Source of the DNA: Cellulosimicrobium cellulans
GTDB lineage: Bacteria; Actinomycetota; Actinomycetes; Actinomycetales; Cellulomonadaceae
NCBI RefSeq assembly: GCF_016907755.1
Contig: NZ_JAFBCN010000001.1
Span: forward strand, 2,790,001 to 2,854,000
Reading direction: 5' to 3'
Length of the DNA: 64,000 nt
Shown here: piece after piece, positions 1 through 64,000 of the stretch
Layout of the letters: each line of letters opens with the position of its first letter
Position numbering within the stretch: the stretch's first letter is position 1
The notes under the pieces: model-generated
Databases searched by the model: none
What the model saw: only the letters and a program-made list of their open reading frames with translations
What the model was told of the DNA's origin: nothing
Position numbers and translations under genes: made by a program

Positions 1-12
1 GGGGCGTGGCGC

Positions 13-789
13 TCACAGGGCGAGCCGTGCGGCGTCGAGCTTGTCGACGCGCCGGTCGTGGAGGTAGCTGATGCCGAGCGCCGCGAAGTACAGGCCGCAG
101 ATCGGCAGGGCGACGAAGATCATCGTCAGCGCGTCCGGGGTGGGGGTCATGACGGCCGCGAACACGAACGCGACGAGCACGGCCCACCGCCAGCCCTTGG
201 CCATCGCGGACGCCCGCATGATCCCGGCCGCGTTGAGCGCGACGAGCACCACGGGCATCACGAACGCGAGCCCGAACGCCAGCACGAGGCGCATGACGAA
301 GCTCAGGTAGCCCTGCGCGTCGGCCAGGTTGGTCGCGCCGTCGGGCACGAACCCGGCGAGGATGTCGACCGCGTGCGGCAGGACCCACCACGCGAGGAAC
401 GCGCCGCCGAGGAACAGCGGCACCGACGCGCCGAGGAACGCGAACGCGTACCGCTTCTCCCGGGTCGTCAGACCCGGGGTGATGAACGCCCACAGCTGGT
501 ACAGCCACCACGGGCACGTGACGATGACACCGAGGAAGAGGGAGACCTTGACCTTCATGTCGAGCGCGGAGGCCAGGCCCGAGAAGTTCAGGCTGATGAC
601 CTTGCCCTGCTCCTCCGCCGCCTTGAGCAGCGGCGCCTGGAGGGCCTCGAGCAGCGGCTCGTAGAGGAACCACCCGACGATCGCGCCGACCACGAGGCCG
701 CACGCGGCGAGGAAGAGTCTCTTGCGCAGCTCCAGGAGGTGCTCGCGGAGCGGCATCCGCCCCTCGGGGTCACGGGAAGTACGTGACAC
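13..789 (-). CDS. tatC: Sec-independent protein translocase TatC
   Basis: TatC is the multi-spanning membrane subunit of the twin-arginine translocase; it binds the signal peptides of folded proteins and recruits TatA. The 258-residue protein has the family's usual length and about six hydrophobic segments, and the conserved N-terminal stretch PLREHLLELRKRL lies at residues 12-24. A conserved ITPGLTTREKRY cytoplasmic loop follows the second helix. The GTG at 789 lies three bases after the tatA stop; an internal ATG at 756 (residue 12) is an equally plausible start because it begins exactly at the family's conserved N-terminus. It is the last visible gene of the paf-tat operon; only 12 bases follow before the window edge. 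Confidence 0.96.
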   Translation of the reverse strand: MSRTSRDPEGRMPLREHLLELRKRLFLAACGLVVGAIVGWFLYEPLLEALQAPLLKAAEEQGKVISLNFSGLASALDMKVKVSLFLGVIVTCPWWLYQLWAFITPGLTTREKRYAFAFLGASVPLFLGGAFLAWWVLPHAVDILAGFVPDGATNLADAQGYLSFVMRLVLAFGLAFVMPVVLVALNAAGIMRASAMAKGWRWAVLVAFVFAAVMTPTPDALTMIFVALPICGLYFAALGISYLHDRRVDKLDAARLAL

Positions 790-792
790 CGA

Positions 793-1059
793 CTATCCCT
801 TCGAGGTGTCGCCCGGTTCGGGCGACGTCGTCCCTCCGGTCACGGTCGGCGAGGAGGTGCCGGTCGACGCGGACGTCGTGCCGGCGCCACCCGCCGCGGG
901 CGGCGTGGTGTCGTCCTCGCGCAGGTCCTTGACCTCGCTCTTGAAGATCTTCAGCGACTGCCCGACGCTCTTGGCCAGGTCCGGGAGCCGGCGCGCACCG
1001 AACAGGAGCAGGATGACGACGACCAGCACGATGATGTGCCAGGGCTTGAGCATGCCCAT
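793..1059 (-). CDS. tatA: Twin-arginine translocase subunit TatA
   Basis: TatA forms the protein-conducting assembly of the Tat pathway. The 88-residue protein shows the family pattern: a short N-terminus, one membrane helix (about residues 8-22, HIIVLVVVILLLFGARRLPD), an amphipathic helix (PDLAKSVGQSLKIFKSEVKD) and a disordered Thr/Ser/Pro-rich tail. The FGARRLPDLA hinge is diagnostic. Two ATGs (1059 and 1053) are possible; a strong GAGGAGGAG Shine-Dalgarno seven bases upstream of 1059 favours the first. It sits three bases before tatC, so the two are surely cotranscribed. Confidence 0.95.
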   Translation of the reverse strand: MGMLKPWHIIVLVVVILLLFGARRLPDLAKSVGQSLKIFKSEVKDLREDDTTPPAAGGAGTTSASTGTSSPTVTGGTTSPEPGDTSKG

Positions 1060-1116
1060 GGGCTAACTCCTCCTCGAGGCGAACGGCGCTACGCGAGCGA
1101 GTCTACGCGGTGAACC

Positions 1117-1443
1117 CTACGCGTTGAACCGGCGCCAGCGGGACCAGACCTGCTCGTCGCGCCGCCGCCGCTGCACGCGCCGCTCCGCCCGCTCGGCACG
1201 CAGCAGGTCCACGCGCTCCTGCAGCACGACCGGGTCGTCGAACAGCGTCGGCGCGGTCGACGGCTGCGCCTCCTCCAGGGCACGGGAGAGCTCGTCCGCC
1301 CGCGCGCTCATGTCCGCCGCGACCTGCGAGGCGCGCGACAGCTCGCGCCCCAGCCCCTTCACGGAGCGCCACAGGTGCCGCGCGAGGAAGATCGCGCCGA
1401 CGAGCGTGCCCACGACGAGCAGCGTCCAGACCCAGAACCACAT
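1117..1443 (-). CDS. Small single-span membrane protein of the paf-tat locus
   Basis: I do not recognise a named family. The 108-residue product has one N-terminal membrane helix (about residues 3-23, WVWTLLVVGTLVGAIFLARH), then a predicted coiled-coil (RELSRASQVAADMSARADELSRALEE) and a very basic C-terminus. The likely start is the ATG at 1443 rather than the upstream GTG at 1452, because a TAGGGT -10 element at 1456-1451 lies seven bases before it and overlaps the GTG. It stands between pafC and tatA, a position usually empty in mycobacterial paf-tat loci, so it may be a membrane-associated accessory of either system; this is context only. Confidence 0.75.
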   Translation of the reverse strand: MWFWVWTLLVVGTLVGAIFLARHLWRSVKGLGRELSRASQVAADMSARADELSRALEEAQPSTAPTLFDDPVVLQERVDLLRAERAERRVQRRRRDEQVWSRWRRFNA

Positions 1444-1450
1444 GCCGCCC

Positions 1451-1456
1451 ACCCTA
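1451..1456 (-). promoter_or_regulatory. -10 element TAGGGT for the small membrane protein
   Basis: TAGGGT on the minus strand, seven bases before ATG 1443. The spacing implies a transcript that begins at or next to the start codon (leaderless). Confidence 0.55.
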
Positions 1457-2464
1457 GCCAGCGGCCCGGTCGCCGGACGGGTCGGCCGACCCGCCGTCGG
1501 TGTCGCCGGGCAGGTCCGCGTACGCGGACAGGGCGGCGCTCGCGGCCTCGCGCACGTCGCGCGCGACCGACGCCGGCTCGACGGCGAGGACGTGCCGCGC
1601 CCGCTCGGTGAGGAGCTGGCGCAGCCACACCGGGTTGGTGACGCGCAGGCGCACCTCGAACGCGCCGTCGGGCAGGTTGCGCACGGACTCGACGGGGACC
1701 TGCTCCGCGACGGCGCGCGCAGGGCTGGCGAACGTGATCGTCGCGAGCGGCGCGTCGCCGGTGGGGGTGAAGTCCACGTCGGGGTCGACGTCGTGCCCCT
1801 CGACGGCCTGGTCGAGCTCGGTGGCGGCGAGGATGCGGTCGACGCGGAAGGTGCGGCGCCCGCGGGCGCGGTGGCACCACGCGAGCAGGTACGCGTGCTG
1901 GTCCTGCGTGTGCAGGGACACGGGGTCGACCTCGCGCTCGGACTCCTCGTCGGCGGCCGTCACGTACCGGATGCGCAACCGGTGGCTCGCGACGAGCGCG
2001 CTCGTGATGGCCGCGACGACGCGCGGGTCGCCCTCGGGCGCGAGCTGCACGTCGAGCGCCGCCGCGGCCTCGCCGGTCGCGTCGGTGAGCTTGCGCAGCA
2101 CCGACTCCACGACGCCCGCGCGCTCCGGGTCGGCCTGCACCGCCGCCGTCTCCCGCATGGCCCGCAGCGCCGCGATGAGCGCCACGGCCTCGCGCGTGCC
2201 CAGCCGCAGGGGCCGGGTCATGCCGCGCGCCTCGGTGAGCCGCACGACGCCGCGCTCGATCGAGTCGGCGTCGAAGTCGATGAGGTCGTCCGGCCAGTAC
2301 CCGGGGGTGCCCGACACCCACAGGGCGTCGACGTCGTCCAGGACCTGGCGCTCGCTCACGCCGAAGTGCCGGGCGAGCTCGCCCACCGGCACCGGCCCCG
2401 CCCCGTCCAGGTACGCGACGATGCCCAGCAGGCGCACCAGCCGGTCGTCCGCGCGCTCAGCCAC
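1454..2464 (-). CDS. pafC: WYL-domain transcriptional activator PafC
   Basis: PafB and PafC form a heterodimeric DNA-binding regulator which in mycobacteria drives the LexA-independent DNA damage response; the genes sit next to the Pup-proteasome ligase operon. The 336-residue protein begins with a helix-turn-helix (LARHFGVSERQVLDDVDAL, about residues 27-45), then a WYL domain in the middle (IRYVTAADEE...DPVSLHTQDQHAYLLAWCHRARGRRTFRVDRI) and a WCX C-terminal domain. The start overlaps the end of pafB by eight bases, so the two are translationally coupled. Acidic/glycine tail after residue 318 is low complexity. Confidence 0.9.
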   Translation of the reverse strand: MAERADDRLVRLLGIVAYLDGAGPVPVGELARHFGVSERQVLDDVDALWVSGTPGYWPDDLIDFDADSIERGVVRLTEARGMTRPLRLGTREAVALIAALRAMRETAAVQADPERAGVVESVLRKLTDATGEAAAALDVQLAPEGDPRVVAAITSALVASHRLRIRYVTAADEESEREVDPVSLHTQDQHAYLLAWCHRARGRRTFRVDRILAATELDQAVEGHDVDPDVDFTPTGDAPLATITFASPARAVAEQVPVESVRNLPDGAFEVRLRVTNPVWLRQLLTERARHVLAVEPASVARDVREAASAALSAYADLPGDTDGGSADPSGDRAAG

Positions 2465-3557
2465 GCCCCGCCACCTCCGTCGTCCCCTCGCCCTGCTCCG
2501 AGCCCGGCACGGGTCCCGACGACGAACCCAGCGCCGCCGCGTCCCGCAGCCGCCGCACGACCGCCGCCCGCAGGTCCGGCGGCCCGAGCACCAGCACCGC
2601 GTCCCCGTACCCCACGACCTCGTCCGCCAGCGCGTACCGGACGTCGTACGCCACCTCCAGCACGTCGCGGCCCGCGCCGTCGCCCGCCCGCGCGTCCGGC
2701 ACCGACCCCACGACCGTGCCGCGCGCCCGCAGCGCGCCCGCGCGCTCCGGCACCACCGCCAGGCGCGCCACCCCGCCCGCGTCGCGCGTGCCCAGCGCCG
2801 CGTCCACGTCCACGTCGGTCGGCACCTCGAACGCGTCGCGCGGGCCCGTCGCCCGCACCCGGCCCTCGACCCGGCTCAGCCGGTACGACCGCGGCGCCGC
2901 CCGGTCCAGGTCGAACCCCACCAGGTACCAGCCGCCGCGCCGCGCCGCGATCCGCCACGGCTGCGCGCGTCGCGCCCGCACCTCGCCCGTGCTCGCCGCC
3001 CGGTACGTGAACGACACCGCCCGCCGGGCCGAGATCGCGTCCATGAGCGTCGCGTACGCGTCGCCCACCGGCCGCACCTGCGGCGCCAGACCCGCGACGA
3101 CGTCCATCGCGGTCTCCCCCGCGCCCGCCGCCCGCAGCTTCGTCAGCGCCCGCGAGATGTCCGTGCGCAGCGTCTTGTCCTGCCAGAACTGCGTCGCCAG
3201 CGCCAGCACCCCGAGCTCGGCCGGTGTGAGGTCCACCGCGGGCAGCGCGTACGCGTCCTGGTCGATCCGGTACCCCACCTCGTCCGCGTGCCCGCCCGCG
3301 TCCACCGTGACGATCGGGATCCCCAGGTCGCGCAGCGTGTCCTTGTCGCGCTCGAACATCCGTTCGAACGCGTCCGGGGACGGGGCGTCGCCGTACCCCG
3401 CCACGCTGACACGGATCTGCTGCTTCGTCATCGACGCGTTCGTGTTCACCAGCGCGATCACCAGGTTCAGCAGGCGCGCGGCCGGGTTCGTCGGCGACGA
3501 CCCCGACGACGACGGCGCAGGGTCGGGCACGGACGAGGGGGGCGTGGGCTCGGACAT
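2457..3557 (-). CDS. pafB: WYL-domain transcriptional activator PafB
   Basis: First gene of the minus-strand operon and the partner of PafC in the DNA-damage-responsive PafBC activator. The 366-residue product has an N-terminal winged HTH (residues about 27-95, with NLVIALVNTNASMTKQQIR and the DTLRDLGIPI segment), a WYL domain (ISARRAVSFTYRA...QPWRIAARRGGWYLVGFDLDR) and a WCX-like C-terminal part. The ATG at 3557 was chosen because the upstream 28 bases carry a TAGCGT -10 element and the residues before it have no family similarity, although the reading frame stays open far upstream. A divergent operon starts 37 bases away. Confidence 0.9.
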   Translation of the reverse strand: MSEPTPPSSVPDPAPSSSGSSPTNPAARLLNLVIALVNTNASMTKQQIRVSVAGYGDAPSPDAFERMFERDKDTLRDLGIPIVTVDAGGHADEVGYRIDQDAYALPAVDLTPAELGVLALATQFWQDKTLRTDISRALTKLRAAGAGETAMDVVAGLAPQVRPVGDAYATLMDAISARRAVSFTYRAASTGEVRARRAQPWRIAARRGGWYLVGFDLDRAAPRSYRLSRVEGRVRATGPRDAFEVPTDVDVDAALGTRDAGGVARLAVVPERAGALRARGTVVGSVPDARAGDGAGRDVLEVAYDVRYALADEVVGYGDAVLVLGPPDLRAAVVRRLRDAAALGSSSGPVPGSEQGEGTTEVAGRG

Positions 3558-3565
3558 CGAGCACA

Positions 3566-3571
3566 ACGCTA
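3566..3571 (-). promoter_or_regulatory. -10 element TAGCGT for pafB
   Basis: TAGCGT on the minus strand, eight bases before the pafB ATG (3557). It lies only ten bases from the divergent -10 at 3581-3586, so the two promoters nearly abut. Confidence 0.5.
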
Positions 3572-3580
3572 GTCGGTCGA

Positions 3581-3586
3581 TAGGGT
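3581..3586 (+). promoter_or_regulatory. -10 element TAGGGT for the DUF3866-MoxR operon
   Basis: TAGGGT followed by seven bases and then the GTG at 3594, the leaderless spacing used repeatedly in this window. Confidence 0.6.
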
Positions 3587-3593
3587 GTGCCGC

Positions 3594-4763
3594 GTGATCA
3601 CGTGGCGGACCGCGACCGTGGTGTCGCACGCGAAGACCTGGACCGGCGCCCAGGAGCTGCACGTGCGGCTCCACACCCCCCTGCCCGGGCGCGACGACGA
3701 CCCCGACGCGACCGTGCGCGCCCTCGCCTACACCCAGCTCGTCGGCACCCCCGAGCCCGGCGACCACGTGCTCCTCAACGTCTCCGCCCTCGCGCGCGGC
3801 CTCGGCACCGGCGGGTACGCCCTCGTCGTCGGCCCCGCCCAGCCCGGCACCCCCCTCCCGCCCGACCCCGCACCCGGACCCGGCCACCTCGTCAAGGCCC
3901 GCTACACCCCGCTCCAGGCCCTCGTCCTCGGCGTCGACGAGCAGGAGTCCCCCCACCACGACACCCTCCGCGACGCCGACGACCTCGACGGCACCCCCGT
4001 CGTCGTCGCCGACCTCCACTCCGCCCTGCCCGCCGTCGTCGCCGGCGCCCGGCACGCCGCGGCGCTCGCGGGCCGCCCCGTCCCCCGCGTCGCCTACGTC
4101 ATGACCGACGGCGGCGCCCTCCCCGCCGCGTTCTCCCGCACCGTCGCCACCCTCCGCGACACCGGCTGGATCGACACCTGCCTCACCGTCGGGCAGGCGT
4201 TCGGCGGCGACCTCGAGGCCGTCACCGTGCACACCGGCCTCCTCGCCGCCCGCCACGTCACCGGCGCCGACCTCGTCGTCGTCGCCCAGGGACCCGGCAA
4301 CCTCGGCACCGGCACCCGCTGGGGCTTCTCCGGCGTCGCCGCCGGCGAGGCCCTCAACGCCGTCGCCGCCCTCCGCGGCCGCCCCGTCGCCTCCCTGCGC
4401 GTCTCCGGCGCCGACGCCCGCGACCGCCACCTCGGCGTCTCCCACCACTCCCTCACCACCTACGGACGCGTCGCCCTCACCCCGAGCGACGTCCCCGTGC
4501 CCGTCCCCACTCCCGACGTCGAGGCGCTCCCCGGGTGGGGAGCCGACCTCACCCGTCGTGTCGCCCAGCAGGTCGCGACGCTCGCCGCCCCCGCCGGGCG
4601 CCACCACCTCGTCTCCGTCCCCGCCGGCCCGGAGATCCTCGACGCGCTCCACGACGTCCCCGTCCGGCTGTCCACCATGGGCCGCGGCCTCGACGCCGAC
4701 CCCGCCGCGTTCGTCGCCGCGGCCGTCGCCGGCGTCCACGCCGAGTCGCTCCGGCCCGCATGA
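3594..4763 (+). CDS. DUF3866 family protein
   Basis: A 389-residue soluble protein of the DUF3866 type found in actinomycetes and a few Firmicutes; the biochemical role is unknown. Visible conserved stretches include GDHVLLNVSALARGLGTGGYALVVG, a VAYVMTDGGALPAAFSRTV block and VVAQGPGNLGTGTRWGFSG, which look like a nucleotide- or phosphate-binding fold rich in glycine turns. I chose GTG 3594 (VITWRTA) over GTG 3585 because the -10 TAGGGT at 3581-3586 overlaps the latter. It heads a six-gene operon whose members all overlap by four bases. Third codon positions are strongly C-biased. Confidence 0.85.
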   Translation: MITWRTATVVSHAKTWTGAQELHVRLHTPLPGRDDDPDATVRALAYTQLVGTPEPGDHVLLNVSALARGLGTGGYALVVGPAQPGTPLPPDPAPGPGHLVKARYTPLQALVLGVDEQESPHHDTLRDADDLDGTPVVVADLHSALPAVVAGARHAAALAGRPVPRVAYVMTDGGALPAAFSRTVATLRDTGWIDTCLTVGQAFGGDLEAVTVHTGLLAARHVTGADLVVVAQGPGNLGTGTRWGFSGVAAGEALNAVAALRGRPVASLRVSGADARDRHLGVSHHSLTTYGRVALTPSDVPVPVPTPDVEALPGWGADLTRRVAQQVATLAAPAGRHHLVSVPAGPEILDALHDVPVRLSTMGRGLDADPAAFVAAAVAGVHAESLRPA

Positions 4764-5557
4764 CCGCACCGCAGGGGGAGAACCACCGCCGGCCCGGGCC
4801 GGCACGTTTCGCCGCCGTCGCCGCGCTGGCGCTCGCGGCGGTGCTCGCCGCGGCCGTCGGCGCGCCGTGGGGCTGGGACGCGCCGGCCTGGTTCGACGAC
4901 GTCGCGCATGACCCGGTCGCGCCGCCCCCGGAGACCGCCACGATCCGCGACGCGGACACCGGCCCGGACGACCTCCGGAACCTGGCCGACGCCGGGGGCA
5001 TGTCGTTCGACACGTACCTGCTCTGGTTCCTGGGCGCGGTGGTGCTCGTGGTCCTCGTCGTGCTCGCGCGCCGGTACCTCCCGGCACTCCTCGTGCGGCG
5101 ACGCCGACGAGAGCTCCTCGTCGCGGCGACCGGCGACGTCTCCGTCCACGCGGCCGAGGACCCGGTCGTGCCGGAGCTGCGGGAGGCGGTCGAGCGGGCG
5201 CACGACGACCTGCGCGCGCCCGACGCGGACCCGCACGACGCCGTCGTCGCCGCGTGGGTCGCGCTCGAGCACGCCGCGGAGCGGGCGGGAACCCGGCGCG
5301 ACCCCGCCCAGACCCCGACGGAGTTCACGACCGCGGTCCTGGCCGGCACCCGGGTCGACCCGCACGCGGTCGCGACGCTGCGCGGCCTGTACCACCGGGC
5401 CCGGTTCGGTGAGACGCCGCTCGGCGAGCGCGACCTGGAGGCCGCTCGCGCGGCGCTCGCCCGCGTCGCGGCCGACCTCGCGACGCGGGTCGCCGGCACC
5501 CAGGACCTGACCCCCGCGCTCCACGACCGACCGCTCCACGACGGGGCCCGGCCGTGA
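4760..5557 (+). CDS. DUF4129 domain membrane protein
   Basis: The ATG overlaps the DUF3866 stop (ATGA). The 265-residue protein has an N-terminal hydrophobic segment (about residues 14-35), a short extracellular stretch, a second membrane helix (TYLLWFLGAVVLVVLVVLARRYLPALLV), and a cytoplasmic C-terminal DUF4129 domain with the typical PAQTPTEFTTAVLAG and HRARFGETPLGERDLEAAR motifs. DUF4129 proteins accompany MoxR ATPases and DUF58 proteins, and in actinomycetes the set is thought to assist maturation or assembly of other proteins or the cell envelope; the exact function here is not known. Confidence 0.9.
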   Translation: MTAPQGENHRRPGPARFAAVAALALAAVLAAAVGAPWGWDAPAWFDDVAHDPVAPPPETATIRDADTGPDDLRNLADAGGMSFDTYLLWFLGAVVLVVLVVLARRYLPALLVRRRRRELLVAATGDVSVHAAEDPVVPELREAVERAHDDLRAPDADPHDAVVAAWVALEHAAERAGTRRDPAQTPTEFTTAVLAGTRVDPHAVATLRGLYHRARFGETPLGERDLEAARAALARVAADLATRVAGTQDLTPALHDRPLHDGARP

Positions 5558-6105
5558 GGGCGCGCGAGCGCTGGGACCGCCTGCGCCCGGCGGACCGGCG
5601 CTCCCTGCGCGCGGCCGTCGTCACCGTCGGGCTCGGCGTGGTCCTCGTGCTGCTCGGGTCCTCGCCCGCGCACGCCCTCATGCTCACGACCCTCGGCATC
5701 GCGGGCGTGCTGCTGTGGCACCGCACCGGGTACGCCGGGGACACCGTGTGGCCGCGGATCCCCGACGTGCGGCGCGACGGCAACCGGCGCGACGTGTCCG
5801 ACCTCGGGTGGTCGGTCCTGGGCCGCGACGGGCGCGTCACGGTCACCGCCGCCCGCCGGGTGCGCCGCCTCACCGAGCGTCGTCTCGCCCACGCCGGGAC
5901 CGACGACCTCGCCGACCCCGGTGCCGCGACCGAGGTGGCACGGCTCCTCGGTCCCCGCGTCGCGCGCACCGTCGGCGACCTCGTCACCGACGGGCGCCTC
6001 CCCACGCCCGCCGAGCTCGACGCCTGGCTCGCGGCGCTCGACCGGCTCGACCCGACCACCAGCCACGACACCCCGGACCGCCCCGACGGAGGGACACCCC
6101 GATGA
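5554..6105 (+). CDS. Small membrane protein of the MoxR-DUF58 operon
   Basis: GTG start overlaps the previous stop (GTGA). The 183-residue protein has two closely spaced hydrophobic segments near the N-terminus (residues about 18-33 and 39-52), then a soluble, Arg/Asp-rich domain with no motif I recognise. Comparable short membrane proteins occur between DUF4129 and MoxR genes in related operons, so a structural or scaffold role in the MoxR complex is reasonable but unproven. Confidence 0.75.
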   Translation: MRARERWDRLRPADRRSLRAAVVTVGLGVVLVLLGSSPAHALMLTTLGIAGVLLWHRTGYAGDTVWPRIPDVRRDGNRRDVSDLGWSVLGRDGRVTVTAARRVRRLTERRLAHAGTDDLADPGAATEVARLLGPRVARTVGDLVTDGRLPTPAELDAWLAALDRLDPTTSHDTPDRPDGGTPR

Positions 6106-7109
6106 CCGCCGACCCCGCCGCCCGCACCACCGCGCAGCCCGCGACCCTCGACGTGCCCGCCGTCGCCGCGCACGGCCGCGCCGTCCTCGACGAGGTCGCG
6201 ACCGCCGTCGTCGGCGCCCGCGAACCCCTCACCCTCGCGCTCGCCACCGTCCTCGCCGGCGGGCACGTGCTGTTCGAGGACGTCCCCGGGCTCGGCAAGA
6301 CCCTCGCCGCCCGCAGCCTCGCCCGCGCGCTCGGCCTCGACTTCACCCGCCTCCAGTGCACCCCCGACCTCCTGCCCTCGGACGTCACCGGGTCCTCCGT
6401 GTACGACCCCGCGGCCCGGACCTTCGAGTTCCGGCCCGGACCCGTCTTCACCGGGCTGCTGCTCGCCGACGAGATCAACCGCACCGCCCCCAAGACGCAG
6501 TCCGCCCTGCTCGAGTCCATGGCCGAGCGCCAGGTCACCGTCGAGGGCACCACCCACGTGCTGCCCCGCCCCTTCCACGTCGTCGCGACGTCCAACCCCG
6601 TCGAGCACGAGGGCACCTACCCGCTCCCCGAGGCACAGCTCGACCGCTTCATGGTGCGCCTCTCCGTCGGATACCCCGGGCGCGACGAGGAGCGCGAGGT
6701 CCTCACCCGCCGCATCGCCCGCCGCCACGACGACCCCGTCGTCCGCCAGGTCGTCGACCGCGAGACCGTCCTCGCCATGCAGTCCGCCGTCGAGCAGGTC
6801 GACGTCCACCCCGACGTCGTCGCGTACTGCGTCGACCTCGCCGCCGCCACCCGCACCCACCGCGACCTCGAGGTCGGCGCGTCCCCCCGCGGGTCCCAGA
6901 ACCTCGCCCTCCTCGCCCGCGGCGTCGCCGTCCTCGACGGGCGCGACGTCGTCCTGCCCGAGGACGTCAAGCGCGTCGCCGTCCCCGTGCTCGCCCACCG
7001 CCTCACCCTCACCCCCGGGGCGTGGGCCGCCGACCTGCGGCCCGAGACCGTCGTCGCCGGCATCCTCCGGACCGTCCCCGGACCCGCCACCGTCGGCGCT
7101 CGCGGATGA
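6102..7109 (+). CDS. MoxR-family AAA+ ATPase
   Basis: A 335-residue AAA_3 ATPase of the MoxR branch, which uses ATP hydrolysis for chaperone-like activation of partner proteins, often in company with DUF58/VWA proteins as here. Walker A is EDVPGLGKTLAARS (residues about 59-72), Walker B is GLLLADEINRTAPKTQ, sensor 1 is VVATSNPVEHEGTYPLPEAQLDRF, and the arginine-rich sensor 2 region is ASPRGSQNLALLARGVA. Length is normal. ATGA overlaps on both sides tie it to the 5554 gene and the DUF58 gene. The ATG at 6102 is supported by GGAGGGAC twelve bases upstream. Confidence 0.95.
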   Translation: MTADPAARTTAQPATLDVPAVAAHGRAVLDEVATAVVGAREPLTLALATVLAGGHVLFEDVPGLGKTLAARSLARALGLDFTRLQCTPDLLPSDVTGSSVYDPAARTFEFRPGPVFTGLLLADEINRTAPKTQSALLESMAERQVTVEGTTHVLPRPFHVVATSNPVEHEGTYPLPEAQLDRFMVRLSVGYPGRDEEREVLTRRIARRHDDPVVRQVVDRETVLAMQSAVEQVDVHPDVVAYCVDLAAATRTHRDLEVGASPRGSQNLALLARGVAVLDGRDVVLPEDVKRVAVPVLAHRLTLTPGAWAADLRPETVVAGILRTVPGPATVGARG

Positions 7110-8461
7110 GCACCCCCACGGCGGACCGCGACACCGACGCGCCCCGCTGGCGCACCACCGTCCACCTCGCCGCCGGCGTCCTGCTCGGCACCACCCTCCT
7201 CGCCCTCGGCGTCCTCTTCCGCCGTCCCGACGTCGCCCTCCTCGGGCTCGCACCCCTGCTCGGCGCCGTCTGGGGCTGGACCCACCGCCCCCACGGACCC
7301 GTCACCGTGCGCGTCGTCCTCGACACCGACGCCCCGGCCGGGACCCTCGCCGCCCGCAGCGTCGCCGACGTCCCGCCCGGCGTCGAGCTGCTGCGACTGC
7401 GCGCCGTCGCCCCCGGCGGCCTCGTCACCGAACGCCTCGTCGACGCGACCCACGGCCCCCGGGAACTCACCTGGCACGCGCCCTCCGCACGCACCGGCGT
7501 CACCGACACCCTCCGTGTCGACTACGCCGCCTACGGGCCCGACGGCGTCGAGGAGCAGGTCCCTCGCGTCGCCCGCGGACCGCGCCGCCTCGTCCTGCCC
7601 CGCCCGACCCCGCTCGGACACCTCCCCCTCGCCTCCCGCCTGCGCGGACTCTCCGGACCCCACACCTCCCGGCGCCCCGGCGACGGCACCGAGCTGCGGG
7701 ACGTCGACGCCTTCCGCCCCGGCGACCGGCTCCGCCGCATCGACTGGCGCGCCACCGCCCGCCGCTCTCCCACGCTCGACACCCTCTACGTCCGCCGCAC
7801 CTTCGGCACCGCCGAGGCGACCGTCGTCCTCGTCGTCGACTCCCGCGACGAGGTCGCCCCGGACCTCGCCACCTGGAGCGGCGTCGGCGCCCAGCGCCCC
7901 GACGAGGCCACCTCCCTCGACCTCGCCCGTCACGCCGCAGCCTCCGTCGCCCAGGCCGTCCTCGCCGAGGGCGACCGCGTCGCCCTCGACGACCTCGGCC
8001 GTCTCGCCCGACCCGTCCGACCCGGCGGCGGACGACGCCACCTGCGCCGCATCCTCCACGGCCTCGCCCTCGCCCGGCCTGACGGCGACCCCTCTGCCCG
8101 GCACCGACCGCCCCAGGTCCCCGCCGGCGCCGCCGTCTACCTCTTCTCGACCCTGCTCGACGACGAGGCGCCCCGCCTCGCCCGCCAGTGGCACGACACC
8201 GGGCACGTGGTCGTCGTCGTCGACGTCCTCCCGCCCGTCTCCCTCGCCGAGGTCGACGACCACGTCGCGACCGCCTGGGCCGTCACCCGCCACGAGCGCG
8301 CGGACCGCATGCACGACCTGCGCGAGCGCGGGGTCGTCGTCGCACGGTGGTACGACGGCACGCGCGGCGCCGACGGCGCTCGCGAGACGTTCGAGCTCGC
8401 AGCGCGACGGCTCGAGCGGCAAGGACCCGGCCGCCCGAGCCCGACCGGGGGCACGCGATGA
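7106..8461 (+). CDS. DUF58 domain protein (MoxR partner)
   Basis: A 451-residue protein with two N-terminal membrane helices (residues about 17-50), a beta-rich region and a C-terminal DUF58 domain of the von Willebrand A-like fold. The hallmark DUF58 signature is present: GTELRDVDAFRPGDRLRRIDWRATAR, followed by VRRTFGTAEATVVLVVDSRDEV, where a DxR-like motif replaces the canonical metal-binding DxSxS. DUF58 proteins are typical MoxR substrates or cofactors. Start overlaps moxR by four bases; the next gene also overlaps. Confidence 0.92.
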   Translation: MSTPTADRDTDAPRWRTTVHLAAGVLLGTTLLALGVLFRRPDVALLGLAPLLGAVWGWTHRPHGPVTVRVVLDTDAPAGTLAARSVADVPPGVELLRLRAVAPGGLVTERLVDATHGPRELTWHAPSARTGVTDTLRVDYAAYGPDGVEEQVPRVARGPRRLVLPRPTPLGHLPLASRLRGLSGPHTSRRPGDGTELRDVDAFRPGDRLRRIDWRATARRSPTLDTLYVRRTFGTAEATVVLVVDSRDEVAPDLATWSGVGAQRPDEATSLDLARHAAASVAQAVLAEGDRVALDDLGRLARPVRPGGGRRHLRRILHGLALARPDGDPSARHRPPQVPAGAAVYLFSTLLDDEAPRLARQWHDTGHVVVVVDVLPPVSLAEVDDHVATAWAVTRHERADRMHDLRERGVVVARWYDGTRGADGARETFELAARRLERQGPGRPSPTGGTR

Positions 8462-9012
8462 GGCGGCCTGCCCGACGTGAGGTCGTCACCGCCGGCCCGC
8501 GCCCTCGTCTCCAGGTCGAGACCGGGCGCACCTTCCCCGGGTGGAGCCTGCGCGTCGTCCTCCTCGTCCTCGCCACGGCCCTCGCCGGCGCCGCGCTCCA
8601 GACGACCGGTCTCGCGCCGTCGTTCGTCTGGGGTGCCGGGCTCTGCCTCGGTACCGTCGTCGCCTACCTGCCCGCACCGCCGGTGCCCCACCTCCTCGTG
8701 CTCCTCGGCGGGCTCGTCCTGCTCATGGAGGGGAGCGCGCCCTTCGACCCCGTCGTGCTCGCGCTCCTCCCCCTCGGCCACCTCGTCCTACGCACGGCCT
8801 GGTGGTCGGACCACCTGCCACCCGGGGCGCGCGCGGAGCTGCGCGCCGTCGTGCCCGACCTCCGTCGGGTCGTCGTGCTGCAGGCAGCGCTCCTCCCGGT
8901 CGCGCTCGGGGTCCAGGCGATCACCGCCGGAGACGTCTCGTCGGCGGTCGCCACCGCCCTCGGCGGGATCGCCGTGCTGGGCCTCGTGCTGCTCGTCACG
9001 CCACGGGACTGA
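8458..9012 (+). CDS. Membrane protein closing the MoxR operon
   Basis: ATGA overlap with the DUF58 gene. The 184-residue product has about five hydrophobic segments: WSLRVVLLVLATALAGAAL, FVWGAGLCLGTVVAYLPA, HLLVLLGGLVLLME, DPVVLALLPLGHLVL and a C-terminal pair. No catalytic motif is visible and I do not recognise the family by name. Its consistent coupling to DUF58 suggests it is the membrane anchor or substrate of the MoxR system. Confidence 0.75.
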   Translation: MRRPARREVVTAGPRPRLQVETGRTFPGWSLRVVLLVLATALAGAALQTTGLAPSFVWGAGLCLGTVVAYLPAPPVPHLLVLLGGLVLLMEGSAPFDPVVLALLPLGHLVLRTAWWSDHLPPGARAELRAVVPDLRRVVVLQAALLPVALGVQAITAGDVSSAVATALGGIAVLGLVLLVTPRD

Positions 9013-9115
9013 CCTCGCGCTGCGAGCGGCCGGGGACCGCCCGACGATGGCGGGACGGCGCCCGACGCCGTCCCGCCACCACGGCGGCGACCGCACCCGA
9101 CCCGAGGAGGCACCC

Positions 9116-9694
9116 ATGGCCGCTCGCTCCGACCTGCCGAAGTACACCGTCCCGTCGCTCACCCCCGAGGAAGGGGCGAAGGTCGCCGGGATCCTCCAGG
9201 AGCGCCTGCACGCGCTCAACGACCTCCAGCTCACGCTCAAGCACATCCACTGGAACGTCGTCGGACCGCACTTCATCGCGGTGCACGAGATGATCGACCC
9301 GCAGGTCGACGCCGTCCGCGCGATGGTCGACGCCGTCGCGGAGCGCATCGCGACGCTGGGCGTCTCCCCGAAGGGCACGCCCGGCGCCCTGGTCGCCGAG
9401 CGGAGCTGGGAGGACTACTCGCTCGGCCGCGCCTCGACCATCGCCCACCTGGGGGCCCTCGACGAGGTGTACGTCGGGGTCATCACGGCGCACCGCGAGG
9501 CCGCGACCGCGACCGAGGAGCTCGACGACGTGACGAACGACCTGCTCATCGGGCACCTGCACGACCTCGAGCTGTTCCACTGGTTCGTCCGCGCGCACCT
9601 CGAGTCGACCGGTGGCGACCTCTCCACCGACGGCGCGCGCACCGAGACCGGTGCCGCGCGCAAGGCCGAGCAGGCGGCCGTCGGCCAGCCCTGA
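9116..9694 (+). CDS. dps: Dps-family ferritin-like DNA-protection protein
   Basis: Dps dodecamers oxidise and store iron with peroxide and can coat DNA in stress. The 192-residue protein carries the intersubunit ferroxidase pattern: KHIHWNVVGPHFIAVHEMIDPQVDAVRAMVDAVAERI (His in HIHWN and HF, Asp/Glu in EMID and DPQVDAVRAMVD). The core four-helix bundle is followed by a C-terminal tail (residues about 170-192, Ala/Glu/Lys-rich). An ideal CGAGGAGG Shine-Dalgarno ends five bases before ATG 9116. Monocistronic: it is followed by a clear hairpin terminator. Confidence 0.95.
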   Translation: MAARSDLPKYTVPSLTPEEGAKVAGILQERLHALNDLQLTLKHIHWNVVGPHFIAVHEMIDPQVDAVRAMVDAVAERIATLGVSPKGTPGALVAERSWEDYSLGRASTIAHLGALDEVYVGVITAHREAATATEELDDVTNDLLIGHLHDLELFHWFVRAHLESTGGDLSTDGARTETGAARKAEQAAVGQP

Positions 9695-9733
9695 CGCCCG
9701 CTCCCCCGCCGGAACCGCTGCTCCGCAGCACCG

Positions 9734-9779
9734 AGCCGGCCGCGCGCCACCGTCCACCCGACGCGGCGCGCGGCCGGCT
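9734..9779 (+). terminator. Rho-independent terminator after dps
   Basis: Perfect 13-bp inverted repeat (arms 9734-9746 and 9767-9779, AGCCGGCCGCGCG and complement) with a 20-base loop, followed immediately by TTT (9780-9782). Confidence 0.85.
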
Positions 9780-9826
9780 TTTCCGTGCTGGGTGGTGACG
9801 TGTGCGCGGAGGGTGGGGTTGTTCAT

Positions 9827-9844
9827 CCCGCTTGGCACACTATT
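9827..9844 (+). repeat. 18-bp direct repeat, copy 1
   Basis: The 18-mer CCCGCTTGGCACACTATT occurs here and again at 10992-11009 in the same orientation. It is AT-rich compared with its surroundings. This copy lies 30 bases before the VOC gene. Confidence 0.9.
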
Positions 9845-9861
9845 TTTTGGAGGAGGTGTCA

Positions 9862-9867
9862 TAGGGT
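9862..9867 (+). promoter_or_regulatory. -10 element TAGGGT for the VOC gene
   Basis: TAGGGT six bases before ATG 9874, the leaderless arrangement. An upstream GGAGGAGGTG at 9849-9858 is too far from the ATG (16 bases) to be a good ribosome binding site. Confidence 0.6.
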
Positions 9868-10233
9868 CGCCGGATGAGCGACTCCACACCTCAGCGGCCC
9901 ACCGTCCGCCAGCTCCGCCTCGTCGTGGAGGCCGACGACTACGGCGCCGCCCTCGCCTTCTACCGCGACGTCCTGGGCCTCCCCGAGCGCATCGCGTACG
10001 CCGACGGCACGGACGACCGGGTGGCGATCCTCGACGTCGGGCACGCGACGCTCGAGATCGCGAACGCGGCCCACAAGCGGGCGATCGACGACGTGGAGGT
10101 CGGGCGTCAGGTCGCGGGCCACCTGCGGGTCGCGTTCGAGGTCGACGACGCGCGGGTCGCCACCGACCGTGCGGTCGAGGCTGGGGCGGAGCTCGTCGCT
10201 CCCCCGACCCGCACCCCGTGGGGCTCGCTCAAC

Positions 10234-12546
<2,313 letters not shown>

Positions 12547-12575
12547 CCCGACCCGGGCCACGCGCAGCGGGACGA

Positions 12576-12618
12576 CGACGCACGGCCGCGGAGACCAGCT
12601 CTCCGCCGCCGTGCGTCG
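12576..12618 (+). terminator. Hairpin terminator after argG
   Basis: 19-bp arms (12576-12594 and 12600-12618) with one central C-C mismatch and a five-base loop. There is no T tract, as is common in GC-rich actinomycetes. Confidence 0.65.
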
Positions 12619-12676
12619 CCCGTCCGGCGGCAGGGCGCCCTCTCGCAGGCGGGCGTGGCCCCTCCCGGTGCACGGA

Positions 12677-12682
12677 TAGGCT
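12677..12682 (+). promoter_or_regulatory. -10 element TAGGCT for the YigZ gene
   Basis: TAGGCT six bases before ATG 12689, implying a leaderless transcript. Confidence 0.6.
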
Positions 12683-12688
12683 CGCGGG

Positions 12689-13345
12689 ATGAGCGCGGGC
12701 ACCGGTGAGCTGTGGGGCACGATCGCCGGACCGGTCGACCACGAGCTCGTCGTCAAGAAGTCCCGGTTCCTCGCGCACCTCTCCCCCGTCGCCTCGGTCG
12801 CGGAGGCGGACGCCGTGATCGCCCGCGTCCGCAAGGAGCACTGGGACGCGCGGCACCACTGCGTCGCGCTCGTCGTCGGCGCCCACGCCGACCAGCAGCG
12901 CTCCACCGACGACGGCGAGCCCTCCGGGACCGCGGGCGTCCCCATGCTCGAGGTGCTGCGGCACCGCCAGGTCACCGACGTCGTCGCCGTCGTCACGCGC
13001 TACTTCGGCGGCGTGCTGCTCGGCGCGGGCGGGCTCGTCCGGGCGTACTCGTCCGCGGTGAGCGAGGCGCTCGACGTGGCGCGGCCCGTGCGCCGCGCGG
13101 TGCTGACCGAGGTGCGCGTCGACGTCCCCCACGCCGACGCCGGCCGCCTCCACGGCATCCTGCGCGACTGGTGCTCCCAGCACGACGGCGCTCTCGACGA
13201 CGTCACGTACGGCATCGAGGCGGAGTTCACCGTCCTCGTCCCGCTCACCGAGCTCGACCGTTTCGACGCCGACATCGCCGCCACCTCGTCCGGGACCCTC
13301 ACGCCCCGCCGGGGCGCGGACCGCGTCGTCGACCTCCCGGGCTGA
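12689..13345 (+). CDS. yigZ: YigZ / IMPACT family protein
   Basis: A 218-residue protein of the UPF0029/IMPACT family. The N-terminal domain has the signature KKSRFLAHLSPV, DARHHCVALVVG, STDDGEPSGTAGVPMLEVLRHRQVTDVVAVVTRYFGGVLLGAGGLVRAYSSAV split over residues 23-125; the DDGEPxGTAG element is diagnostic. The C-terminal DUF1949-like ferredoxin domain covers residues about 138-205. Bacterial YigZ proteins are poorly characterised, with proposed roles linked to translation control by analogy to eukaryotic IMPACT. Single gene with its own leaderless promoter. Confidence 0.92.
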   Translation: MSAGTGELWGTIAGPVDHELVVKKSRFLAHLSPVASVAEADAVIARVRKEHWDARHHCVALVVGAHADQQRSTDDGEPSGTAGVPMLEVLRHRQVTDVVAVVTRYFGGVLLGAGGLVRAYSSAVSEALDVARPVRRAVLTEVRVDVPHADAGRLHGILRDWCSQHDGALDDVTYGIEAEFTVLVPLTELDRFDADIAATSSGTLTPRRGADRVVDLPG

Positions 13346-13355
13346 GCCCACCCGC

Positions 13356-13424
13356 CGAGGCAGAGCCATGGCCGGCCGAGGTAGAGGCCCGGTAGCGCGA
13401 GGTAGAGGCCTCTAACTCGGCCAT
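13356..13424. repeat. 21-bp-periodic repeat with nested palindrome between convergent genes
   Basis: CGAGGTAGAGGCC occurs at 13377 and 13398, and a degenerate copy (CGAGGCAGAGCC) at 13356, so three units have an exact 21-bp period. The last unit forms a near-perfect palindrome at 13399-13418 (9 of 10 pairs), and ATGGCCG at 13368-13374 pairs with CGGCCAT at 13418-13424 as an outer stem. It lies between the convergent yigZ and UGPase genes and may act as a bidirectional terminator or be a dispersed intergenic element. Confidence 0.7.
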
Positions 13425-13441
13425 CCGGGGTGCTCCCTCGG

Positions 13442-14863
13442 TCAGTCGCTGACCCCGTCGGGCCCGACGACGGCGCCGTCGGGGACGCGCGAGGAGCCGC
13501 CCGGGTCGGCGAGCTCGGCGTCGCCCGTGACGGTGACGCCGGAGCCGAAGGTCCAGTCGCCGCGGACCGTGAGGGAGCGCGCGGCGCGCAGGGAGGGCGT
13601 GCCGTCGTCGAACCGGGCGTCGAACGCCGCGATGGTCTTGTAGTAGGCGGTGTCGAGGTCGACGAGCGGAGCGTCGGTCCGGGCGACGAACCGGCACCGG
13701 TCGTCGAGGTCGTAGACGTCGGAGCGCAGGACGAGGAGGTCGTTCGTCGTCTTGACCGGCAGGAAGCGGTCGCGGCCCACCTCGATGGCGACGGCGCCGT
13801 CGAACACCTCGACGGCGGCGCCCATGGCGGACTCGATCTGCACGACCTCGGGCGAGGTCGGGTCGGTCGGGTCGACGGTCTTGGTGTTCTTGATGAGCGG
13901 GAGCTCGAGCACGCCGCCGGTGCGGTCGAGCTCGGCCGCGAGCGCCTCGAGGTCGAACCAGAGGTTGTTGGTGTTGAAGTACCGGTGCCGGCCGATGTCG
14001 GCGGCGGCGTCCTGGTCGTCCTGCGGCGTCTGAGCGGTCTCGCGCAGGACGAGGCGTCCGTCGCTGCGGCGCACGACGAGGTGTCCGCCCTTGCGGTCGG
14101 CGGGGGTGCGACGGGCGACCTCGGCGGCGAAGGGGGCGCCGCTGGCGGCGAACCAGCCGGCCATGGCGGCGTCCGGCGCGGCGCCGAGGTTGTCGGAGTT
14201 GGAGACGCTCGCGTACCGGTAGCCGGCGTCGAGGAGGGCGCGGAGGGCGCCGGAGGCGAACAGGGCGGTGTAGAGGTCGCCGTGGCCGGGCGGGCACCAC
14301 TCGAGCTCGGGTTCGGCGGGCCAGTCGACGGGGGTGAGGTCGTCGGCGCGGAGCTTGGGCTCGCGGTTCTGGAGGAAGTCGAGCGGGAGCCCGGTGACGG
14401 GGAGGTCGTCGTGGGGGGCGAGCGCGGCGAGGGTGTCGTCCTGGGTGCGGAACGAGTTCATGAGGAGCAGCGGCAGGGGCGCTCCGGTGGCGTGCCGGGC
14501 GGCGCGGACCTGGGCGACGATGACGTCGAGGAAGGTGAGGGGGCCGCTGTCGGGGCGCTGCGGGTCGGCGTCGCGCACGGTGAGGAGGGACTTGGCGCGG
14601 TCCATGCCCATGGAGGTGCCGAGGCCGCCGTTGAGCTTGATGATCGCTGTCCGATGGAGGGCGTCGCGGGCGGCGTCGTCGGGGACGTCGAGCGCGTCGC
14701 GGTGGGCGACGTCGGTGAGGGGCTCGACGTCGGACTCGGGGATCATGCCGGTCGCGCCGGACTCGAGGAGCCGGTAGAAGCGGGTGAAGACGTCGATGGC
14801 GGCGGGGGCGACTCCGGCGTCGCGCATGCGGTCGGTGGACTGGGTGAGGCCCTGGCTGCTCAT
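13442..14863 (-). CDS. UTP--glucose-1-phosphate uridylyltransferase (eukaryote-type UDPGP family)
   Basis: Makes UDP-glucose from UTP and glucose-1-phosphate. The 473-residue protein belongs to the UDPGP type 1 family typical of eukaryotes and some bacteria, not the short bacterial GalU. Nucleotide loop KLNGGLGTSMGMDRAKSL lies at about residues 76-93; NSF, LEWCPPGHGDLYTAL, SVSNSDNLGA, FNTNNLWFDLEAL, PLIKNTKTVDP and LPVKTTNDLLVLRSDVY follow in the family order. A short left-handed beta-helix-like C-terminus is suggested by the VRGDWTFGSGVTVTGDAELAD segment. ATG 14863 is fixed by a -10 six bases upstream. Confidence 0.93.
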   Translation of the reverse strand: MSSQGLTQSTDRMRDAGVAPAAIDVFTRFYRLLESGATGMIPESDVEPLTDVAHRDALDVPDDAARDALHRTAIIKLNGGLGTSMGMDRAKSLLTVRDADPQRPDSGPLTFLDVIVAQVRAARHATGAPLPLLLMNSFRTQDDTLAALAPHDDLPVTGLPLDFLQNREPKLRADDLTPVDWPAEPELEWCPPGHGDLYTALFASGALRALLDAGYRYASVSNSDNLGAAPDAAMAGWFAASGAPFAAEVARRTPADRKGGHLVVRRSDGRLVLRETAQTPQDDQDAAADIGRHRYFNTNNLWFDLEALAAELDRTGGVLELPLIKNTKTVDPTDPTSPEVVQIESAMGAAVEVFDGAVAIEVGRDRFLPVKTTNDLLVLRSDVYDLDDRCRFVARTDAPLVDLDTAYYKTIAAFDARFDDGTPSLRAARSLTVRGDWTFGSGVTVTGDAELADPGGSSRVPDGAVVGPDGVSD

Positions 14864-14869
14864 GCCTCG

Positions 14870-14875
14870 ATCGTA
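14870..14875 (-). promoter_or_regulatory. -10 element TACGAT for the UGPase gene
   Basis: TACGAT on the minus strand, six bases before ATG 14863. Confidence 0.5.
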
Positions 14876-14945
14876 GGGGCGGGGGCCCGTTCGGGGTCGG
14901 GCGGCGCGAGCCCGCCGCACCCGGGTGAGACGCGGGTCACACGCC

Positions 14946-14951
14946 TACCGT
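14946..14951 (+). promoter_or_regulatory. -10 element TACCGT for the lipase-maturation-factor gene
   Basis: TACCGT six bases before ATG 14958. GGAGGG also lies immediately before the ATG but is too close to serve as a standard ribosome binding site. Confidence 0.5.
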
Positions 14952-14957
14952 GGAGGG

Positions 14958-16497
14958 ATGGCGGACGGGTGGCCCGGCCGCGTGGCGACGTGGCTGGGGT
15001 CGTGGTTCTGGGCCGACGACTACGACGTGGCGCGCGAGGTGCTGCAGCGGGGCACGGCGGCGGTGCTGGTGGTGGCGTTCGTCGTGGTGGTGCGGCAGTG
15101 GCGGCCGCTGCTGGGCGAGCGGGGTCTGCTGCCCGTGGCGGCGTTCGTGGCCCGCTCGTCGTGGCGGGACGGGCCGAGCGTGCTGCGGTGGCGGTGCACC
15201 GACCGGTTCGTGGCGGGGACGGCGTGGTGCGGGGTCGTGCTGGCGGGTCTGCTCGTCGTGGGCTCCCGCAGCGCGGTCCGTGGTGGGTGACGACGCTCGC
15301 GTTCCTGCTCCTGTGGGCGGCCTACCTGTCGGTGGTGAACGTCGGGCAGCGGTTCTCCGGGTTCGGCTGGGAGTCGCTGCTGTGCGAGGTGACGTTCCTC
15401 GTGGGGTGGCTGGGGTCGTCGGGCGGGGCGTCGCTCCCCCGGTGCTGGTGCTGCTGGCGGCCCGGTGGTGCCTGTTCCGGGTGGAGCTGGGTGCGGGGCT
15501 CATCAAGATCCGGGGCGACCGGGCGTGGCGCGACCTGACGGCGCTGACCTACCACCACGAGACGCAGCCGCTGCCGGGCCCGTTCTCCTGGCACGCGCAC
15601 CACCTGCCGCGGTGGTGGCACCGGGTGGAGGTGGCGGGCAACCACGTGACGCAGCTCGTGGTGCCGTTCGCGCTGTTCGCGCCGCAGCCGGTCGCGAGCG
15701 TGGCGGGCGGCGTCGTGGTGCTCACGCAGGCGTGGCTGCTCGTGACGGGCAACTTCGCGTGGCTGAACTGGCTCACGGTCGTGCTGGGGCTGGGGGTGGT
15801 GAGCGACGGTGCGTGGGCAGCGGTGGGGTCGTGGCTCGTGCCCGCGCTCGGGCGGGGCGAGGCGCCGGTGCCCGACGGCGGGACCGGCCTGGGCGGCCCG
15901 GTCGCCCTGGTCGTGGTGGTGCTCGCGGTGTCGGCGCTGCTGCTCGTGCTGAGCGTGCGCCCGGCACGCAACCTCGTCGCGCGCCGCCAGCTCATGAACG
16001 CGAGCTTCGAGCCGTTCCGGCTCGTCAACGCGTACGGGGCGTTCGGATCCGTGTCGCGGCGGCGGGACGAGGTCGTGGTGGAGGGCACGACGGCCCGCTC
16101 CCCCGGCCCGGACGACTGGGTCGAGTACGCGTTCCGCGGCAAGCCCGGCGACGTGAGCCGGCGTCCGCCGCAGGTCGCGCCGTACCACCTGCGCCTGGAC
16201 TGGCAGATGTGGTTCCTCGCGCTCGGGTCGCCGGGCACCCGGTGGTTCGAGGTGCTGCTGCTCCGGCTCCTGGAAGCGGACCGCCCTACCCTGCGCCTGC
16301 TCGCGGCGGACCCGTTCGCGCACGACCCGGAGGGACCCGCGCCCCGGTGGGTCCGGGCCCGCGTGTTCCGCTACCGGTACACGACGCGCGACGAGCGGCG
16401 GCGGTCGGGCGACTGGTGGGTGCGCGAGGAGCGCGGCACGCTCGTCGACCCGGTCGACCTCGCGCGCCTGCGCCGCCTCCTCGGCCCGGTCGCCTGA
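14958..16497 (+). pseudogene. Lipase maturation factor family membrane protein, two frameshifts
   Basis: The conceptual protein matches the bacterial lipase-maturation-factor (LMF1-like) family: N-terminal WFWADDYDVAREVLQRGTAA, membrane helices, then FRVELGAGLIKIRGDRAWRDLTAL, YHHETQPLPGPFSWHAHHLP and LDWQMWFLALGSPGTRWFEVLLLRLLE near the C-terminus. No single frame covers it. The first frame is lost near 15262-15270 (GTGGGCTCCC) and runs to a stop at 15288-15290; the second covers about 15268-15435 (PQRGPWWVTTLAFLLLWAAY...); the third runs from the CTCCCCCGG run near 15435 to the stop at 16497. Both shifts are consistent with loss of one base in or beside a homopolymer. It is a recent pseudogene or sequencing error. 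Confidence 0.85.
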
Positions 16498-16536
16498 CCC
16501 GGCGCGTGGCCTCCCACGCAGGTCCGCCCGCGGTTC

Positions 16537-17157
16537 CTACTCGAAGCGCGACGGGTCGCCCGCGCCCGCGCGGACGACCTCGGGGGCGCCGTCGGAGAAG
16601 TCCACGACCGTCGTCGGCTCGCTCCCCCGCTCGCCGCCGTCCACGACGGCGTCGACGACGTGGTCGAGCTCTTCCTTGATCGCCCACCCGTCGGTGAGCG
16701 CCTCGGCGGAGCCGGGCAGGATGAGCGAGCTCGACAGGATGGGCTCGCCGAGCGCGGCGACGATGGCCTGCGCGACGGCGTCGTCGGGGATGCGCACGCC
16801 GACGGTCTTCTTCTTGGGGTGCGCGAGGCGCCGCGGGACCTCGGACGTCGCGCGCAGGATGAAGGTGTACGGGCCGGGCGTGGCGGCCTTGATGGAGCGG
16901 AACGCTGAGTTGTCGACCATGACGAAGTGGCCGAGCTGCGCGAAGTCCGCGCACACGAGCGTGAAGTGGTGCCGGTCGTCGAGGTGGCGGATCCGGCGGA
17001 TGCGGTCGGCACCCTCCCGGTCGTCCATGCGGCACCCGAGCGCGTAGCCGGAGTCGGTCGGGTAGGCGACGAGCCCACCGTCCTCGAGGAGGGCGACGAC
17101 CTGCGCGATCGCGCGCGGCTGCGGGTTGTCGGGGTGCACGTCGAGGTAGCGGGCCAT
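16537..17157 (-). CDS. YciO / Sua5-YrdC family protein
   Basis: A 206-residue protein with a single YrdC-like domain. The family binds ATP, bicarbonate and threonine to make threonylcarbamoyl-AMP for the tRNA t6A modification; this copy looks like the YciO subgroup, whose members are less active or of unsettled role. Visible motifs are AIAQVVALLEDGGLVAYPTDSGYALGCRMDDR, HHFTLVCADFAQLGHFVMVDNSAFRSIKAATPGPYTFILRAT and KKKTVGVRIPDD (each split over the domain). The Sua5 C-terminal domain is absent. ATG 17157 is preceded by a -10 at leaderless distance. Confidence 0.9.
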   Translation of the reverse strand: MARYLDVHPDNPQPRAIAQVVALLEDGGLVAYPTDSGYALGCRMDDREGADRIRRIRHLDDRHHFTLVCADFAQLGHFVMVDNSAFRSIKAATPGPYTFILRATSEVPRRLAHPKKKTVGVRIPDDAVAQAIVAALGEPILSSSLILPGSAEALTDGWAIKEELDHVVDAVVDGGERGSEPTTVVDFSDGAPEVVRAGAGDPSRFE

Positions 17158-17163
17158 GTCCCG

Positions 17164-17169
17164 AGCCTA
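17164..17169 (-). promoter_or_regulatory. -10 element TAGGCT for the YciO gene
   Basis: TAGGCT on the minus strand, six bases before ATG 17157. Confidence 0.6.
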
Positions 17170-17221
17170 GGCCCGGCCTTGCGGGTGACCGGCGCTCGTG
17201 CTCGGCGTGCCGCGACCACGA

Positions 17222-18202
17222 CTATGCGGGCAGGTGCGCGGCCACCCGGCGCAGCTCCGCCGGGCTCGCGTTGCCGCCCGAGCACACGACGCCGACCCGG
17301 CGGCCGGCGAACCGCTCCGGGTCGGCGAGCACGGCCGCGAGCGCCGCGGCGCCCGCTCCCTCGGCGACGGTGTGCGCGGCGGTGAGGTAGAGCGCCGCCG
17401 CGCGGTCGATCGCGTCGTCGTCGATGAGGACGAAGTCGGCGAGGTGCTCGCGCAGCATCGCCTGGGTGAGCGCGAACCCCGTGCCGGTCGCCAGTCCCTC
17501 GGCCCGGGAGGTGTTGGGCCGCGCGAGGAGGTCCCCGGCGCGCCAGGAGTCGTGGGCGGCGGGCGACGCGACGGACTGCACGGCGACGACCTTGAGGCCG
17601 GGGGCGAGCGCGCGGGCGACGAGGCAGGCGGCCGCGGCGCCGCTGCCCCCGCCGACGGGCACGACGAGCACGTCGAGGTCGGGCGCGTGTTCGAGCAGCT
17701 CGACGTACGCGGTGGCGACGCCGGCGACGAGCAGCGGCTCGTTGGCGGCGCTGACGAGGCGGGAGCCGTCGTCGGCCGCGAGCGCCGTGGCGTGCTCGCG
17801 CGCGTCGTCGAACGTGGTGCCGGCGAGGACGAGGCGGGCGCCGAGGTCGCGGACGGCGTCGGCCTTGGTGGGGTTGGGGCTCGTGGGCATGACGATGGTG
17901 CAGGGGGTGGAGGTGGTGCGGGCGGCGTGGGCGACGGCCTGGGCGTGGTTGCCGGTGGAGAAGGCGGTGACGCCGCGGGCGCGCTCGTCGGGCGCGAGGC
18001 GTTGGAGGAGGTTGAGTGCGCCGCGGACCTTGAACGCGCCGGTGGGCTGGAGGTTCTCGTGCTTGATGACGAGCTTCGCCCCGGTGGCACGGTCGAGCGC
18101 GGCGTAGGTGCGCGCGGGCGTGGGGTCGAGGTGCGCGGCGAGGAGGCGGCGGGCGTCGAGGACGTCGCGCATCGTGGGCGGGGCGAGGTCTGCGGGGGCC
18201 AT
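17222..18202 (-). CDS. Threonine/serine dehydratase-like PLP enzyme
   Basis: A 326-residue fold-type II PLP enzyme of the serine/threonine ammonia-lyase group, which deaminates hydroxy amino acids to 2-oxo acids. The PLP lysine lies in LQPTGAFKVRGALNLL, the substrate loop is FSTGNHAQAVAHAA, and the phosphate-binding glycine loop is VPVGGGSGAAAACLVA; CSGGNASPAEL closes the site. There is no ACT regulatory domain, so it resembles the short catabolic enzymes. ATG 18202 was preferred to 18238 because a CACCGT -10-like hexamer lies six bases before it. It is divergent from a LysR gene, its likely regulator. Confidence 0.85.
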   Translation of the reverse strand: MAPADLAPPTMRDVLDARRLLAAHLDPTPARTYAALDRATGAKLVIKHENLQPTGAFKVRGALNLLQRLAPDERARGVTAFSTGNHAQAVAHAARTTSTPCTIVMPTSPNPTKADAVRDLGARLVLAGTTFDDAREHATALAADDGSRLVSAANEPLLVAGVATAYVELLEHAPDLDVLVVPVGGGSGAAAACLVARALAPGLKVVAVQSVASPAAHDSWRAGDLLARPNTSRAEGLATGTGFALTQAMLREHLADFVLIDDDAIDRAAALYLTAAHTVAEGAGAAALAAVLADPERFAGRRVGVVCSGGNASPAELRRVAAHLPA

Positions 18203-18270
18203 GCGTCCACGGTGCCGCGCGCCGTCCCATAGGTCCAATGCCTGTTCTGAGTGGATCGATCGATCGGATC

Positions 18271-18276
18271 TATGCT
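18271..18276 (+). promoter_or_regulatory. -10 element TATGCT for the LysR gene
   Basis: TATGCT with a likely transcription start near 18283, giving a short leader that contains GAGGGAG before ATG 18297. The adjacent GATCGATCGATCGGATC (18256-18270) is a tandem palindromic stretch that could be part of a LysR site. Confidence 0.45.
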
Positions 18277-18296
18277 TCGCCGGTGAGGGAGTCGAG

Positions 18297-19205
18297 ATGG
18301 ACCTGACGCGGCTGCGCGTGCTGGCGGCCGTGGCGCGCGAGGGGTCGGTGACGGCGGCGGCGCGGTCGCTGCACTACGCGCAGCCGTCGGTGAGCCACCA
18401 CCTGGCGCGCCTCGAGGCGGAGGTGGGCGTGCCGCTGCTGGAACGGCACGGGCGCGGGGTGCGTCTGACGGCGGCGGGGCGGCTCCTCGCCGCGCGGGCG
18501 GAGGAGATCCTGGGGCGCGTGGGCGCGGCGCGGGACGAGCTGGACGCGCTGGTGTCGCTCTCGGCGGGCCGGGTGCGCCTGGCGGCGTTCCCGTCGGCGC
18601 TGGCGACGTTGGTGCCCGACGTCGTGGCGCGGCTCGCGCGGGACCGTCCGGGCCTGGGCGTGGGGTTGGTGGAGGCGGAGCCGCCGGAGGCGCTGGACGC
18701 GTTGCGGCGTGGCGCGGTGGACGTGGCGCTGGTGTTCGAGCACGACCGCTCCCCCGTGGACGTGGAGGGACTGCGCGCGGTGCCGGTGCTCGCCGAGGAG
18801 CTGTTCCTGGTGCGCGCGGCGGACACCGCGGCGGCCCCCCGCAGGGACGAGGGCACCCCGGGGCGGGACCCTGTGCTCGCCGACCTCGCGCTGCTCGCGG
18901 ACGCGGCGTGGATCGCGGGCTGCGAGCGGTGCCGCGCCGACCTGGTGGGCCGGTGCGAGCGCGCGGGCTTCACGCCGCGGGTCGCGTTCGAGACGGACGA
19001 CTACGTCGCGGTGCAGTCCCTCGTGGCGGCCGGGGTCGGGGTCTCGCTCCTGCCCGCCCTGGCGCTGCGCGCCCACCGCGACCCCCGGGTGGACGTGCGG
19101 GCCCTGCCTGGGGCCGCACGCCGGGTGCTCGCGGTCACGTACGGGGAGCGGCCCTCCCCCGGTGCGACGGCCGTCGTCGACGGTCTGGTGCGCGCCGCGG
19201 GGTGA
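18297..19205 (+). CDS. LysR-family transcriptional regulator
   Basis: 302 residues with the LysR winged HTH at residues 1-60 (MDLTRLRVLAAVAREGSVTAAARSLHYAQPSVSHHLARLE) and a periplasmic-binding-like effector domain at about 88-300. A Cys pair (GCERCRADLVGRCER) in the effector domain is unusual and could be a redox or metal site, or simply structural. It is divergent from the threonine dehydratase with a 94-base gap, the standard LysR arrangement, so it probably controls that gene. The ATG is preceded by GAGGGAG with good spacing. Confidence 0.9.
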   Translation: MDLTRLRVLAAVAREGSVTAAARSLHYAQPSVSHHLARLEAEVGVPLLERHGRGVRLTAAGRLLAARAEEILGRVGAARDELDALVSLSAGRVRLAAFPSALATLVPDVVARLARDRPGLGVGLVEAEPPEALDALRRGAVDVALVFEHDRSPVDVEGLRAVPVLAEELFLVRAADTAAAPRRDEGTPGRDPVLADLALLADAAWIAGCERCRADLVGRCERAGFTPRVAFETDDYVAVQSLVAAGVGVSLLPALALRAHRDPRVDVRALPGAARRVLAVTYGERPSPGATAVVDGLVRAAG

Positions 19206-19253
19206 GGCCGCGGCGCGGGTGCGCTCCCCGGGCGCGCGTGGCACGCTCGCCTC

Positions 19254-20396
19254 GTGCCGCAGAACACGACCCAAGGGACCGGCGCGAGCATCGACGTGCC
19301 GGCCGACGTGCCCGAGCCGCAGCCCGTCCTGGGCGGGCTCACCGAGTCCGCGGTGTTCCTCGTCGTCAGCGCCACGGGGTCGCCCGGGGCGCGTGCGCGC
19401 CTGCTGGACGTCGCGTCGTCGGTCAACGACCTGGTGCGCGCGGTCGGGTTCCGCCAGTCGGCCGCGGGGCTGACGTGCGTCGTCGGGCTGGGGTCGGCGT
19501 TCTGGGACGCGGTGCGCCCGCCCGGGGCGCCGCGGCCCGAGGGGCTGCACCCGTTCCGGGCCGTGCAGGGCGCCGTGCACGACGCGCCGTCCACCCCGGG
19601 CGACGTGCTGTTCCACGTCCGGGCCGACCGCGCCGACCTCACGTTCGAGCTGACCCGGCAGGTCATGGCCGCGCTCGGCGACGCGGTGCGCGTCGAGGAC
19701 CACGTGACGGGCTTCCGCTACTTCGACTCGCGCGACCTGCTCGGTTTCGTCGACGGCACCGAGAACCCGACGGGACGCTCGGCCGCCGGCGCCGCGATCA
19801 TCGCGGACGGGCCCTTCGCGGGCGGGAGCCACGTCGTGGTGCAGAAGTACGTGCACGACCTCGCGGCCTGGGGCGCGTTGCCCGTCGAGGCGCAGGAGCG
19901 CATCATCGGACGGACCAAGCTCGACGACGTCGAGCTCGCGGACGACGTGCAGCCCCCGGACTCGCACGTGTCGCTCAACACGATCGTCGACGACGACGGC
20001 ACGGAGCGCGACGTCCTGCGCGACAACATGGCGTTCGGCGACCCGTCGACGGGCGAGTTCGGCACCTACTACATCGCGTACGCCGCGGACGTGGGCGTCG
20101 TCGAGCGCATGCTGGACAACATGTTCGTGGGGAACCCGCCCGGCCGGTACGACCACATCCTCGACGTGTCCACCGCACTGACGGGGACGTCCTTCTTCGT
20201 CCCCGCGCTCGACCTGCTCGAGTCGCTGGCCGACGACGCCCCGGACGGGGCCGGACAGTCCGCGCCCACCGCACCCGGCACCTCGACCTCGACCTCGACC
20301 TCGACCTCGACCTCGACCGCACAGCCTGCCGCACCCGCCACCACCGCACCCGTCGGGTCCCTCGCGATCGGGTCGCTGAAGGGAGAACCGTCGTGA
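19254..20396 (+). CDS. Dye-decolorizing peroxidase, encapsulin cargo
   Basis: A 380-residue DyP-type haem peroxidase (B-like). The GXXDG motif is GFVDG at 164-168 within LLGFVDGTENP; the proximal haem ligand is probably H238 in QPPDSHVSLNTI; the family C-terminal DNMFVGNPPGRYDHILDVSTALTGTSFFVP is intact. After the catalytic domain come a disordered linker with 13 alternating Thr/Ser residues (343-355) and the terminal peptide GSLAIGSLKGEPS (368-380), a classic encapsulin cargo-loading peptide. The encapsulin shell gene follows with a four-base overlap. Start GTG 19254. Confidence 0.95.
   Translation: MPQNTTQGTGASIDVPADVPEPQPVLGGLTESAVFLVVSATGSPGARARLLDVASSVNDLVRAVGFRQSAAGLTCVVGLGSAFWDAVRPPGAPRPEGLHPFRAVQGAVHDAPSTPGDVLFHVRADRADLTFELTRQVMAALGDAVRVEDHVTGFRYFDSRDLLGFVDGTENPTGRSAAGAAIIADGPFAGGSHVVVQKYVHDLAAWGALPVEAQERIIGRTKLDDVELADDVQPPDSHVSLNTIVDDDGTERDVLRDNMAFGDPSTGEFGTYYIAYAADVGVVERMLDNMFVGNPPGRYDHILDVSTALTGTSFFVPALDLLESLADDAPDGAGQSAPTAPGTSTSTSTSTSTSTAQPAAPATTAPVGSLAIGSLKGEPS
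20281..20318 (+). repeat. Hexanucleotide tandem repeat in the DyP linker
   Basis: Six perfect tandem copies of CCTCGA plus a partial unit, in frame. Being a multiple of three, copy-number change would alter the Ser-Thr linker length between the peroxidase and its cargo peptide without a frameshift. Confidence 0.95.
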
Positions 20397-21253
20397 GCAC
20401 CTCGGAACCGGACCTGGGCTCGGTCGCCCCCACGAGCGGCGCCGGCGCGCCCGGGGACTCGAACCTGCACCGCTGGCTCGCGCCCGTCACGGACGCGGCG
20501 TGGGAGGAGATCGCCGACGAGGCGCGGCGCACGTTCGTGCGCAACGTCGCCGGGCGGCGCGTGGTCGACGTGACGGGCCCGCTCGGCTTCGGCACGGCTT
20601 CCGCGCGCACGGGCCACGTGACCGACGTCGAGGCCCCGCACGACGGCATCCGGGCGCGCCTGCGCGACGTCGTGCCGCTCGTCGAGCTCCAGGTCCCCTT
20701 CACGGTGTCCCGGCAGGCGGTCGACGACGTCGCGCGGGGATCCAAGGACTCGGACTGGCAGCCCGTCAAGGACGCCGCCACGGCGCTCGCGCGCGCCGAG
20801 GACCGGGCCGTGTTCGAGGGGTACGCGGCCGCCGGGATCCGCGGCATCGGCCCGGGGTCGGACAACCCGCCGATCGCGGTCCCCGCCGACCCGCGCGACC
20901 TGCCCGACGCCGTCGCCGCCGCGCAGACCGAGCTGCGCCTCGCGGGCGTGGAGGGCCCGTACGCGCTCGTGCTCGACGCCGACCTGTACACGGCGGTGTC
21001 CGAGACCCGCGACCACGGGTACCCGATCCGCGAGCAGCTCGAGCGCATGGTGCAGCGCGACATCGTGTGGGCGCCCGCGCTGCGCGGCGGGTACCTGCTC
21101 ACCACGCGCGGCGGGGACCACGAGCTGACGATCGGGCAGGACGTGTCCATCGGCTACCTCGACCACACAGCCGACGAGGTGCGCCTCTACCTGTTCGCCT
21201 CGCTCACGTTCCAGACCTACACCGCCGAGGCGTCCGTCCACCTCACGCGCTGA
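20393..21253 (+). CDS. Encapsulin nanocompartment shell protein (linocin M18/CFP29 family)
   Basis: A 286-residue HK97-fold shell protein that self-assembles into an icosahedral compartment and packages cargo carrying a C-terminal loading peptide. Family blocks include LHRWLAPVTDAAWEEIADEA near the N-terminus, RDVVPLVELQVPFTVSRQAVDDVARG, AEDRAVFEGYAAAGIRGI, and the C-terminal GQDVSIGYLDHTADEVRLYLFASLTFQT. About 24 extra N-terminal residues precede the usual start, so translation might begin later. GTGA overlap with the DyP stop; the AGGGAGAACC at the end of the DyP gene acts as ribosome binding site and also encodes part of the cargo peptide. Confidence 0.95.
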   Translation: MSTSEPDLGSVAPTSGAGAPGDSNLHRWLAPVTDAAWEEIADEARRTFVRNVAGRRVVDVTGPLGFGTASARTGHVTDVEAPHDGIRARLRDVVPLVELQVPFTVSRQAVDDVARGSKDSDWQPVKDAATALARAEDRAVFEGYAAAGIRGIGPGSDNPPIAVPADPRDLPDAVAAAQTELRLAGVEGPYALVLDADLYTAVSETRDHGYPIREQLERMVQRDIVWAPALRGGYLLTTRGGDHELTIGQDVSIGYLDHTADEVRLYLFASLTFQTYTAEASVHLTR

Positions 21254-21262
21254 CCCACCCGC

Positions 21263-22117
21263 TCAGCCCGGGACGACGACGGCAGGCGCCGCGAGCACGA
21301 GCAGCACGACGCACACGCCCGCGACCGCCATCGACAGCGCGAACGGGGCACGGCTGCGGGGCCGCACCACGCCCACGACCCCGGCCGCGCCGGCGACGAG
21401 CAGCCCCGCCCCGCCCAGCACCCAGGCCGCGGCGTCCGGCGCCCCCGGGGGCGCCACGACGACGAGGAGCGCGGCCACGCCGAGCAGCACGGGCGCGAGC
21501 ACGCTGCTCGCACGCCGACCGAGCCGGTGCGGCAGGCCCCGCACGCCGGTCGCGGCGTCGTCCTCGAGGTCCGGCAGCGTGTTCGCGACGTGCGCGCCCA
21601 CGCCCAGGAGCGCCGCGGCCACGACCGCCCACGGCGCGGGCCGACCATTCCCGGGCGCGGCGAGCACGACGAACACCGCGAGCAGGCCGAAGGAGAGCGC
21701 GTAGGGCGCCCACGACCACCACGTCGCCTTGAGCAGCGCGTTGTACGACCACGCGCTCGCGACCGCGACGACGTGCACCAGCCCCGGCACCACGCCCGTC
21801 GCGAGCGAGAGCACCACGCACGCGCCGAGGGCCGCGAGCGCCGCCGTGCGCAGGGCCGCGGGCGTGACGAGACCGGTCACGACGGGCTTGTCCACGCGCC
21901 CGACCGCGAGGTCGCGGCGTGCGTCGAGCCAGTCGTTGCTCCACCCGACCGAGAGCTGCCCGGCGAGGACCGCGAGCGCGACGAGCGTCGCCGTCCGGGC
22001 GCCCGCGCCGATCCCGACCGAGAGCGCGAGCGCGAAGGCAGTGACCATCACGGTCGGCGGGAAGTGGCTCGCGACGACGAGCCCCCGCACGAGCCCCCGC
22101 GGGCGACCGGTCATCAT
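21263..22117 (-). CDS. UbiA-family prenyltransferase
   Basis: A 284-residue integral membrane prenyltransferase with eight or nine hydrophobic segments. The first Asp-rich motif is NDWLDARRDLAVGRVDKP (N61 onward), which binds the prenyl diphosphate through magnesium; the second is NTLPDLEDDAATG. Such enzymes attach isoprenoid chains to aromatic acceptors or O-groups. It is divergent from the type III PKS operon with a 107-base gap, and that company (PKS, methyltransferase, monooxygenase) suggests it prenylates a PKS-derived phenolic lipid. ATG 22117 has a -10 six bases upstream. Confidence 0.9.
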   Translation of the reverse strand: MMTGRPRGLVRGLVVASHFPPTVMVTAFALALSVGIGAGARTATLVALAVLAGQLSVGWSNDWLDARRDLAVGRVDKPVVTGLVTPAALRTAALAALGACVVLSLATGVVPGLVHVVAVASAWSYNALLKATWWSWAPYALSFGLLAVFVVLAAPGNGRPAPWAVVAAALLGVGAHVANTLPDLEDDAATGVRGLPHRLGRRASSVLAPVLLGVAALLVVVAPPGAPDAAAWVLGGAGLLVAGAAGVVGVVRPRSRAPFALSMAVAGVCVVLLVLAAPAVVVPG

Positions 22118-22123
22118 GGCGGC

Positions 22124-22129
22124 AACCTA
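22124..22129 (-). promoter_or_regulatory. -10 element TAGGTT for the UbiA gene
   Basis: TAGGTT on the minus strand, six bases before ATG 22117. Confidence 0.55.
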
Positions 22130-22224
22130 GCCCGCCGGCGGGCCCCGCGCCCGGCACCGGAGCCGTGCCCGCCATCGGGCCCCTCCCCCGCGCGGGCCGA
22201 CCGGGCGGGTGGGACGATGCGGGC

Positions 22225-23361
22225 ATGTCGCGCGTCGTCGCCGTCGGGACCTCGCTGCCCGACCATGCGTACCGCCAGGACGAGATCTCCCGGGTCACGA
22301 GCGAGCTGCTCACGGACGACCCGGTGCGGCGTGCGCTCACACGCCGCCTGCACGCCCACGCGGGCGTGGAGACCCGTCATCTCGCGCTGCCGGTCGAGGA
22401 CTACGGCGGGCTGTCGTTCGGGTCGGCCAACGACACGTTCCTCGCGCTCGGCACGGACCTCGCGGAACGGGCCTGCCGGGCCGCCCTCGACGACGCGGGG
22501 CTGCACGCGGACGAGGTGGACCACGTCGTCCTGACGACCGTCACGGGCGTCGGCGCGCCCACGCTGGACGTCCTCGTGGCGGCCCGGCTGGGCCTGCGCA
22601 CCGACGTGCGGCGCACGCCGTCGTTCGGGTGGGGGTGCGCGGGAGGCGCGGCGGGCCTGGCGCGCGCGGACGACCTGCTGCGGGGCCGCCCGCGCGACGT
22701 CGCGCTCCTCGTGGCGGTCGAGCTGTGCTCGCTGACGCTGCAGCGCGGCGACCCGTCGACGGCGAACCTCGTCGCCTCGGGCCTGTTCGGCGACGGCGCG
22801 GCGGCGGTGGTCCTCGTGGGCGACGAGCACCCGCTCGCGCGGCGCCCCGGCCCGTACGGGCGGTCCGGGAGCGGGGCCGCGCGGGCGCGCGGGGCGCGCC
22901 TCGTCGACTCCCGCTCCCACCTGCACCCGGGCACGACGGGCGACCTCGGGTGGCGCGTGGGCGACACGGGGTTCGAGATCGTGCTGTCCGCGCGGCTGCC
23001 GGAGCTCATCGGCGCGCACCTGCTCGGCGACGTGAAGGCGCTCCTCGCCGAGCACGACCTCGAGCCGTCCGACGTCGGAGCGTGGGTCGTGCACGCGGGC
23101 GGCCCGCGCGTCCTGGACGCGGTGCGCGACGCGCTGGGCCTCGCCGAGGACGACCTCGCGCTCAGCCGCGCGTCCCTGCGCGACGTCGGGAACCTGTCGT
23201 CCGCGTCGGTGCTGCACGTCCTCGCCGCGACCCTCGCGCGCCCCGCCGCCCGGCCCGGGACGCCCGCCGTCCTCATGGCCTTCGGGCCCGGCGTGAGCAC
23301 CGAGCTCGTGCTCCTGCGCCTCGACGGTCGCGGGGCGCCCGGCCCGGGGGCGGGCGGATGA
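22225..23361 (+). CDS. Type III polyketide synthase
   Basis: A 378-residue chalcone/stilbene-synthase-family enzyme, which extends an acyl-CoA starter with malonyl units and cyclises the chain, typically to alkylresorcinols, pyrones or quinone precursors in bacteria. The catalytic triad is visible: Cys138 (FGWGCAGGAAGL), His290 (WVVHAGGPRVLDAV) and Asn323 (LRDVGNLSSASVL). GFGPG-like loop is MAFGPGVSTE. First gene of a three-gene operon joined by ATGA/GTGA overlaps with the methyltransferase and monooxygenase, divergent from the prenyltransferase. A GACGAT hexamer lies six bases before ATG 22225. Confidence 0.94.
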   Translation: MSRVVAVGTSLPDHAYRQDEISRVTSELLTDDPVRRALTRRLHAHAGVETRHLALPVEDYGGLSFGSANDTFLALGTDLAERACRAALDDAGLHADEVDHVVLTTVTGVGAPTLDVLVAARLGLRTDVRRTPSFGWGCAGGAAGLARADDLLRGRPRDVALLVAVELCSLTLQRGDPSTANLVASGLFGDGAAAVVLVGDEHPLARRPGPYGRSGSGAARARGARLVDSRSHLHPGTTGDLGWRVGDTGFEIVLSARLPELIGAHLLGDVKALLAEHDLEPSDVGAWVVHAGGPRVLDAVRDALGLAEDDLALSRASLRDVGNLSSASVLHVLAATLARPAARPGTPAVLMAFGPGVSTELVLLRLDGRGAPGPGAGG

Positions 23362-23900
23362 GCCTCGCCTGGTACGTCGTGCTCGTCGGCGCCACCGCCG
23401 TCGAGCGGCTCGCGGAGCTGGTCGTGTCGGCGCGCAACGCGCGCTGGTCCTTCGCCCGCGGCGGCGTCGAGTCGGGCCGGGGGCACTTCCCCGCCATGGT
23501 CGCGCTGCACACCGGTCTGCTGCTCGCGTGCGTCGCCGAGGCGTGGCTCGCGGACCGCCCCTTCCTGCCCTGGCTGGGCTGGCCCATGCTCGCCCTCGTG
23601 CTCGCGAGCCAGGGACTGCGCTGGTGGTGCATCGCGACGCTCGGACCGCGGTGGAACACGCGCGTCATCGTCGTGCCCGGCCTTCCCCTCGTGGCACGGG
23701 GTCCGTACCGGTGGCTGCGCCACCCGAACTACGTCGCGGTCGTCGTCGAGGGCGTCGCCCTCCCCCTGGTGCACTCGTGCTGGGTCACGGCGGTCGCGTT
23801 CACCGTCCTCAACGCCGTGCTCCTGGCCCGCTTCCGCATCCCCGCCGAGGAGCGCGCGCTCGCGCTCGCCACCGCGGGCGGGCCCCGCCCGTCGCCGTGA
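23358..23900 (+). CDS. Isoprenylcysteine carboxyl-methyltransferase-like membrane methyltransferase
   Basis: A 180-residue membrane protein of the ICMT/phospholipid-methyltransferase type. Four or five hydrophobic helices precede the SAM-binding signature GPYRWLRHPNYVAVVVEG (about 116-133) and the conserved RIPAEERAL near the C-terminus. In bacterial phenolic-lipid clusters such enzymes O- or C-methylate the resorcinol or hydroquinone formed by the type III PKS. Coupled to the PKS by ATGA and to the monooxygenase by GTGA. Confidence 0.9.
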   Translation: MSLAWYVVLVGATAVERLAELVVSARNARWSFARGGVESGRGHFPAMVALHTGLLLACVAEAWLADRPFLPWLGWPMLALVLASQGLRWWCIATLGPRWNTRVIVVPGLPLVARGPYRWLRHPNYVAVVVEGVALPLVHSCWVTAVAFTVLNAVLLARFRIPAEERALALATAGGPRPSP

Positions 23901-24988
23901 CTCCCGCGCGCACCGACGTGCTCGTCGTCGGCGGCGGGCCGGTCGGGCTCGCCGCCGCGCTGCACGCCCGCCGCGCCGGGCACGACGTCGTCGTGGTCGA
24001 CCGCCGCGCGGGCGTGATCGACAAGGCGTGCGGCGAGGGGCTGCTGCCCGGCGCGCTGGCCGCGGTGCTCGCGCTCGGCGTCGACCCGCCCGGGCACCGG
24101 CTCGCCGGCATCAGCTACCGGGACGCGACCCGCCACGCCGACCACCCGTTCGCGGCCGGGCCGGGGCGGGGCGTGCGGCGCACCGCCCTGCACGCCGCGC
24201 TGCGCGAGCGTGCGCTCGCGGAGGGCGTCGCGATCGAGCACGCGACGCTGCGCGCGCTGCGCCAGGACGAGCGCGGGGTGGAGGTCACGCTCGACGCCGC
24301 GCGCGACGACGGCGGGGCGCGCTCGCTGGTGCGCGCCGGCTGGGTGCTCGGCTGCGACGGGCTCCACTCCGCCGTCCGGCGCCTCACCGGGCTCGACGCC
24401 CCGCCACGCGGGCGCGCCCGGTTCGGGCTGCGCACCCACTACGCCGTCGCCCCCTGGAGCGACCTCGTCGAGGTGCACTGGGCCCCGCACGCCGAGGCGT
24501 ACGTGACCCCGGTGGGGCCCGACGTCGTCGGCGTCGCCGTGCTCACCCACCGCGCCCCCGCGAGCCGGGAGACGGGCTCCGGGCCGGGGAGCCGCCCTGC
24601 CACGGGGCTGGACGCCTTTCCCGAGCTCGCGCAGCACCTGCGCGACGCCCCCGTGCTGGGGCGCGTGCGCGGCGCCGGGCCGCTGCGCCAGCGGGCCCGA
24701 CGCCGTACCGCCGGGCGGGTGCGCCTCGTCGGCGACGCGTCCGGGTACGTCGACGCGCTCACGGGCGAGGGGGTGCGCGTCGGGCTCGCCCAGGCCGACG
24801 CCGCCGTGCGCCACCTCGACGACGCGGCGGCGTACGAGCGGGCCTGGGCGCGGGCGACGCGCGACTACCGCGTCCTGACGACGGGCCTTCTCGCCTGGGC
24901 GGGCAGCCCCGCCCGCGGCGCGATCGTGCCCGCCGCGAGCGCCGCCCCGTGGCTGTACGGGGCGGTCGTCGAACGCCTCGCCCGCTGA
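23897..24988 (+). CDS. FAD-dependent aromatic monooxygenase
   Basis: A 363-residue class A flavoprotein monooxygenase. The N-terminal Rossmann motif is VLVVGGGPVGLAAALHARRAG, the DG motif is VLGCDGLHSAVRRLTG, and the GD motif binding FAD ribose is RVRLVGDASGYVDALTGEGVRVGLAQA. CGEGLLPGAL resembles geranylgeranyl-reductase/lycopene-type relatives, but the cluster context favours hydroxylation of an alkylresorcinol to a hydroxyquinol/quinone. GTG 23897 overlaps the methyltransferase stop. Confidence 0.9.
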   Translation: MTPARTDVLVVGGGPVGLAAALHARRAGHDVVVVDRRAGVIDKACGEGLLPGALAAVLALGVDPPGHRLAGISYRDATRHADHPFAAGPGRGVRRTALHAALRERALAEGVAIEHATLRALRQDERGVEVTLDAARDDGGARSLVRAGWVLGCDGLHSAVRRLTGLDAPPRGRARFGLRTHYAVAPWSDLVEVHWAPHAEAYVTPVGPDVVGVAVLTHRAPASRETGSGPGSRPATGLDAFPELAQHLRDAPVLGRVRGAGPLRQRARRRTAGRVRLVGDASGYVDALTGEGVRVGLAQADAAVRHLDDAAAYERAWARATRDYRVLTTGLLAWAGSPARGAIVPAASAAPWLYGAVVERLAR

Positions 24989-25022
24989 GGAGCGTGGTCG
25001 CGCTCCGTCCGACGTCGGCCGG

Positions 25023-25028
25023 TAGGGT
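25023..25028 (+). promoter_or_regulatory. -10 element TAGGGT for the DUF3093 gene
   Basis: TAGGGT six bases before GTG 25035, leaderless spacing. Confidence 0.6.
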
Positions 25029-25034
25029 CGCCGC

Positions 25035-25589
25035 GTGGCACGGTCGCAACAGGTGGGGGCGGGCTCCCGCCGGCAGTGGGGTGCGCTCGTCGCGGGCGTG
25101 GTCGCAGTCGGGGCCGTCGAGGTCCTCACGGTGCACCTCGTCGCCGGGGTGCTCCTGCCCGACGCCGCGGCCCTCGTCGTCGACGGGGTGCTCGGGCTCG
25201 CGACGCTCGGCCTCGTCGTGGTCCTCGCGTCACCCGTGTGGGCGTCCTACCGCCTCGGCCCCGACGCGCTCGTCCTGCGGTTCGGCTGGGTCGGCGGCGT
25301 CGTCGTCCCGCGCGACGACGTCGTGGGCGCGGCGCCGTACGCGGGCACCCCGGCGCGGCCCGTCGAGCTCGGCGCGGGCCACGATCCCGGGACCGTGGAC
25401 GCGGGCGGGCGCGCCGCCGGGGCCACGCACGGTGTCGTGTCGTTCGTGCGGTCCACCCGGTCGACGGTGGTGCGCCTCGACCTCGCCGCACCCGTGACGG
25501 CCCGCGTCGCGGGGACGCGCCGCGTGGCGGCGACCGTCGTCCTCGTGGGGGTCGACGACCCCGCCCCGCTGCTCGCGCTCGCCCCGTAG
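25035..25589 (+). CDS. DUF3093-like membrane protein
   Basis: A 184-residue protein with two N-terminal membrane helices (about residues 15-35 and 40-65) and a C-terminal beta-rich, PH-like domain starting at YRLGPDALVLRFGWVGG. This layout matches small actinobacterial DUF3093/PH-domain membrane proteins of unknown function. It is not coupled to the preceding cluster; it has its own leaderless promoter. Confidence 0.7.
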   Translation: MARSQQVGAGSRRQWGALVAGVVAVGAVEVLTVHLVAGVLLPDAAALVVDGVLGLATLGLVVVLASPVWASYRLGPDALVLRFGWVGGVVVPRDDVVGAAPYAGTPARPVELGAGHDPGTVDAGGRAAGATHGVVSFVRSTRSTVVRLDLAAPVTARVAGTRRVAATVVLVGVDDPAPLLALAP

Positions 25590-25634
25590 CCCCGTCCCGG
25601 CGCTGCGCACCCGCCGTGTGTGGGCGCGGGCGGC

Positions 25635-25640
25635 TACCGT
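25635..25640 (+). promoter_or_regulatory. -10 element TACCGT for the ACT-domain gene
   Basis: TACCGT seven bases before ATG 25648. Confidence 0.5.
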
Positions 25641-25647
25641 GCCGCCC

Positions 25648-26010
25648 ATGACCTCGCTCGACCTGCACGTCGTCCCCGACCGCTTCCTCCTCGCCCACGT
25701 CCCCGGCGCCACGTTCCCGGAGGACGACGAGTGGGTCGCCCTCGTGCGCGCCCCGGAGGGCCTGACGGTCGTGCGGCACGCGTCGCCCTTCGACGACGCC
25801 GAGCGGTGGGCGGGCTTCTACGGCTCGGCGCACGACCTGGCGACGACCGGGGTGCTCGCCTCCGTCGTCGGGCCGCTCGCCGACGCGGGCATCGCCGTCT
25901 TCGTCGCCTCGACGTTCCACGCCGACCTCGTGCTCGTGCCCGAGGACCACCTCGACCGGGCCACGCGCGCCCTGCGCGACGCCGGGCACGCCGTCGCCGG
26001 CCCCCGCTGA
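25648..26010 (+). CDS. ACT-domain protein (CASTOR/aspartokinase-type ACT)
   Basis: A 120-residue stand-alone protein with a tandem ACT-like fold: WVALVRAPEGLTVVRHAS in the first half and LASVVGPLADAGIAVFVASTFHADLVLVPEDHLDRATRAL in the second. Stand-alone proteins of this type often sense amino acids, but no ligand is known for this group. Its start follows a -10 at leaderless distance; it is convergent with the siderophore operon. Confidence 0.8.
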   Translation: MTSLDLHVVPDRFLLAHVPGATFPEDDEWVALVRAPEGLTVVRHASPFDDAERWAGFYGSAHDLATTGVLASVVGPLADAGIAVFVASTFHADLVLVPEDHLDRATRALRDAGHAVAGPR

Positions 26011-26021
26011 GGCGCGCACGG

Positions 26022-26055
26022 GCCGTCCGGGGGACGGCGCGTCCCGCGCGGGACG
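26022..26055. terminator. Tandem hairpins between convergent genes
   Basis: Two short perfect stems: GCCGTCC/GGACGGC (26022-26038, three-base loop) and CGTCCC/GGGACG (26040-26055, GCGC loop). They sit between the ACT gene and the last gene of the siderophore operon and can serve both strands. Confidence 0.5.
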
Positions 26056-26766
26056 TCAGTCGCGCGCGGCCGCCGCGGCGGCGTCGAGGAGGTCGCGGGC
26101 CCGTTCGCGCGTGAGGAACGCCAGGACCGCGTCCTTCTCGCCCACGCGCACCCTGTCGGCGACCTCGAAGCCGAGCGCACGGATCCGGGCGTGGGCGCGC
26201 TCGTTCGCGGCGTCCGGCTCGACGACGAGGCGGTCCACGCGCGGGTCGGCGAAGCAGAACCCGACGAGCAGCGGCCCGACCGCGCCCCAGAGGTCCGCAC
26301 CCCGGGGCCCTCGCGCCCCGAGCAGGAAGTGCGCCCCCGCGTCGCCGGGCCGCGCCGGGTACGCCTCGCCGACCGGGTCGTGCTCCGGCTCGTACGTCTG
26401 CAGCAGCGCCACGGGCGTCTCGTCCCACCGCACGAGGAACGCGTGGTGCGTGGGCAGCGAACCGACGTACGCGTACAGGTCGCGCAGCTCGGCCCGGGAC
26501 AGCTCGGCCAGACCCCAGAAGCGTGCCCGCGGCTGGGTCACCCAGTCGTGCAGCACGTCGAGGTCGGCGTCGGGGTCGAGCACGCGCAGCGTCAGCCGAC
26601 CGCCGCCCGGGGCGTCGTGCGTCAGCAGGAGCTCGCCGGGCGCCCCCGTCCGCAGCCGCCCGCTCCCCGCGGGAGCGACGTCGGCAGCGGGCGCGGGGCG
26701 GTCGGCGTCGCCGCCCGGTCCGGTCGGCACCTCGGGGTGGTTCGCGGTCCTCGCGGCGGTGGTCAT
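26056..26766 (-). CDS. GNAT acyltransferase of the siderophore operon (DesC/AlcB-like)
   Basis: A 236-residue GNAT-fold protein of the RhbD/IucB/AlcB siderophore acyltransferase type, which N-acylates hydroxylated diamines. After a disordered 45-residue start, the domain shows LRVLDPDADLDVLHDWVTQPRARFWGLAE, the GDAGAHFLLGARGPRG acetyl-CoA region and VDRLVVEPDAANERAHARIRALGFEVADRV. The same fold is already fused to the synthetase encoded two genes upstream, so this operon has two acyltransferases and may make mixed acyl groups. ATGA overlap with the penicillin acylase gene; last gene of the operon. Confidence 0.88.
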   Translation of the reverse strand: MTTAARTANHPEVPTGPGGDADRPAPAADVAPAGSGRLRTGAPGELLLTHDAPGGGRLTLRVLDPDADLDVLHDWVTQPRARFWGLAELSRAELRDLYAYVGSLPTHHAFLVRWDETPVALLQTYEPEHDPVGEAYPARPGDAGAHFLLGARGPRGADLWGAVGPLLVGFCFADPRVDRLVVEPDAANERAHARIRALGFEVADRVRVGEKDAVLAFLTRERARDLLDAAAAAARD

Positions 26767-29057
26767 CGGGTCTCCTCGTGGCGCAGCAGGGTCCAGTCGG
26801 TCACGACGGGCACGGTCTCCGCGGCCGCCCACGCCGTGAGCTGGTCGGTGAAGTGCGGCGAGCGGGGGTCCCCGCTCGCGCCGAACGGCACGCCCCAGCG
26901 GCTCGCGTCGCGGTCGGCCAGGTCCCACACCCAGCGCGCGACCGACCCGCGCACGCACACGTCGCTGGTCCCGGGCACGCTCGCGGTGCAGCGCACGGTG
27001 TCCGTGTCGCCGCCGAGCGGCAGCGACGGCACGCGCGGCACGGCGACGCCCGGCACGTCGAGCAGCACGTGCAGGCCGAGCACGCGGTGGGTGTCTCCCC
27101 ACGCGGGTGCGGTGCCCGTCCGGCCCGGGTCTGTCCGGCCGTGGTCCTCCGTGTCCCGGAACCCACCGACGACCTCGCTCAGCGCGCCCCACGCCTCGGC
27201 CGCCCCGTCGATCCCCAGCCACGCGGCGCCGAGCAGCGCCGGCAGCGCGTCCGCGACGCGCGCGGCGACCGACAGCCACGGCGCGAGCACCGGGTCGAGC
27301 CCGTGCGGCGCGTGCAGGGGCTCGAACGCCGGGTGCGTCGCGACCCGGTGCGCGAGGGCTGTGCGCCACGCGGCGAAGAGTGCCGCGTCGGCGCTGTCCG
27401 CGTCCATGCGGCGGTCCCACGTGCGCAGGCGACGGGCTGCCCGCACCGACCAGGGGTCGCGCCCCTCCGCGGAGCCGGCGACGGCACCCGAGGTGCCCTC
27501 GCCACCGGCTTCCTCGTCGTCCGTGGGCCCGTCGCCCCTGGTCTGGTCGAGCCAGCGCAGCAGGTCGTCCGCGCCGCCGAGCAGGGTGTCCGCGTGTACC
27601 CGGTTCTGGTCCGCGGCCGTCCCGTCCTCCCCGGCCGCGTCGAGCAGATCGCGGATCCGCCGGGCGCGGTGGGGCGGCGCGTAGGTGCGGCCGAGGTCGA
27701 TCTCGGGGCGCGCAGGGCGTTCGTTCGCGTCGACCGCGACGTCGTCGACGACCACGGCCGCGGGTGGCACGACCCACGGCCGGGCGCGCGCGGCGTCGGA
27801 CCACGCGGGCAGCGGCAGGGCACGCTCGGCACGGTCACGACGAGGCACGCGACCCGCCGTGACGGACAGCACGACGCCGCGGTCCGCCGCGAGGACGCGG
27901 TCCACCGGGTCCACCCACGTCGCGAACGCGTCCGCGACGTCGCGCGCCGAGCGGGCGCGCAGCAGCCGTCGCCACGCGGCGACGCCGAGGTCGGCGTCGA
28001 CCCGTGCGGGCAGCCGGACCGCGAACGTGCGGTCGGGCTCGTCCGGTCCGCCGGTCACGACGACCCCGCGCGCCGTCTCGACCGTCTCCACCCGGTGCTC
28101 CACGGGCCCTCCCGCGGCGCGCACGCGCACCGTGGCGACGAGGACGTCCGCGGGCTCCGGACCGTCCGGGCCCAGCGCCTCCACCCCACCGTCGGCGGTC
28201 CGGCGCAGGCGCTCGGCGACGACGTCGACGTGGTGCGCCATCGCGTTCGTCACGCCCCAGGCCGCGTCACCGGCGTGGCCGAAGTGCGGGAGCCCGGGCA
28301 CGCCCGGGAACGCGAGACCCACGACGTCGTAGTCGTCGCACGCGAGCCGCACCTGCTGGTAGACGCCGGGCAGCTCGAGCAGGCGGTGCGGGTCGCCCGC
28401 GAGGAGCGGCGCCCCGCTGCGGGTGCGCGCGCCCGCGAGCGCCCACGCGTTCGACCCCGAGCCGGGCCCGCCGTCGACGGCGAGCAGGTCGAGGACCTCG
28501 GCGAGCGGCACGTCGGGACGGGACCGCGCGACGGCGGTCCCGAGCGTGCGGGCGACGTGGTCACGCCACAGCACGTGCGGGAAGCCGGAGAAGAGGACGT
28601 GCGCGACGAGGAACACGCCGAGCGGCGCCCAGGCGGGCCACGGCTCGTGCGCCGGGAGGTCGCCGCCACCGGGCCACGCGGGGTCGGCGAGGGCGTGCAG
28701 CTCGGGCACGTCACGCCCCCGGGCCAGGCCCTCGTTGACGCCCGCGGCGTACGCGTCGACCCAGGCGCGGTCGTCGTCCGCGAGCGCCGCGTAGGCGCGG
28801 CGGGCGGTGTCGGCGAGGCGGACGCGGTGGGCGAACCGGTCCCAGGCGAGACCGGGCTCGCCGAGGCGTTCGGCGAGGCGGCCCTCGGCGCGCCACCGGT
28901 CGACCTCGATCTGCCAGCCGCGGTCGAGCGCGGTGACGTATCCCTGACCCCGCGCGAGCGCGAGCTCGTCGGCGGCGCGCACGTGCGGCACGCCCCACGC
29001 GTCGCGGTGCACGGCGAACCCGCCGGGCGGGGCGCCCGGCACCCCCGGGGCGCCCAC
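26763..29057 (-). CDS. Penicillin acylase family Ntn-hydrolase in the siderophore operon
   Basis: A 764-residue member of the penicillin amidase S45 family, amidases that self-cleave to expose an N-terminal nucleophile. The family start (FAVHRDAWGVPHVRA) is at residues 14-28, the autocatalytic site GSGSNAWALAG puts the nucleophile at S202, and HFGHAGDAAWGVTNAMAHHVDV is the conserved post-nucleophile block. No signal peptide is present, so unlike secreted penicillin acylases it should be cytoplasmic. Its GTG start lies one base after the synthetase stop. It may trim or remodel siderophore amides or supply aryl acids; I recall similar genes near some desferrioxamine-type clusters, but the role here is inference. 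Confidence 0.9.
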   Translation of the reverse strand: MGAPGVPGAPPGGFAVHRDAWGVPHVRAADELALARGQGYVTALDRGWQIEVDRWRAEGRLAERLGEPGLAWDRFAHRVRLADTARRAYAALADDDRAWVDAYAAGVNEGLARGRDVPELHALADPAWPGGGDLPAHEPWPAWAPLGVFLVAHVLFSGFPHVLWRDHVARTLGTAVARSRPDVPLAEVLDLLAVDGGPGSGSNAWALAGARTRSGAPLLAGDPHRLLELPGVYQQVRLACDDYDVVGLAFPGVPGLPHFGHAGDAAWGVTNAMAHHVDVVAERLRRTADGGVEALGPDGPEPADVLVATVRVRAAGGPVEHRVETVETARGVVVTGGPDEPDRTFAVRLPARVDADLGVAAWRRLLRARSARDVADAFATWVDPVDRVLAADRGVVLSVTAGRVPRRDRAERALPLPAWSDAARARPWVVPPAAVVVDDVAVDANERPARPEIDLGRTYAPPHRARRIRDLLDAAGEDGTAADQNRVHADTLLGGADDLLRWLDQTRGDGPTDDEEAGGEGTSGAVAGSAEGRDPWSVRAARRLRTWDRRMDADSADAALFAAWRTALAHRVATHPAFEPLHAPHGLDPVLAPWLSVAARVADALPALLGAAWLGIDGAAEAWGALSEVVGGFRDTEDHGRTDPGRTGTAPAWGDTHRVLGLHVLLDVPGVAVPRVPSLPLGGDTDTVRCTASVPGTSDVCVRGSVARWVWDLADRDASRWGVPFGASGDPRSPHFTDQLTAWAAAETVPVVTDWTLLRHEETR

Positions 29058-29058
29058 G

Positions 29059-31554
29059 TCAGACGTCCCGCGCGGCGGGGTTGGCGAGCGTGCCCGCGTA
29101 CAGGAGGGACGCGGACTGGTCGGCGAGGTCGACCATCTGGAGCGTGTTGCGCAGCTGGAGCCGGTTGAGGCACGAGTGCGCGAACCGGGGTGCGCGCAGG
29201 TCGACGCCGCGGCGCAGGTCCGGGTGGTCGGCGCGGTGGGCGTCGAGGCACTCGGCGACCAGGCCCCAGAACCGGTCCTCGGGCAGCACGCCGTCCCCGG
29301 CGAGGATCGCCGCGAGGTGACGCAGGACGCCGTCGAACACGTCGGTGAAGATCGCGAGCGCCTTCTCCTCGTCGTCGACGACGGCCCGCACGCGCTCGAC
29401 CCCGGGCGGGAGCGCGGCGTCCCCGAGGACCGCGATCTCCTCGCCGACGTCCTTCATGACGGCCCGGACGACGACGTGGTCGCGCAGGACGAGGATGAGG
29501 TTCTCCCCGTGCGGCATGAACGCGAGGTCGTGCGCGAGGAGCGCGTGAGCGAGCGGGCGCAGGTAGGCGTCGAGGTAGGACCGGACCCAGTCGGCGGGGT
29601 CGAGCCCGGAGGCGCGCACGCGCGCGGTCGCGTGGGCGGCGCCGTCGGGGTCGCGGTGCAGGAGCGAGGCCATGGTGGCCAGGCGCTCCCCGGGTGCGGT
29701 GCGCGGCACGGGGCTCTCGCGCCACAGCGCGGCGAGCATCTTGCGGTGCGCGGACGGGGTCGTGGTGCGGTGGTAGACGTCGCCGGTGTACCCGATCGAG
29801 GCGAGCTCGCGGAGCACGGTGAAGCCACGCCCGCCGAGCTCCGGGTCGGCGGCGACGAGGTCGGCCACCCAGTCGTTGATCGCCGGGGTGTCGCGCATGT
29901 AGGCGGGCGACAGCCCGCGCAGGAACCCCATGTTCTGGATCGCGAGCGCGACCTTGACGTAGTGGCGGCCGGGCCGGGTGAGGTTGAACAGGGTGCGGAT
30001 CGACTGCTGCGGCTGGTACTCGTCGGCGCCCTGCCCGACCGGCACGAGGTCGCCGCGCGCGACGTCTGCGGCGAACGTGATGGGGACGCGGTGCTCCCAC
30101 TGCCACGGGTGCACGGGCAGGTAGAGGTAGTCGGCCGGGTCGAGGCCGCGCGCGGCGAGCCGGTCCGCGAACGCCGCGCGCTCGTCGTCGGACAGCTCGC
30201 CCGCGTAGTGCGACGCCTCGTCGAGCTCGGCGCCGAGCGCGAGGTGGGTGTGCTCGCGCCGTGCGGCGAGCCACACGAGGCGCACGCGCCCGCCGTTCTC
30301 GGGCGCGTACGCGCGGTACTCCGCGAGGCCGAACCCGATGCGCCCGTTGTTCGCGACGAACCCCGGGTGCCCCTCGGTCATGGCCGCCTCGACCTCCTGG
30401 AAGGAGGCGCCCAGCAGGTCGACGGCGCTCGGGCCGCCGGTGCGCTCGTAGCGCTCGGTCTTGGCGGTCGCGCTCGCGAGCGTCGAGGACACCTCCTCGA
30501 GGTAGGTGGCGAGCAGGTCGTCGGGGATGCGCAGATCGGGCTGCAGCTCGACGACGAGGTCGAGCGCGTCGACGGGCAGGTCGCGCCGCGCGCCCGTCTC
30601 CCCGGGTCCGTCGCCGGGCACGGCGGCCCGCCGGATCGACGCCTCGTCGAGCACCCAGTGCTCCAGCTCGTAGCGACGTGCGACGAAGCGGTACTCGACG
30701 GCGCCGCACGCGACGGGCAGCACGTACTCGCCCGGGCCGTTCGCCTCGACCGGCCCGACCTCGGCGCGCGGCGCGAGCAGGCGCTCGTGCGTGAGCTCGG
30801 CGATCGCCTTGGCGACGAGGTGGCGGTGCGCGCGGTCGGCCAGGTCGGGCCGCAGGTGCGGGGCGAGGTCCACGCCGTCGCCCAGCGGGCTCGCGTCCAG
30901 GTCGGCGCGGGTCGCGACCGCGAGGTGCGCCGTCTTGCCCGGCAGCTCGAGCTCACGCAGCACGCGGAACCCGGCCGCGGCGTTCTTCGCCGCGATCGCC
31001 GCGTTGCGCACGTCGGGCTCGACGACGACACGCCGCGCCCCGCGCCCGGCGGGGTCGAGGCAGAACCGCACGACGGCGCCCATCACCGCGGACGTGAGAC
31101 CGCTGCGCGCGGGTCCGGCGGGCGGCGCGACGAGCAGGTGCATCCCCACGTCGCCGGGCTCCAGCAGCGCGACGGCGGCGGGGACGCCGGCGAGCGTGAC
31201 GCGCGCCGGGTCGTAGGTCTCGACGAGGAACGCGGGCTCGCCGTCGACACGGCCGAGCCACGCGTCCTGGTGCGGGTCGGCGGCCACCTCCTGCAGGTAG
31301 GCGCGCACGCCGTCCGTGTCGAGGTGGCCCAGCTGCCAGAACGCCGAGCGCGGGTGCGCGAGCCAGCCCTGCACGAGCGCCGCGTCACGTGCAGGGTCGA
31401 CGGCGTCGAACGACACGTCCGCGCGGCCCGCACCGAGGCGGACCCGCAGCGCGAAGGCGTGGTCCGGGGTCGCGGTCGGTGCGAACCCGTCCGTCTGCCC
31501 CGCCGACGACGGCGGCGCGGACGACGGCGACGCGGTGACGGTCTGGGCGCTCAT
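29059..31554 (-). CDS. Fused acyltransferase-IucA/IucC siderophore synthetase (DesC-DesD fusion)
   Basis: An 831-residue two-domain protein. Residues about 25-205 form a GNAT domain of the siderophore acyltransferase type (VQGWLAHPRSAFWQLGHLDTDG, GDVGMHLLVAPPAGPARSG, VVVEPDVRNAAIAAKNAAAGF). Residues about 230-825 are an IucA/IucC NRPS-independent synthetase with family motifs GHPGFVANNGRIGFGLAEY, LPVHPWQWEHRV, QSIRTLFNLTRPGRHYVKVALAIQNMGFLRGLS and FMPHGENLILVLRDH. DesC and DesD are separate proteins in Streptomyces, so acylation and ATP-dependent oligomerisation are joined here. ATG 31554 overlaps the hydroxylase stop (ATGA). Confidence 0.93.
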   Translation of the reverse strand: MSAQTVTASPSSAPPSSAGQTDGFAPTATPDHAFALRVRLGAGRADVSFDAVDPARDAALVQGWLAHPRSAFWQLGHLDTDGVRAYLQEVAADPHQDAWLGRVDGEPAFLVETYDPARVTLAGVPAAVALLEPGDVGMHLLVAPPAGPARSGLTSAVMGAVVRFCLDPAGRGARRVVVEPDVRNAAIAAKNAAAGFRVLRELELPGKTAHLAVATRADLDASPLGDGVDLAPHLRPDLADRAHRHLVAKAIAELTHERLLAPRAEVGPVEANGPGEYVLPVACGAVEYRFVARRYELEHWVLDEASIRRAAVPGDGPGETGARRDLPVDALDLVVELQPDLRIPDDLLATYLEEVSSTLASATAKTERYERTGGPSAVDLLGASFQEVEAAMTEGHPGFVANNGRIGFGLAEYRAYAPENGGRVRLVWLAARREHTHLALGAELDEASHYAGELSDDERAAFADRLAARGLDPADYLYLPVHPWQWEHRVPITFAADVARGDLVPVGQGADEYQPQQSIRTLFNLTRPGRHYVKVALAIQNMGFLRGLSPAYMRDTPAINDWVADLVAADPELGGRGFTVLRELASIGYTGDVYHRTTTPSAHRKMLAALWRESPVPRTAPGERLATMASLLHRDPDGAAHATARVRASGLDPADWVRSYLDAYLRPLAHALLAHDLAFMPHGENLILVLRDHVVVRAVMKDVGEEIAVLGDAALPPGVERVRAVVDDEEKALAIFTDVFDGVLRHLAAILAGDGVLPEDRFWGLVAECLDAHRADHPDLRRGVDLRAPRFAHSCLNRLQLRNTLQMVDLADQSASLLYAGTLANPAARDV

Positions 31555-33029
31555 CGGGCTCCCCCTCCCGTACGCTCGCCCGCGGCGACGGGCGCCGTGA
31601 CGGGGGACGTGGTAGAAGACGTGGCCGCGCCGTCGGGCAGGCCGAACGTCTGGAACGCGATGCGCTCCTCGACCGGGTACACCTCGCGCCCCGTGACGGT
31701 GCGCAGCACCACGGCGTTGCGCCACGCGGCGAACCCGAGGTCCGGCGCGGTGATGCCGTGCGTGTGCTCCTCGCCGTTGAGCACGTGCACGCGGCGCGCG
31801 TCGTCGACCGTGTAGTCGCGCGCGACGTCGAACCGCCCGAGCTCGTCGAACCGGAGCAGGTGGCGCACGGGGTCGAGGAACGCGGGCACCGCCGCGGCGT
31901 AGCCCGTCGCGGCGACGAGGGCGCGCGTGCCGCGCTCGACCTCGACGCCGAGCTGCGCGTGGCGCAGGCGCAGCACGTACTCCCCCGCCTCGGGCTCGTA
32001 GCGCGCGGCCACGACCTCGGTGTCCGTGAGCAGGGTCGTCGGCACCGGGCGGTCCAGGCTGAGGCGGTACAGGGCGTCGTAGATCTCGTCCACGAGGTCG
32101 CCGCTGATCCCCTTGTACAGGCCGCGCTGCTCGCGCCCGAGGAGCTGGCGCAGCTCGAGCGGCAGCGCGTGGAAGTGGTCGGTGTACTCCGGCGACGTCA
32201 TCTCCAGCGTGAGCTTCGTGTACTCCATGGGGAAGAAGCGCGGCGAGCGCGTCACCCAGTCCAGCCGGTACCCGGGCCGGTCCGCGTCGCCGTGGACGCC
32301 GTCGAGCAGGTCGCGGTAGACCTCGGCGGCCGACTGGCCGCTGCCCACGACCGTGACCGACCCCGAGGCAGAGAGCGCGGCGCGGTGCGGCAGGTACTGC
32401 GCGCTGTGCACGAGCGGCCCGGCTCCCGGGTGCTCGCCGCGCGCGACCTCGTCCGCGAGCGCCCGCAGCGCGGGCGGCAGCACCGGGGCGGTGCCGACGC
32501 CGAGCACGAGGTGGCGGCCCCGGTGCTCCTCGGTGCCCGTCACGGCGCCGTCCTCGTCGAGGATCTCGGCCCGCACGACGAACGCGTCGGCGGCCGGGTC
32601 GTGCTCGACGGCGACGACACGCCGCGACCAGCGCAGCGAGGACAGGCGGGCCGCGACCCAGCGGCAGTACGCGTCGTACTCGGCGCGCAGCGGGTAGAAG
32701 GACTCGCGGATGTAGAACGGGTAGAGCCGGCCCGTGGCCTTGAGGAACGCGAGGAACGAGTACGGCGACGTGGGGTCCGCCATGGTGACGAGGTCGGCGA
32801 GGAACGGGACCTGGATCGTCGCGCCCTCGATCATCATGCCGGGGTGCCAGCGGAACTCCGGCGCGGCGTCGAGGAAGACGGCGTCCACGTCGTCGAGCGG
32901 CGCGGACAGCGCCGCGAGCCCGAGGTTGAACGGCCCGATCCCCACGCCGACGACGTCGCGCACACGGGCAGGGTCGTGGGTCGGGACGTCGTGGGTCGGG
33001 TGCGGGGTCCCGGCCGCGGTGCCGGTCAT
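31551..33029 (-). CDS. Lysine/ornithine-type N-hydroxylase (DesB-like)
   Basis: A 492-residue FAD/NADPH N-monooxygenase that hydroxylates the terminal amine of a diamine or amino acid, the committed step to hydroxamates. The FAD site is VVGVGIGPFNLGLAAL (about 27-42), substrate segment HPGMMIEGATIQVPFLADLVTMADPTSPYSFLAFL, NADPH site VTVVGSGQSAAEVYRDLL and the C-terminal ATGY motif in LVAATGYAAAVP. With a decarboxylase next door the likely substrate is cadaverine or putrescine. ATGA overlaps on both sides. Confidence 0.94.
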   Translation of the reverse strand: MTGTAAGTPHPTHDVPTHDPARVRDVVGVGIGPFNLGLAALSAPLDDVDAVFLDAAPEFRWHPGMMIEGATIQVPFLADLVTMADPTSPYSFLAFLKATGRLYPFYIRESFYPLRAEYDAYCRWVAARLSSLRWSRRVVAVEHDPAADAFVVRAEILDEDGAVTGTEEHRGRHLVLGVGTAPVLPPALRALADEVARGEHPGAGPLVHSAQYLPHRAALSASGSVTVVGSGQSAAEVYRDLLDGVHGDADRPGYRLDWVTRSPRFFPMEYTKLTLEMTSPEYTDHFHALPLELRQLLGREQRGLYKGISGDLVDEIYDALYRLSLDRPVPTTLLTDTEVVAARYEPEAGEYVLRLRHAQLGVEVERGTRALVAATGYAAAVPAFLDPVRHLLRFDELGRFDVARDYTVDDARRVHVLNGEEHTHGITAPDLGFAAWRNAVVLRTVTGREVYPVEERIAFQTFGLPDGAATSSTTSPVTAPVAAGERTGGGAR

Positions 33030-34591
33030 CGGGCGACCGCCCCGGCCGTCGCGAGCGAGGCCACGAGGTCCGCGGCGTGCTCGTCGTCCTCGTCCCCCAG
33101 CAGCGCGTCGCGTTCGACGAGGGCCTGCGCGGTCGTGCGCACGAGGTCGAGCACGCGGCGCACGTCCGCCAGGGTCACGGTCGGGTTGAGGAGCGTGAGC
33201 TTGAGGCACGGGAGGCCGTCGAGCACGGTCTTGGCGACGACCGCGCGCCCGGACTCGAACAGGACGCGCCGCACGAGCGGCACGAGCCGGTCGGCGTGCT
33301 CCGCGGCCAGCCCCGGCGGCTCGTAGCGGAACAGGACCGTGGACAGGTCGGTGCGGCCGAGGACGCGCAGGTCGGGGTCGTCCGCGAGGTCGGCGTGCAC
33401 CGCCGCGGCGAGGTCGCACACGGCGTCGACCATCGCGCCGACGCCGTCGGGCCCGAGCGCGCGCAGCGTCGCCCAGAGCTTGAGCGCGTCGAAGCGCCGG
33501 GTCGTCTGCAGCGACACGTCGACCTGGTTCGGCTCGGCGTTCTCGCGCGGGTTGAGGTAGTCGGCGTGGTGGGCGACGCGCTCCAGGTCGGTGCGGTCGC
33601 GCACGATCAGCGCGCTCGCGGACACGGGCTGGAAGAACGCCTTGTGGTAGTCGACCGTCACGGAGCGCGACCGTTCGATCCCGTCGAGCAGGTGCCGGCG
33701 CGTCGGGGACACGAGCAGCCCACAGCCGTACGCGGCGTCGACGTGCAGCCACACGTCCGTCGCGTCGCACACGTCCGCGACGTCCGCGAGCGGGTCGACG
33801 CAGCCGCGGTCGGTCGTGCCCGCGGTCGCGACGACCGCCATGACGAGGTCGCCCGCCGCGCGCACCGCGCCGACCGCCGCCGCGAGCGCCGCGGGGTCGA
33901 GGCGGCCGTCGGCGTCGGCCGCGACGTGGACCACGGCGTCGTCGGCCAGTCCGAGCAGCAGGGCCGAGCGGCCCACGCTGAAGTGGCTCGACGCGGCCGC
34001 GAGGACGCGCAGGCGCGGCAGCACGGCCGACCGCCCGGGTCCGCCTGCGCGGGCCGCGCGCTCGACGGCGCGTTCCCGGGCGAGGAAGAGCGCGTGCAGG
34101 TTGGACTGGGTGCCCCCGGAGGTGAGCACCCCGTCGCCCGCGGAGTACCCGACCCGGCGCGCGGTCCACGCGACGACGCGGCGCTCCATGAGGGTCGCCA
34201 CCGTCGACTGGTCGAACGTGTCGACGGACGTGTTGATCGCCGCGAGCATCGCCTCGGCGCCGACGGCGGGCAGCGCGACCGGGCAGTTGAGGTGGGCGGC
34301 GTACGCGGGATCGTGGAACCACACGGCGTGGGCGGCGTAGAGGTCGCCCGTCTCGCGCAGCGCCACCTCGGTGCCGACGCCGGGCGCGTCGAGGTCGACC
34401 GCGTCGACGAGCGCCGCGAGCTGCGCGCGGCTCGCGCCCGACCAGGGCTGCGTCACCGCCGCGACCCGCGCGGCCACGTCGTCGACGACGGCGTGCAGGG
34501 TGCTCGCGTAGTCGCCCGCGGTCGCGCCCGTGAGCAGGGCCGGGGCCGTCGAGGGACCGTGCGCGGGCGCGACGGATCGTGCTGAGAGCAT
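33026..34591 (-). CDS. PLP-dependent amino acid decarboxylase (DesA-like)
   Basis: A 521-residue group II PLP decarboxylase of the DesA/DABA type, giving the diamine (probably cadaverine from lysine) for hydroxamate synthesis. Signatures: YSAGDGVLTSGGTQSNLHALFLARE, SSHFSVGRSALLLGL, HVDAAYGCGLL (PLP-pyridine Asp) and SVTVDYHKAFFQPVSASAL (PLP-lysine). First gene of a five-gene minus-strand operon, with a DtxR/IdeR-like iron box in its upstream region. ATG 34591 preceded by GGAG at eight bases. Confidence 0.93.
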   Translation of the reverse strand: MLSARSVAPAHGPSTAPALLTGATAGDYASTLHAVVDDVAARVAAVTQPWSGASRAQLAALVDAVDLDAPGVGTEVALRETGDLYAAHAVWFHDPAYAAHLNCPVALPAVGAEAMLAAINTSVDTFDQSTVATLMERRVVAWTARRVGYSAGDGVLTSGGTQSNLHALFLARERAVERAARAGGPGRSAVLPRLRVLAAASSHFSVGRSALLLGLADDAVVHVAADADGRLDPAALAAAVGAVRAAGDLVMAVVATAGTTDRGCVDPLADVADVCDATDVWLHVDAAYGCGLLVSPTRRHLLDGIERSRSVTVDYHKAFFQPVSASALIVRDRTDLERVAHHADYLNPRENAEPNQVDVSLQTTRRFDALKLWATLRALGPDGVGAMVDAVCDLAAAVHADLADDPDLRVLGRTDLSTVLFRYEPPGLAAEHADRLVPLVRRVLFESGRAVVAKTVLDGLPCLKLTLLNPTVTLADVRRVLDLVRTTAQALVERDALLGDEDDEHAADLVASLATAGAVAR

Positions 34592-34649
34592 GGCGAGGCT
34601 CCAGGTACGGGGAGAGGACCGTCGCGGATCGCGACGGGGCAATCTGAGG

Positions 34650-34668
34650 TTTGCCTTGCCTAACCTAG
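34650..34668 (-). promoter_or_regulatory. DtxR/IdeR-type iron box upstream of the siderophore operon
   Basis: On the minus strand CTAGGTTAGGCAAGGCAAA; the left half matches the iron-box half site TTAGGTTAGGC almost perfectly and the right half is degenerate (about 13 of 19 against TTAGGTTAGGCTAACCTAA). It lies about 60 bases before the decarboxylase ATG, which fits iron repression. Confidence 0.7.
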
Positions 34669-34776
34669 CGCAGTCGAACGCGCCGTCAAGAGTGACCTGC
34701 GCCACGCCGCCGTGGACGCGGGACCCGCGCAGCGGGAGGATGGCACTCGCCCGTCCGTGGCTCCCGAGGAGACCGT

Positions 34777-36453
34777 GTGGAACCGACCGTCGCGACGACC
34801 CGCCCCGCCATCGTCACCGTGGACGACGACCCCGGGGTCTCGCGCGCGGTCGCGCGCGACCTGCGCCGCCGGTACGGCGACCGGTACCGCATCGTGCGCG
34901 CCGAGTCGGGCGCCGAGACGCTCGACGCGCTGCGCGAGCTCGCGCTGCGGGGCGAGGACGTCGCCGTCGTGCTCGCCGACCACCGCATGCCCGGCATGAC
35001 GGGCGTCGAGCTGCTCGAGCAGGCGATGGACCTCTTCCCCGCCGCCCGGCGCGTCCTGCTCACCGCCTACGCGGACACCGAGGCCGCGATCGAGGCGATC
35101 AACGTCGTCGACCTCGACTACTACCTGCTCAAGCCGTGGGACCCGCCCGAGGAGAAGCTCTACCCGGTCGTGGACGCCCAGCTCGAGGCGTGGTCCGCCA
35201 CCGACCGGCGCCGGCCCGCCGAGACGGTCGTCGTCGGGCACCGGTGGTCGGCGCGCTCGTCCCAGGTCCGCGAGTTCCTCGCGCGCAATCGCGTGCCCTA
35301 CCGCTGGTACCCGTCGGAGTCCGCCGAGGGCGCACGGCTGCTCACCGCGGCGCAGACCGACGGCGAGGCCCTCCCCCTCGTGGTCACGCCCGAGGGCGAG
35401 GCGCTCGTCGCGCCCGACGACGCCACGCTCGCCGAGCGGGTCGGGCTCGCCACGCGGCCCACGGCCGACTTCTACGACCTCGTCGTCGTGGGCGGCGGCC
35501 CCGCCGGGCTGAGCGCCGCCCTGTACGGGGCGTCGGAGGGGCTGCGCACGGTGCTCGTCGAGCGCACCGCGACCGGCGGCCAGGCCGGGCAGAGCTCGCG
35601 CATCGACAACTACCTCGGTTTCCCCGACGGGATCTCGGGCGCGCAGCTCGCCGAGCGCGCGCGGCGACAGGCGGTGCGGTTCGGGGCGGAGATCGTCACG
35701 ACGCGCGACGCGATCGAGCTCGACGTCGACGGGCCCGCGCGCAGCGTCCGCTTCCCCGACGGGACGTCGATCGACGCCCACACGGTCATCCTCGCCTCGG
35801 GCGTGTCCTACCGGCTGCTCGACGGACCGGGGCTCGAGGACCTCGTCGGGCGCGGCGTGTTCTACGGGTCGGCGCTCACCGAGGCCACGGCGTGCCACGA
35901 CCAGGAGGTGTACGTCGTCGGCGGCGCCAACTCCGCGGGACAGGCGGCGCTCTACCTGGCCCGCGAGGCCAAGCGGGTCACCCTCGTGGTCCGGGGCGAC
36001 TCGCTCGCCCGGTCCATGTCCTCCTACCTCGTCGAGCAGGTCGAGGCGCACCCGCGCGTGCGAGTCCTGACCCGCACGGAGGTCGTCTCGGCGTCGGGCG
36101 AGGACCACCTGGAGCACCTCGAGCTGCACGACGTCGACACCGGCGAGACCTCGCGCGTCGAGTGCGGCTGGGCGTTCGTGTTCATCGGCGCCGCGCCCCG
36201 CACGGACTGGCTCGACGGCGTCGTCGCGCGCGACCCGCGCGGGTACGTGGTCGCCGGTCCCGACCTGCTGCGCGACGGCGTCCCGCCCGCCGGGTGGACG
36301 CTCGACCGCCCGCCCTACCACCTCGAGACCTCCGTGCCGGGCGTCTTCGCCGCGGGCGACGTGCGCGCGGAGTCCGCCAAGCGCGTCGCGTCCGCCGTGG
36401 GCGAGGGCGCCATGGCCGTCATGCTCGTGCACCGCTACCTCGAACAGCTCTGA
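34777..36453 (+). CDS. Response-regulator receiver fused to thioredoxin-reductase-like flavoprotein
   Basis: A 558-residue fusion. Residues 10-125 are a CheY-like receiver with acidic pocket VDDDPG, phosphoacceptor D68 (VVLADHRMPGM), T96 (LLTAYAD) and K119 (LLKPWD). After a thioredoxin-like linker region (about 140-220) comes an FAD/NAD(P)-binding module similar to TrxB: VVVGGGPAGLSAALYGASEG, TGGQAGQSSRIDNYLGFPDGISG, VVGGANSAGQAALYLA and VFAAGDVR. The CxxC redox pair of TrxB is reduced to one Cys (EATACHDQE), so it is not a normal thioredoxin reductase. The next gene encodes a kinase that could phosphorylate it. GTG 34777 is preceded by GAGGAGA. Confidence 0.9.
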   Translation: MEPTVATTRPAIVTVDDDPGVSRAVARDLRRRYGDRYRIVRAESGAETLDALRELALRGEDVAVVLADHRMPGMTGVELLEQAMDLFPAARRVLLTAYADTEAAIEAINVVDLDYYLLKPWDPPEEKLYPVVDAQLEAWSATDRRRPAETVVVGHRWSARSSQVREFLARNRVPYRWYPSESAEGARLLTAAQTDGEALPLVVTPEGEALVAPDDATLAERVGLATRPTADFYDLVVVGGGPAGLSAALYGASEGLRTVLVERTATGGQAGQSSRIDNYLGFPDGISGAQLAERARRQAVRFGAEIVTTRDAIELDVDGPARSVRFPDGTSIDAHTVILASGVSYRLLDGPGLEDLVGRGVFYGSALTEATACHDQEVYVVGGANSAGQAALYLAREAKRVTLVVRGDSLARSMSSYLVEQVEAHPRVRVLTRTEVVSASGEDHLEHLELHDVDTGETSRVECGWAFVFIGAAPRTDWLDGVVARDPRGYVVAGPDLLRDGVPPAGWTLDRPPYHLETSVPGVFAAGDVRAESAKRVASAVGEGAMAVMLVHRYLEQL

Positions 36454-36504
36454 CCGTCCCGTCCCGCGCGACACAGCCCCGACCCGAACCCCGGAGGCGA
36501 CACC

Positions 36505-38028
36505 GTGACCAGCACCGAGGACCCCACCACGACCCCGCCCACCCCGGGCGCCTCCGCCGCGGCGGCCGCCCGTGGGTGGCTGCCGTGCGACGTCGACGAG
36601 CTGCGCGCGACGTTCCTGTTCGAGCACCTCACCGACGACCAGCTCGCCTGGCTGTGCGCCACCGGCCACGTCGAGCGCCACGACGCGGGCTGGCTGTTCC
36701 ACGAGGGAACGCCTGCCGAGGCGTTCTACGTCCTGCTCGACGGCGGCGTCGCGCTCTACCGGCGCGTCGGCGAGGACGAGGTCGAGGTCTCGCGCACGCA
36801 CCAGGTCGGCGTGTACCTCGGGGCGTGGAACGCCTACCTCGGCGACCGGCTCCCCCAGACCTACCTGCACTCGGCGCGCGCCCTGGAGCCCTCGCGCTTC
36901 TTCGTGCTCGAGGCGCACGACTTCGCCAAGCTCATGACCGAGTGGTTCCCCATGGCGGTGCACCTGTTGGAGGGGGTCTTCTGGGGGACGCGCGACGCGC
37001 AGCAGCTCGTCGGGCAGCGTGAGCGGCTGCTCGCCCTCGGGTCGCTGTCCGCGGGCCTCACGCACGAGCTCAACAACCCGGCCGCCGCCGCGGTGCGCGC
37101 CACCGGGACCCTGCGCGAGCGTGTCGCCGCCATGCGGCACAAGCTCGCGCTCATCGCCGACGGCCCCTACGACCGCGCCACCCTCGCCGAGCTCATCCGG
37201 CTCCAGGAGGAGGCGCTCGAGCGCTACGCGGACACCCGGACCGCGGACGCCGTCGGCGCGCTGGAGACGTCCGACCTCGAGGACCGGCTCACGGACTGGC
37301 TCGACGACCACGGCCTCCCGGAGGGCTGGCGCGTGTCCCCCGCGCTCGTCCAGGCCGGGATCGACGAGCCCTGGCTCGACCGCGTCGCCGAGCGCGTGGA
37401 CGCCGGCGCGCTCACCGGAGCCGTGAGCTGGCTCGCGTACACGATCGAGACCGAGCAGCTCATGGCCGAGATCGAGGACGCCACCGTGCGCATCTCGACC
37501 CTCGTCGGCGCGGCGCGCCAGTACTCCCAGCTCGACCGGGCGCCGTTCCGGCCCGTCGACCTGCACGAGCTGCTCGACTCCACGCTGACGATGCTCGACC
37601 ACTCGCTCGCGGGCGTCGAGGTCGTGCGGCGCTACGACACCACCCTGCCGCCCGTCCCCGTCTACGCCGCCGAGCTCAACCAGGTGTGGACCAACCTCGT
37701 CGAGAACGCCGCCCAGGCGATGGGCGGGTCCGGCACGCTCACGGTCACGACGCGGCGCGTCGACGACCGCGCCGAGGTCGAGATCGCCGACACCGGCCCC
37801 GGCATCCCCGACGCCGTGCGCCCGCGCATCTTCGAGCCCTTCTTCACGACCAAGCCGGTCGGGCAGGGCACCGGGCTCGGCCTCGACATCTCGTGGCGCA
37901 TCGTCGTCAACAAGCACCACGGCGACCTCACGGTGACGTCCGTGCCCGGCGACACGCGGTTCGTCGTGCACCTGCCGCTCGAGCCCGCGCAGACCCCGCC
38001 GCAGCCCGCGCAGACCCCGCAGCCGTGA
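36505..38028 (+). CDS. Cyclic-nucleotide-binding-domain sensor histidine kinase
   Basis: A 507-residue kinase without membrane segments. Residues about 35-150 form a cNMP/CRP-like sensor domain (FLFEHLTDDQLAWLCATGHVERHDAGWLFHEG). The H-box is GSLSAGLTHELNNPAAAAVRA with H187; N-box NQVWTNLVENAAQAMG; G1 VEIADTGPGIPDAV; F-box FEPFFTTKPVGQ; G2 GTGLGLDISWRIV. It follows the REC-flavoprotein by 51 bases with a good GGAGG Shine-Dalgarno, so the two form a cytosolic two-component pair with a redox-enzyme output. The ligand of the sensor domain is unknown. Confidence 0.9.
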   Translation: MTSTEDPTTTPPTPGASAAAAARGWLPCDVDELRATFLFEHLTDDQLAWLCATGHVERHDAGWLFHEGTPAEAFYVLLDGGVALYRRVGEDEVEVSRTHQVGVYLGAWNAYLGDRLPQTYLHSARALEPSRFFVLEAHDFAKLMTEWFPMAVHLLEGVFWGTRDAQQLVGQRERLLALGSLSAGLTHELNNPAAAAVRATGTLRERVAAMRHKLALIADGPYDRATLAELIRLQEEALERYADTRTADAVGALETSDLEDRLTDWLDDHGLPEGWRVSPALVQAGIDEPWLDRVAERVDAGALTGAVSWLAYTIETEQLMAEIEDATVRISTLVGAARQYSQLDRAPFRPVDLHELLDSTLTMLDHSLAGVEVVRRYDTTLPPVPVYAAELNQVWTNLVENAAQAMGGSGTLTVTTRRVDDRAEVEIADTGPGIPDAVRPRIFEPFFTTKPVGQGTGLGLDISWRIVVNKHHGDLTVTSVPGDTRFVVHLPLEPAQTPPQPAQTPQP

Positions 38029-39344
38029 CGGCCGCTGCCCCCGCCGCGGGGACGTCGCCCGTCGGCGAGGAGCGCCACGCGTCGTGGCTCGAGCTCTTCT
38101 TCGACCTCGTCGTCGTCGCGGGCATCGGGATGCTCGCCCACCTGCTGCAGGAGGACCACGACCGCGGCGGGCTCGCCCTCTACGTCGTCGCGTACACCGC
38201 GTTCTGGCTCGTGTGGGCCTGTTTCACCACGTACGGCAACGTCGCGGGCGAGGGCGCCCGTGCGCTGCCCATCCTCGGCGGGATGGCGGCGCTCGCGGTG
38301 ATGATCGCGGCGGTCCCGGGCATCCACGACGAGCACGCGCAGGCGTTCGCGGTCGCGTACGTCGTCGGTCGGCTCGTCGCCGCGCGACCGTGGCGCCGCA
38401 CGACCGTCGTCGTCGACCTGCCCGTGGTGCAGGCGCTGACCGGCGTCGTGCCGTGGATCGTGTCGTGGTGGTTCGACGGGCAGACGCGGTACACGCTCTG
38501 GGCCGTCGGCCTCGCGATCGACCTCCTCCTGCTCCTCACGCTCTCGGGCGAGCGCCTGGTCCAGCGGGCGCAGGAACGCCTGGACGAGGTCCGCGAGCGC
38601 CGGGGGCGCGGACCGGGCGCCCGGCGCGACCGCCGACGGCGTGACGGGCGCGCGCCCGTGGGGCGTGCGGACGAGAGGCGCGCACGTGGCGGACGGCGGG
38701 GGGCGGGAGGCGCGAGGGGCGCCGAGGAGGTCGAGGTGCCGACGACGGTCGACGCGGCCGTGAGCGACGTCCCGCACCTCGGGGAGCGCCTGGGCCTCTT
38801 CGTCATCATCGTGCTCGGCGAAGGCCTCATCCAGGCGATCGACGCCGCGAGCGAGGCGGAGTGGGACCGCACGCTCCTCGTCGCCGGAGCGGGCGCGTTC
38901 ACGCTGCTGGTGGCCCTGTGGGCCCTCACCGTGCGGTCGGGCTACGCGGGCGTCGCGCTGCTGCGTCCCGCCGGGGTGCCGCCGCGCTCGGCGTGGTTCC
39001 TGCACCTGGTGACCACCGGGGCGCTCGCGACGCTCGCGGGCGCGCTCGGCGGCGTCCTGGACCGTCCGGCGCGCGCGCTCGACCCGGGCGAGCTCGCGCT
39101 GCTCGTCGGCGCGTTCGCCGTGCACGGGCTCGTGTCCGCCGGGGTGCACGCCGCGCTGCGCGACGGGCGCACCGCCGCCCTGCTCGCCGTGCCCGTCGTC
39201 GCCGCCGGAGCGGTGGCCTGGCTCGCCGGCGGCACGATCTCGGCCGCGGGGCTGGTGTGGGTGCTGTCGGGAGCGCTGCTGGTCCAGCTCGCCCTGGCCC
39301 GCGGTCCCCGCCCGGCGCCCGCCCCGGCAGGCTCCGACGCCTGA
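38025..39344 (+). CDS. LtrA-like low-temperature-requirement membrane protein
   Basis: A 439-residue integral membrane protein of the LtrA family. The family N-terminal block WLELFFDLVVVAGIGMLAHLL is at about residues 20-40; further helices follow and the second conserved block HLGERLGLFVIIVLGEGLIQAI is at about 248-269. An unusually long Arg/Gly-rich cytoplasmic insert (residues about 190-230) separates the halves. LtrA proteins have no settled biochemical role. The GTG overlaps the kinase stop (GTGA), so it belongs to that operon. Confidence 0.88.
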   Translation: MTAAAPAAGTSPVGEERHASWLELFFDLVVVAGIGMLAHLLQEDHDRGGLALYVVAYTAFWLVWACFTTYGNVAGEGARALPILGGMAALAVMIAAVPGIHDEHAQAFAVAYVVGRLVAARPWRRTTVVVDLPVVQALTGVVPWIVSWWFDGQTRYTLWAVGLAIDLLLLLTLSGERLVQRAQERLDEVRERRGRGPGARRDRRRRDGRAPVGRADERRARGGRRGAGGARGAEEVEVPTTVDAAVSDVPHLGERLGLFVIIVLGEGLIQAIDAASEAEWDRTLLVAGAGAFTLLVALWALTVRSGYAGVALLRPAGVPPRSAWFLHLVTTGALATLAGALGGVLDRPARALDPGELALLVGAFAVHGLVSAGVHAALRDGRTAALLAVPVVAAGAVAWLAGGTISAAGLVWVLSGALLVQLALARGPRPAPAPAGSDA

Positions 39345-39467
39345 CGCCCGCGACCTGCCCGCGCAAAATCGTGGACGTCAGGCGATCGCGGGCATAGCCT
39401 CGTGGCGTCCGGTCGAACCCGCCCGGACGCACGATCATGACGACCGGTGAAGGGGAGGTGGACCCGC
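39345..39467 (+). other. Intergenic region upstream of the leader ORF
   Basis: No gene seen. It contains GCGATCGCGGGCATAGCC, a weak -10-like GCATAGCCT near 39393-39401, and the start of the leader region with the Shine-Dalgarno AGGGGAGG at 39451-39458. Confidence 0.4.
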
Positions 39468-39586
39468 GTGCTGCACCAGTGGTCCACCGACCCGTCCCGA
39501 AGGGCGCTCCTCAGGTAGACGACGTACGTCGTCCACCTGCAGAGCCGTCCTGGGGCACCGTCCTGGGGCGGCTCTCGTCGTCCACC
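39457..39586 (+). promoter_or_regulatory. Attenuator-like leader with competing stems before the HNH gene
   Basis: GGTGGAC at 39457-39463, overlapping the leader's Shine-Dalgarno, is complementary to three copies of GTCCACC (39482-39488, 39531-39537, 39580-39586). A 28-bp near-perfect palindrome lies at 39512-39539 (core GACGACGTACGTCGTC), beginning at the leader stop codon. A second stem AGAGCCG/CGGCTCT (39541-39547 with 39569-39575) encloses a tandem CCGTCCTGGGGC repeat (39545 and 39558). The stems cannot all form together. Confidence 0.6.
39468..39518 (+). CDS. Putative 16-codon leader peptide upstream of the HNH gene
   Basis: GTG 39468 to TAG 39518 encodes MLHQWSTDPSRRALLR. It has a strong GGGGAGG Shine-Dalgarno (39452-39458) nine bases upstream, ends with rare AGG and a rare TAG stop, and is followed directly by two hairpins. 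This layout (ribosome binding site, tiny ORF with rare Arg codons, alternative stems) is typical of translation-dependent attenuators. No protein evidence; inference from architecture. Confidence 0.5.
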   Translation: MLHQWSTDPSRRALLR

Positions 39587-39644
39587 CCAGGTCACGCCCC
39601 ACCTCACGGCCCCCACGGCCACCGACACGACAGGAGGCGCGACG

Positions 39645-40118
39645 ATGAGCGAGGTGGTCATCTACAACCTCGGCGGCAGCCAGGAGATCGGCCGCGTGTC
39701 GTTGCGCCACGCCATCCGCATGCTGCACCGGCGGGTCGCCGAGGTGCTCGAGGCCGTCGAGGGCGAGACGTTCGGCCCGTACCAGCGGCCGCGGTCGGTC
39801 GCGCTCGTGCGGTACGTGCACACCCGGTGGGTGTACGAGCGCCAGGGCCGCGTGCCGTACTCGCGCGCGGCGCTGCTGCGCCGCGACCGGTACCGCTGCG
39901 CCTACTGCGGCGGGACCGCGACGACCATGGACCACGTGGTGCCGCGGTGCCAGGGCGGGACGACGACGTGGCTCAACGCGGTGGCGGCGTGCGAGCCGTG
40001 CAACGCCGCCAAGGGCGGCCGCACGCCCGAGCAGGCCGGCCTGCGGATGCGCAGACGCCCGTTCGAGCCCGCGTTCCGCGACATCTACCCGTCGGCGCCC
40101 GCCCCGCGCAGACGCTGA
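39645..40118 (+). CDS. HNH endonuclease family protein
   Basis: A 157-residue HNH nuclease-fold protein. The N-terminal 85 residues (IYNLGGSQEIGRVSLRHAIRML and VRYVHTRWVYERQGRVPYSRAALLRRDRYRC) are characteristic of a stand-alone actinobacterial group. The metal-binding core is CAYCGGTATTMDHVVPRCQGG with the zinc pair CxxC, the catalytic DHV, and a second pair AACEPCNAAKGGRTP. It is not linked to any restriction methylase or phage gene here, so function (DNA repair, RNA processing or other) is open. Preceded by a good CAGGAGG ribosome site and by the attenuator-like leader. Confidence 0.88.
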   Translation: MSEVVIYNLGGSQEIGRVSLRHAIRMLHRRVAEVLEAVEGETFGPYQRPRSVALVRYVHTRWVYERQGRVPYSRAALLRRDRYRCAYCGGTATTMDHVVPRCQGGTTTWLNAVAACEPCNAAKGGRTPEQAGLRMRRRPFEPAFRDIYPSAPAPRRR

Positions 40119-40125
40119 CGGGTCC

Positions 40126-40187
40126 GCCGACCGGCGCCACGGTCGGCTCCCCAGGCCGCCCGGCCGGTGGCGGTGACACCGGCCGGG
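40126..40187 (+). terminator. Tandem hairpin terminators after the HNH gene
   Basis: Stem 1: GCCGACCG/CGGTCGGC (40126-40133 with 40140-40147). Stem 2: perfect 11-bp CCCGGCCGGTG with complement (40159-40169 and 40177-40187), seven-base loop, followed by CTT. Confidence 0.7.
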
Positions 40188-40326
40188 CTTCCCCGCGGCC
40201 GCACCCTGCCTCCCGGGGCGCGACGCCGTCGACCGTCCGGGACCGGGCGACGCGCCCTCCCTCCCGGTAGAGCCGGTCCGCGTCTCGCACCCATCCCGGG
40301 TCCCGGACCGCGCGAGGGAGACCACG

Positions 40327-41466
40327 ATGGCGAGGTTCCGGATCGGGACGTTCAACGTCGAGAACCTGTTCGAGCGCCCGCGCGCGATGGCGGGCCCCCT
40401 CACGGGCGGCAACGCCGTCCTGGCCGCCCACGCCCGGGTCAACGCGCTCCTCGCCGAGGAGCAGTACGGGCCGGGCGTGCGGGCGGAGATCCTGCAGCAC
40501 CTGGAGACCCTCGGCCTGCTGCGCTCGGACGCCGCAGCGCTCGCGGTCCTGCGCCAGGTGCGCGGCCGGCTCGTGCGCCGCACGGGCTCGCAGGCGGCGG
40601 GCACCGCGCGCACCGAGGTCGTCGCCACCGGGCGCGGCGACTGGGTCGGCTGGGTCGACCTCGTCAAGGACCGGGTCGACGAGCTCGCCATGACGCACAC
40701 CGCCCGCGTCGTCGCCGACGTCGACGCCGACGTCCTGGCCGTCGTCGAGGCCGAGAGCCGGGTCGCGCTCAAGCACTTCACGGACGCGGGCGTCGTCACG
40801 CCGTCCGGGCGTCCCGTCTACCCGCACGTCTTGGTCATCGACGGCAACGACGACCGCGGGATCGACGTCGGGCTGCTCACGACGCGGCCGTATCGGATCG
40901 GGACCGTGCGCTCGCACGTCGACGACCGCGACTCGCGCGGGCGCCTCGTGTTCGGGCGCGACTGCCCGGAGTACGTCGTCGAGCTGCCCGGAGGCGGCAC
41001 GCTCACCGTGCTGGTCAACCACTTCAAGTCCAAGGGCTACGGCACGCAGGCCGAGTCCGACGCGACACGACGCCGGCAGGCGACCCGCACGGCCGCGATC
41101 TACGCAGGCCTACGCGCCCGCGGCGAGGAGAACGTCGTGGTCGTGGGCGACCTCAACGACACCCCGTCGTCCACCCCGCTGCGACCTCTGCTCGAGCGGA
41201 CCGACCTGCGCGACGTCAGCGAGCACCCGGCGTTCCGCGGCGACGGGAGGCCCGGCACGTACGGGAACGGGACCGCGAGCCAGAAGATCGACTACGTGCT
41301 GCTGTCCCCCGCGCTGTTCGACCGCACCGTCGGCGGGTCGGTGTTCCGCATGGGCGTCTGGGGCGGGACGAAGGGGACGCTGTTCCCCCACTACGACACG
41401 ATGACGTCGGCGACGCACGCCGCCTCCGACCACGCCGCCCTCTACGCCGACGTGGACCTCGCCTGA
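40327..41466 (+). CDS. Endonuclease/exonuclease/phosphatase family protein
   Basis: A 379-residue metal-dependent hydrolase of the DNase I/EEP fold. Motifs in order: TFNVENLFERPR (Asn), DVLAVVEAESRVAL (metal Glu), DRGIDVGLLTTRPYRIG, LVNHFKSKGYG (catalytic His), NVVVVGDLNDTPSSTPLRPLL (GDxN) and the C-terminal SDH triad in HAASDHAALYADV. Family members cleave phosphodiesters in DNA, RNA, lipids or inositol phosphates; nothing here fixes the substrate. No signal peptide. ATG 40327 follows GAGGGAGA. The 3' end overlaps the convergent kinase gene by 25 bases. Confidence 0.9.
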   Translation: MARFRIGTFNVENLFERPRAMAGPLTGGNAVLAAHARVNALLAEEQYGPGVRAEILQHLETLGLLRSDAAALAVLRQVRGRLVRRTGSQAAGTARTEVVATGRGDWVGWVDLVKDRVDELAMTHTARVVADVDADVLAVVEAESRVALKHFTDAGVVTPSGRPVYPHVLVIDGNDDRGIDVGLLTTRPYRIGTVRSHVDDRDSRGRLVFGRDCPEYVVELPGGGTLTVLVNHFKSKGYGTQAESDATRRRQATRTAAIYAGLRARGEENVVVVGDLNDTPSSTPLRPLLERTDLRDVSEHPAFRGDGRPGTYGNGTASQKIDYVLLSPALFDRTVGGSVFRMGVWGGTKGTLFPHYDTMTSATHAASDHAALYADVDLA

Positions 41467-42167
41467 CGCACGACGTCGAACCGGATCGCGCCGGACACCA
41501 CGAGGTCGGCGCGCGAGCGGGTCGACTCCACGAGGAGCGCGTTGCGCCCGTCGACCTCGTGCGCCCAGGCGGTCGCGGCCTCGACGGTGCGCCCGTGGCG
41601 CGTGTGCCGCTCGACGAGGCGCCGTTCGCGCTCGGCGGCGCCGGTGCCGCAGAACCACGCCTCGTCGAGCAGGTCGCGCACCCGACCCCAGGGGTCCTCG
41701 GGTACCAGGAGGTAGTTCCCCTCGACCACGACGACCCCGTGCGACGGTTCGACCGCGATCTCCCCGGCCACGGGCTCGTCGACCTCGCGGTGGAACGACG
41801 GCGCGTACACGGTGCGGTCGCGCTCGTCGCGCACCCGGCCCAGCAGGGCGACGAAGCCGTCGCCGTCGAACGTGTCGAGCGCGCCCTTGCGGTCGTGACG
41901 GCCGAGCCGGTCGAGCGTCGCGTTCGCGAGGTGGAACCCGTCCATCGGGAGGTGCACGGCCTCCGGTCCGACCGCCTCCACGAGCCGGGTCGCGAGCGTC
42001 GTCTTGCCGGCGCCGGGGCTGCCCGCGATCCCGACGACGACGCGCCCGCCGCCCGACCGCTCGCGGAGAGCCCGCACGCGCGCCAGGAGCACGGCAGGGT
42101 CCGCGACCTCGGCGGACGGCTGCGCGTCTCCGGGCACGAGGTCCACGGCATCCTTCTCGACGGTCAT
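41442..42167 (-). CDS. P-loop nucleoside/nucleotide kinase family protein
   Basis: A 241-residue P-loop kinase related to uridine kinase, pantothenate kinase and phosphoribulokinase. Walker A is GIAGSPGAGKTTLATRL (residues 46-62), substrate loop HLPMDGFHLANATLDRLGRHDRKGALDTFDGDGF, YAPSFHREVDEPVAGEIAV, and VVVEGNYLLVPEDPW. This pattern is the YfdX/FrcK-like group annotated as nucleoside or sugar kinase-like; substrate unknown. ATG 42167 chosen because a GACACT hexamer lies six bases before it, although the frame extends upstream. Confidence 0.85.
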   Translation of the reverse strand: MTVEKDAVDLVPGDAQPSAEVADPAVLLARVRALRERSGGGRVVVGIAGSPGAGKTTLATRLVEAVGPEAVHLPMDGFHLANATLDRLGRHDRKGALDTFDGDGFVALLGRVRDERDRTVYAPSFHREVDEPVAGEIAVEPSHGVVVVEGNYLLVPEDPWGRVRDLLDEAWFCGTGAAERERRLVERHTRHGRTVEAATAWAHEVDGRNALLVESTRSRADLVVSGAIRFDVVRQARSTSA

Positions 42168-42301
42168 GTACCCAGTGTCCCGTGCCCACGGCTCGCGAGT
42201 CGTGGGTCGTGGTGGTGGGTCGGCGATGCCGGGACCGATGAGTCGGCGGCGCGGGTCGGGTCTCACCCCACGACCCAGGATCTCGAACCCAGGAGGACGG
42301 C

Positions 42302-42880
42302 ATGGCCACGGTGGTCGCGGGAGCAGCGGTGTCGCTGGACGGCTACGTCCAGGACGCCGACGGAAGCATCGAGGCGCTGTACGCGGACTTCGAGGAGCTG
42401 GCGAGCAGCGCGTACCTGCGAGAGCTCCAGGAGCGGACCGGCGCCGTCCTCATGGGCCGGCGCACGTACGACATGGCCCCGGACCCCGACGGCTACGCGG
42501 ACGGCTACGAGTTCCAGGTGCCGATCTTCGTCGTCACCCACACGCCCCCTCCGGTCGCCCCGAAGCGCAACGAGCGGCTGTGGGTCACGTTCGTCACGGA
42601 CGGCGTCGAGTCGGCGGTCCGGCAGGCCCGCGCCGCCGCGGGCGAGCGCGACGTGACCCTCATCGGCGGGGCCGACGTCTTCCACCAGCTCTGGGCCGCC
42701 GGGCTCGTCGACGAGCTTGCGGTCGAGGTCATGCCGGTCCTGCTCGGGGGCGGCGTCCGGCTGTTCCACGGCGAGGCGCCCGCCACGCTGGAGAAGGTGC
42801 GGGTCGACGAGCTCGGCGCGCGGACCGCGCTGCGCTACCGGGTCGTCCGGGCGGCCGGTCCGACGGCCGCGCAGGCGTAG
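42302..42880 (+). CDS. Dihydrofolate reductase / RibD C-terminal family protein
   Basis: A 192-residue protein of the RibD-C/DHFR-like fold: VAGAAVSLDGYVQDADGSIEALY at the start, RTGAVLMGRRTYDMAPDPDGYADGYEFQVPIFVVTHTPP in the middle and DVTLIGGADVFHQLWAAGLVDELAVEVMPVLLGGGVRLF near the end. NADPH-binding GG and the R-T-Y motif are intact. The group is widespread in actinomycetes with unassigned reductase activity. Strong AGGAGG six bases before ATG 42302. Confidence 0.9.
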   Translation: MATVVAGAAVSLDGYVQDADGSIEALYADFEELASSAYLRELQERTGAVLMGRRTYDMAPDPDGYADGYEFQVPIFVVTHTPPPVAPKRNERLWVTFVTDGVESAVRQARAAAGERDVTLIGGADVFHQLWAAGLVDELAVEVMPVLLGGGVRLFHGEAPATLEKVRVDELGARTALRYRVVRAAGPTAAQA

Positions 42881-42881
42881 C

Positions 42882-43667
42882 TCAGGCGCTCGCCGGCGCG
42901 ACCCGGTCCCCCGACCGCTCGGGCGGACGCGCCGCGAGCGCCGCGACCGGGTCGCGCGCGAGGTCGGCGACCGGGAGCCCGGTCTCCCGGCTCAGCGCGC
43001 GCAGCAGGCCGGCGCGCGTCGCGTAGCCCGCGGCGTGGGCCGCGGCGTCGAGCTGCGACCCGCCGCGCAGCCGGGCGACGGCGACGTTGAGGTGGGCGCG
43101 CGTGCGCCAGCGCCCGAACGCGAGCCCGGTCTCCTCGACGAAGAGCCGCTGGACGTGCCGCGCGCTGGCGCGGCGCCGGTCGGCGAGCTCGCCGAGCGTC
43201 GCGACGCCCCGGCGGGCCTCCTCCGCCACGGCCCGCGCGACGGGGTGCACGGGCAGCCGCAGGACGAAGTAGTCGCCCGCGAGCCCCCGCAGCACGTCCT
43301 CGAGCGCGGCGCGGAACGGTGCGACCTGCTCGGGCGTCGCCGGGGCCGCGCACAGGACGGCCGTCAGCACGGAGGTGAGGGCGGGCACGACGCCGAGGCG
43401 CCGGACGCGCGTCGGCGGCTCGACCCCGGGCGAGAGCACCGGGCCGAGCGCCATCGAGTCGCCGGGGAGGCGCATCGCGTGCGGGACGCGCGGGGCGAGC
43501 CAGAGGTTCTCGTGCGTCCGCAGGGTCAGTGCCACGCCGTCGACGACGAGCTCCGCGGTGCCCGCGACGACGTGGACGAGGTGCGGCTCCTCGTGGGCGT
43601 GGGTGTCGTGCCCGAGGAAGCGGACGGAGTGCTCGGGGACGACGGCGCCCAGCGCGGTCGGGGTCAT
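42882..43667 (-). CDS. AraC-family regulator with N-terminal cupin
   Basis: A 261-residue regulator: cupin sensor (HDTHAHEEPHLVHVVAGTAELVVDG, ENLWLAPRVPHAM) at residues about 10-80 and a C-terminal AraC HTH pair (GVATLGELADRRRASARHVQRLFVEETGLAFGRWRTRAHLNVAVARL and DAAAHAAGYATRAGLLRALSRETGLPVADL) at about 155-240. It is divergent from the siderophore-binding lipoprotein gene with an iron box in between, so it may regulate, or be regulated with, iron uptake. GAGAGGAGGGC precedes ATG 43667. Confidence 0.88.
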   Translation of the reverse strand: MTPTALGAVVPEHSVRFLGHDTHAHEEPHLVHVVAGTAELVVDGVALTLRTHENLWLAPRVPHAMRLPGDSMALGPVLSPGVEPPTRVRRLGVVPALTSVLTAVLCAAPATPEQVAPFRAALEDVLRGLAGDYFVLRLPVHPVARAVAEEARRGVATLGELADRRRASARHVQRLFVEETGLAFGRWRTRAHLNVAVARLRGGSQLDAAAHAAGYATRAGLLRALSRETGLPVADLARDPVAALAARPPERSGDRVAPASA

Positions 43668-43759
43668 GCGCCCTCCTCTCCCCCGGGCTCGCGGGCCCAG
43701 GTCGCCGTGTCGTCTTCGGGACAGGTCGTGTCACGTTCGGACGCGGTTCGTCCGCCAGG

Positions 43760-43778
43760 TGTGGTTAGCCTAACCTCG
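43760..43778 (+). promoter_or_regulatory. DtxR/IdeR-type iron box
   Basis: TGTGGTTAGCCTAACCTCG matches 15 of 19 positions of the palindromic iron box TTAGGTTAGCCTAACCTAA, with a perfect 13-bp core GGTTAGCCTAACC. It lies 60 bases before the lipoprotein ATG, between it and the divergent AraC gene. Confidence 0.85.
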
Positions 43779-43838
43779 CGAGGTGCGCCCCGGTACGCCG
43801 TGCGGCCCCCGCGTCCCTGCTGCCGAGTGTGAGGTTCC

Positions 43839-44882
43839 ATGCTGCCGTCACGTCGCCCCGCCCGCCGTCCCCTCGCCGCGCTGAGCGTGCTCGTCGCTGC
43901 CGCGACGCTCGCCCTGGCAGGCTGCTCCGCCGGGACGACACCGTCCGGCTCCGGTGCCGAGCCCTCCGCCGACTCCGGGTCGACCGCGTCCGAGACCACC
44001 GCCGAGCGGGTCGTGACGACCGACCAGGGCGACGTCACCGTCCCGACCGACCCGCGGCGCGTCGTCGTGCTCAACCACGCCCTCGCCGGATACCTGTACG
44101 CGCTCGACGTGCCGGTGCTCGCCACGGTGCCCGAGGTGACCGACGACCCGGACCCCGCGTTCTCCACCTTCTGGGCCGAGGAGGCGGAGGCCGACGGCAC
44201 CGAGCTCATCGAGTGGAGCGCCGACGGCTTCAACCTCGAGGCGATCCTCGCCCTCGAGCCCGACCTCATCGTCGGCGGCGGCTGGGGCTTCCCGCTCAAG
44301 CAGGCGACCGACGTCTACGACGGCCTGAGCCAGATCGCCCCGACCGTGCTCGTCAGCGGCACGTACACGACGTGGCAGGAGCAGTTCGCGTTCCTCGCGC
44401 AGGACGTGTTCGACGACGCCGCGACGTACGACGAGCTCGTCGCCGGGTACGACGAGCGTCTCGCCCAGGTCGGCGGGTCCATCACCGTCCCCGCGGGCGA
44501 GACGGCGTTCCTCGCGCTCACGTCCGAGGGCAAGACGTTCGCGCTCAACGAGGGCGAGGGCCTGCCCGCGATCTTCGAGCGGCTCGGGTTCGCGATCCAG
44601 CCGATCCAGGAGCAGACCGGCGCCGAGCCGTACACGCCCGGGGGCGACATGTTCGAGGTCTCGGCCGAGCAGGTGACCTCCGTGGTCAGCGCGCCGAACG
44701 TTTTCGTGATCGGGTTCAACGGCGCGGAGATCGACGTCGACGCCCTCGCCGCCGACCCGGTGTACGCGGGTCTGCCGTCGTTCGCGGCCGGCACGGCGCA
44801 CGAGCTGCCCACGTGGACGATCCGCGGGGACTACCACGAGGCCATGGCCCTGCTCGATGTCGTCGAGGAGCAGTTCTCCTGA
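43839..44882 (+). CDS. Ferric-siderophore-binding lipoprotein of an ABC importer
   Basis: A 347-residue class III (FhuD/FecB-type) periplasmic-binding protein. The lipoprotein signal ends at LALAGC with lipidated C29, followed by a Ser/Thr/Ala-rich linker. Family blocks: DPRRVVVLNHALAGYLYALDVPVLATV, NLEAILALEPDLIVGGGWG, SQIAPTVLVSG, and the C-terminal AADPVYAGLPSFAAGTAHELP. It should capture a ferric siderophore at the cell surface. No permease or ATPase genes follow, so its FecCD-type partners must be elsewhere. Iron-boxed promoter; coupled to the next gene by a TGATG overlap. Confidence 0.93.
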   Translation: MLPSRRPARRPLAALSVLVAAATLALAGCSAGTTPSGSGAEPSADSGSTASETTAERVVTTDQGDVTVPTDPRRVVVLNHALAGYLYALDVPVLATVPEVTDDPDPAFSTFWAEEAEADGTELIEWSADGFNLEAILALEPDLIVGGGWGFPLKQATDVYDGLSQIAPTVLVSGTYTTWQEQFAFLAQDVFDDAATYDELVAGYDERLAQVGGSITVPAGETAFLALTSEGKTFALNEGEGLPAIFERLGFAIQPIQEQTGAEPYTPGGDMFEVSAEQVTSVVSAPNVFVIGFNGAEIDVDALAADPVYAGLPSFAAGTAHELPTWTIRGDYHEAMALLDVVEEQFS

Positions 44883-46651
44883 TGGCCCAGCACCGCCTGC
44901 GCACGCACCCGCTGGTGCTGCGGCGCGTCGAGGTCGCGCGCGTCGTCGACGTGACGCCCCGCATGCGCCGGGTGACGCTCGTCGGGCCCGAGCTCGGGGC
45001 CTTCGAGCGCGACGGCCTGCCGATGCCCGCGTTCGACGCGCCGTGGTTCGACGACCACGTGAAGATCGTGCTCGCGTCCGACGGCGACGTCGCCTCCGCG
45101 CTGCCCGTGCAGCGCGCGCACGGCATCGACTGGCCGCCGGCGCCGAACCGGCAGGGTCGCGACTACACGCCGCGCCGCTGGGACGCGGCGGCGGGCGAGC
45201 TCGACCTCGACCTCGTGCTGCACGGCGACGGCCCGGCCGCAGCGTGGGCCCGGTCCGCGCGCCCGGGCAGCGAGCTGTGGTTCGTCGGGCCGAAGGCCTC
45301 GACCGTCTGGCCGGACGACGTCGGCTGGGCGCTGCTCGCGGGCGACGAGACGGCGCTGCCGGCGATCGGGCGCTTCCTCGACGAACGACCCGTCGACGTG
45401 CCCGTGCAGGTCGTCGTGACGATCGGTGCCGAGGAGGCCCGGCAGGACCTCGCGCTGCGACATGGCGACACCGTGCGGTGGGTCGTCGCGCCGGAGGGCG
45501 ACCGCGCCGCGCTCGACGAGGCCGTGCGCGCCCTGGAGTGGTGGCCCGGCCAGGTCTACGCGTGGGCGGCGAGCGAGAGCCGCGCGCTCCTGCCCGTGCG
45601 GCGTTACCTGACGCGCGAGCGCGCCGTGCCGCGCACGCACGTCGACGTCACGGGCTACTGGCACGCGGAGCCGGCGGCCGCCCCGGCACCGGGACCCGCG
45701 GCCGAGGCGCAGCCGCAGCCCACGGGGGTCCCGTCTCCCGTGCCCTGGTTCGCGACCCGCGCCGCGCTCCAGCTCGGCCTGCTCGACGAGCTCGGCGCGG
45801 GGCCGCGCGACGCCGCGACCCTCGCCGAGGTCGCGCGCACCGCACCGGGAGCGCTCCGCGCCCTGGTGGGCGTGCTCGCGGCGTCGGGCGTCGTCACGCT
45901 CGACGGCGACACGGTCGCCCTGGGCGACGCGGGCGAGGACCTCCTCGACGACGAGCACGAGCGCGAGGAGTACGAGGGCCTGGAGGCGGACGCCCTCCTG
46001 GCGCTCGCCGCGCTCGCCCCCGCGCTGCGGGACGGCGGCCCGGCATGGTCACGCGCGCGCGGCCGGTCGTTGCGCGCCGAGGTCGAGACGGACGCCGACC
46101 GCGCCGCGGAGGTCGTCGAGGGCGCCGACGTGCTCCCGTACGTGCTCACCGGCCTCGGCACGTGGCCGGTCTGGGCGGACGCACGGTCCGTCGCGCTCGG
46201 TGGTCCCGGCGCGCTCGTCGTCGCGGACCTGCTCACCGAGGTCCCGGGCGACCGCGCGACGACGCTCGTCGAGGAGACGGTCCCGCTCGGGGTCCTGCGC
46301 GAGCGGGCCGGAGCGTCCACGACGCACGCCACGGCCGAGACGTGGCCCGCGACCGACGTCGCCGTGAGCGCGCTCGGGACCGGCCACCGCACCGACGACG
46401 AGGTCGTCGACCTCCTCGTCGCGATGCGCGCAGCCGCGTCGCGCGCCGTCCTCGTCGAGGACTTCACGCCGGACGGTCTCAGCCCCCACGCGCACGAGCG
46501 CGCCCTGCTCTCGCTGGCGACGACCGGTTCTGCGCCACGCACGCCCGACGACGTCGCCCGGCTCGCGGAGCGCGCGGGCTGGCGCGTCGAACGGCACGAG
46601 GCGCTCGGGTGGGGTGTCGAACAGGTCCAGCTCGCCGCGCGCGACGCCTAG
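44882..46651 (+). CDS. Siderophore-interacting protein fused to a methyltransferase-like domain
   Basis: A 589-residue two-part protein. Residues about 1-262 are a siderophore-interacting flavoreductase (SIP/ViuB type) that reduces ferric siderophores to release iron: VARVVDVTPRMRRVTLVG, QGRDYTPRRWDAAAGELDLDLVLHGDGPAAAWA, GPKASTVWPDDVGWALLAGDETALPAIGRFL and the C-terminal RYLTRER...VTGYWH. After a Pro/Ala linker, residues about 285-589 resemble family-2 O-methyltransferases: a winged-helix dimerisation domain (ATRAALQLGLLDELG) and a Rossmann part with SVALGGPGALVVADLL and a degenerate catalytic region ALGTGHRTDDEVVDLL. Starts one base before the end of the lipoprotein stop. Confidence 0.88.
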   Translation: MAQHRLRTHPLVLRRVEVARVVDVTPRMRRVTLVGPELGAFERDGLPMPAFDAPWFDDHVKIVLASDGDVASALPVQRAHGIDWPPAPNRQGRDYTPRRWDAAAGELDLDLVLHGDGPAAAWARSARPGSELWFVGPKASTVWPDDVGWALLAGDETALPAIGRFLDERPVDVPVQVVVTIGAEEARQDLALRHGDTVRWVVAPEGDRAALDEAVRALEWWPGQVYAWAASESRALLPVRRYLTRERAVPRTHVDVTGYWHAEPAAAPAPGPAAEAQPQPTGVPSPVPWFATRAALQLGLLDELGAGPRDAATLAEVARTAPGALRALVGVLAASGVVTLDGDTVALGDAGEDLLDDEHEREEYEGLEADALLALAALAPALRDGGPAWSRARGRSLRAEVETDADRAAEVVEGADVLPYVLTGLGTWPVWADARSVALGGPGALVVADLLTEVPGDRATTLVEETVPLGVLRERAGASTTHATAETWPATDVAVSALGTGHRTDDEVVDLLVAMRAAASRAVLVEDFTPDGLSPHAHERALLSLATTGSAPRTPDDVARLAERAGWRVERHEALGWGVEQVQLAARDA

Positions 46652-46728
46652 GGCGTGACTCCTCGGTGGCGCGCATGCGCTGTCGACCACGCCGGGACGT
46701 CGAGAGACGCGCCAGGCGCGCGAGGCGG

Positions 46729-46767
46729 CCGGTCGGCACGACGCCCCCAGCGCGTCGTGCCGACCGG
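46729..46767. terminator. Bidirectional hairpin terminator between convergent genes
   Basis: Perfect 16-bp inverted repeat (46729-46744 and 46752-46767, CCGGTCGGCACGACGC and complement) with a seven-base loop, between the SIP gene and pectate lyase. No long T tract. Confidence 0.75.
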
Positions 46768-46810
46768 TCCCCTCGTCGTCCCCGTGAGCTCGTCCTCACG
46801 ACCGCGCGTC

Positions 46811-48481
46811 TCAGCCGACCGCGCGGAACGGGCCCCACGAGCCGGTGCCCGGCTCCTGCCCGCGCGACCACCACTGCGCGACCCACACCGCGCCGTCGTG
46901 CACGACCGCGTCGCCCGACCGGAACACACGTGTCGGGGTCCAGACGGGCACACCGCGCTCGTCTGCGGCCAGCTCCTCCCACGGTCCCCACGCCGAGCCC
47001 GGGGTCGTTCCCCGCGCGTACCACTGGGCGCGGAACACCGCGCCGGCGTGGACGACGACGTCGCCCGCGCCGTACGTCGCGCGCGGGTCGTAGGCCGGGG
47101 CGTCGACCGGGCCGAGTCGACCTGCACCCGCGGAGGACCGCACGATCGCGGGCACGGCCCACGTCGGGTCGATGCTCCCGTGCAGGGTCGGCGTCCAGCG
47201 CGCCTCGTCGGCGAGCCGGTCCGCCTCTCCCACGGAGGCGTTGTAGGCCGCGAGGAGGTCGACGGGCTCGCCGTTCACGGTCGAGCCGGTCTCGAAGAGC
47301 CGCTCACCCTTGTACCGGCCGATGATCCGCGCCGGGTCGACGCCCGGGGCGAGCTCGAACGCGTTGTTCTCGGCGTAGATGCTCGAGTCGACGCCCGCGC
47401 CCCAGTAGTACTGGAAGATGCCCTCGCGCGTCTGCTCGTAGAGCTCGTCGTAGACGTGCACGTCCCCGAACCGCACGCGCGGGGCGCGCTGCCCGACGTC
47501 GGTCCACCGGTTGTGGTGGTACGTCACCTTGTGCTTGCCCACGTCCTGGATACGGCTGTCCGAGGAGCCGAGGATCGCCGTCTTGTCGTGGTCGGAGAAG
47601 TGGTTGTACGAGACCGTCACGTGGTCGGAACCGTGCGTGACGTCGAGCAGGCCGTCGTGGATCTCGTACGGGCGGCCGAACACCGTCGGCAGCGACGACG
47701 GCGGGTGCTCGCCGTCGTCGAACGTGCTGTGGTCCACCCACACGTTCTCCGACGTCCACACCGACACGTTGTCGTACGCCGAGTTCCAGCTGCCCGCGTC
47801 GCCGTCGCCCGGGTCCCAGGCGGGGAAGCAGTCGCGCGCGTCGGAGAACGTGACGTTGCGGATGATGACGTTGCGCGCGTCCCGGATCCGCAGGCTCGCG
47901 CCCACGACCTGCGCGTCCGCGCCCAGGCCGACGATCGTCACGTTCGACCCCACGTGCTGGAGCGTGCGCGTCGCCTGCTCCGCGGCAGCGACCACGCGCG
48001 CGTCCTCGAGCGGACCGGCCGGGTCCACCCACCCGTACGTCGCGGGGTCGTAGGCCGCGACGTAGTCGTCCATCGAGAACGGGACGTCGCTCCCCGCGAC
48101 GGGAACGGTCGCGGCGATCGCCTCGCAGCTGGTCCCGGCGAACGCGTCGATCCGTCCGTCGACGTACACGATGCGGGGCGTCGTGTCGGTCCGTGCGCCG
48201 ACCCCGCCCAGCGCGGCGCGCAGCTCCTCCCAGGTGTCGACGACGTACACGCGCTCGGCGCTCGCCGCGCTCCCGCCCGTGGTGCCGCCGTTCGCGGCGC
48301 CCCAGCCGTCGTTCGCGCCGAGCACCTGCCGACCGAGGTCCGCCGCGCCGGGGCCGCCCGGCGTCGCGCCGTCCACTCCCGCGGCGTCCGGCGCTGCGCT
48401 GCTCGTCAGTGCGGTCCCCGTGACCGCCAACACGACCGCGGTCGCCGCGGCCAGCGGGACCCTCACCCACCGTCCTGCCAT
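46811..48481 (-). CDS. Secreted pectate lyase (PL1) with two C-terminal carbohydrate-binding modules
   Basis: A 556-residue secreted enzyme cleaving polygalacturonate by beta-elimination. A signal peptide (WVRVPLAAATAVVLAVTGTALTSSAAP) precedes a right-handed beta-helix. PL1 signatures: NVTIVGLGADAQVVGASLRIRDARNVIIRNVTF, NVWVDHSTFDDGEH, DGLLDVTHGSDHVTVSYNHFSDHDKTAILG, KVTYHHNRWTDVGQRAPRVRFGDVHVYDE with the catalytic Arg in QRAPRVR. Two CBM5/12-like (chitin-binding type 3) repeats follow, each with YxxGDxVVxxGxxxxAQWxxRG...GPW (about 465-508 and 511-556). ATG 48481 has GAAGGAG seven bases upstream and a LacI-type operator just before. Confidence 0.93.
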   Translation of the reverse strand: MAGRWVRVPLAAATAVVLAVTGTALTSSAAPDAAGVDGATPGGPGAADLGRQVLGANDGWGAANGGTTGGSAASAERVYVVDTWEELRAALGGVGARTDTTPRIVYVDGRIDAFAGTSCEAIAATVPVAGSDVPFSMDDYVAAYDPATYGWVDPAGPLEDARVVAAAEQATRTLQHVGSNVTIVGLGADAQVVGASLRIRDARNVIIRNVTFSDARDCFPAWDPGDGDAGSWNSAYDNVSVWTSENVWVDHSTFDDGEHPPSSLPTVFGRPYEIHDGLLDVTHGSDHVTVSYNHFSDHDKTAILGSSDSRIQDVGKHKVTYHHNRWTDVGQRAPRVRFGDVHVYDELYEQTREGIFQYYWGAGVDSSIYAENNAFELAPGVDPARIIGRYKGERLFETGSTVNGEPVDLLAAYNASVGEADRLADEARWTPTLHGSIDPTWAVPAIVRSSAGAGRLGPVDAPAYDPRATYGAGDVVVHAGAVFRAQWYARGTTPGSAWGPWEELAADERGVPVWTPTRVFRSGDAVVHDGAVWVAQWWSRGQEPGTGSWGPFRAVG

Positions 48482-48505
48482 CACCCAACTCCTTCGTCGG
48501 TGCGA

Positions 48506-48517
48506 GAAACCGGTTTC
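48506..48517. promoter_or_regulatory. LacI-family operator upstream of pectate lyase
   Basis: Perfect 12-bp palindrome GAAACCGGTTTC with a central CpG, 25 bases before the ATG. This is the standard half-site arrangement of LacI-family sugar repressors. No LacI gene is in the window, so control would be in trans. An imperfect second LacI-like site (GGAAAGCGCT) lies at 48552-48561. Confidence 0.7.
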
Positions 48518-48559
48518 CCACCGGCGTCGCCGAGTCTGGCACACGGAGGACGGAAAGCG

Positions 48560-48867
48560 CTACCCCGTCGGGCTCTCGCCGCGCGCGGCCGCCGAGCGGG
48601 CGTCGCGCGCCGCGCTCCAGGCGCGCTCCGCGGCGAACGCCGCCGCGAGCGGCCCGACCACGAACGGCCACACTCCGAGCACCAGCACCGCGGCGCTCTC
48701 GCCCGCACCGAGCGCCGACAGGGCCAGGGTGCCGAGGAGGTTCGGGGCCACCGCGGCCGCGACGGCGACGCTCGCGATCGACCACAGCGGCAGCGGCTGC
48801 GTGCGGTCGATGGGGTCGAGGGCTCGCCCCTGCCGTGCGCCGGGACGTCACCCTGCTCGGACGTCAC
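48560..48867 (-). pseudogene. Small membrane protein, one frameshift
   Basis: GTG 48867 overlaps the MFS stop as GTGA, the coupling seen throughout this window, and reads MTSEQGDVPAHGRGEPSTP; the frame must then shift by one (near the CCCC run at about 48816-48822) to continue IDRTQPLPLWSIASVAVAAA, APNLLGTLALSALGAG and VLVLGVWPFVVGPLAAAFAAERAW to the stop at 48560. The downstream frame is open to 48847 but has no good start. Two or three membrane helices; I do not recognise the family. The shift is consistent with a single lost base. Confidence 0.55.
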
Positions 48868-50117
48868 CCGCGCGCGGACCGGCGAGCCAGGCCCGGGGCA
48901 GCGAGGGCGACGAGCACCGCGGTCGCGGCGGCGAAGACGACGACCATGAGCCGCAGCGGCTCGACGGTCAGCGAGATGCCCAGGAGCAGCACGGGCACCG
49001 CGAGCCCGACGTAGGCGACGAGGAAGATCCCCGCGAGCACCTCGCCGCGCCGGTGCGGTTCGGCGAGCGACCCCGCCGTCGCGAGCGCGCCGCGGAAGAG
49101 GATGCCGACGCCCGCCCCGGCGACGACCGCGCTGGCGACGAAGGCCGGAAGGGACGCGAGCGCGACCGCCCCGGCGAGGACGACGAGCCCGAACAGGGTC
49201 AGCCCGACCGCGAGCGCCACCTGCCGCGCCGGGGCGAGCCGCCCGGACGCGAGCTGGGCGAGGGCGGCGGACGCGAACACCGCGGCGGACACGAGCCCCG
49301 CGACGAGTCGCGACTCCTCGTGCATGACCGTCGCGAGCACGCTCGGCGTGAGCGACGTGAAGAGCCCGAACACGGCGAAGCCGGCGAATGCCGCCGCCGC
49401 CGCGGCGACGAACGTGCCACGCCCCGACCGCGGCACCGCGACGCACTGCGGGCGGTAGGCGTACGGGCCGACCGGCGGCGCGACCGTCTCGGGTACGAGC
49501 GCGGCGGCGAGCACCGCGGCGGCGAGCAGGACGGCGAACGCGACGTACGGCGTCGTGAGCGGGGCGGGCGCGGCCTGGGCCAGCAGCCCGCCGACGAGCG
49601 GGCCGAGCGCGAGGCCGCCGATGTTCGCCAGGCCGGCGACCGCGCTCGCGTCGCGCGAGCCGTCCGGGCGCGCGACCGCGCGCAGCTCGGCGAGGTGCGC
49701 CGTCGCCGTCGCGGTGACGGCGCCGATCCCCGCACCGGAGACGAGCCGCGCTACCACGAGCCCGCCGAGCCCGTCGAGCGCGAGGAACAGCAGCGCCGCG
49801 ACGAGCTCGGCCGCGAGACCGAGGAGCAGCACGCGCCGGCGCCCGAACCGGTCGCTGAGGTGACCCACGAGGTAGAGGCTCGCCGCCACGCCGACCGCGT
49901 AGGCGGCGAAGACGACGGTCACGGCAACCGTAGGGAGCCCGTCGCGCACCTGGTAGAGGGGGTAGAGCGGGGTCGGGACGGTCGAGAACGCCATCGCCGT
50001 GGCGAACGCGAGCGCCACGACGAGGAAGCCGGAGCCGTGGGAGACGAGCGGGCGCCGTCGGGCCGCCCGCGGGGTGGCTCCGGCGAGGCGAGGGGTGCGC
50101 GTCGAGGTGGTGGTCAT
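48864..50117 (-). CDS. MFS transporter
   Basis: A 417-residue major facilitator transporter with 12 hydrophobic segments. The loop 2-3 signature is LVGHLSDRFGRRRVLLLGLA (about 65-84), and TPLYPLYQ near the start and ALATAGSLAEPHRRGEVLAGIFLVAYVGLAVPVLL near the end resemble drug-efflux-type MFS proteins. ATG 50117 (MTTTSTRTP) was chosen over GTG 50126 by a CACGGT hexamer at leaderless distance. Divergent from a LysR gene with 94 bases between; the LysR is its likely regulator. Confidence 0.9.
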   Translation of the reverse strand: MTTTSTRTPRLAGATPRAARRRPLVSHGSGFLVVALAFATAMAFSTVPTPLYPLYQVRDGLPTVAVTVVFAAYAVGVAASLYLVGHLSDRFGRRRVLLLGLAAELVAALLFLALDGLGGLVVARLVSGAGIGAVTATATAHLAELRAVARPDGSRDASAVAGLANIGGLALGPLVGGLLAQAAPAPLTTPYVAFAVLLAAAVLAAALVPETVAPPVGPYAYRPQCVAVPRSGRGTFVAAAAAAFAGFAVFGLFTSLTPSVLATVMHEESRLVAGLVSAAVFASAALAQLASGRLAPARQVALAVGLTLFGLVVLAGAVALASLPAFVASAVVAGAGVGILFRGALATAGSLAEPHRRGEVLAGIFLVAYVGLAVPVLLLGISLTVEPLRLMVVVFAAATAVLVALAAPGLARRSARG

Positions 50118-50199
50118 GCGCACCACCGTGCGCCTGGTCGAGTGATCGTGTCCAACGACTTGTCTCGATACCTCTGATCGCTCTGGCCGATTTCTTGGG

Positions 50200-50205
50200 T
50201 AGCCT
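50200..50205 (+). promoter_or_regulatory. -10 element TAGCCT for the LysR gene
   Basis: TAGCCT six bases before ATG 50212, leaderless spacing. Confidence 0.6.
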
Positions 50206-50211
50206 CACCCC

Positions 50212-51105
50212 ATGGAGACGCGCCAGCTCGAGTACTTCGTTGCCGTGGCCGAGGAGCTGAGCTTCACGCGCGCCGCAGCCCGCGTGTTCGCCGTGCAGTC
50301 GAGCGTGTCCGCGGGGGTGCGGGCGCTCGAGACCGAGCTGGGCGCCCGGCTGTTCGAGCGCACCAGGCGCACCGTCGCGCTCACCTCGCAGGGCGAGGCG
50401 CTGCTCCCCCGGGCCCGCGCGGTCCTCGACGCGGTCGACGAGGCGCGCGCCGCCGTCACGCCCGGCCCGCACCTCGTGCGCGGCACCGTCCGGCTGGGGG
50501 TCTTCACCAACCTCGGCTACCTCGGCCTGCCGCGCGTGCTCGCGGCGTTCCGCGAGCGCCACCCGGGCGTGGAGCTGCGCCTGACGCCGAGCCCCGCCGG
50601 CTCGACGGGTCTCGGCGAGGACGTGCGCCGCGGGGTCGTCGACGTCGCCTTCACGGGGCTGGACCCGCAGGACCACCCGGGCCTGCGGTACACGCGCCTC
50701 ACGTCCGCGACGTTCGTCGCCGTCCTGCCCGCCGGGCACGCGCTCGCGGGCGCCGCGTCGGTCGCGCCGGGCGACCTGGCCGACGAGCGCGTCGTGACGA
50801 CGCCGCGCGGGTTCGGCAACCGTGTGGTCGCCGAGCGCGCGTTCGCGCACGCGGGCGTCGCGCCGCGCGCCGACACGGAGGTCGCGGACGTCGGGGACCT
50901 GCCCGCGTTCGTCGCCGCGGGGTTCGGGGTCGCGGTGGTGCCGGCCGACATGTACGAGCCCGCCGACGGCGCGGTCGCGGTCCCGCTCGACGCGCCGGAG
51001 GCATGGTCCCTCGGGCTCGTGACCAGGCCGCACCCGAGCGCCGCCGCGGCGGCCCTGGTGGCCGGACTCGTGGACGCGCTCGGAGGTGCGCCCACGCCCG
51101 GCTGA
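50212..51105 (+). CDS. LysR-family transcriptional regulator
   Basis: 297 residues: LysR HTH at 1-60 (METRQLEYFVAVAEELSFTRAAARVFAVQSSVSAGVRALE) and effector domain at about 88-290. The effector domain is a standard type-2 periplasmic-binding fold (GVFTNLGYLGLPRVLAAFRERHPGVELRL). Divergent from the MFS transporter, which it probably controls in response to an exported compound. Confidence 0.92.
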   Translation: METRQLEYFVAVAEELSFTRAAARVFAVQSSVSAGVRALETELGARLFERTRRTVALTSQGEALLPRARAVLDAVDEARAAVTPGPHLVRGTVRLGVFTNLGYLGLPRVLAAFRERHPGVELRLTPSPAGSTGLGEDVRRGVVDVAFTGLDPQDHPGLRYTRLTSATFVAVLPAGHALAGAASVAPGDLADERVVTTPRGFGNRVVAERAFAHAGVAPRADTEVADVGDLPAFVAAGFGVAVVPADMYEPADGAVAVPLDAPEAWSLGLVTRPHPSAAAAALVAGLVDALGGAPTPG

Positions 51106-51118
51106 CGCGAGGCGCTGG

Positions 51119-51124
51119 TAGCAT
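51119..51124 (+). promoter_or_regulatory. -10 element TAGCAT for the ABC-F leader transcript
   Basis: TAGCAT seven bases before GTG 51132, so the transcript would start at the leader ORF. Confidence 0.6.
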
Positions 51125-51131
51125 CGGCACC

Positions 51132-51158
51132 GTGCTCATCGAGGTCGACAGACTCTAG
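51132..51158 (+). CDS. Leaderless 8-codon upstream ORF of the ABC-F gene
   Basis: GTG CTC ATC GAG GTC GAC AGA CTC TAG encodes MLIEVDRL. It starts at the predicted transcription start, contains a rare AGA codon, uses the rare TAG stop, and runs straight into a perfect hairpin at 51158-51177. ABC-F resistance genes in several Gram-positive bacteria are controlled by ribosome stalling on such short leaders; assignment here is by architecture. Confidence 0.6.
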   Translation: MLIEVDRL

Positions 51159-51341
51159 CCGCCGAGCCGTCGGCGGCCTGTCCCAGCGCACCCTCCCGCC
51201 CCTGGGCTCCGTGACGGAGCCCCTCTGGGCGGCCCCTCCCGGCTCGTGCCGTGGACTCGTCGTGCCTGGACCCGCCGCGCCGCTCCCGCGCCGCTCTGTC
51301 CGTTCCCGGCACGACCCTGCCCGCGCCATCGCGGGCACGAG
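51158..51341 (+). promoter_or_regulatory. Ribosome-attenuation-like leader of the ABC-F gene
   Basis: Stems visible in order: GCCGCCGA/TCGGCGGC (51158-51177); CCGCCC..GGGCTCCG/CGGAGCCC..GGGCGG (51196-51232); and TGCCCGCG/CGCGGGCA (51318-51337) just before the GAGGAG ribosome site. CTCGTGCC (51243-51250) is fully complementary to GGCACGAG (51334-51341), which includes the start of the Shine-Dalgarno, and GTCGTGCC (51259-51266) to GGCACGAC (51308-51315). The last stem and the CTCGTGCC pairing exclude each other, as expected for a switch. Confidence 0.65.
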
Positions 51342-51350
51342 GAGCACCTC

Positions 51351-52964
51351 ATGTCCACCCTGCACCGATCCGCGGTGACCCTCACCGACCTCACGTTCGA
51401 GTGGCCCGACGGCACCGTCGCGCTCTCGCACCTCACCGGCACGTTCGGCGCCGGCCGCACGGGCCTCGTCGGCGACAACGGCGCCGGCAAGTCCACCCTC
51501 CTGCGGCTCGTCGCGGGCCTGCTCTCGCCGACGTCGGGGCGCGTCACGACGACCGGCGACGTCGCCTACCTCCCCCAGACCCTGACGCTCGGCCAGGACG
51601 CGAGCGTCGCGCGGCTCCTCGGGATCGACAGCACGCTCGCGGCGCTGCGCGCCATCGAGTCCGGCGACGTCGACGAGCGGCACTTCGACGCCGTCGGCGA
51701 CGACTGGGACGTCGAGGCGCGCGCCGCGCAGGCGCTCGCCGAGATCGGGCTCGACGGCGTGGGCCTCGACCGGCGCGTAGGCGAGCTGTCCGGCGGCGAG
51801 GCGATGCTCGTCGCGATCAGCGGGCTGCGCGTGCGGCGCAGCGCGATCACCCTGCTCGACGAGCCGACCAACAACCTGGACCGCGGCACGCGCGCCCGGC
51901 TCGCGGCGCTCGTCGGCTCCTGGCCGGGGACGCTCGTCGTCGTCAGCCACGACCTCGACCTGCTCGAGCACATGGACGAGACCGCGGAGCTGCACGCCGG
52001 GCGCCTCACGACGTTCGGCGGCCCGTACAGCGCGTGGCGTGACCAGCTCGACGCGGACCAGGCCGCCGCGGCGCAGGCCGCGCGGACCGCCGAGCAGACG
52101 CTCCGGGCCGAGAAGCGCCAGCGCGTCGAGGCCGAGACCAAGCTCGCGCGCCGCGAGCGGACGGCGCGCACCGCGCAGGCGAACCGCACCGGGTCACGCA
52201 TCTCGATGGGACTGCGCGCGTCCGCCGCGCAGGTGTCCGCCGGCTCGATGCGCCAGGGCCTGGACGCGAAGGTCCAGGCCGCGCAGGACGCGCTCGACGC
52301 CGCGGCGGCCCGCGTGCGCGACGACGAGCACGTGCACCTCGTGCTCCCCGACCCGGACGTGCCGCGCGGCCGCCGCCTCGCCGAGCTGCACGGGACGACC
52401 GGGACGGTCGTCGTGCAGGGTCCCGAGCGGGTCGCGCTCGTCGGCGCCAACGGGACCGGCAAGACGACGCTGCTGGAGAACCTGCTCGCCAGCCGCTCAC
52501 CCGAGCCAGGGCGCGCGGGTGGGACGCTGCTCACCGACCGCGTCGGCTACCTGCCCCAGCGCCTGGACGGGCTCGACGACGCCCGCAGCGCGCTGGAGAA
52601 CGTGCGCGACGGGGCACCGGGCGCGGCCCCGGGCACGATCCGCAACCAGCTCGCTCGCCTGCTGCTGCGCGGGTCGAGCGTGGACCGCCCCGTCTCGACG
52701 CTGTCGGGCGGCGAACGGTTCCGCGTCTCGCTCGCCCGGCTCCTGCTCGCCGACCCGCCCGCCCAGCTCCTCGTGCTCGACGAGCCGACGAACAACCTCG
52801 ACGTGCGCAGCGTCGACCGGCTCGTCGAGGCCCTGTCGGGCTACGCCGGCGCGCTGCTCGTCGTGAGCCACGACGACGGCTTCCTCGCCCGGCTCGGCGT
52901 CGACGTCGCGCTCGAGCTGGGCTCGGACGGGGCGCTCCGCCGCGTCCCCGTGCCCGGCCGCTGA
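51351..52964 (+). CDS. ABC-F family ATPase (ribosome-associated)
   Basis: A 537-residue soluble protein with two ABC domains and no membrane part. First Walker A GDNGAGKST (41-49), signature LSGGEAMLVAIS, Walker B LLDEPTNNLD; inter-domain linker of about 80 residues rich in Arg/Ala (QTLRAEKRQRVEAETKLARRERTARTAQANR), the region that reaches the ribosomal exit or peptidyl site in ABC-F proteins; second Walker A GANGTGKTT, signature LSGGERFRVSLA, Walker B LVLDEPTNNLD. Members either protect ribosomes from antibiotics or tune translation. The attenuator-like leader favours an antibiotic-responsive role. GAGGAG six bases before ATG 51351. Confidence 0.93.
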   Translation: MSTLHRSAVTLTDLTFEWPDGTVALSHLTGTFGAGRTGLVGDNGAGKSTLLRLVAGLLSPTSGRVTTTGDVAYLPQTLTLGQDASVARLLGIDSTLAALRAIESGDVDERHFDAVGDDWDVEARAAQALAEIGLDGVGLDRRVGELSGGEAMLVAISGLRVRRSAITLLDEPTNNLDRGTRARLAALVGSWPGTLVVVSHDLDLLEHMDETAELHAGRLTTFGGPYSAWRDQLDADQAAAAQAARTAEQTLRAEKRQRVEAETKLARRERTARTAQANRTGSRISMGLRASAAQVSAGSMRQGLDAKVQAAQDALDAAAARVRDDEHVHLVLPDPDVPRGRRLAELHGTTGTVVVQGPERVALVGANGTGKTTLLENLLASRSPEPGRAGGTLLTDRVGYLPQRLDGLDDARSALENVRDGAPGAAPGTIRNQLARLLLRGSSVDRPVSTLSGGERFRVSLARLLLADPPAQLLVLDEPTNNLDVRSVDRLVEALSGYAGALLVVSHDDGFLARLGVDVALELGSDGALRRVPVPGR

Positions 52965-53054
52965 GCCCGGCCCGGGGCGTCCCGCTCGCCGGGGCGCCCC
53001 GGGACCGGCGACGATGGGCCGAGAGAGGGTCGGCCGCGCCGGGGAGGTGCACCC

Positions 53055-53840
53055 GTGGACTGGTACACCGAGCACGTCGTCGACACCGGGCGCGCGCCGG
53101 CGCTGTTCGCGCTCGTGGGGTTCGTCGTGACGTTCGTCGTCGTGCGCTCGATCACGCGCCGCATCCGCGCACGCCGCGAGGCGGAGCCAGCGCCCGACCC
53201 CGGTCCGGCCGCACGACCCCGGCGCGCCCTCCTGGGCGACGTGTCCGTCGGGGGCGTCCACGTGCACCACCAGGTGTGGGGCATCCTCCTGGTGCTGCTC
53301 ACGGGGATGCTCGAGTTCCGGTACTCGCCCGGACACCCGTGGTCCGAGGTGCTCGCACTCCTGTTCGGGGCGGGCGCCGCGCTCGCGCTCGACGAGTTCG
53401 CGCTCTGGCTGTTCGTCGACGACGTCTACTGGTCCGAGGAGGGCCAGCGCTCGATCGACGCGATCCTCGTGGGCGGCGCGCTCGGGGGTGCGCTGCTCCT
53501 GTCCGCCTCGCCGATCGGGGTCACGTCCGACGGCTCGCAGGGCGGCTGGCTCGCGTACACGGTGACCGTCGTGGTCCACCTCGCGCTCGCGTTCGTGTGC
53601 GTCCTCAAGGGCAAGCTCGCGACGGGCCTCGTCGGGATCGTCGTCCCGGTCGTGGCGTTCGTCGGGGCGGTCCGCCTCGCCAAGCCGACCTCGCCCTGGG
53701 CCCGACGGCGGTACGCGCGCCGGCCCCACCGGCTCGCCCGCGCGAAGGCACGGTTCGGCGCGCGGTACCAGGCGCGGTGGGAGCGGGTCCGCACCCTCGT
53801 GGGCGGGCGCGCCGACGACGACCCGCCGCCGACGGCGTAG
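53055..53840 (+). CDS. Actinobacterial integral membrane protein
   Basis: A 261-residue protein with about six hydrophobic segments and a basic C-terminal tail (RRRYARRPHRLARAKARFGARYQARWERV). The conserved-looking block VGGVHVHHQVWGILLVLLTGMLEFRY and ALDEFALWLFVDDVYWSEEGQRSIDAILVGG, with clustered His, Asp and Glu facing the membrane, suggests a metal or proton site. It matches a common actinobacterial membrane protein group of unknown function. GGGGAGGTG precedes GTG 53055. Confidence 0.8.
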   Translation: MDWYTEHVVDTGRAPALFALVGFVVTFVVVRSITRRIRARREAEPAPDPGPAARPRRALLGDVSVGGVHVHHQVWGILLVLLTGMLEFRYSPGHPWSEVLALLFGAGAALALDEFALWLFVDDVYWSEEGQRSIDAILVGGALGGALLLSASPIGVTSDGSQGGWLAYTVTVVVHLALAFVCVLKGKLATGLVGIVVPVVAFVGAVRLAKPTSPWARRRYARRPHRLARAKARFGARYQARWERVRTLVGGRADDDPPPTA

Positions 53841-53847
53841 CGCGACC

Positions 53848-54387
53848 TCAGGCGAGGTCGGGCGCGTCCCGCACGACGGTGGCCATCGCGGCCGTCGCGG
53901 CGGCGTCGGCGTCCGCGTACGGCCAGTCCGGGCTCGCGGCGCGCGCGTGGTCGTTGAGCGCGCCCAGCACGTCGAGCGCCCGCGCACCCACCTGGCGGGC
54001 CTGCGGCGTGAGGCCGCCCCGGATCTTCAGCTGGCCGAGCACGATCGCCACCTGCGCCCGGGCCTCCGCCGCGAGCGTCGCCTCGTCCAGCGCGCCGGAG
54101 CGGAGCCCGTCGGACGCGGCCTCGCGCCCGGCCGACCAGACGTCCTCCGGCACCCCGAGGTCCCAGGCCGCGAGGAGACCGTCGACGAACGCGGGCAGCG
54201 CGTCGTCGCGGCCGTCGGCCGCGTACCACTCCTCGAGGTCCCGCAGCGCGTCGTGCCCGGAGTCGTTGCCGAACGGCGAGAAATCCTCGCCCTCGTCGTA
54301 GAACGGCTCGGGCGCGAGGGACACGAACGCGGGGTGGCTCGTCGTGGGTGACAGGCCCTCGTCGCGGTCGTCGAGGTAGAGCGTCAT
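53848..54387 (-). CDS. Hypothetical DUF4259-like protein
   Basis: A 179-residue acidic soluble protein with an all-helical look (DALRDLEEWYAADGRDDALPAFVDGLLAAWDLG, DEATLAAEARAQVAIVLGQLKIRGGLTPQARQVGARALDVLGAL). I do not recognise a catalytic motif; similarity to small DUF4259-type proteins is weak. ATG 54387 has a TAGGGT -10 six bases upstream, which supports it as a real, separately transcribed gene. Confidence 0.65.
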   Translation of the reverse strand: MTLYLDDRDEGLSPTTSHPAFVSLAPEPFYDEGEDFSPFGNDSGHDALRDLEEWYAADGRDDALPAFVDGLLAAWDLGVPEDVWSAGREAASDGLRSGALDEATLAAEARAQVAIVLGQLKIRGGLTPQARQVGARALDVLGALNDHARAASPDWPYADADAAATAAMATVVRDAPDLA

Positions 54388-54393
54388 GGGGAG

Positions 54394-54399
54394 ACCCTA
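54394..54399 (-). promoter_or_regulatory. -10 element TAGGGT for the 53848-54387 gene
   Basis: TAGGGT on the minus strand, six bases before ATG 54387. Confidence 0.6.
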
Positions 54400-54421
54400 G
54401 ACCTCTGCCGGTCCGGACGTC

Positions 54422-54829
54422 TCAGTCGCGGTTCCACCGTTCGAGCTTGTAAGGGCTGAGCACGACCCACGCCTCGCGGACCCGGGCCGACCGCACCGTC
54501 ACGCTCACCACGCCCGTGACGACGGCCTCGTGGCGCACCACGAGGCCGTCCGCGCCGTTGACCGAGCACACCGCGACCTCGACCCCGGGCCCGGGGCGCA
54601 GGACCTGGCACAGCGCCCGTGCCGTCTCGTCGCCACCCTCGACGACCCCGGGCGTCGCGTCGTCGCTGCCGGCGGCGTCGACCCACAGGGTCGCGTCGGG
54701 CTCGACGAGAGCGCGCACGCCGTCACGGTCGCCCGCGCCCGTCGCGCGGCGGAGCGCGGCGACGACCCGAGCGTGCTCCGCACCCGCCCCGGCTCCGCCG
54801 GGTCCCCTCGACCCGTCTCGCTGCGCCAC
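54422..54829 (-). CDS. SnoaL/NTF2-like protein downstream of the ECF41 sigma gene
   Basis: A 135-residue protein with an NTF2-like cone fold: VVAALRRATGAGDRDGVRALVEPDATLWVDAAG then VEGGDETARALCQVLRPGPGVEVAVCSVNGADGLVVRHEAVVTGVVSVTVRS. The same fold forms the C-terminal regulatory domain of the neighbouring sigma factor. GTG 54829 lies seven bases after the sigma stop, so it is the third gene of the SDR-sigma operon. It could bind the same ligand or modulate the sigma factor, but that is inference. Confidence 0.8.
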   Translation of the reverse strand: MAQRDGSRGPGGAGAGAEHARVVAALRRATGAGDRDGVRALVEPDATLWVDAAGSDDATPGVVEGGDETARALCQVLRPGPGVEVAVCSVNGADGLVVRHEAVVTGVVSVTVRSARVREAWVVLSPYKLERWNRD

Positions 54830-54836
54830 GCCGCAC

Positions 54837-55724
54837 CTACGCGGAGACGGCCGCGAGCTTCTGCGGGTTCATCATCCACAGCACGCGGTCGATGCCGTCG
54901 ACGGTGGCGCGGACCGTGAGCACGGCGAAGAGCTCCCCGTCGTGCGAGAGCTTCACGGCCGGGTGGCCGTTGACCTCGACCGGTTCGACGTCGACGCCCG
55001 CCCAGAAGCGCTCGGCGAACGCGTGGTGGTACTTCGCGACGCGCGGTCGGCCCACGACCGGGAACTTCGACGAACGGACCGCTCCACCGCCGTCGGAGTA
55101 GGAGATGACGTCCTCGGCGAAGAGCTGCTCCAGCAGGACGACGTCACCGGCCTTCGCGGCAGCGACGAACGCGGTGAGCAGGCGCCGCTGGGCCTCCGGG
55201 GTGACCGGCGCGTGGCGCTCCTCCCCCAGGTGCCGGCGCGCGCGGCTCACGAGCTGGCGCACGCTGGCCTGTGAGTGCCCGATGATCTCCGCGATCTGCT
55301 CGTACGGGTAGTCGAACGCCTCGCGCAGCACGTACGCGGCGCGCTCGGTCGGCGTGAGCTTCTCCAGGAGCATGAGCAGCGCGACCTCGAGCGCCTCGCC
55401 CCGCTCGGCGCCGAGCGTCGGGTCGGCGCTCGTGTCCACCGGCTCGGGCAGCCAGGGGCCGATGTACGTCTCGCGGCGCACGCGCGCCGACTGGGCGACG
55501 TTGATCGCGAGCCGTGTCACCGTCGTCGTGAGGAACGCGTCCGGGTTGCGCACGGTGGAGCGGTCGTACGTCTGCCAGCGCACCCACGCGTCCTGGAGCA
55601 CGTCGTCGGCCTCGGCCGCGCTGCCGAGGATCCGGTAGGCGATCCCGAAGAGCCGGCGCCGTGCCGCGCCGAACTGCTGCTCCGCCACCGCCAGGTCCGC
55701 CGCTCGCTCGTCCACGCCCGCCAT
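54837..55724 (-). CDS. sigJ: ECF41-group RNA polymerase sigma factor (SigJ-like)
   Basis: A 295-residue extracytoplasmic-function sigma factor. Sigma region 2 covers about residues 15-80 (RLFGIAYRILGSAAEADDVLQDAWVRW) and region 4 about 112-168 (LTPTERAAYVLREAFDYPYEQIAEIIGHSQASVRQLVSRARRHL). The C-terminal SnoaL-like extension has all ECF41 marks: WLPEP in the linker (91-95), DGGG (211-214) and NPQKL (286-290). ECF41 factors lack an anti-sigma factor and are autoregulated by this extension; they usually control an adjacent oxidoreductase/epimerase gene, which is exactly the upstream neighbour here. Confidence 0.95.
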   Translation of the reverse strand: MAGVDERAADLAVAEQQFGAARRRLFGIAYRILGSAAEADDVLQDAWVRWQTYDRSTVRNPDAFLTTTVTRLAINVAQSARVRRETYIGPWLPEPVDTSADPTLGAERGEALEVALLMLLEKLTPTERAAYVLREAFDYPYEQIAEIIGHSQASVRQLVSRARRHLGEERHAPVTPEAQRRLLTAFVAAAKAGDVVLLEQLFAEDVISYSDGGGAVRSSKFPVVGRPRVAKYHHAFAERFWAGVDVEPVEVNGHPAVKLSHDGELFAVLTVRATVDGIDRVLWMMNPQKLAAVSA

Positions 55725-55773
55725 CCTCGTCGTCCCGCGCACCGTCGTCACCACCGGCCCGTCCGCCCGCGTG

Positions 55774-56532
55774 CTACCGCGCCGCCACGGACTGCTGCTG
55801 GCGCCAGTCGGCGAGCCGCGTGCCGCCGACCACCGCGCCGACTCCCGGGACGAGCGAGTCGTCGGCGAGCGGTGCGCCGAAGTAGCGCGCGTCCGGGTCG
55901 GCGACGACCTCGCGCGGGTCGTCGAGCGACGCGAGCGTGGTCCGGACGAGCTCGTCGAGCCGGAACTCCTGAGGACCCGCGACCTCCAGGATGCCGCGCA
56001 CCGGCGTCCCCGTGGCCACGTCCGCCACCACGAGGGCGACGTCGGCGGCGGCGATCGGCCGGAACCGCACCGGCGCGAGGTGCACGACGCCGTCCTGCGT
56101 GGCGCCGTCCGTGATGGCCTGCAGGAACTCGAAAAACTGCGTCGCGTGCACGATCGAGTACGGCACCGGCGAGCCCGCGACGAGCTCCTCCTGCGCGATC
56201 TTCGCGCGGAAGTACCCGCTCTCGGTCAGGCCCTGCGTCCCCACGACGGAGAGCACGACGTGGTGGCCGACGCCCGCCTCCTCCTCGGCCGCCAGGAGGG
56301 TGGCCGTCGAGGTGCGGAAGAAGTCGAGGACCGCCTGGTCCTCGAACGAGTGCGAGTTCGAGACGTCGACGACGACGTCGGCGCCCTCGAGCACCTCGGC
56401 GACGCCCTCCCCGGTGAGGGTGTCGACGCCCGAGGCGGGCGAGGCGGGGACGGCCTCGTGGCCGCGGTCCCGCAGCACGGTGACGAGCTTCGAGCCGATG
56501 AGCCCCGTTCCGCCGATCACGACGATCTTCAT
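55774..56532 (-). CDS. Atypical SDR / NAD(P)H-binding epimerase, ECF41 target
   Basis: A 252-residue NAD(P)-binding protein of the atypical SDR (NmrA/YwnB-like) type: VVIGGTGLIGSKLVTVLRDRGHE, GADVVVDVSNSHSFEDQAVLDFF, GVGHHVVLSVVGTQGLTESGYFRAKIAQEELV (SxxY..K active site) and VPYSIVHATQFFEFL. The COE group (carboxymuconolactone decarboxylase, oxidoreductase, epimerase) is the known genomic partner of ECF41 sigma factors. First gene of the operon, with an ECF41-type promoter 50-76 bases upstream and AGGAGG before ATG 56532. Confidence 0.9.
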   Translation of the reverse strand: MKIVVIGGTGLIGSKLVTVLRDRGHEAVPASPASGVDTLTGEGVAEVLEGADVVVDVSNSHSFEDQAVLDFFRTSTATLLAAEEEAGVGHHVVLSVVGTQGLTESGYFRAKIAQEELVAGSPVPYSIVHATQFFEFLQAITDGATQDGVVHLAPVRFRPIAAADVALVVADVATGTPVRGILEVAGPQEFRLDELVRTTLASLDDPREVVADPDARYFGAPLADDSLVPGVGAVVGGTRLADWRQQQSVAAR

Positions 56533-56581
56533 GGTGTCCTCCTGTCGCTGCGTGCGGCGCGTGCCGCCCTGTCGCCCTCTC

Positions 56582-56608
56582 GACCGGACGCACGCGCGGG
56601 TTGTGACA
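56582..56608 (-). promoter_or_regulatory. ECF41-type promoter of the SDR-sigJ operon
   Basis: Minus strand: TGTCACA (56608-56602), 15 bases, then CGGTC (56586-56582). TGTCACA is the published ECF41 -35 element and CGTC-like sequences the -10. Predicts positive autoregulation of the sigma operon. Confidence 0.7.
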
Positions 56609-56673
56609 CCGCGCCGCCGAGGTCGGCAGGGAATCTCCTCGATCCTCGGCGGACCGCGTGCCAGGGTGGGCCC

Positions 56674-57270
56674 ATGGCCGACACCACCGACGTCCGTCCG
56701 GACGTCCTCGACCGGGTCGCCTGGCCCGTCGCGACCGCGCGACTCACGCTGCGCCGAGCGCTGCCCGAGGATGCCGACGCCCTGTTCGCCTACCGCAGCC
56801 TGCCCGCGGTGGACCGATGGCTCTCCCAGCGCTTCACGAGCGCCGAGGAGTGGCGCGTGCACCACGGCGACCCCGACCGGCTCGCGACCACGCTCGTCGT
56901 GGAGCGTGGCAGCGACGTCGTCGGTGACCTCTATCTCGCCGTGCGCGACGGCTGGGCGCAGCGGGACGTCGTCGACCGCCCCCGCCCGGACGAGGCGGAG
57001 ATCGGCTGGGCGTTCTCGCCGTCGCACCAGGGACGCGGGTACGCGACGGAGGCCGTCCGCGCCCTGCTGCGGGTGTGCTTCGAGGACCTCGGCCTGCGGC
57101 GGGTCGTCGCGAACGCGTTCGCGGGCAACGAGCCGTCGTGGCGGCTCATGGAGCGCGTCGGCATGCGGCGCGAGGGCGTCGGCGTGCGGGACTCGCTGCA
57201 CCGCGACCTCGGGTGGGTCGACGGCGTCACGTACGCGCTCCTCGCCGACGAGCCGCGCGGCGGCGCTTGA
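56674..57270 (+). CDS. GNAT-family N-acetyltransferase
   Basis: A 198-residue RimJ/RimL-type acetyltransferase. Motif order: TARLTLRRALPEDADALFAYRSLPAVDRWL, EIGWAFSPSHQGRGYATEAVRALLRVCFEDLGLRRVVANAFAGNEPSWRLMERVGMRREG; QGRGYATEA binds the acetyl-CoA pyrophosphate. Substrate unknown. CAGGGT lies six bases before ATG 56674. Confidence 0.92.
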   Translation: MADTTDVRPDVLDRVAWPVATARLTLRRALPEDADALFAYRSLPAVDRWLSQRFTSAEEWRVHHGDPDRLATTLVVERGSDVVGDLYLAVRDGWAQRDVVDRPRPDEAEIGWAFSPSHQGRGYATEAVRALLRVCFEDLGLRRVVANAFAGNEPSWRLMERVGMRREGVGVRDSLHRDLGWVDGVTYALLADEPRGGA

Positions 57271-57303
57271 CCCTCACGCGACGTCAGGGCCCACGCTGAC
57301 CGC

Positions 57304-57810
57304 ATGACCGACACGTACCCCGCCTTCGACCTCTCTCCCGTCCCCGCCCCGGGGCCTGACGCCGTCGCCCCCGAGCCGTTCCGCGGCATCTACGGCATGC
57401 CGCAGTTCGTCACCGTCCCGACGGCGGGCCTCGCCGCGTCCGTCGACCTCTGGACCCGGGGCCTCGGGTTCTTCGACCTCTTCTCCGTCCCGGGCGGCGT
57501 CGTGCACCTGCGGCGCTGGGCGTTCCAGGACGTCCTGCTCGTCCCGGGGACGCCGGCGCCCGGGCCGAGCGCGCTCACCGTCAGCTTCGCGTGCGTGCTG
57601 TCGCAGCTCGACGGGATCGTCGCCGCGTGCGAGGACGTCTCGCCCGGGTGCACGACGGGCCCCCGGGAGATGCCGTGGGGCTCCGTCGAGGTCGAGGTCC
57701 GCACGCCCGAGAACACGCGCGTCGTCATGACCGCGGCGCGGCCGTACGACCCCGGCAGCGACGCGGCGCGCTTCCTCGACGGCATCGGGATCGAGGCGCC
57801 CCGGTCGTGA
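57304..57810 (+). CDS. VOC / glyoxalase-fold protein
   Basis: A 168-residue VOC protein: PQFVTVPTAGLAASVDLWTRGLGFFDLFSVPGGVVHLRRWAFQDVLLVPG and the second module SFACVLSQLDGIVAACEDV...EVEVRTPENTRVVMTAARPYD. It precedes and overlaps a TipA-like MerR regulator (GTGA), a common pairing in antibiotic or xenobiotic response. Metal ligands cannot be fixed by eye. Confidence 0.85.
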   Translation: MTDTYPAFDLSPVPAPGPDAVAPEPFRGIYGMPQFVTVPTAGLAASVDLWTRGLGFFDLFSVPGGVVHLRRWAFQDVLLVPGTPAPGPSALTVSFACVLSQLDGIVAACEDVSPGCTTGPREMPWGSVEVEVRTPENTRVVMTAARPYDPGSDAARFLDGIGIEAPRS

Positions 57811-58646
57811 CCGTTGAGACACTGGGGCGCGTGACCTCGGAACCTCCGCGCCGTCGCGTCGCCGACGCGCTCACCGTCGGCGACGCGGCCGCCGCGGTCG
57901 GGGTCACCGTACGGACGCTGCACCACTGGGACGCCGTCGGCCTCGTCCGCCCGTCGGCGCGCACCGCCGCGGGCTACCGGCTGTACGCGCCGGCCGACGT
58001 CGCGCGCCTGCGCCGCGTGGTGGCGTACCGCGAGCTCGACGTCTCGCTCGAGGACATCCCCGGGCTGCTCGACGCGCCCGGGGACGACGCTGTCGACGCG
58101 CTGCGTCGCCACCGCGCGCTGCTCGGCGAACGGATCGCGCGCATGGGACGGACGGCGCTCGCGCTCGACCGGCTCCTCGACGCCCGGGAGCGCGGTCTGC
58201 TGCTCACCCCCGCGGAGCAGGTCGCGCTGTTCGGCGAGACGTGGGACCCGGCGTGGCCCGCCGAGGCGCGCGAACGCTGGGGCGACACCCCGCAGTGGGC
58301 GCAGTACGCGGAGCGGTCCGCCGAGCGGACGCTCGACGACTGGCAGGACCTGGCGGACGGCGTCGCCGTGCTCGAGGCCGACCTCGCCGCCACGTGCCGC
58401 GAGGGTGTCGAGCCGGCGTCGGCGCGCGGGCTCGCGCTGGCCGAGCGCCACCGCGCCTCGATCGGCGCGCACTTCGACTGCACCCCGGCCCGGCACGTGT
58501 GCCTGGCCCGGCGGTTCGTGGAGGACGACGGGTTCCGCGCCCACTACGACGGCCTGGCGCCGGGCCTCGCGGGATGGCTGCGTGCCGCGGTCGAGGCGAA
58601 CGCGCGCTCCCGCGGCGTGGACCCGGCGACGGCCACCTGGGACTGA
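57807..58646 (+). CDS. MerR-family regulator with TipAS domain
   Basis: A 279-residue TipAL-like activator. The N-terminal MerR HTH is TVGDAAAAVGVTVRTLHHWDAVGLVRPSARTAAGYRLYAPADVARLRRVVAYRELDVSLEDI (about residues 23-85), followed by a coiled-coil dimer helix and a C-terminal TipAS ligand-binding domain (WQDLADGVAVLEADLAATCREGVEPASARGLALAERHRASI...HFDCTPARHVCLARRFVEDDGFRAHYD). TipAS domains trap thiopeptide-like compounds. GTG 57807 overlaps the VOC stop; GTG 57831 is an alternative start. Confidence 0.92.
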   Translation: MTVETLGRVTSEPPRRRVADALTVGDAAAAVGVTVRTLHHWDAVGLVRPSARTAAGYRLYAPADVARLRRVVAYRELDVSLEDIPGLLDAPGDDAVDALRRHRALLGERIARMGRTALALDRLLDARERGLLLTPAEQVALFGETWDPAWPAEARERWGDTPQWAQYAERSAERTLDDWQDLADGVAVLEADLAATCREGVEPASARGLALAERHRASIGAHFDCTPARHVCLARRFVEDDGFRAHYDGLAPGLAGWLRAAVEANARSRGVDPATATWD

Positions 58647-58665
58647 GCCCGGGCCTCGACGTCCG

Positions 58666-59520
58666 CTACGACGCTCCCGACCGCGCCGCGCGCCACATCG
58701 CGACGACGTCGCGGGCCCCGTAGCGCAGGTACGACCGCTGGGGCCGGGTGCCGCGCACCAGCGCGTCCGTGCCGCCGTCGCCGTACACGACCTGCCCCGT
58801 CGTGAAGCGGTTCTCCGCGGAGACCAGGTGGGCGAGCAGGTGCGCGACGGGCGCGACCGGGCCGGGCGCCCCGAGCGGCTGCGGGAGCGCCGTCTCCAGG
58901 AGCGCCCGGTCACGCTCCCAGGTCCGGGTGACGGTCTCGGTCGCGACGATGCCCGGCGCGACGGCGTTGAGGACGATCCCCGCACCGGCCCACTCCTCGC
59001 GCACGGCCGTCGTCCGCACCCAGTGGTTCAGCGCGATCTTGCTCGACCGGTAGAGCTGGCTCCCGCGCCGCGTCCGGGTCAGGCGTCGCGCGGTCGCGAG
59101 CGCCCGCGGCTCGTCGCGCCGCGCGCAGGCGCGGACCAGCGCGCCGCTGCCCCGGTGGAGCGTCGAGGACGACGACACCACGACGACGGCCGGTGTGGTG
59201 GAGGACGCGAGGGCGGGTCGGAGGCCGTCGAGCACCTCGACCGTGCCGAAGTAGTTCAGGGCGACGGTCTCCGGTCGCGGGGCGCCGGACCCCGCGACCG
59301 CGACGACGGCGTCGAACCGGTCGTCCGTCAGGCGACGGACCTGCTCGACCAGCGCCGCGCGCCCCTCCCGGGACGTGAGGTCGGCGCGGACGTCGGCGCC
59401 CGGGCCCAGCCCGCACGCGACGACGTCGCCCGTCCGGGCGAGCAGTCGGGCGACCTCGCGCCCGAGGCCGGAGTCCGCTCCGGTGACGACGTAGGTACGA
59501 GGGCGGCTCAGTGGCTCCAT
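58666..59520 (-). CDS. SDR-family oxidoreductase
   Basis: A 284-residue short-chain dehydrogenase: TYVVTGADSGLGREVARLLARTG (NAD(P) loop), GADVRADLTS, VALNYFGTVEVL (NxxG variant), and the active site SSSSTLHRGSG...GSQLYRSSKIALNHWVR with Tyr-x-x-x-Lys. Divergent from a TetR gene, with the TetR-type palindrome overlapping both promoter regions. CAGAGT lies six bases before ATG 59520. Confidence 0.9.
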   Translation of the reverse strand: MEPLSRPRTYVVTGADSGLGREVARLLARTGDVVACGLGPGADVRADLTSREGRAALVEQVRRLTDDRFDAVVAVAGSGAPRPETVALNYFGTVEVLDGLRPALASSTTPAVVVVSSSSTLHRGSGALVRACARRDEPRALATARRLTRTRRGSQLYRSSKIALNHWVRTTAVREEWAGAGIVLNAVAPGIVATETVTRTWERDRALLETALPQPLGAPGPVAPVAHLLAHLVSAENRFTTGQVVYGDGGTDALVRGTRPQRSYLRYGARDVVAMWRAARSGAS

Positions 59521-59540
59521 GGACCCACTCTGCCACAAGG

Positions 59541-59552
59541 TGCAGATCTGCA
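59541..59552. promoter_or_regulatory. TetR-type operator between divergent genes
   Basis: Perfect 12-bp palindrome TGCAGATCTGCA, in the position of the -35 region of both divergent promoters (SDR on minus, TetR on plus). Binding would repress both genes. Confidence 0.7.
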
Positions 59553-59570
59553 TACTTTGCCCTCGACGGC

Positions 59571-59576
59571 TAGGCT
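59571..59576 (+). promoter_or_regulatory. -10 element TAGGCT for the TetR gene
   Basis: TAGGCT six bases before GTG 59583, leaderless spacing. Confidence 0.65.
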
Positions 59577-59582
59577 CCTCGC

Positions 59583-60173
59583 GTGACGAGCGAGAACGGC
59601 CACGACGCCCGGAGACGACGCACCCACGAGGCGATCCTGGCGAGCGCGGGACGCCTCTTCGCGGAGCAGGGGTTCGCCCGCACGACCGTCGCCGAGGTCG
59701 CACGTGCCGCGGACGTCTCGGAGCGCACGTTCTACCTGCACTTCCCCACCAAGGAGGACCTCCTCTTCGACCACGTGCACGCGTTCACCGAGCTCGCGTG
59801 GCGCGTCGCGGAGGAGTCGCGCGCGCCGTCGGCCGCAGCCCGGGTCGACGCCGCGGTGCGGGCGCTCGTCGACGCCGCCACCTCGGACACCGCCCTCGTC
59901 GCCCAGGCACGGGCACGCGCCTCCCTGGGGGGCAGCGGCCGGGTGCCCGCCCCGCTCCTGGCCCGGCTCTCGTCGCTCGCCGCGGGGCTCGCCGACCGTG
60001 TCGCCCGCGGGACGCGGAGCCCGCTGCGCGACGTCGCCCCGATGGTGGGCGCCGCGGTGGGCGCCGTCGAGGCCGCCGGGCTGGCCCTCGCGCACGAGAC
60101 GGACGACCCCGCGGCCCTGCGCGCGGGGATGCTCGCGGCGTTGGACGCCGCACTTGTCGGCTTCCGGCACTGA
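59583..60173 (+). CDS. TetR-family transcriptional repressor
   Basis: A 196-residue TetR protein: HTH at about residues 13-55 (THEAILASAGRLFAEQGFARTTVAEVARAADVSERTFYLHFPTKEDLLF) and an all-helical ligand-binding C-terminus. It is divergent from the SDR gene with an operator-like palindrome between them, so it should autoregulate and control the SDR. Confidence 0.93.
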   Translation: MTSENGHDARRRRTHEAILASAGRLFAEQGFARTTVAEVARAADVSERTFYLHFPTKEDLLFDHVHAFTELAWRVAEESRAPSAAARVDAAVRALVDAATSDTALVAQARARASLGGSGRVPAPLLARLSSLAAGLADRVARGTRSPLRDVAPMVGAAVGAVEAAGLALAHETDDPAALRAGMLAALDAALVGFRH

Positions 60174-60250
60174 GCCGACCGGGTTGTCGGTGCCCCTGGC
60201 TACGGTCGGGCGTGCGCCGGAGCGCGGCGCGCGGCCGACGCCGCACGCCC

Positions 60251-61261
60251 TCATGCCCGCGCTCGTACGCCGTCGGCACGCCGCACCGGGCGGCTCGCCC
60301 CGCTGTCCTCCTCCCGGTCGAGGCGCGCCAGGAGAGCCGCGAGCGCCGCGGCGATCGGCTGTCCGGTCGCGTACTCGACGAACAGCCACTGCCCGGCGGG
60401 GTTGATCTCGAGGAACACGTAGTCGCCGTCGGGCGTGCGGCGCAGGTCCACCGCGCCGTACCAGAGCCCGAGCACCTCCATGAGGCGCAGGAGCCCGGTC
60501 GTGACGTGGTCCGGGAGGCCGTGCGCCGCGGTCGGGCAGTGGTGGGTGTCGACGCGGAAGTCGTACGCGTACCCCGACTCCTCGGTCCGCAGCTCGGCCG
60601 CGAACACGTCGGTGCCGACGACGGTCACCCGCACGTCCGAGCCCGCGACGGCCTCCTGGAAGATGACCGGCGCGTACCGCACGCTCTCGATGAGGTCGAG
60701 GTCCGCCTCGCGCACGGGGCGGGTCTCGCGCCACGTCGCGGGCGTGCCGCTGAACGGCTTGAAGATGACGCGGCCCGGCTCGCGGCGCAGGAACTCCCGG
60801 GCGCGGGCCGGGTCGTTGGTCATGCACGTGCGCGGCACGCGCAGCCCGAGGCGCGAGGCCACCTGGAGCTGCCACATCTTGCGCGAGCCCGCCTCGTCGC
60901 GGTCCGGGTCGTTGACCCACGTCGCGGGCAGGCACGACCACAGCCCGGACACCGCCGCGGCGACCTCCCCGTGGGCGAACCCGCGGTCCTGGGGCGAGCG
61001 GACGTCGTCGTGCAGCGCGAACGGCTGCGGGCGACGCCACCACATGGCGCGCAGCCCGGTGGCGTCGACGGCGCTCACGCCGTCGCCGTCGCTGTCGACC
61101 CAGTCGGCGCGCCACCTGGTCGCGTCCTGGGCGGACGTGAGCGACACCGCGCGCGGGGCGTGCCCGGTGTCGAGCAGGACGTGGGGAGCGTCGAGCTCGC
61201 CCAGGTGGCGGACGACCTCCGTGGTGTGGAGGTCGTCCGCGTGGGACACGATGCCGATCAT
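60251..61261 (-). CDS. ATP-grasp ligase (graspetide-maturase / MvdCD-like)
   Basis: A 336-residue ATP-grasp enzyme related to the ligases that cross-link ribosomal peptides (microviridin, plesiocin) by ester or amide bonds. Motifs: AMWWRRPQPF and LPATWVNDPDRDEAGSRKMWQLQVASRLGLRVPRTCMTNDP in the family N-terminus; ATP-grasp core GRVIFKPFSGTPATWRETRP, APVIFQEAVAGSDVRVTVVG, DFRVDTHHC, and the magnesium/ATP site GDYVFLEINPAGQWLFVEYATG. No short precursor peptide ORF is apparent beside it; instead it starts four bases after the stop of a serine protease gene with a long C-terminal tail, which may be its substrate. That pairing is the basis for a novel-system proposal. Confidence 0.88.
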   Translation of the reverse strand: MIGIVSHADDLHTTEVVRHLGELDAPHVLLDTGHAPRAVSLTSAQDATRWRADWVDSDGDGVSAVDATGLRAMWWRRPQPFALHDDVRSPQDRGFAHGEVAAAVSGLWSCLPATWVNDPDRDEAGSRKMWQLQVASRLGLRVPRTCMTNDPARAREFLRREPGRVIFKPFSGTPATWRETRPVREADLDLIESVRYAPVIFQEAVAGSDVRVTVVGTDVFAAELRTEESGYAYDFRVDTHHCPTAAHGLPDHVTTGLLRLMEVLGLWYGAVDLRRTPDGDYVFLEINPAGQWLFVEYATGQPIAAALAALLARLDREEDSGASRPVRRADGVRARA

Positions 61262-61265
61262 CGGG

Positions 61266-62747
61266 TCACTGCCCGGCCTGGAGCTGGGTCAGGGCCGCCT
61301 CGACGGCCTCGAGGGTCGCCCGCGCCTCGGCGACGGCCTCCACCAGCGCGCCGACGACGTCGACGGGGGCGCCCTCGTCCTCCTCGTCGACGAGCGACTC
61401 GGCGCCCTGGACGAACGGCCGCGCCCCGGCGAGCGCACCCGCCTGGACGAGCCGGCCGATCGCGGGGTTCACGACCGGGTCGAAGAGGTCGCCGGGGTCG
61501 AAGATCCCCTCCTGGAGCGTGTCCCCGGGTCCCGTGCCGACGTCGCCCGCGAACCCGGTCGCGACCGGGGTGTCCGTAGCGAACCGCGTGTCGGCCTGGA
61601 AGATCGAGTCCAGGGCGCGCGGGGTACCGCCCTGGTCCCGGAGGAACGACGTCCCGATCTGGTCGGCGACCGTGTGGGAGTCGGCCTGCTTGATCGTGAG
61701 CACGTCGACCGCCCGCGCCGTGTCGGCCGCGCGGAGCGTGCCGACCTGGTCGGCCGCCTTGACGGTCGCGATGACGTCCTGCGCCAGCGACGTGAGGACG
61801 TCGTCGGCGACGGCGGTGCGCGACCCGTGCGGCAGCGCCTGGAGCGTCGGCGACACCGCCCGGATGCCCGCGATCGCGGTCCCGAAGTTGGCGCCGGTGC
61901 CCGACGCGTTGCAGCCGCCGTTGGTGTGCACGCCCACGAGCTCGCCCGTCGGCCCGAGGATCCCGGACCCGGAGTTGCCGCCGAGCGTGTCGATGTCGTT
62001 GTAGCGGACCTGGTTCGTCGTGACGGTGGTCGCGGGCCCGGCCTCGACCCGCTTCGGCATCCCCGCCGGGTGGCCGATGATCGCGAGCATGTCGCCGACG
62101 GCCGGGTTGCCGGTCGCGACGGCGGTGAACCCGTAGGTGTTCCCCGGGTTGCCGCCCACGCGCACGACCGCCATGTCGAGCCCGCCGAGGCGGTACTCGA
62201 CGAGCGCGAGGATCGGGAAGCTCACCTCGGTGCGCAGCACCCCGCCAGGGTCCACCTGGTAGAGCACGTTGATGTGCATGCTCGTCGCGATCTGCTGCGG
62301 CGTGACGACCTGCATCGAGCCGTTCTGGCGGGGCAGGACCCACCCGTCGGCGCTCTGGTCGAACAGGTGCCCGCACGTGAGCACCAGGTCCGGGGCGATG
62401 AGCGTGCCGCTGCCCCAGCGGACGCCGTCGACGTTGCCGGGGTTGGTGAAGACGCCGCCGAGCCCGGTGTTCCACTGCACCTGGACGGCCTGCTTCTGGT
62501 GGGCGTTCACGTACGCCTGCGTGACGCCCAGGGTGCCGTCGTACTGCTCGACGGGCTGGGAGTCGTCGGTGGCGCCGCAGATGGACTCGAGCATCTCGGA
62601 GTACGTGGGCTCGTCGCCCGCGATGGACTCGAGCGTCAGCGGGATCCGCTCGGGGAGCGGCGGGTAGAGCGCGTCGACGGTGTCCGGCGTCTCCGGCACC
62701 TCGCGCCGGGTCGGCTTCCGGGACGTCGACTTCCTGGTTCCAGGCAT
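61266..62747 (-). CDS. Trypsin-like serine protease with repeat-rich C-terminal tail
   Basis: A 493-residue protein with no signal peptide. Residues about 70-300 form a chymotrypsin-fold protease with H127 (LVLTCGHLF), D191 (LGGLDMAVVRV) and S259 (TLGGNSGSGILGPTGELVGVHTNGGC). The N-terminal 60 residues are charged and the tail (about 305-493) has degenerate repeats, for example TVKAADQVGT at 328-337 and TVADQIGT at 359-366, many Asp/Thr/Lys residues, an FDPGDLFDPVVNP motif and a final helix (VVGALVEAVAEARATLEAVEAAL). Four bases separate it from the ATP-grasp gene. GAGGGGG precedes ATG 62747. Confidence 0.88.
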   Translation of the reverse strand: MPGTRKSTSRKPTRREVPETPDTVDALYPPLPERIPLTLESIAGDEPTYSEMLESICGATDDSQPVEQYDGTLGVTQAYVNAHQKQAVQVQWNTGLGGVFTNPGNVDGVRWGSGTLIAPDLVLTCGHLFDQSADGWVLPRQNGSMQVVTPQQIATSMHINVLYQVDPGGVLRTEVSFPILALVEYRLGGLDMAVVRVGGNPGNTYGFTAVATGNPAVGDMLAIIGHPAGMPKRVEAGPATTVTTNQVRYNDIDTLGGNSGSGILGPTGELVGVHTNGGCNASGTGANFGTAIAGIRAVSPTLQALPHGSRTAVADDVLTSLAQDVIATVKAADQVGTLRAADTARAVDVLTIKQADSHTVADQIGTSFLRDQGGTPRALDSIFQADTRFATDTPVATGFAGDVGTGPGDTLQEGIFDPGDLFDPVVNPAIGRLVQAGALAGARPFVQGAESLVDEEDEGAPVDVVGALVEAVAEARATLEAVEAALTQLQAGQ

Positions 62748-62904
62748 CGGGTTCCCCCTCGGTTCGGTCCCCCTGCACCTGGAGGGAGGTGGGGGCGGGC
62801 CTGCTCGTGCGGGGTGGGAGCGGGTGAAGCACGCGGGTCGAGCGGCCGCCCGCCGAGCGGCCGGAGCGCACCCCGCGACGGCGAGGAGCGCCCCGGCCGA
62901 CGCG

Positions 62905-63321
62905 TCAGCGGCTCGCCACGACGTCGAGCACCCAGGTCACGCCGAACCGGTCCGTGAGCATCCCGTACAGCGGCGCCCAGTCGGACGACGCGAGCGGCGC
63001 GACGACGGTCGCGCCCTCGACGAGCGCGTCCCAGTAGCCGCGGACCTCCTCGACGTCGTCGCCGCGCACGGAGACGAAGAACGGCGCCTCGCCCGGGCTC
63101 CAGGGTCGTCCCGCCGGGACGTCGTAGGCCATCACGCGGAAGCCGCTCGACGCGCTGACCTGACCCCAGACGACGAGGTCGGCCTCGGCCGGGTCCGGCG
63201 CCTGGCCCAGGTCGCCGTACGTGGTGAGGACGAGGTCGCCGCCGAACACGGCGCGGTAGTGCTCGAGCGCGGCGCGGGCGTCGCCGCGGAAGTTGAGGTG
63301 CGGGGTGGTCTGGACGGACAT
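62905..63321 (-). CDS. PhnB-like VOC family protein
   Basis: A 138-residue VOC protein of the PhnB/DUF1428-like group: TPHLNFRGDARAALEHYRAVFGGDLVLTTYGDLG, PWSPGEAPFFVSVRGDDVEEVRGYWDALVEGATVVAPLA and DWAPLYGMLTDRFGVTWVLDV. Such genes often sit next to YafY/WYL regulators, as here (divergent). GAAGGAG before ATG 63321. Confidence 0.92.
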   Translation of the reverse strand: MSVQTTPHLNFRGDARAALEHYRAVFGGDLVLTTYGDLGQAPDPAEADLVVWGQVSASSGFRVMAYDVPAGRPWSPGEAPFFVSVRGDDVEEVRGYWDALVEGATVVAPLASSDWAPLYGMLTDRFGVTWVLDVVASR

Positions 63322-63416
63322 GACGTCTCCTTCGGGTCGGTCGTCGGGCCGCGGGTCGCGGTGCCCCGAGCTCCCGGGCTCGCCGCCCGGGCTCATGACG
63401 ACGACTCTCTCCGTCA

Positions 63417-63439
63417 ATGCGGACGGATAGCGTCCGCAT
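63417..63439. promoter_or_regulatory. Inverted-repeat operator over the WYL regulator promoter
   Basis: ATGCGGACG - five bases - CGTCCGCAT, a perfect 9-bp inverted repeat that encloses the -10 TAGCGT (63428-63433). Fits autoregulation of the WYL gene and possibly control of the divergent VOC gene. Confidence 0.7.
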
Positions 63440-63440
63440 G

Positions 63441-64000
63441 GTGCGCGAGCATGGGAGCATGACCGAGACGTCGCGCCGGACCCTCCTCCTGCTCGCGCTC
63501 CTCCAGGCGCGCCCGGACCGCACCGGCCCGGAGCTCGCGGACCGGCTCGGCGTCGACCCCCGGACCGTCCGTCGCGACGTCGAGCGCCTGCGCGACCTCG
63601 GCTACCGGGTCGTCGCCACGCGCGGCCGCGACGGCGGGTACCGGCTGGACGCCGGCGCGGAGCTCCCTCCCCTGCTGTTCGACGACGAGCAGGTCGTCGC
63701 GCTCGCCGTGGCGCTGCGCACCGTCGCGGTGAGCGGGACCGGCGACGCGATCGCGGAAGCGTCCGTGCGGGCGCTGACGACCGTGCGCCAGGTGCTGCCC
63801 GCGCGGCTGCGCCACCGGGTCGACGCCGTCGACGTCGCACCGGTCCCCGCCGGCCCCGGTCGTCCCACGCCCGCGGTGGACCTCGACGTGCTGCTCGCGG
63901 TGAGCGCCGCCACGCGACGCCACGAGGTGCTGCGGCTCGACCACGCCGCGCCGGGCTCGGCGGACGAGGGGGACTCCCCGAGTACGCCCGCGGCGCCGCG
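63441..64000 (+). CDS. HTH/WYL-domain transcriptional regulator (partial, cut by window end)
   Basis: The open frame runs to the window edge (187 codons seen). Winged HTH: SRRTLLLLALLQARPDRTGPELADRLGVDPRTVRRDVERLRDLGYRVVATRGRDGGYRLDAG, then ELPPLLFDDEQVVALAVALRTVAVSGTGDAIAEASVRALTTVRQVLPARLRHRVDAV, the usual YafY-type layout, with the WYL domain presumably beyond the edge. Start could be GTG 63441 (seven bases after TAGCGT), ATG 63438 or ATG 63459. Divergent from the PhnB-like VOC gene. Confidence 0.85.
   Translation, partial: MREHGSMTETSRRTLLLLALLQARPDRTGPELADRLGVDPRTVRRDVERLRDLGYRVVATRGRDGGYRLDAGAELPPLLFDDEQVVALAVALRTVAVSGTGDAIAEASVRALTTVRQVLPARLRHRVDAVDVAPVPAGPGRPTPAVDLDVLLAVSAATRRHEVLRLDHAAPGSADEGDSPSTPAAP

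What the first reader, a model, noticed from the sequence alone, without database searches (positions are those of the whole stretch)
60251..62747. Coupled serine protease and ATP-grasp ligase: possible undescribed peptide- or protein-modifying system
A graspetide-type ATP-grasp ligase starts four bases after an intact trypsin-like protease (H127, D191, S259) that has a long, Asp/Thr/Lys-rich repeat tail (residues about 305-493) and no signal peptide. No short precursor ORF is visible nearby. Known graspetide ligases act on dedicated short precursors; here the only coupled candidate substrate is the protease itself. The ligase might cross-link the repeat tail, making a modified protease or a protein-borne peptide that the protease later releases in cis. 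Family assignments are established knowledge; the substrate idea is inference.
Basis: partly seen in the sequence, partly recalled or inferred. Interest (0 to 1): 0.75.

Follow-up and report, generated by a model that had tools for sequence, protein, structure and literature searches.

The report
Enzymes with ligase-stapled repeat tails
A bacterial protease carries a floppy tail whose threonine-aspartate pairs look built to be chemically stapled by the ligase encoded next door, and the same kind of tail with the same kind of ligase turns up on several unrelated enzymes in many microbes, which points to a little-noticed way of modifying whole proteins.

Summary
In detail: an intact V8/trypsin-like protease (493 aa) and a graspetide-type ATP-grasp ligase (336 aa) lie 4 nt apart. 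The tail is an array of 12 [Thr/Ser]-x4-Asp units (2.8 expected; 0 of 2000 shuffles), then an RPFV motif and a C-terminal helix. In 60 aligned homologues the residues at least 90% conserved between positions 305 and 402 are exactly seven Thr-Asp pairs five residues apart. Of 61 loci in the ligase clade, 58 carry a tail-bearing protein (one a fragment) directly upstream; two are cut by contig ends, one lacks it. The cargo differs: trypsin-like, subtilisin, astacin, pappalysin, tyrosinase. The order is cargo, donor-acceptor repeats, PFxL-type motif, C-terminal segment. Some more distant ligases have short precursors with RPFxL at the N-terminus. A published graspetide synthetase is directed by RPFG and still works when its leader is moved to the C-terminus. 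Best reading: the ligase staples the enzyme's own tail, so the enzyme is the precursor. That would explain ligase branches for which a 2022 survey found peptidases but no precursors. Chemistry and function are untested; release of a peptide is unsupported.

The parts
61266..62747 (-). Protease with repeat tail, 493 aa (proposed substrate of the ligase)
61929..62414 (-). Trypsin-like (V8-type) catalytic domain, residues 112-273; H127, D191, S259
61542..61817 (-). Array of 12 [T/S]-x4-D units, residues 311-402 (proposed cross-link sites)
   Evidence: predicted disordered
61407..61421 (-). RPFVQ, residues 443-447: proposed C-terminal recognition motif
   Evidence: literature parallel RPFG
61272..61358 (-). 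C-terminal helix, residues 464-492
61262..61265 (-). 4-nt gap between the two genes
60251..61261 (-). Graspetide-type ATP-grasp ligase, 336 aa

Best explanation
The ligase is a graspetide synthetase whose substrate is the tail of the enzyme encoded directly upstream. It is recruited by the RPFV-type motif that lies behind the repeats (a natural C-terminal 'follower') and, using ATP, activates the Asp of each T/S-x4-D unit and joins it to the Thr/Ser five residues earlier. The product would be an array of up to about 12 small ester rings; in related loci Lys-Asp or Lys-Glu pairs would give amide rings. The enzyme most likely keeps its tail, so the end product is a whole enzyme with a stapled appendage. 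Best guess for its use: a rigid, degradation-resistant arm that controls or positions an enzyme made without an obvious signal peptide. Shown: gene pairing, conserved donor-acceptor spacing, conserved motif, swapped cargo, one ligase clade. Inferred: cross-linking, ring pattern, recognition by the motif, retention of the tail; function is a low-confidence guess.
For: Units: 12 vs 2.8 expected in the window tail; 784 of 1099 Asp in 98 homologous tails have Thr at -5; the residues of 90% or more conservation between 305 and 402 are seven T-D pairs. Motif: R443 and P444 in 60 of 60 rows. Cargo swap: 57 upstream tail proteins on five enzyme families plus two odd ones, and 120 listed tail homologues likewise. 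Adjacency: 58 of 61 clade loci, median gap 7 nt in 56 measured. Ligase: whole-length kin of MdnB, MdnC, AMdnB, CdnC, PsnB. Precedents in passages read: RPFG-directed ThfB works with a C-terminal leader (PMC13003496), ThfB can cyclise whole fluorescent proteins in engineered constructs (PMC12291112), CorB makes Lys-Asp bonds in KxxxD repeats (PMC13097080).
Against: No modification was measured. The window group's motif scores weakly in the general motif model (7.0 bits, E 2.6) and a model trained on tyrosinase tails finds only 19 of 53 assigned tails, not the window's kin. Exceptions: L075 and G080 have no tail neighbour. Ser is not enriched at -5 (0.75-fold), and other pairs also have preferred distances (A to D +2, D to T +4), though weaker. 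Three of the 12 units (375, 381, 387) are complete in only 18, 3 and 6 of 60 rows. The motif region is disordered in the model.
Confidence: 0.8

Rival explanations
1. Classical graspetide pathway in trans: the ligase modifies a short precursor encoded elsewhere, and the neighbouring protease processes it or gives resistance; the tail has another role.
For: Published readings of protease-synthetase neighbours say so: peptidases cutting other proteins (PMC8939145) or maturation/resistance (PMC13097080). Some more distant ligases do have short precursors (L098; L126-L132).
Against: Tyrosinase takes the protease's place in L042 and in 47 of 120 listed tail homologues. No motif-bearing short ORF near the window pair and no TIGR04186 match over cut-off in the genome. 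It does not explain the conserved T-D pairs or RPFV in the tail.
Confidence: 0.1
2. The tail is modified and then cut off: the protein is a carrier of a multi-ring peptide that the protease or another enzyme releases.
For: Graspetide precursors are normally processed (general knowledge); the cargo is usually a protease.
Against: Tyrosinase cargo cannot free the peptide itself; no conserved column between domain end and first unit in S1 homologues; no exporter recurred in a crude neighbour comparison whose ten largest clusters I looked at.
Confidence: 0.2
3. The tail is a binding or structural repeat (calcium or surface binding), and the ligase adds amino acids to it as RimK does, or does something unrelated.
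For: The ATP-grasp domain is shared with RimK (PDB E 7e-11); Asp-rich repeats are common in binding domains (general knowledge).
Against: Starts of successive units vary by 6 to 10 residues while the T-D distance stays five; the array is predicted disordered (pLDDT under 50 for 315-417); graspetide macrocyclases match far better than RimK (E 2e-59 vs 7e-11; 2e-26 vs 2e-14 by fold).
Confidence: 0.06

Closest known systems
RPFG-directed graspetides (fuscimiditide, ThfA/ThfB) and short precursors of Streptomyces loci L126-L132
   Same: Related ATP-grasp ligase; an R-P-F motif; Thr/Asp core
   Different: There the motif is N-terminal in a short precursor; here it lies behind the repeats at the end of a full enzyme. 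The C-terminal position is reported as engineered (PMC13003496, passages)
Corallotide (CorA/CorB, PMC13097080, section 7 and passages)
   Same: Large precursor with repeated donor-acceptor motifs (KxxxD), TIGR04187-type ligase
   Different: No enzyme cargo is described in the passages read; needs an oxygenase partner; Lys-Asp at distance 4 instead of Thr-Asp at distance 5
ATP-grasp branches 7 and 8 of PMC8939145 and group 32 of PMC13097080
   Same: Ligase next to peptidases of diverse families; YscW gene in branch 7 and in astacin loci here
   Different: The peptidases are read there as processing or resistance enzymes; membership of our clade in these groups could not be checked, as supplements were not readable
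V8-type glutamyl endopeptidases
   Same: Catalytic domain fold and triad
   Different: Long disordered Thr/Asp tail, RPFV motif and ligase partner

Membership tests
Graspetide synthetase (MvdC/MvdD/TIGR04187 ATP-grasp ligases) | Whole-length similarity, pre-ATP-grasp and ATP-grasp domains | tested here: met
   TIGR04187 residues 4-311, E 9.5e-69; PDB profile search E 2e-59 to 2e-33 to macrocyclases; the 32 best fold matches are structures of this family
Graspetide synthetase (MvdC/MvdD/TIGR04187 ATP-grasp ligases) | Score above a curated family cut-off | tested here: not met
   232 bits vs 350; six clade ligases score 212-263, while short-precursor ligase L098 scores 358.5
Graspetide synthetase (MvdC/MvdD/TIGR04187 ATP-grasp ligases) | Forms side-chain ester or amide bonds | not testable with these tools
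   needs mass spectrometry
Classical graspetide gene cluster | Dedicated short precursor with N-terminal leader | tested here: not met
   upstream gene is a 493-aa enzyme
Classical graspetide gene cluster | Phhx(1,2)h / RPF-type recognition motif | tested here: met
   present but behind the repeats; motif definition from PMC8939145
Classical graspetide gene cluster | Core rich in Thr/Ser/Lys donors and Asp/Glu acceptors | tested here: met
RimK-type glutamate ligase | Closest relatives are RimK/LysX enzymes | tested here: not met
   RimK is far below the macrocyclases
V8-like serine protease (S1) | Chymotrypsin fold with His-Asp-Ser triad | tested here: met
   activity and Glu specificity not tested

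The most novel reading that the evidence does not exclude
A transferable 'stapled tail' module exists across bacteria and at least one haloarchaeon: a disordered array of donor-acceptor units plus a C-terminal PFxL-type recognition motif, fused to unrelated enzymes (S1, S8, M12A, M43, tyrosinase and others) and cross-linked in place by a dedicated ligase clade. The modified enzyme, not a released peptide, is the product: a native modification that decorates full-size enzymes with tandem ester or amide macrocycles.
Probability: 0.6. Interest if true: 0.93.

Novelty: new variant of a known kind. Interest (0 to 1): 0.85.

Why it matters
It offers a direct answer to a published puzzle: ATP-grasp branches with peptidases of unrelated families but no precursor (PMC8939145). 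If the enzymes themselves are the precursors, mining tools that look for short peptides will tend to miss them, and graspetide chemistry becomes a modification of full-size proteins. It would also show that C-terminal recognition, reported so far as engineered (PMC13003496), is used in nature, and would provide portable tags for stapling proteins. One co-expression with an intact-mass measurement tests it.

Tried and rejected
Considered and rejected or set aside: (1) tail as RTX or solenoid repeat: unit starts are irregular while the T-D distance is fixed. (2) Cis protease inhibitor as the general role: tyrosinase also carries the tail; still possible for protease cargo. (3) A universal basic N-terminal signal: the first 25 residues have median net charge +2 in both protein sets; a K/R/S/T-rich stretch is visible in many S1 and some astacin cargos but not in tyrosinases, by eye. 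(4) A conserved third gene: YscW-like in some astacin loci; other recurring clusters among the ten looked at were confined to close relatives or looked like wrong-frame or antisense ORFs of GC-rich DNA; a first version mixed up minus-strand coordinates and was redone. (5) The merged protease-ligase ORF of L007/L039 (same contig region): the C-terminal helix and the ligase's first strand are missing, so an assembly error or deletion is as likely as a real fusion; not used as evidence, though its tail is among the 50 tails. (6) Anti-phage link: one weak PADLOC match of the protease, E 4e-4. (7) Literature: ten searches listed no paper that I could see stating that the peptidase is the precursor; six papers were opened in part (PMC8939145, PMC13097080, PMC12291112, PMC13003496, PMC10885120: passages or sections; PMC13039773: abstract and outline). 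The library holds open-licence papers only, supplements were not readable, and two papers I wanted (PMC8688276, PMC10443899) are not held, so an earlier description cannot be excluded.

Rows dropped or chosen: near-copies L025, L026, L027, L038 left out (50 of 54 tails used; L046, L049 and L061 had no tail entry there); L024, L025, L026, L061, L031, L032, L033 left out of the tree. A2 holds the window protein plus 59 of the 120 listed homologues, picked by me for coverage. One search kept the best 80 of 178 confirmed loci; searches list the best 120 of 687 and of 267; one search fetched 30 loci for 67 genomes with a match.

Full report
WHAT IS THERE. On the minus strand, a 493-aa protease (62747-61266) is followed after 4 nt by a 336-aa ATP-grasp ligase (61261-60251). 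The protease has a chymotrypsin-fold domain (Trypsin_2) whose best matches are glutamyl endopeptidases and related V8-type proteases by sequence and fold; H127, D191 and S259 are invariant in a 60-row alignment. The ligase matches graspetide macrocyclases along its length (5ig8 MdnB, 7m4s AMdnB, 5ig9 MdnC, 9bou PruB, 7mgv CdnC, 7drm PsnB; E 2e-59 to 2e-33; the 32 best fold matches) and RimK much less well. It scores 232 bits against TIGR04187 (cut-off 350).

THE TAIL. Residues 301-412 contain 12 places where Thr (10) or Ser (2) is followed five residues later by Asp; 2.8 are expected and none of 2000 shuffles reached 12; no other distance from 1 to 10 is in significant excess. Successive units start 6 to 10 residues apart, so the fixed quantity is the donor-acceptor distance. 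In 98 of 120 listed homologues with a scorable tail, Thr to Asp at distance 5 occurs 784 times against 144 expected; 784 of 1099 Asp have Thr at -5; Lys is enriched there (2.2-fold), Ser is not (0.75-fold), Ala and Val are depleted. Controls in the same call: other fixed distances exist (Ala to Asp +2, 416 vs 145; Asp to Thr +4, 478 vs 147; Lys to Asp +3, 95 vs 27) but are weaker. The shuffles ignore shared ancestry, so these z-scores are not independent evidence per sequence. In the 60-row alignment (47-94% identity to the window protein) the residues conserved in 90% or more between 305 and 402 are T311/D316, T319/D324, T328/D333, T337/D342, T343/D348, T366/D371 and T397/D402: seven pairs, each five apart. 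Over 12 units and 60 rows, 501 of 720 cells have donor and acceptor, 192 a gap at both and 27 anything else; units 375, 381 and 387 are complete in only 18, 3 and 6 rows. Gap placement by the aligner contributes to the 192. Behind the array come R443 and P444 (60 of 60), F445 (50 of 60) and V446 (55 of 60). AlphaFold2 gives pLDDT under 50 for 315-417 and 439-459 and a confident helix at 464-492.

THE SAME PLAN ON OTHER ENZYMES. A scan of one genome for each of 84,980 species with the ligase alignment confirmed 178 loci; the best 80 were kept. Of the 61 that fall in the ligase clade (L024-L082, L089, L096), 57 have a tail-bearing ORF directly upstream, L053 has a fragment of one, L048 and L058 are cut by the contig end, and L075 lacks it. 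In 56 measured loci the gap to the ligase is -4 to 126 nt, median 7. By Pfam on 20 of them and by similarity for the rest, the 57 cargos are astacin (25), S1 trypsin-like (21), subtilisin (4), M43 pappalysin (4), tyrosinase (1), a second S1-like type (1) and one unassigned. A protein search with a tyrosinase's tail alone gave 267 proteins; of the 120 listed, 47 classify as tyrosinase, 44 M43, 9 astacin, 8 S1, 7 subtilisin, 2 the second S1 type and 3 unassigned; one of the three, P0239, bears PF02012, PF15902 and PF13088 (BNR/sortilin type, names recalled). A PF-type motif lies within 140 residues of the C-terminus in 119 of these 120 and in 100 of the 120 listed S1 homologues; of the other 20 S1 proteins, 15 have a variant (RPLV, RPMV, RPYV, RPFVF or TFVQ) and 5 are truncated or frame-shifted.

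Wherever a tail was assigned, the order is cargo, repeats, motif, C-terminal segment. A motif model from 33 of these tails, scored on 8432 ORFs, has upstream tail ORFs in its first 48 places (two loci are held twice); this is partly circular, and the window's own group scores only 7 bits. In a stricter test, a model trained on 47 tyrosinase tails gives 20 hits at E<1 in loci L024-L103: 19 of the 53 assigned upstream tails, on five enzyme families and the unassigned cargo, plus the L053 fragment; it misses the other 34, including the window's close kin. Repeat types differ (T-x4-D; TLKFRDD; DPPKQL; ETIKER), but in 49 of 50 tails the best donor-acceptor distance has z>3: T-D+5 in 15, K-D+5 in 14, K-D+4 in 8, T-E+3 in 5, K-E+5 in 4, K-D+3 in 3. 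The best of up to 28 combinations was taken per tail, and in strictly periodic repeats any pair has a fixed distance, so the irregular T-x4-D tails carry most weight.

LIGASE TREE. On a quick tree of 74 ligases (SH-aLRT only) the tail-associated ones form one clade (55 rows, support 97, the exception L075 included); tail-bearing members come from seven phyla, among them Halorubrum. The cargo label needs 12 changes, two of which come from the contig-edge loci. Among more distant ligases, L126-L132 are preceded by ORF ends of the form [MV][RKQ]PF[AT]LNYARP...TTTSTAGS[KQ]THFDD, motif first and core last, and L098 by a 74-aa ORF with PFAARA. The arrangement in the window is the reverse. For several other distant loci no precursor was assigned.

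CO-OCCURRENCE. Among 99 relatives, eight genomes have the S1-tail protease with an adjacent ligase (own, G002, G006, G007, G009, G010, G021, G041); G001 has a protease fragment that runs to the end of the held sequence; G069 has a 33% identical trypsin domain with no such tail in its ORF; three further matches are weak. In 396 genomes of the phylum 67 have a ligase-like match, many weak; of the 30 loci fetched only those of the own genome and G174 show the tail, and G080's ligase has no tail neighbour. The system is sparse in its own phylum.

HOW IT WOULD WORK. PMC13003496 (passages): the synthetase ThfB is directed by a leader with the key tetrapeptide RPFG, and moving that leader behind the core lowers the rate only about two-fold. 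PMC12291112 (passages): ThfB can cyclise whole fluorescent proteins in engineered constructs. PMC13097080 (section 7 and passages): CorB, a TIGR04187 enzyme, makes Lys-Asp isopeptides in five KxxxD repeats of a ~22 kDa precursor. So the proposed steps are plausible: the ligase binds RPFV behind the array and closes Thr-Asp rings along it. I put 0.8 on the tail being the substrate. That it stays on the enzyme seems likelier than release, because a tyrosinase cannot free it, no conserved site lies between domain and array in the S1 family, and no exporter stood out among neighbours (crude). What the stapled arm does is a guess: stability, spacing or latency.

AGAINST. No modification was measured; the motif of the window group is weak in the general model; exceptions exist; published groups with neighbouring proteases may have predicted short precursors that I could not inspect.

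NOVELTY. The ligase family and chemistry are known. What I did not find in print (ten searches named under Tried and rejected, in a partial library) is the identification of the neighbouring enzymes as the precursors, a C-terminal recognition motif in nature, or the cargo swapping. PMC8939145 found no precursors for its branches 7 and 8 and proposed that the peptidases cut other proteins; a YscW gene, which it reports for branch 7, follows the ligase in three astacin loci scanned here, suggesting overlap. I rate it a new variant of a known kind.

The probability of the boldest reading went from 0.62 to 0.60, and that of the main reading is given as 0.8 throughout, because the stricter motif test reached 19 of 53 tails and the neighbour comparison was crude.

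Noticed in passing
L047, L056, L060 (downstream of ligase); L063, L077 by similarity: A YscW-like gene (PF09619) follows the ligase in astacin loci: three confirmed by Pfam, others by BLAST cluster. The window pair has none.
   Followed up: partly
L039:3840-5933 (same contig region as L007:340-2433): Protease tail and ligase read as one ORF; the C-terminal helix and the ligase's first strand are missing, so an assembly error, a deletion or a real fusion are all possible.
   Followed up: partly
L029/L051, L031/L050, L032/L052, L033/L048: Several Cellulomonas genomes hold two ligase loci, one with S1 cargo and T-D repeats and one of the astacin group with Lys-Asp repeats (in L048 the cargo is cut off).
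   Followed up: no
L083, L084, L118, L119: Nocardia-type ligases are preceded by a similar gene of about 155-165 aa; the L083 one has no Pfam match. Not a tail protein; possibly a partner or precursor.
   Followed up: no
L139 (upstream of ligase): Short ORF end with repeated TTLAI-EE motifs, looking like a multi-core short precursor.
   Followed up: no
L066:2266-3477 and P0153: Tail proteins whose N-terminal part has no Pfam match: perhaps precursors without an enzyme cargo.
   Followed up: no
L025: A record titled Sphaerisporangium cinnabarinum carries a ligase 89% identical to the window's, as near as Cellulosimicrobium species; the genome may be mislabelled.
   Followed up: no
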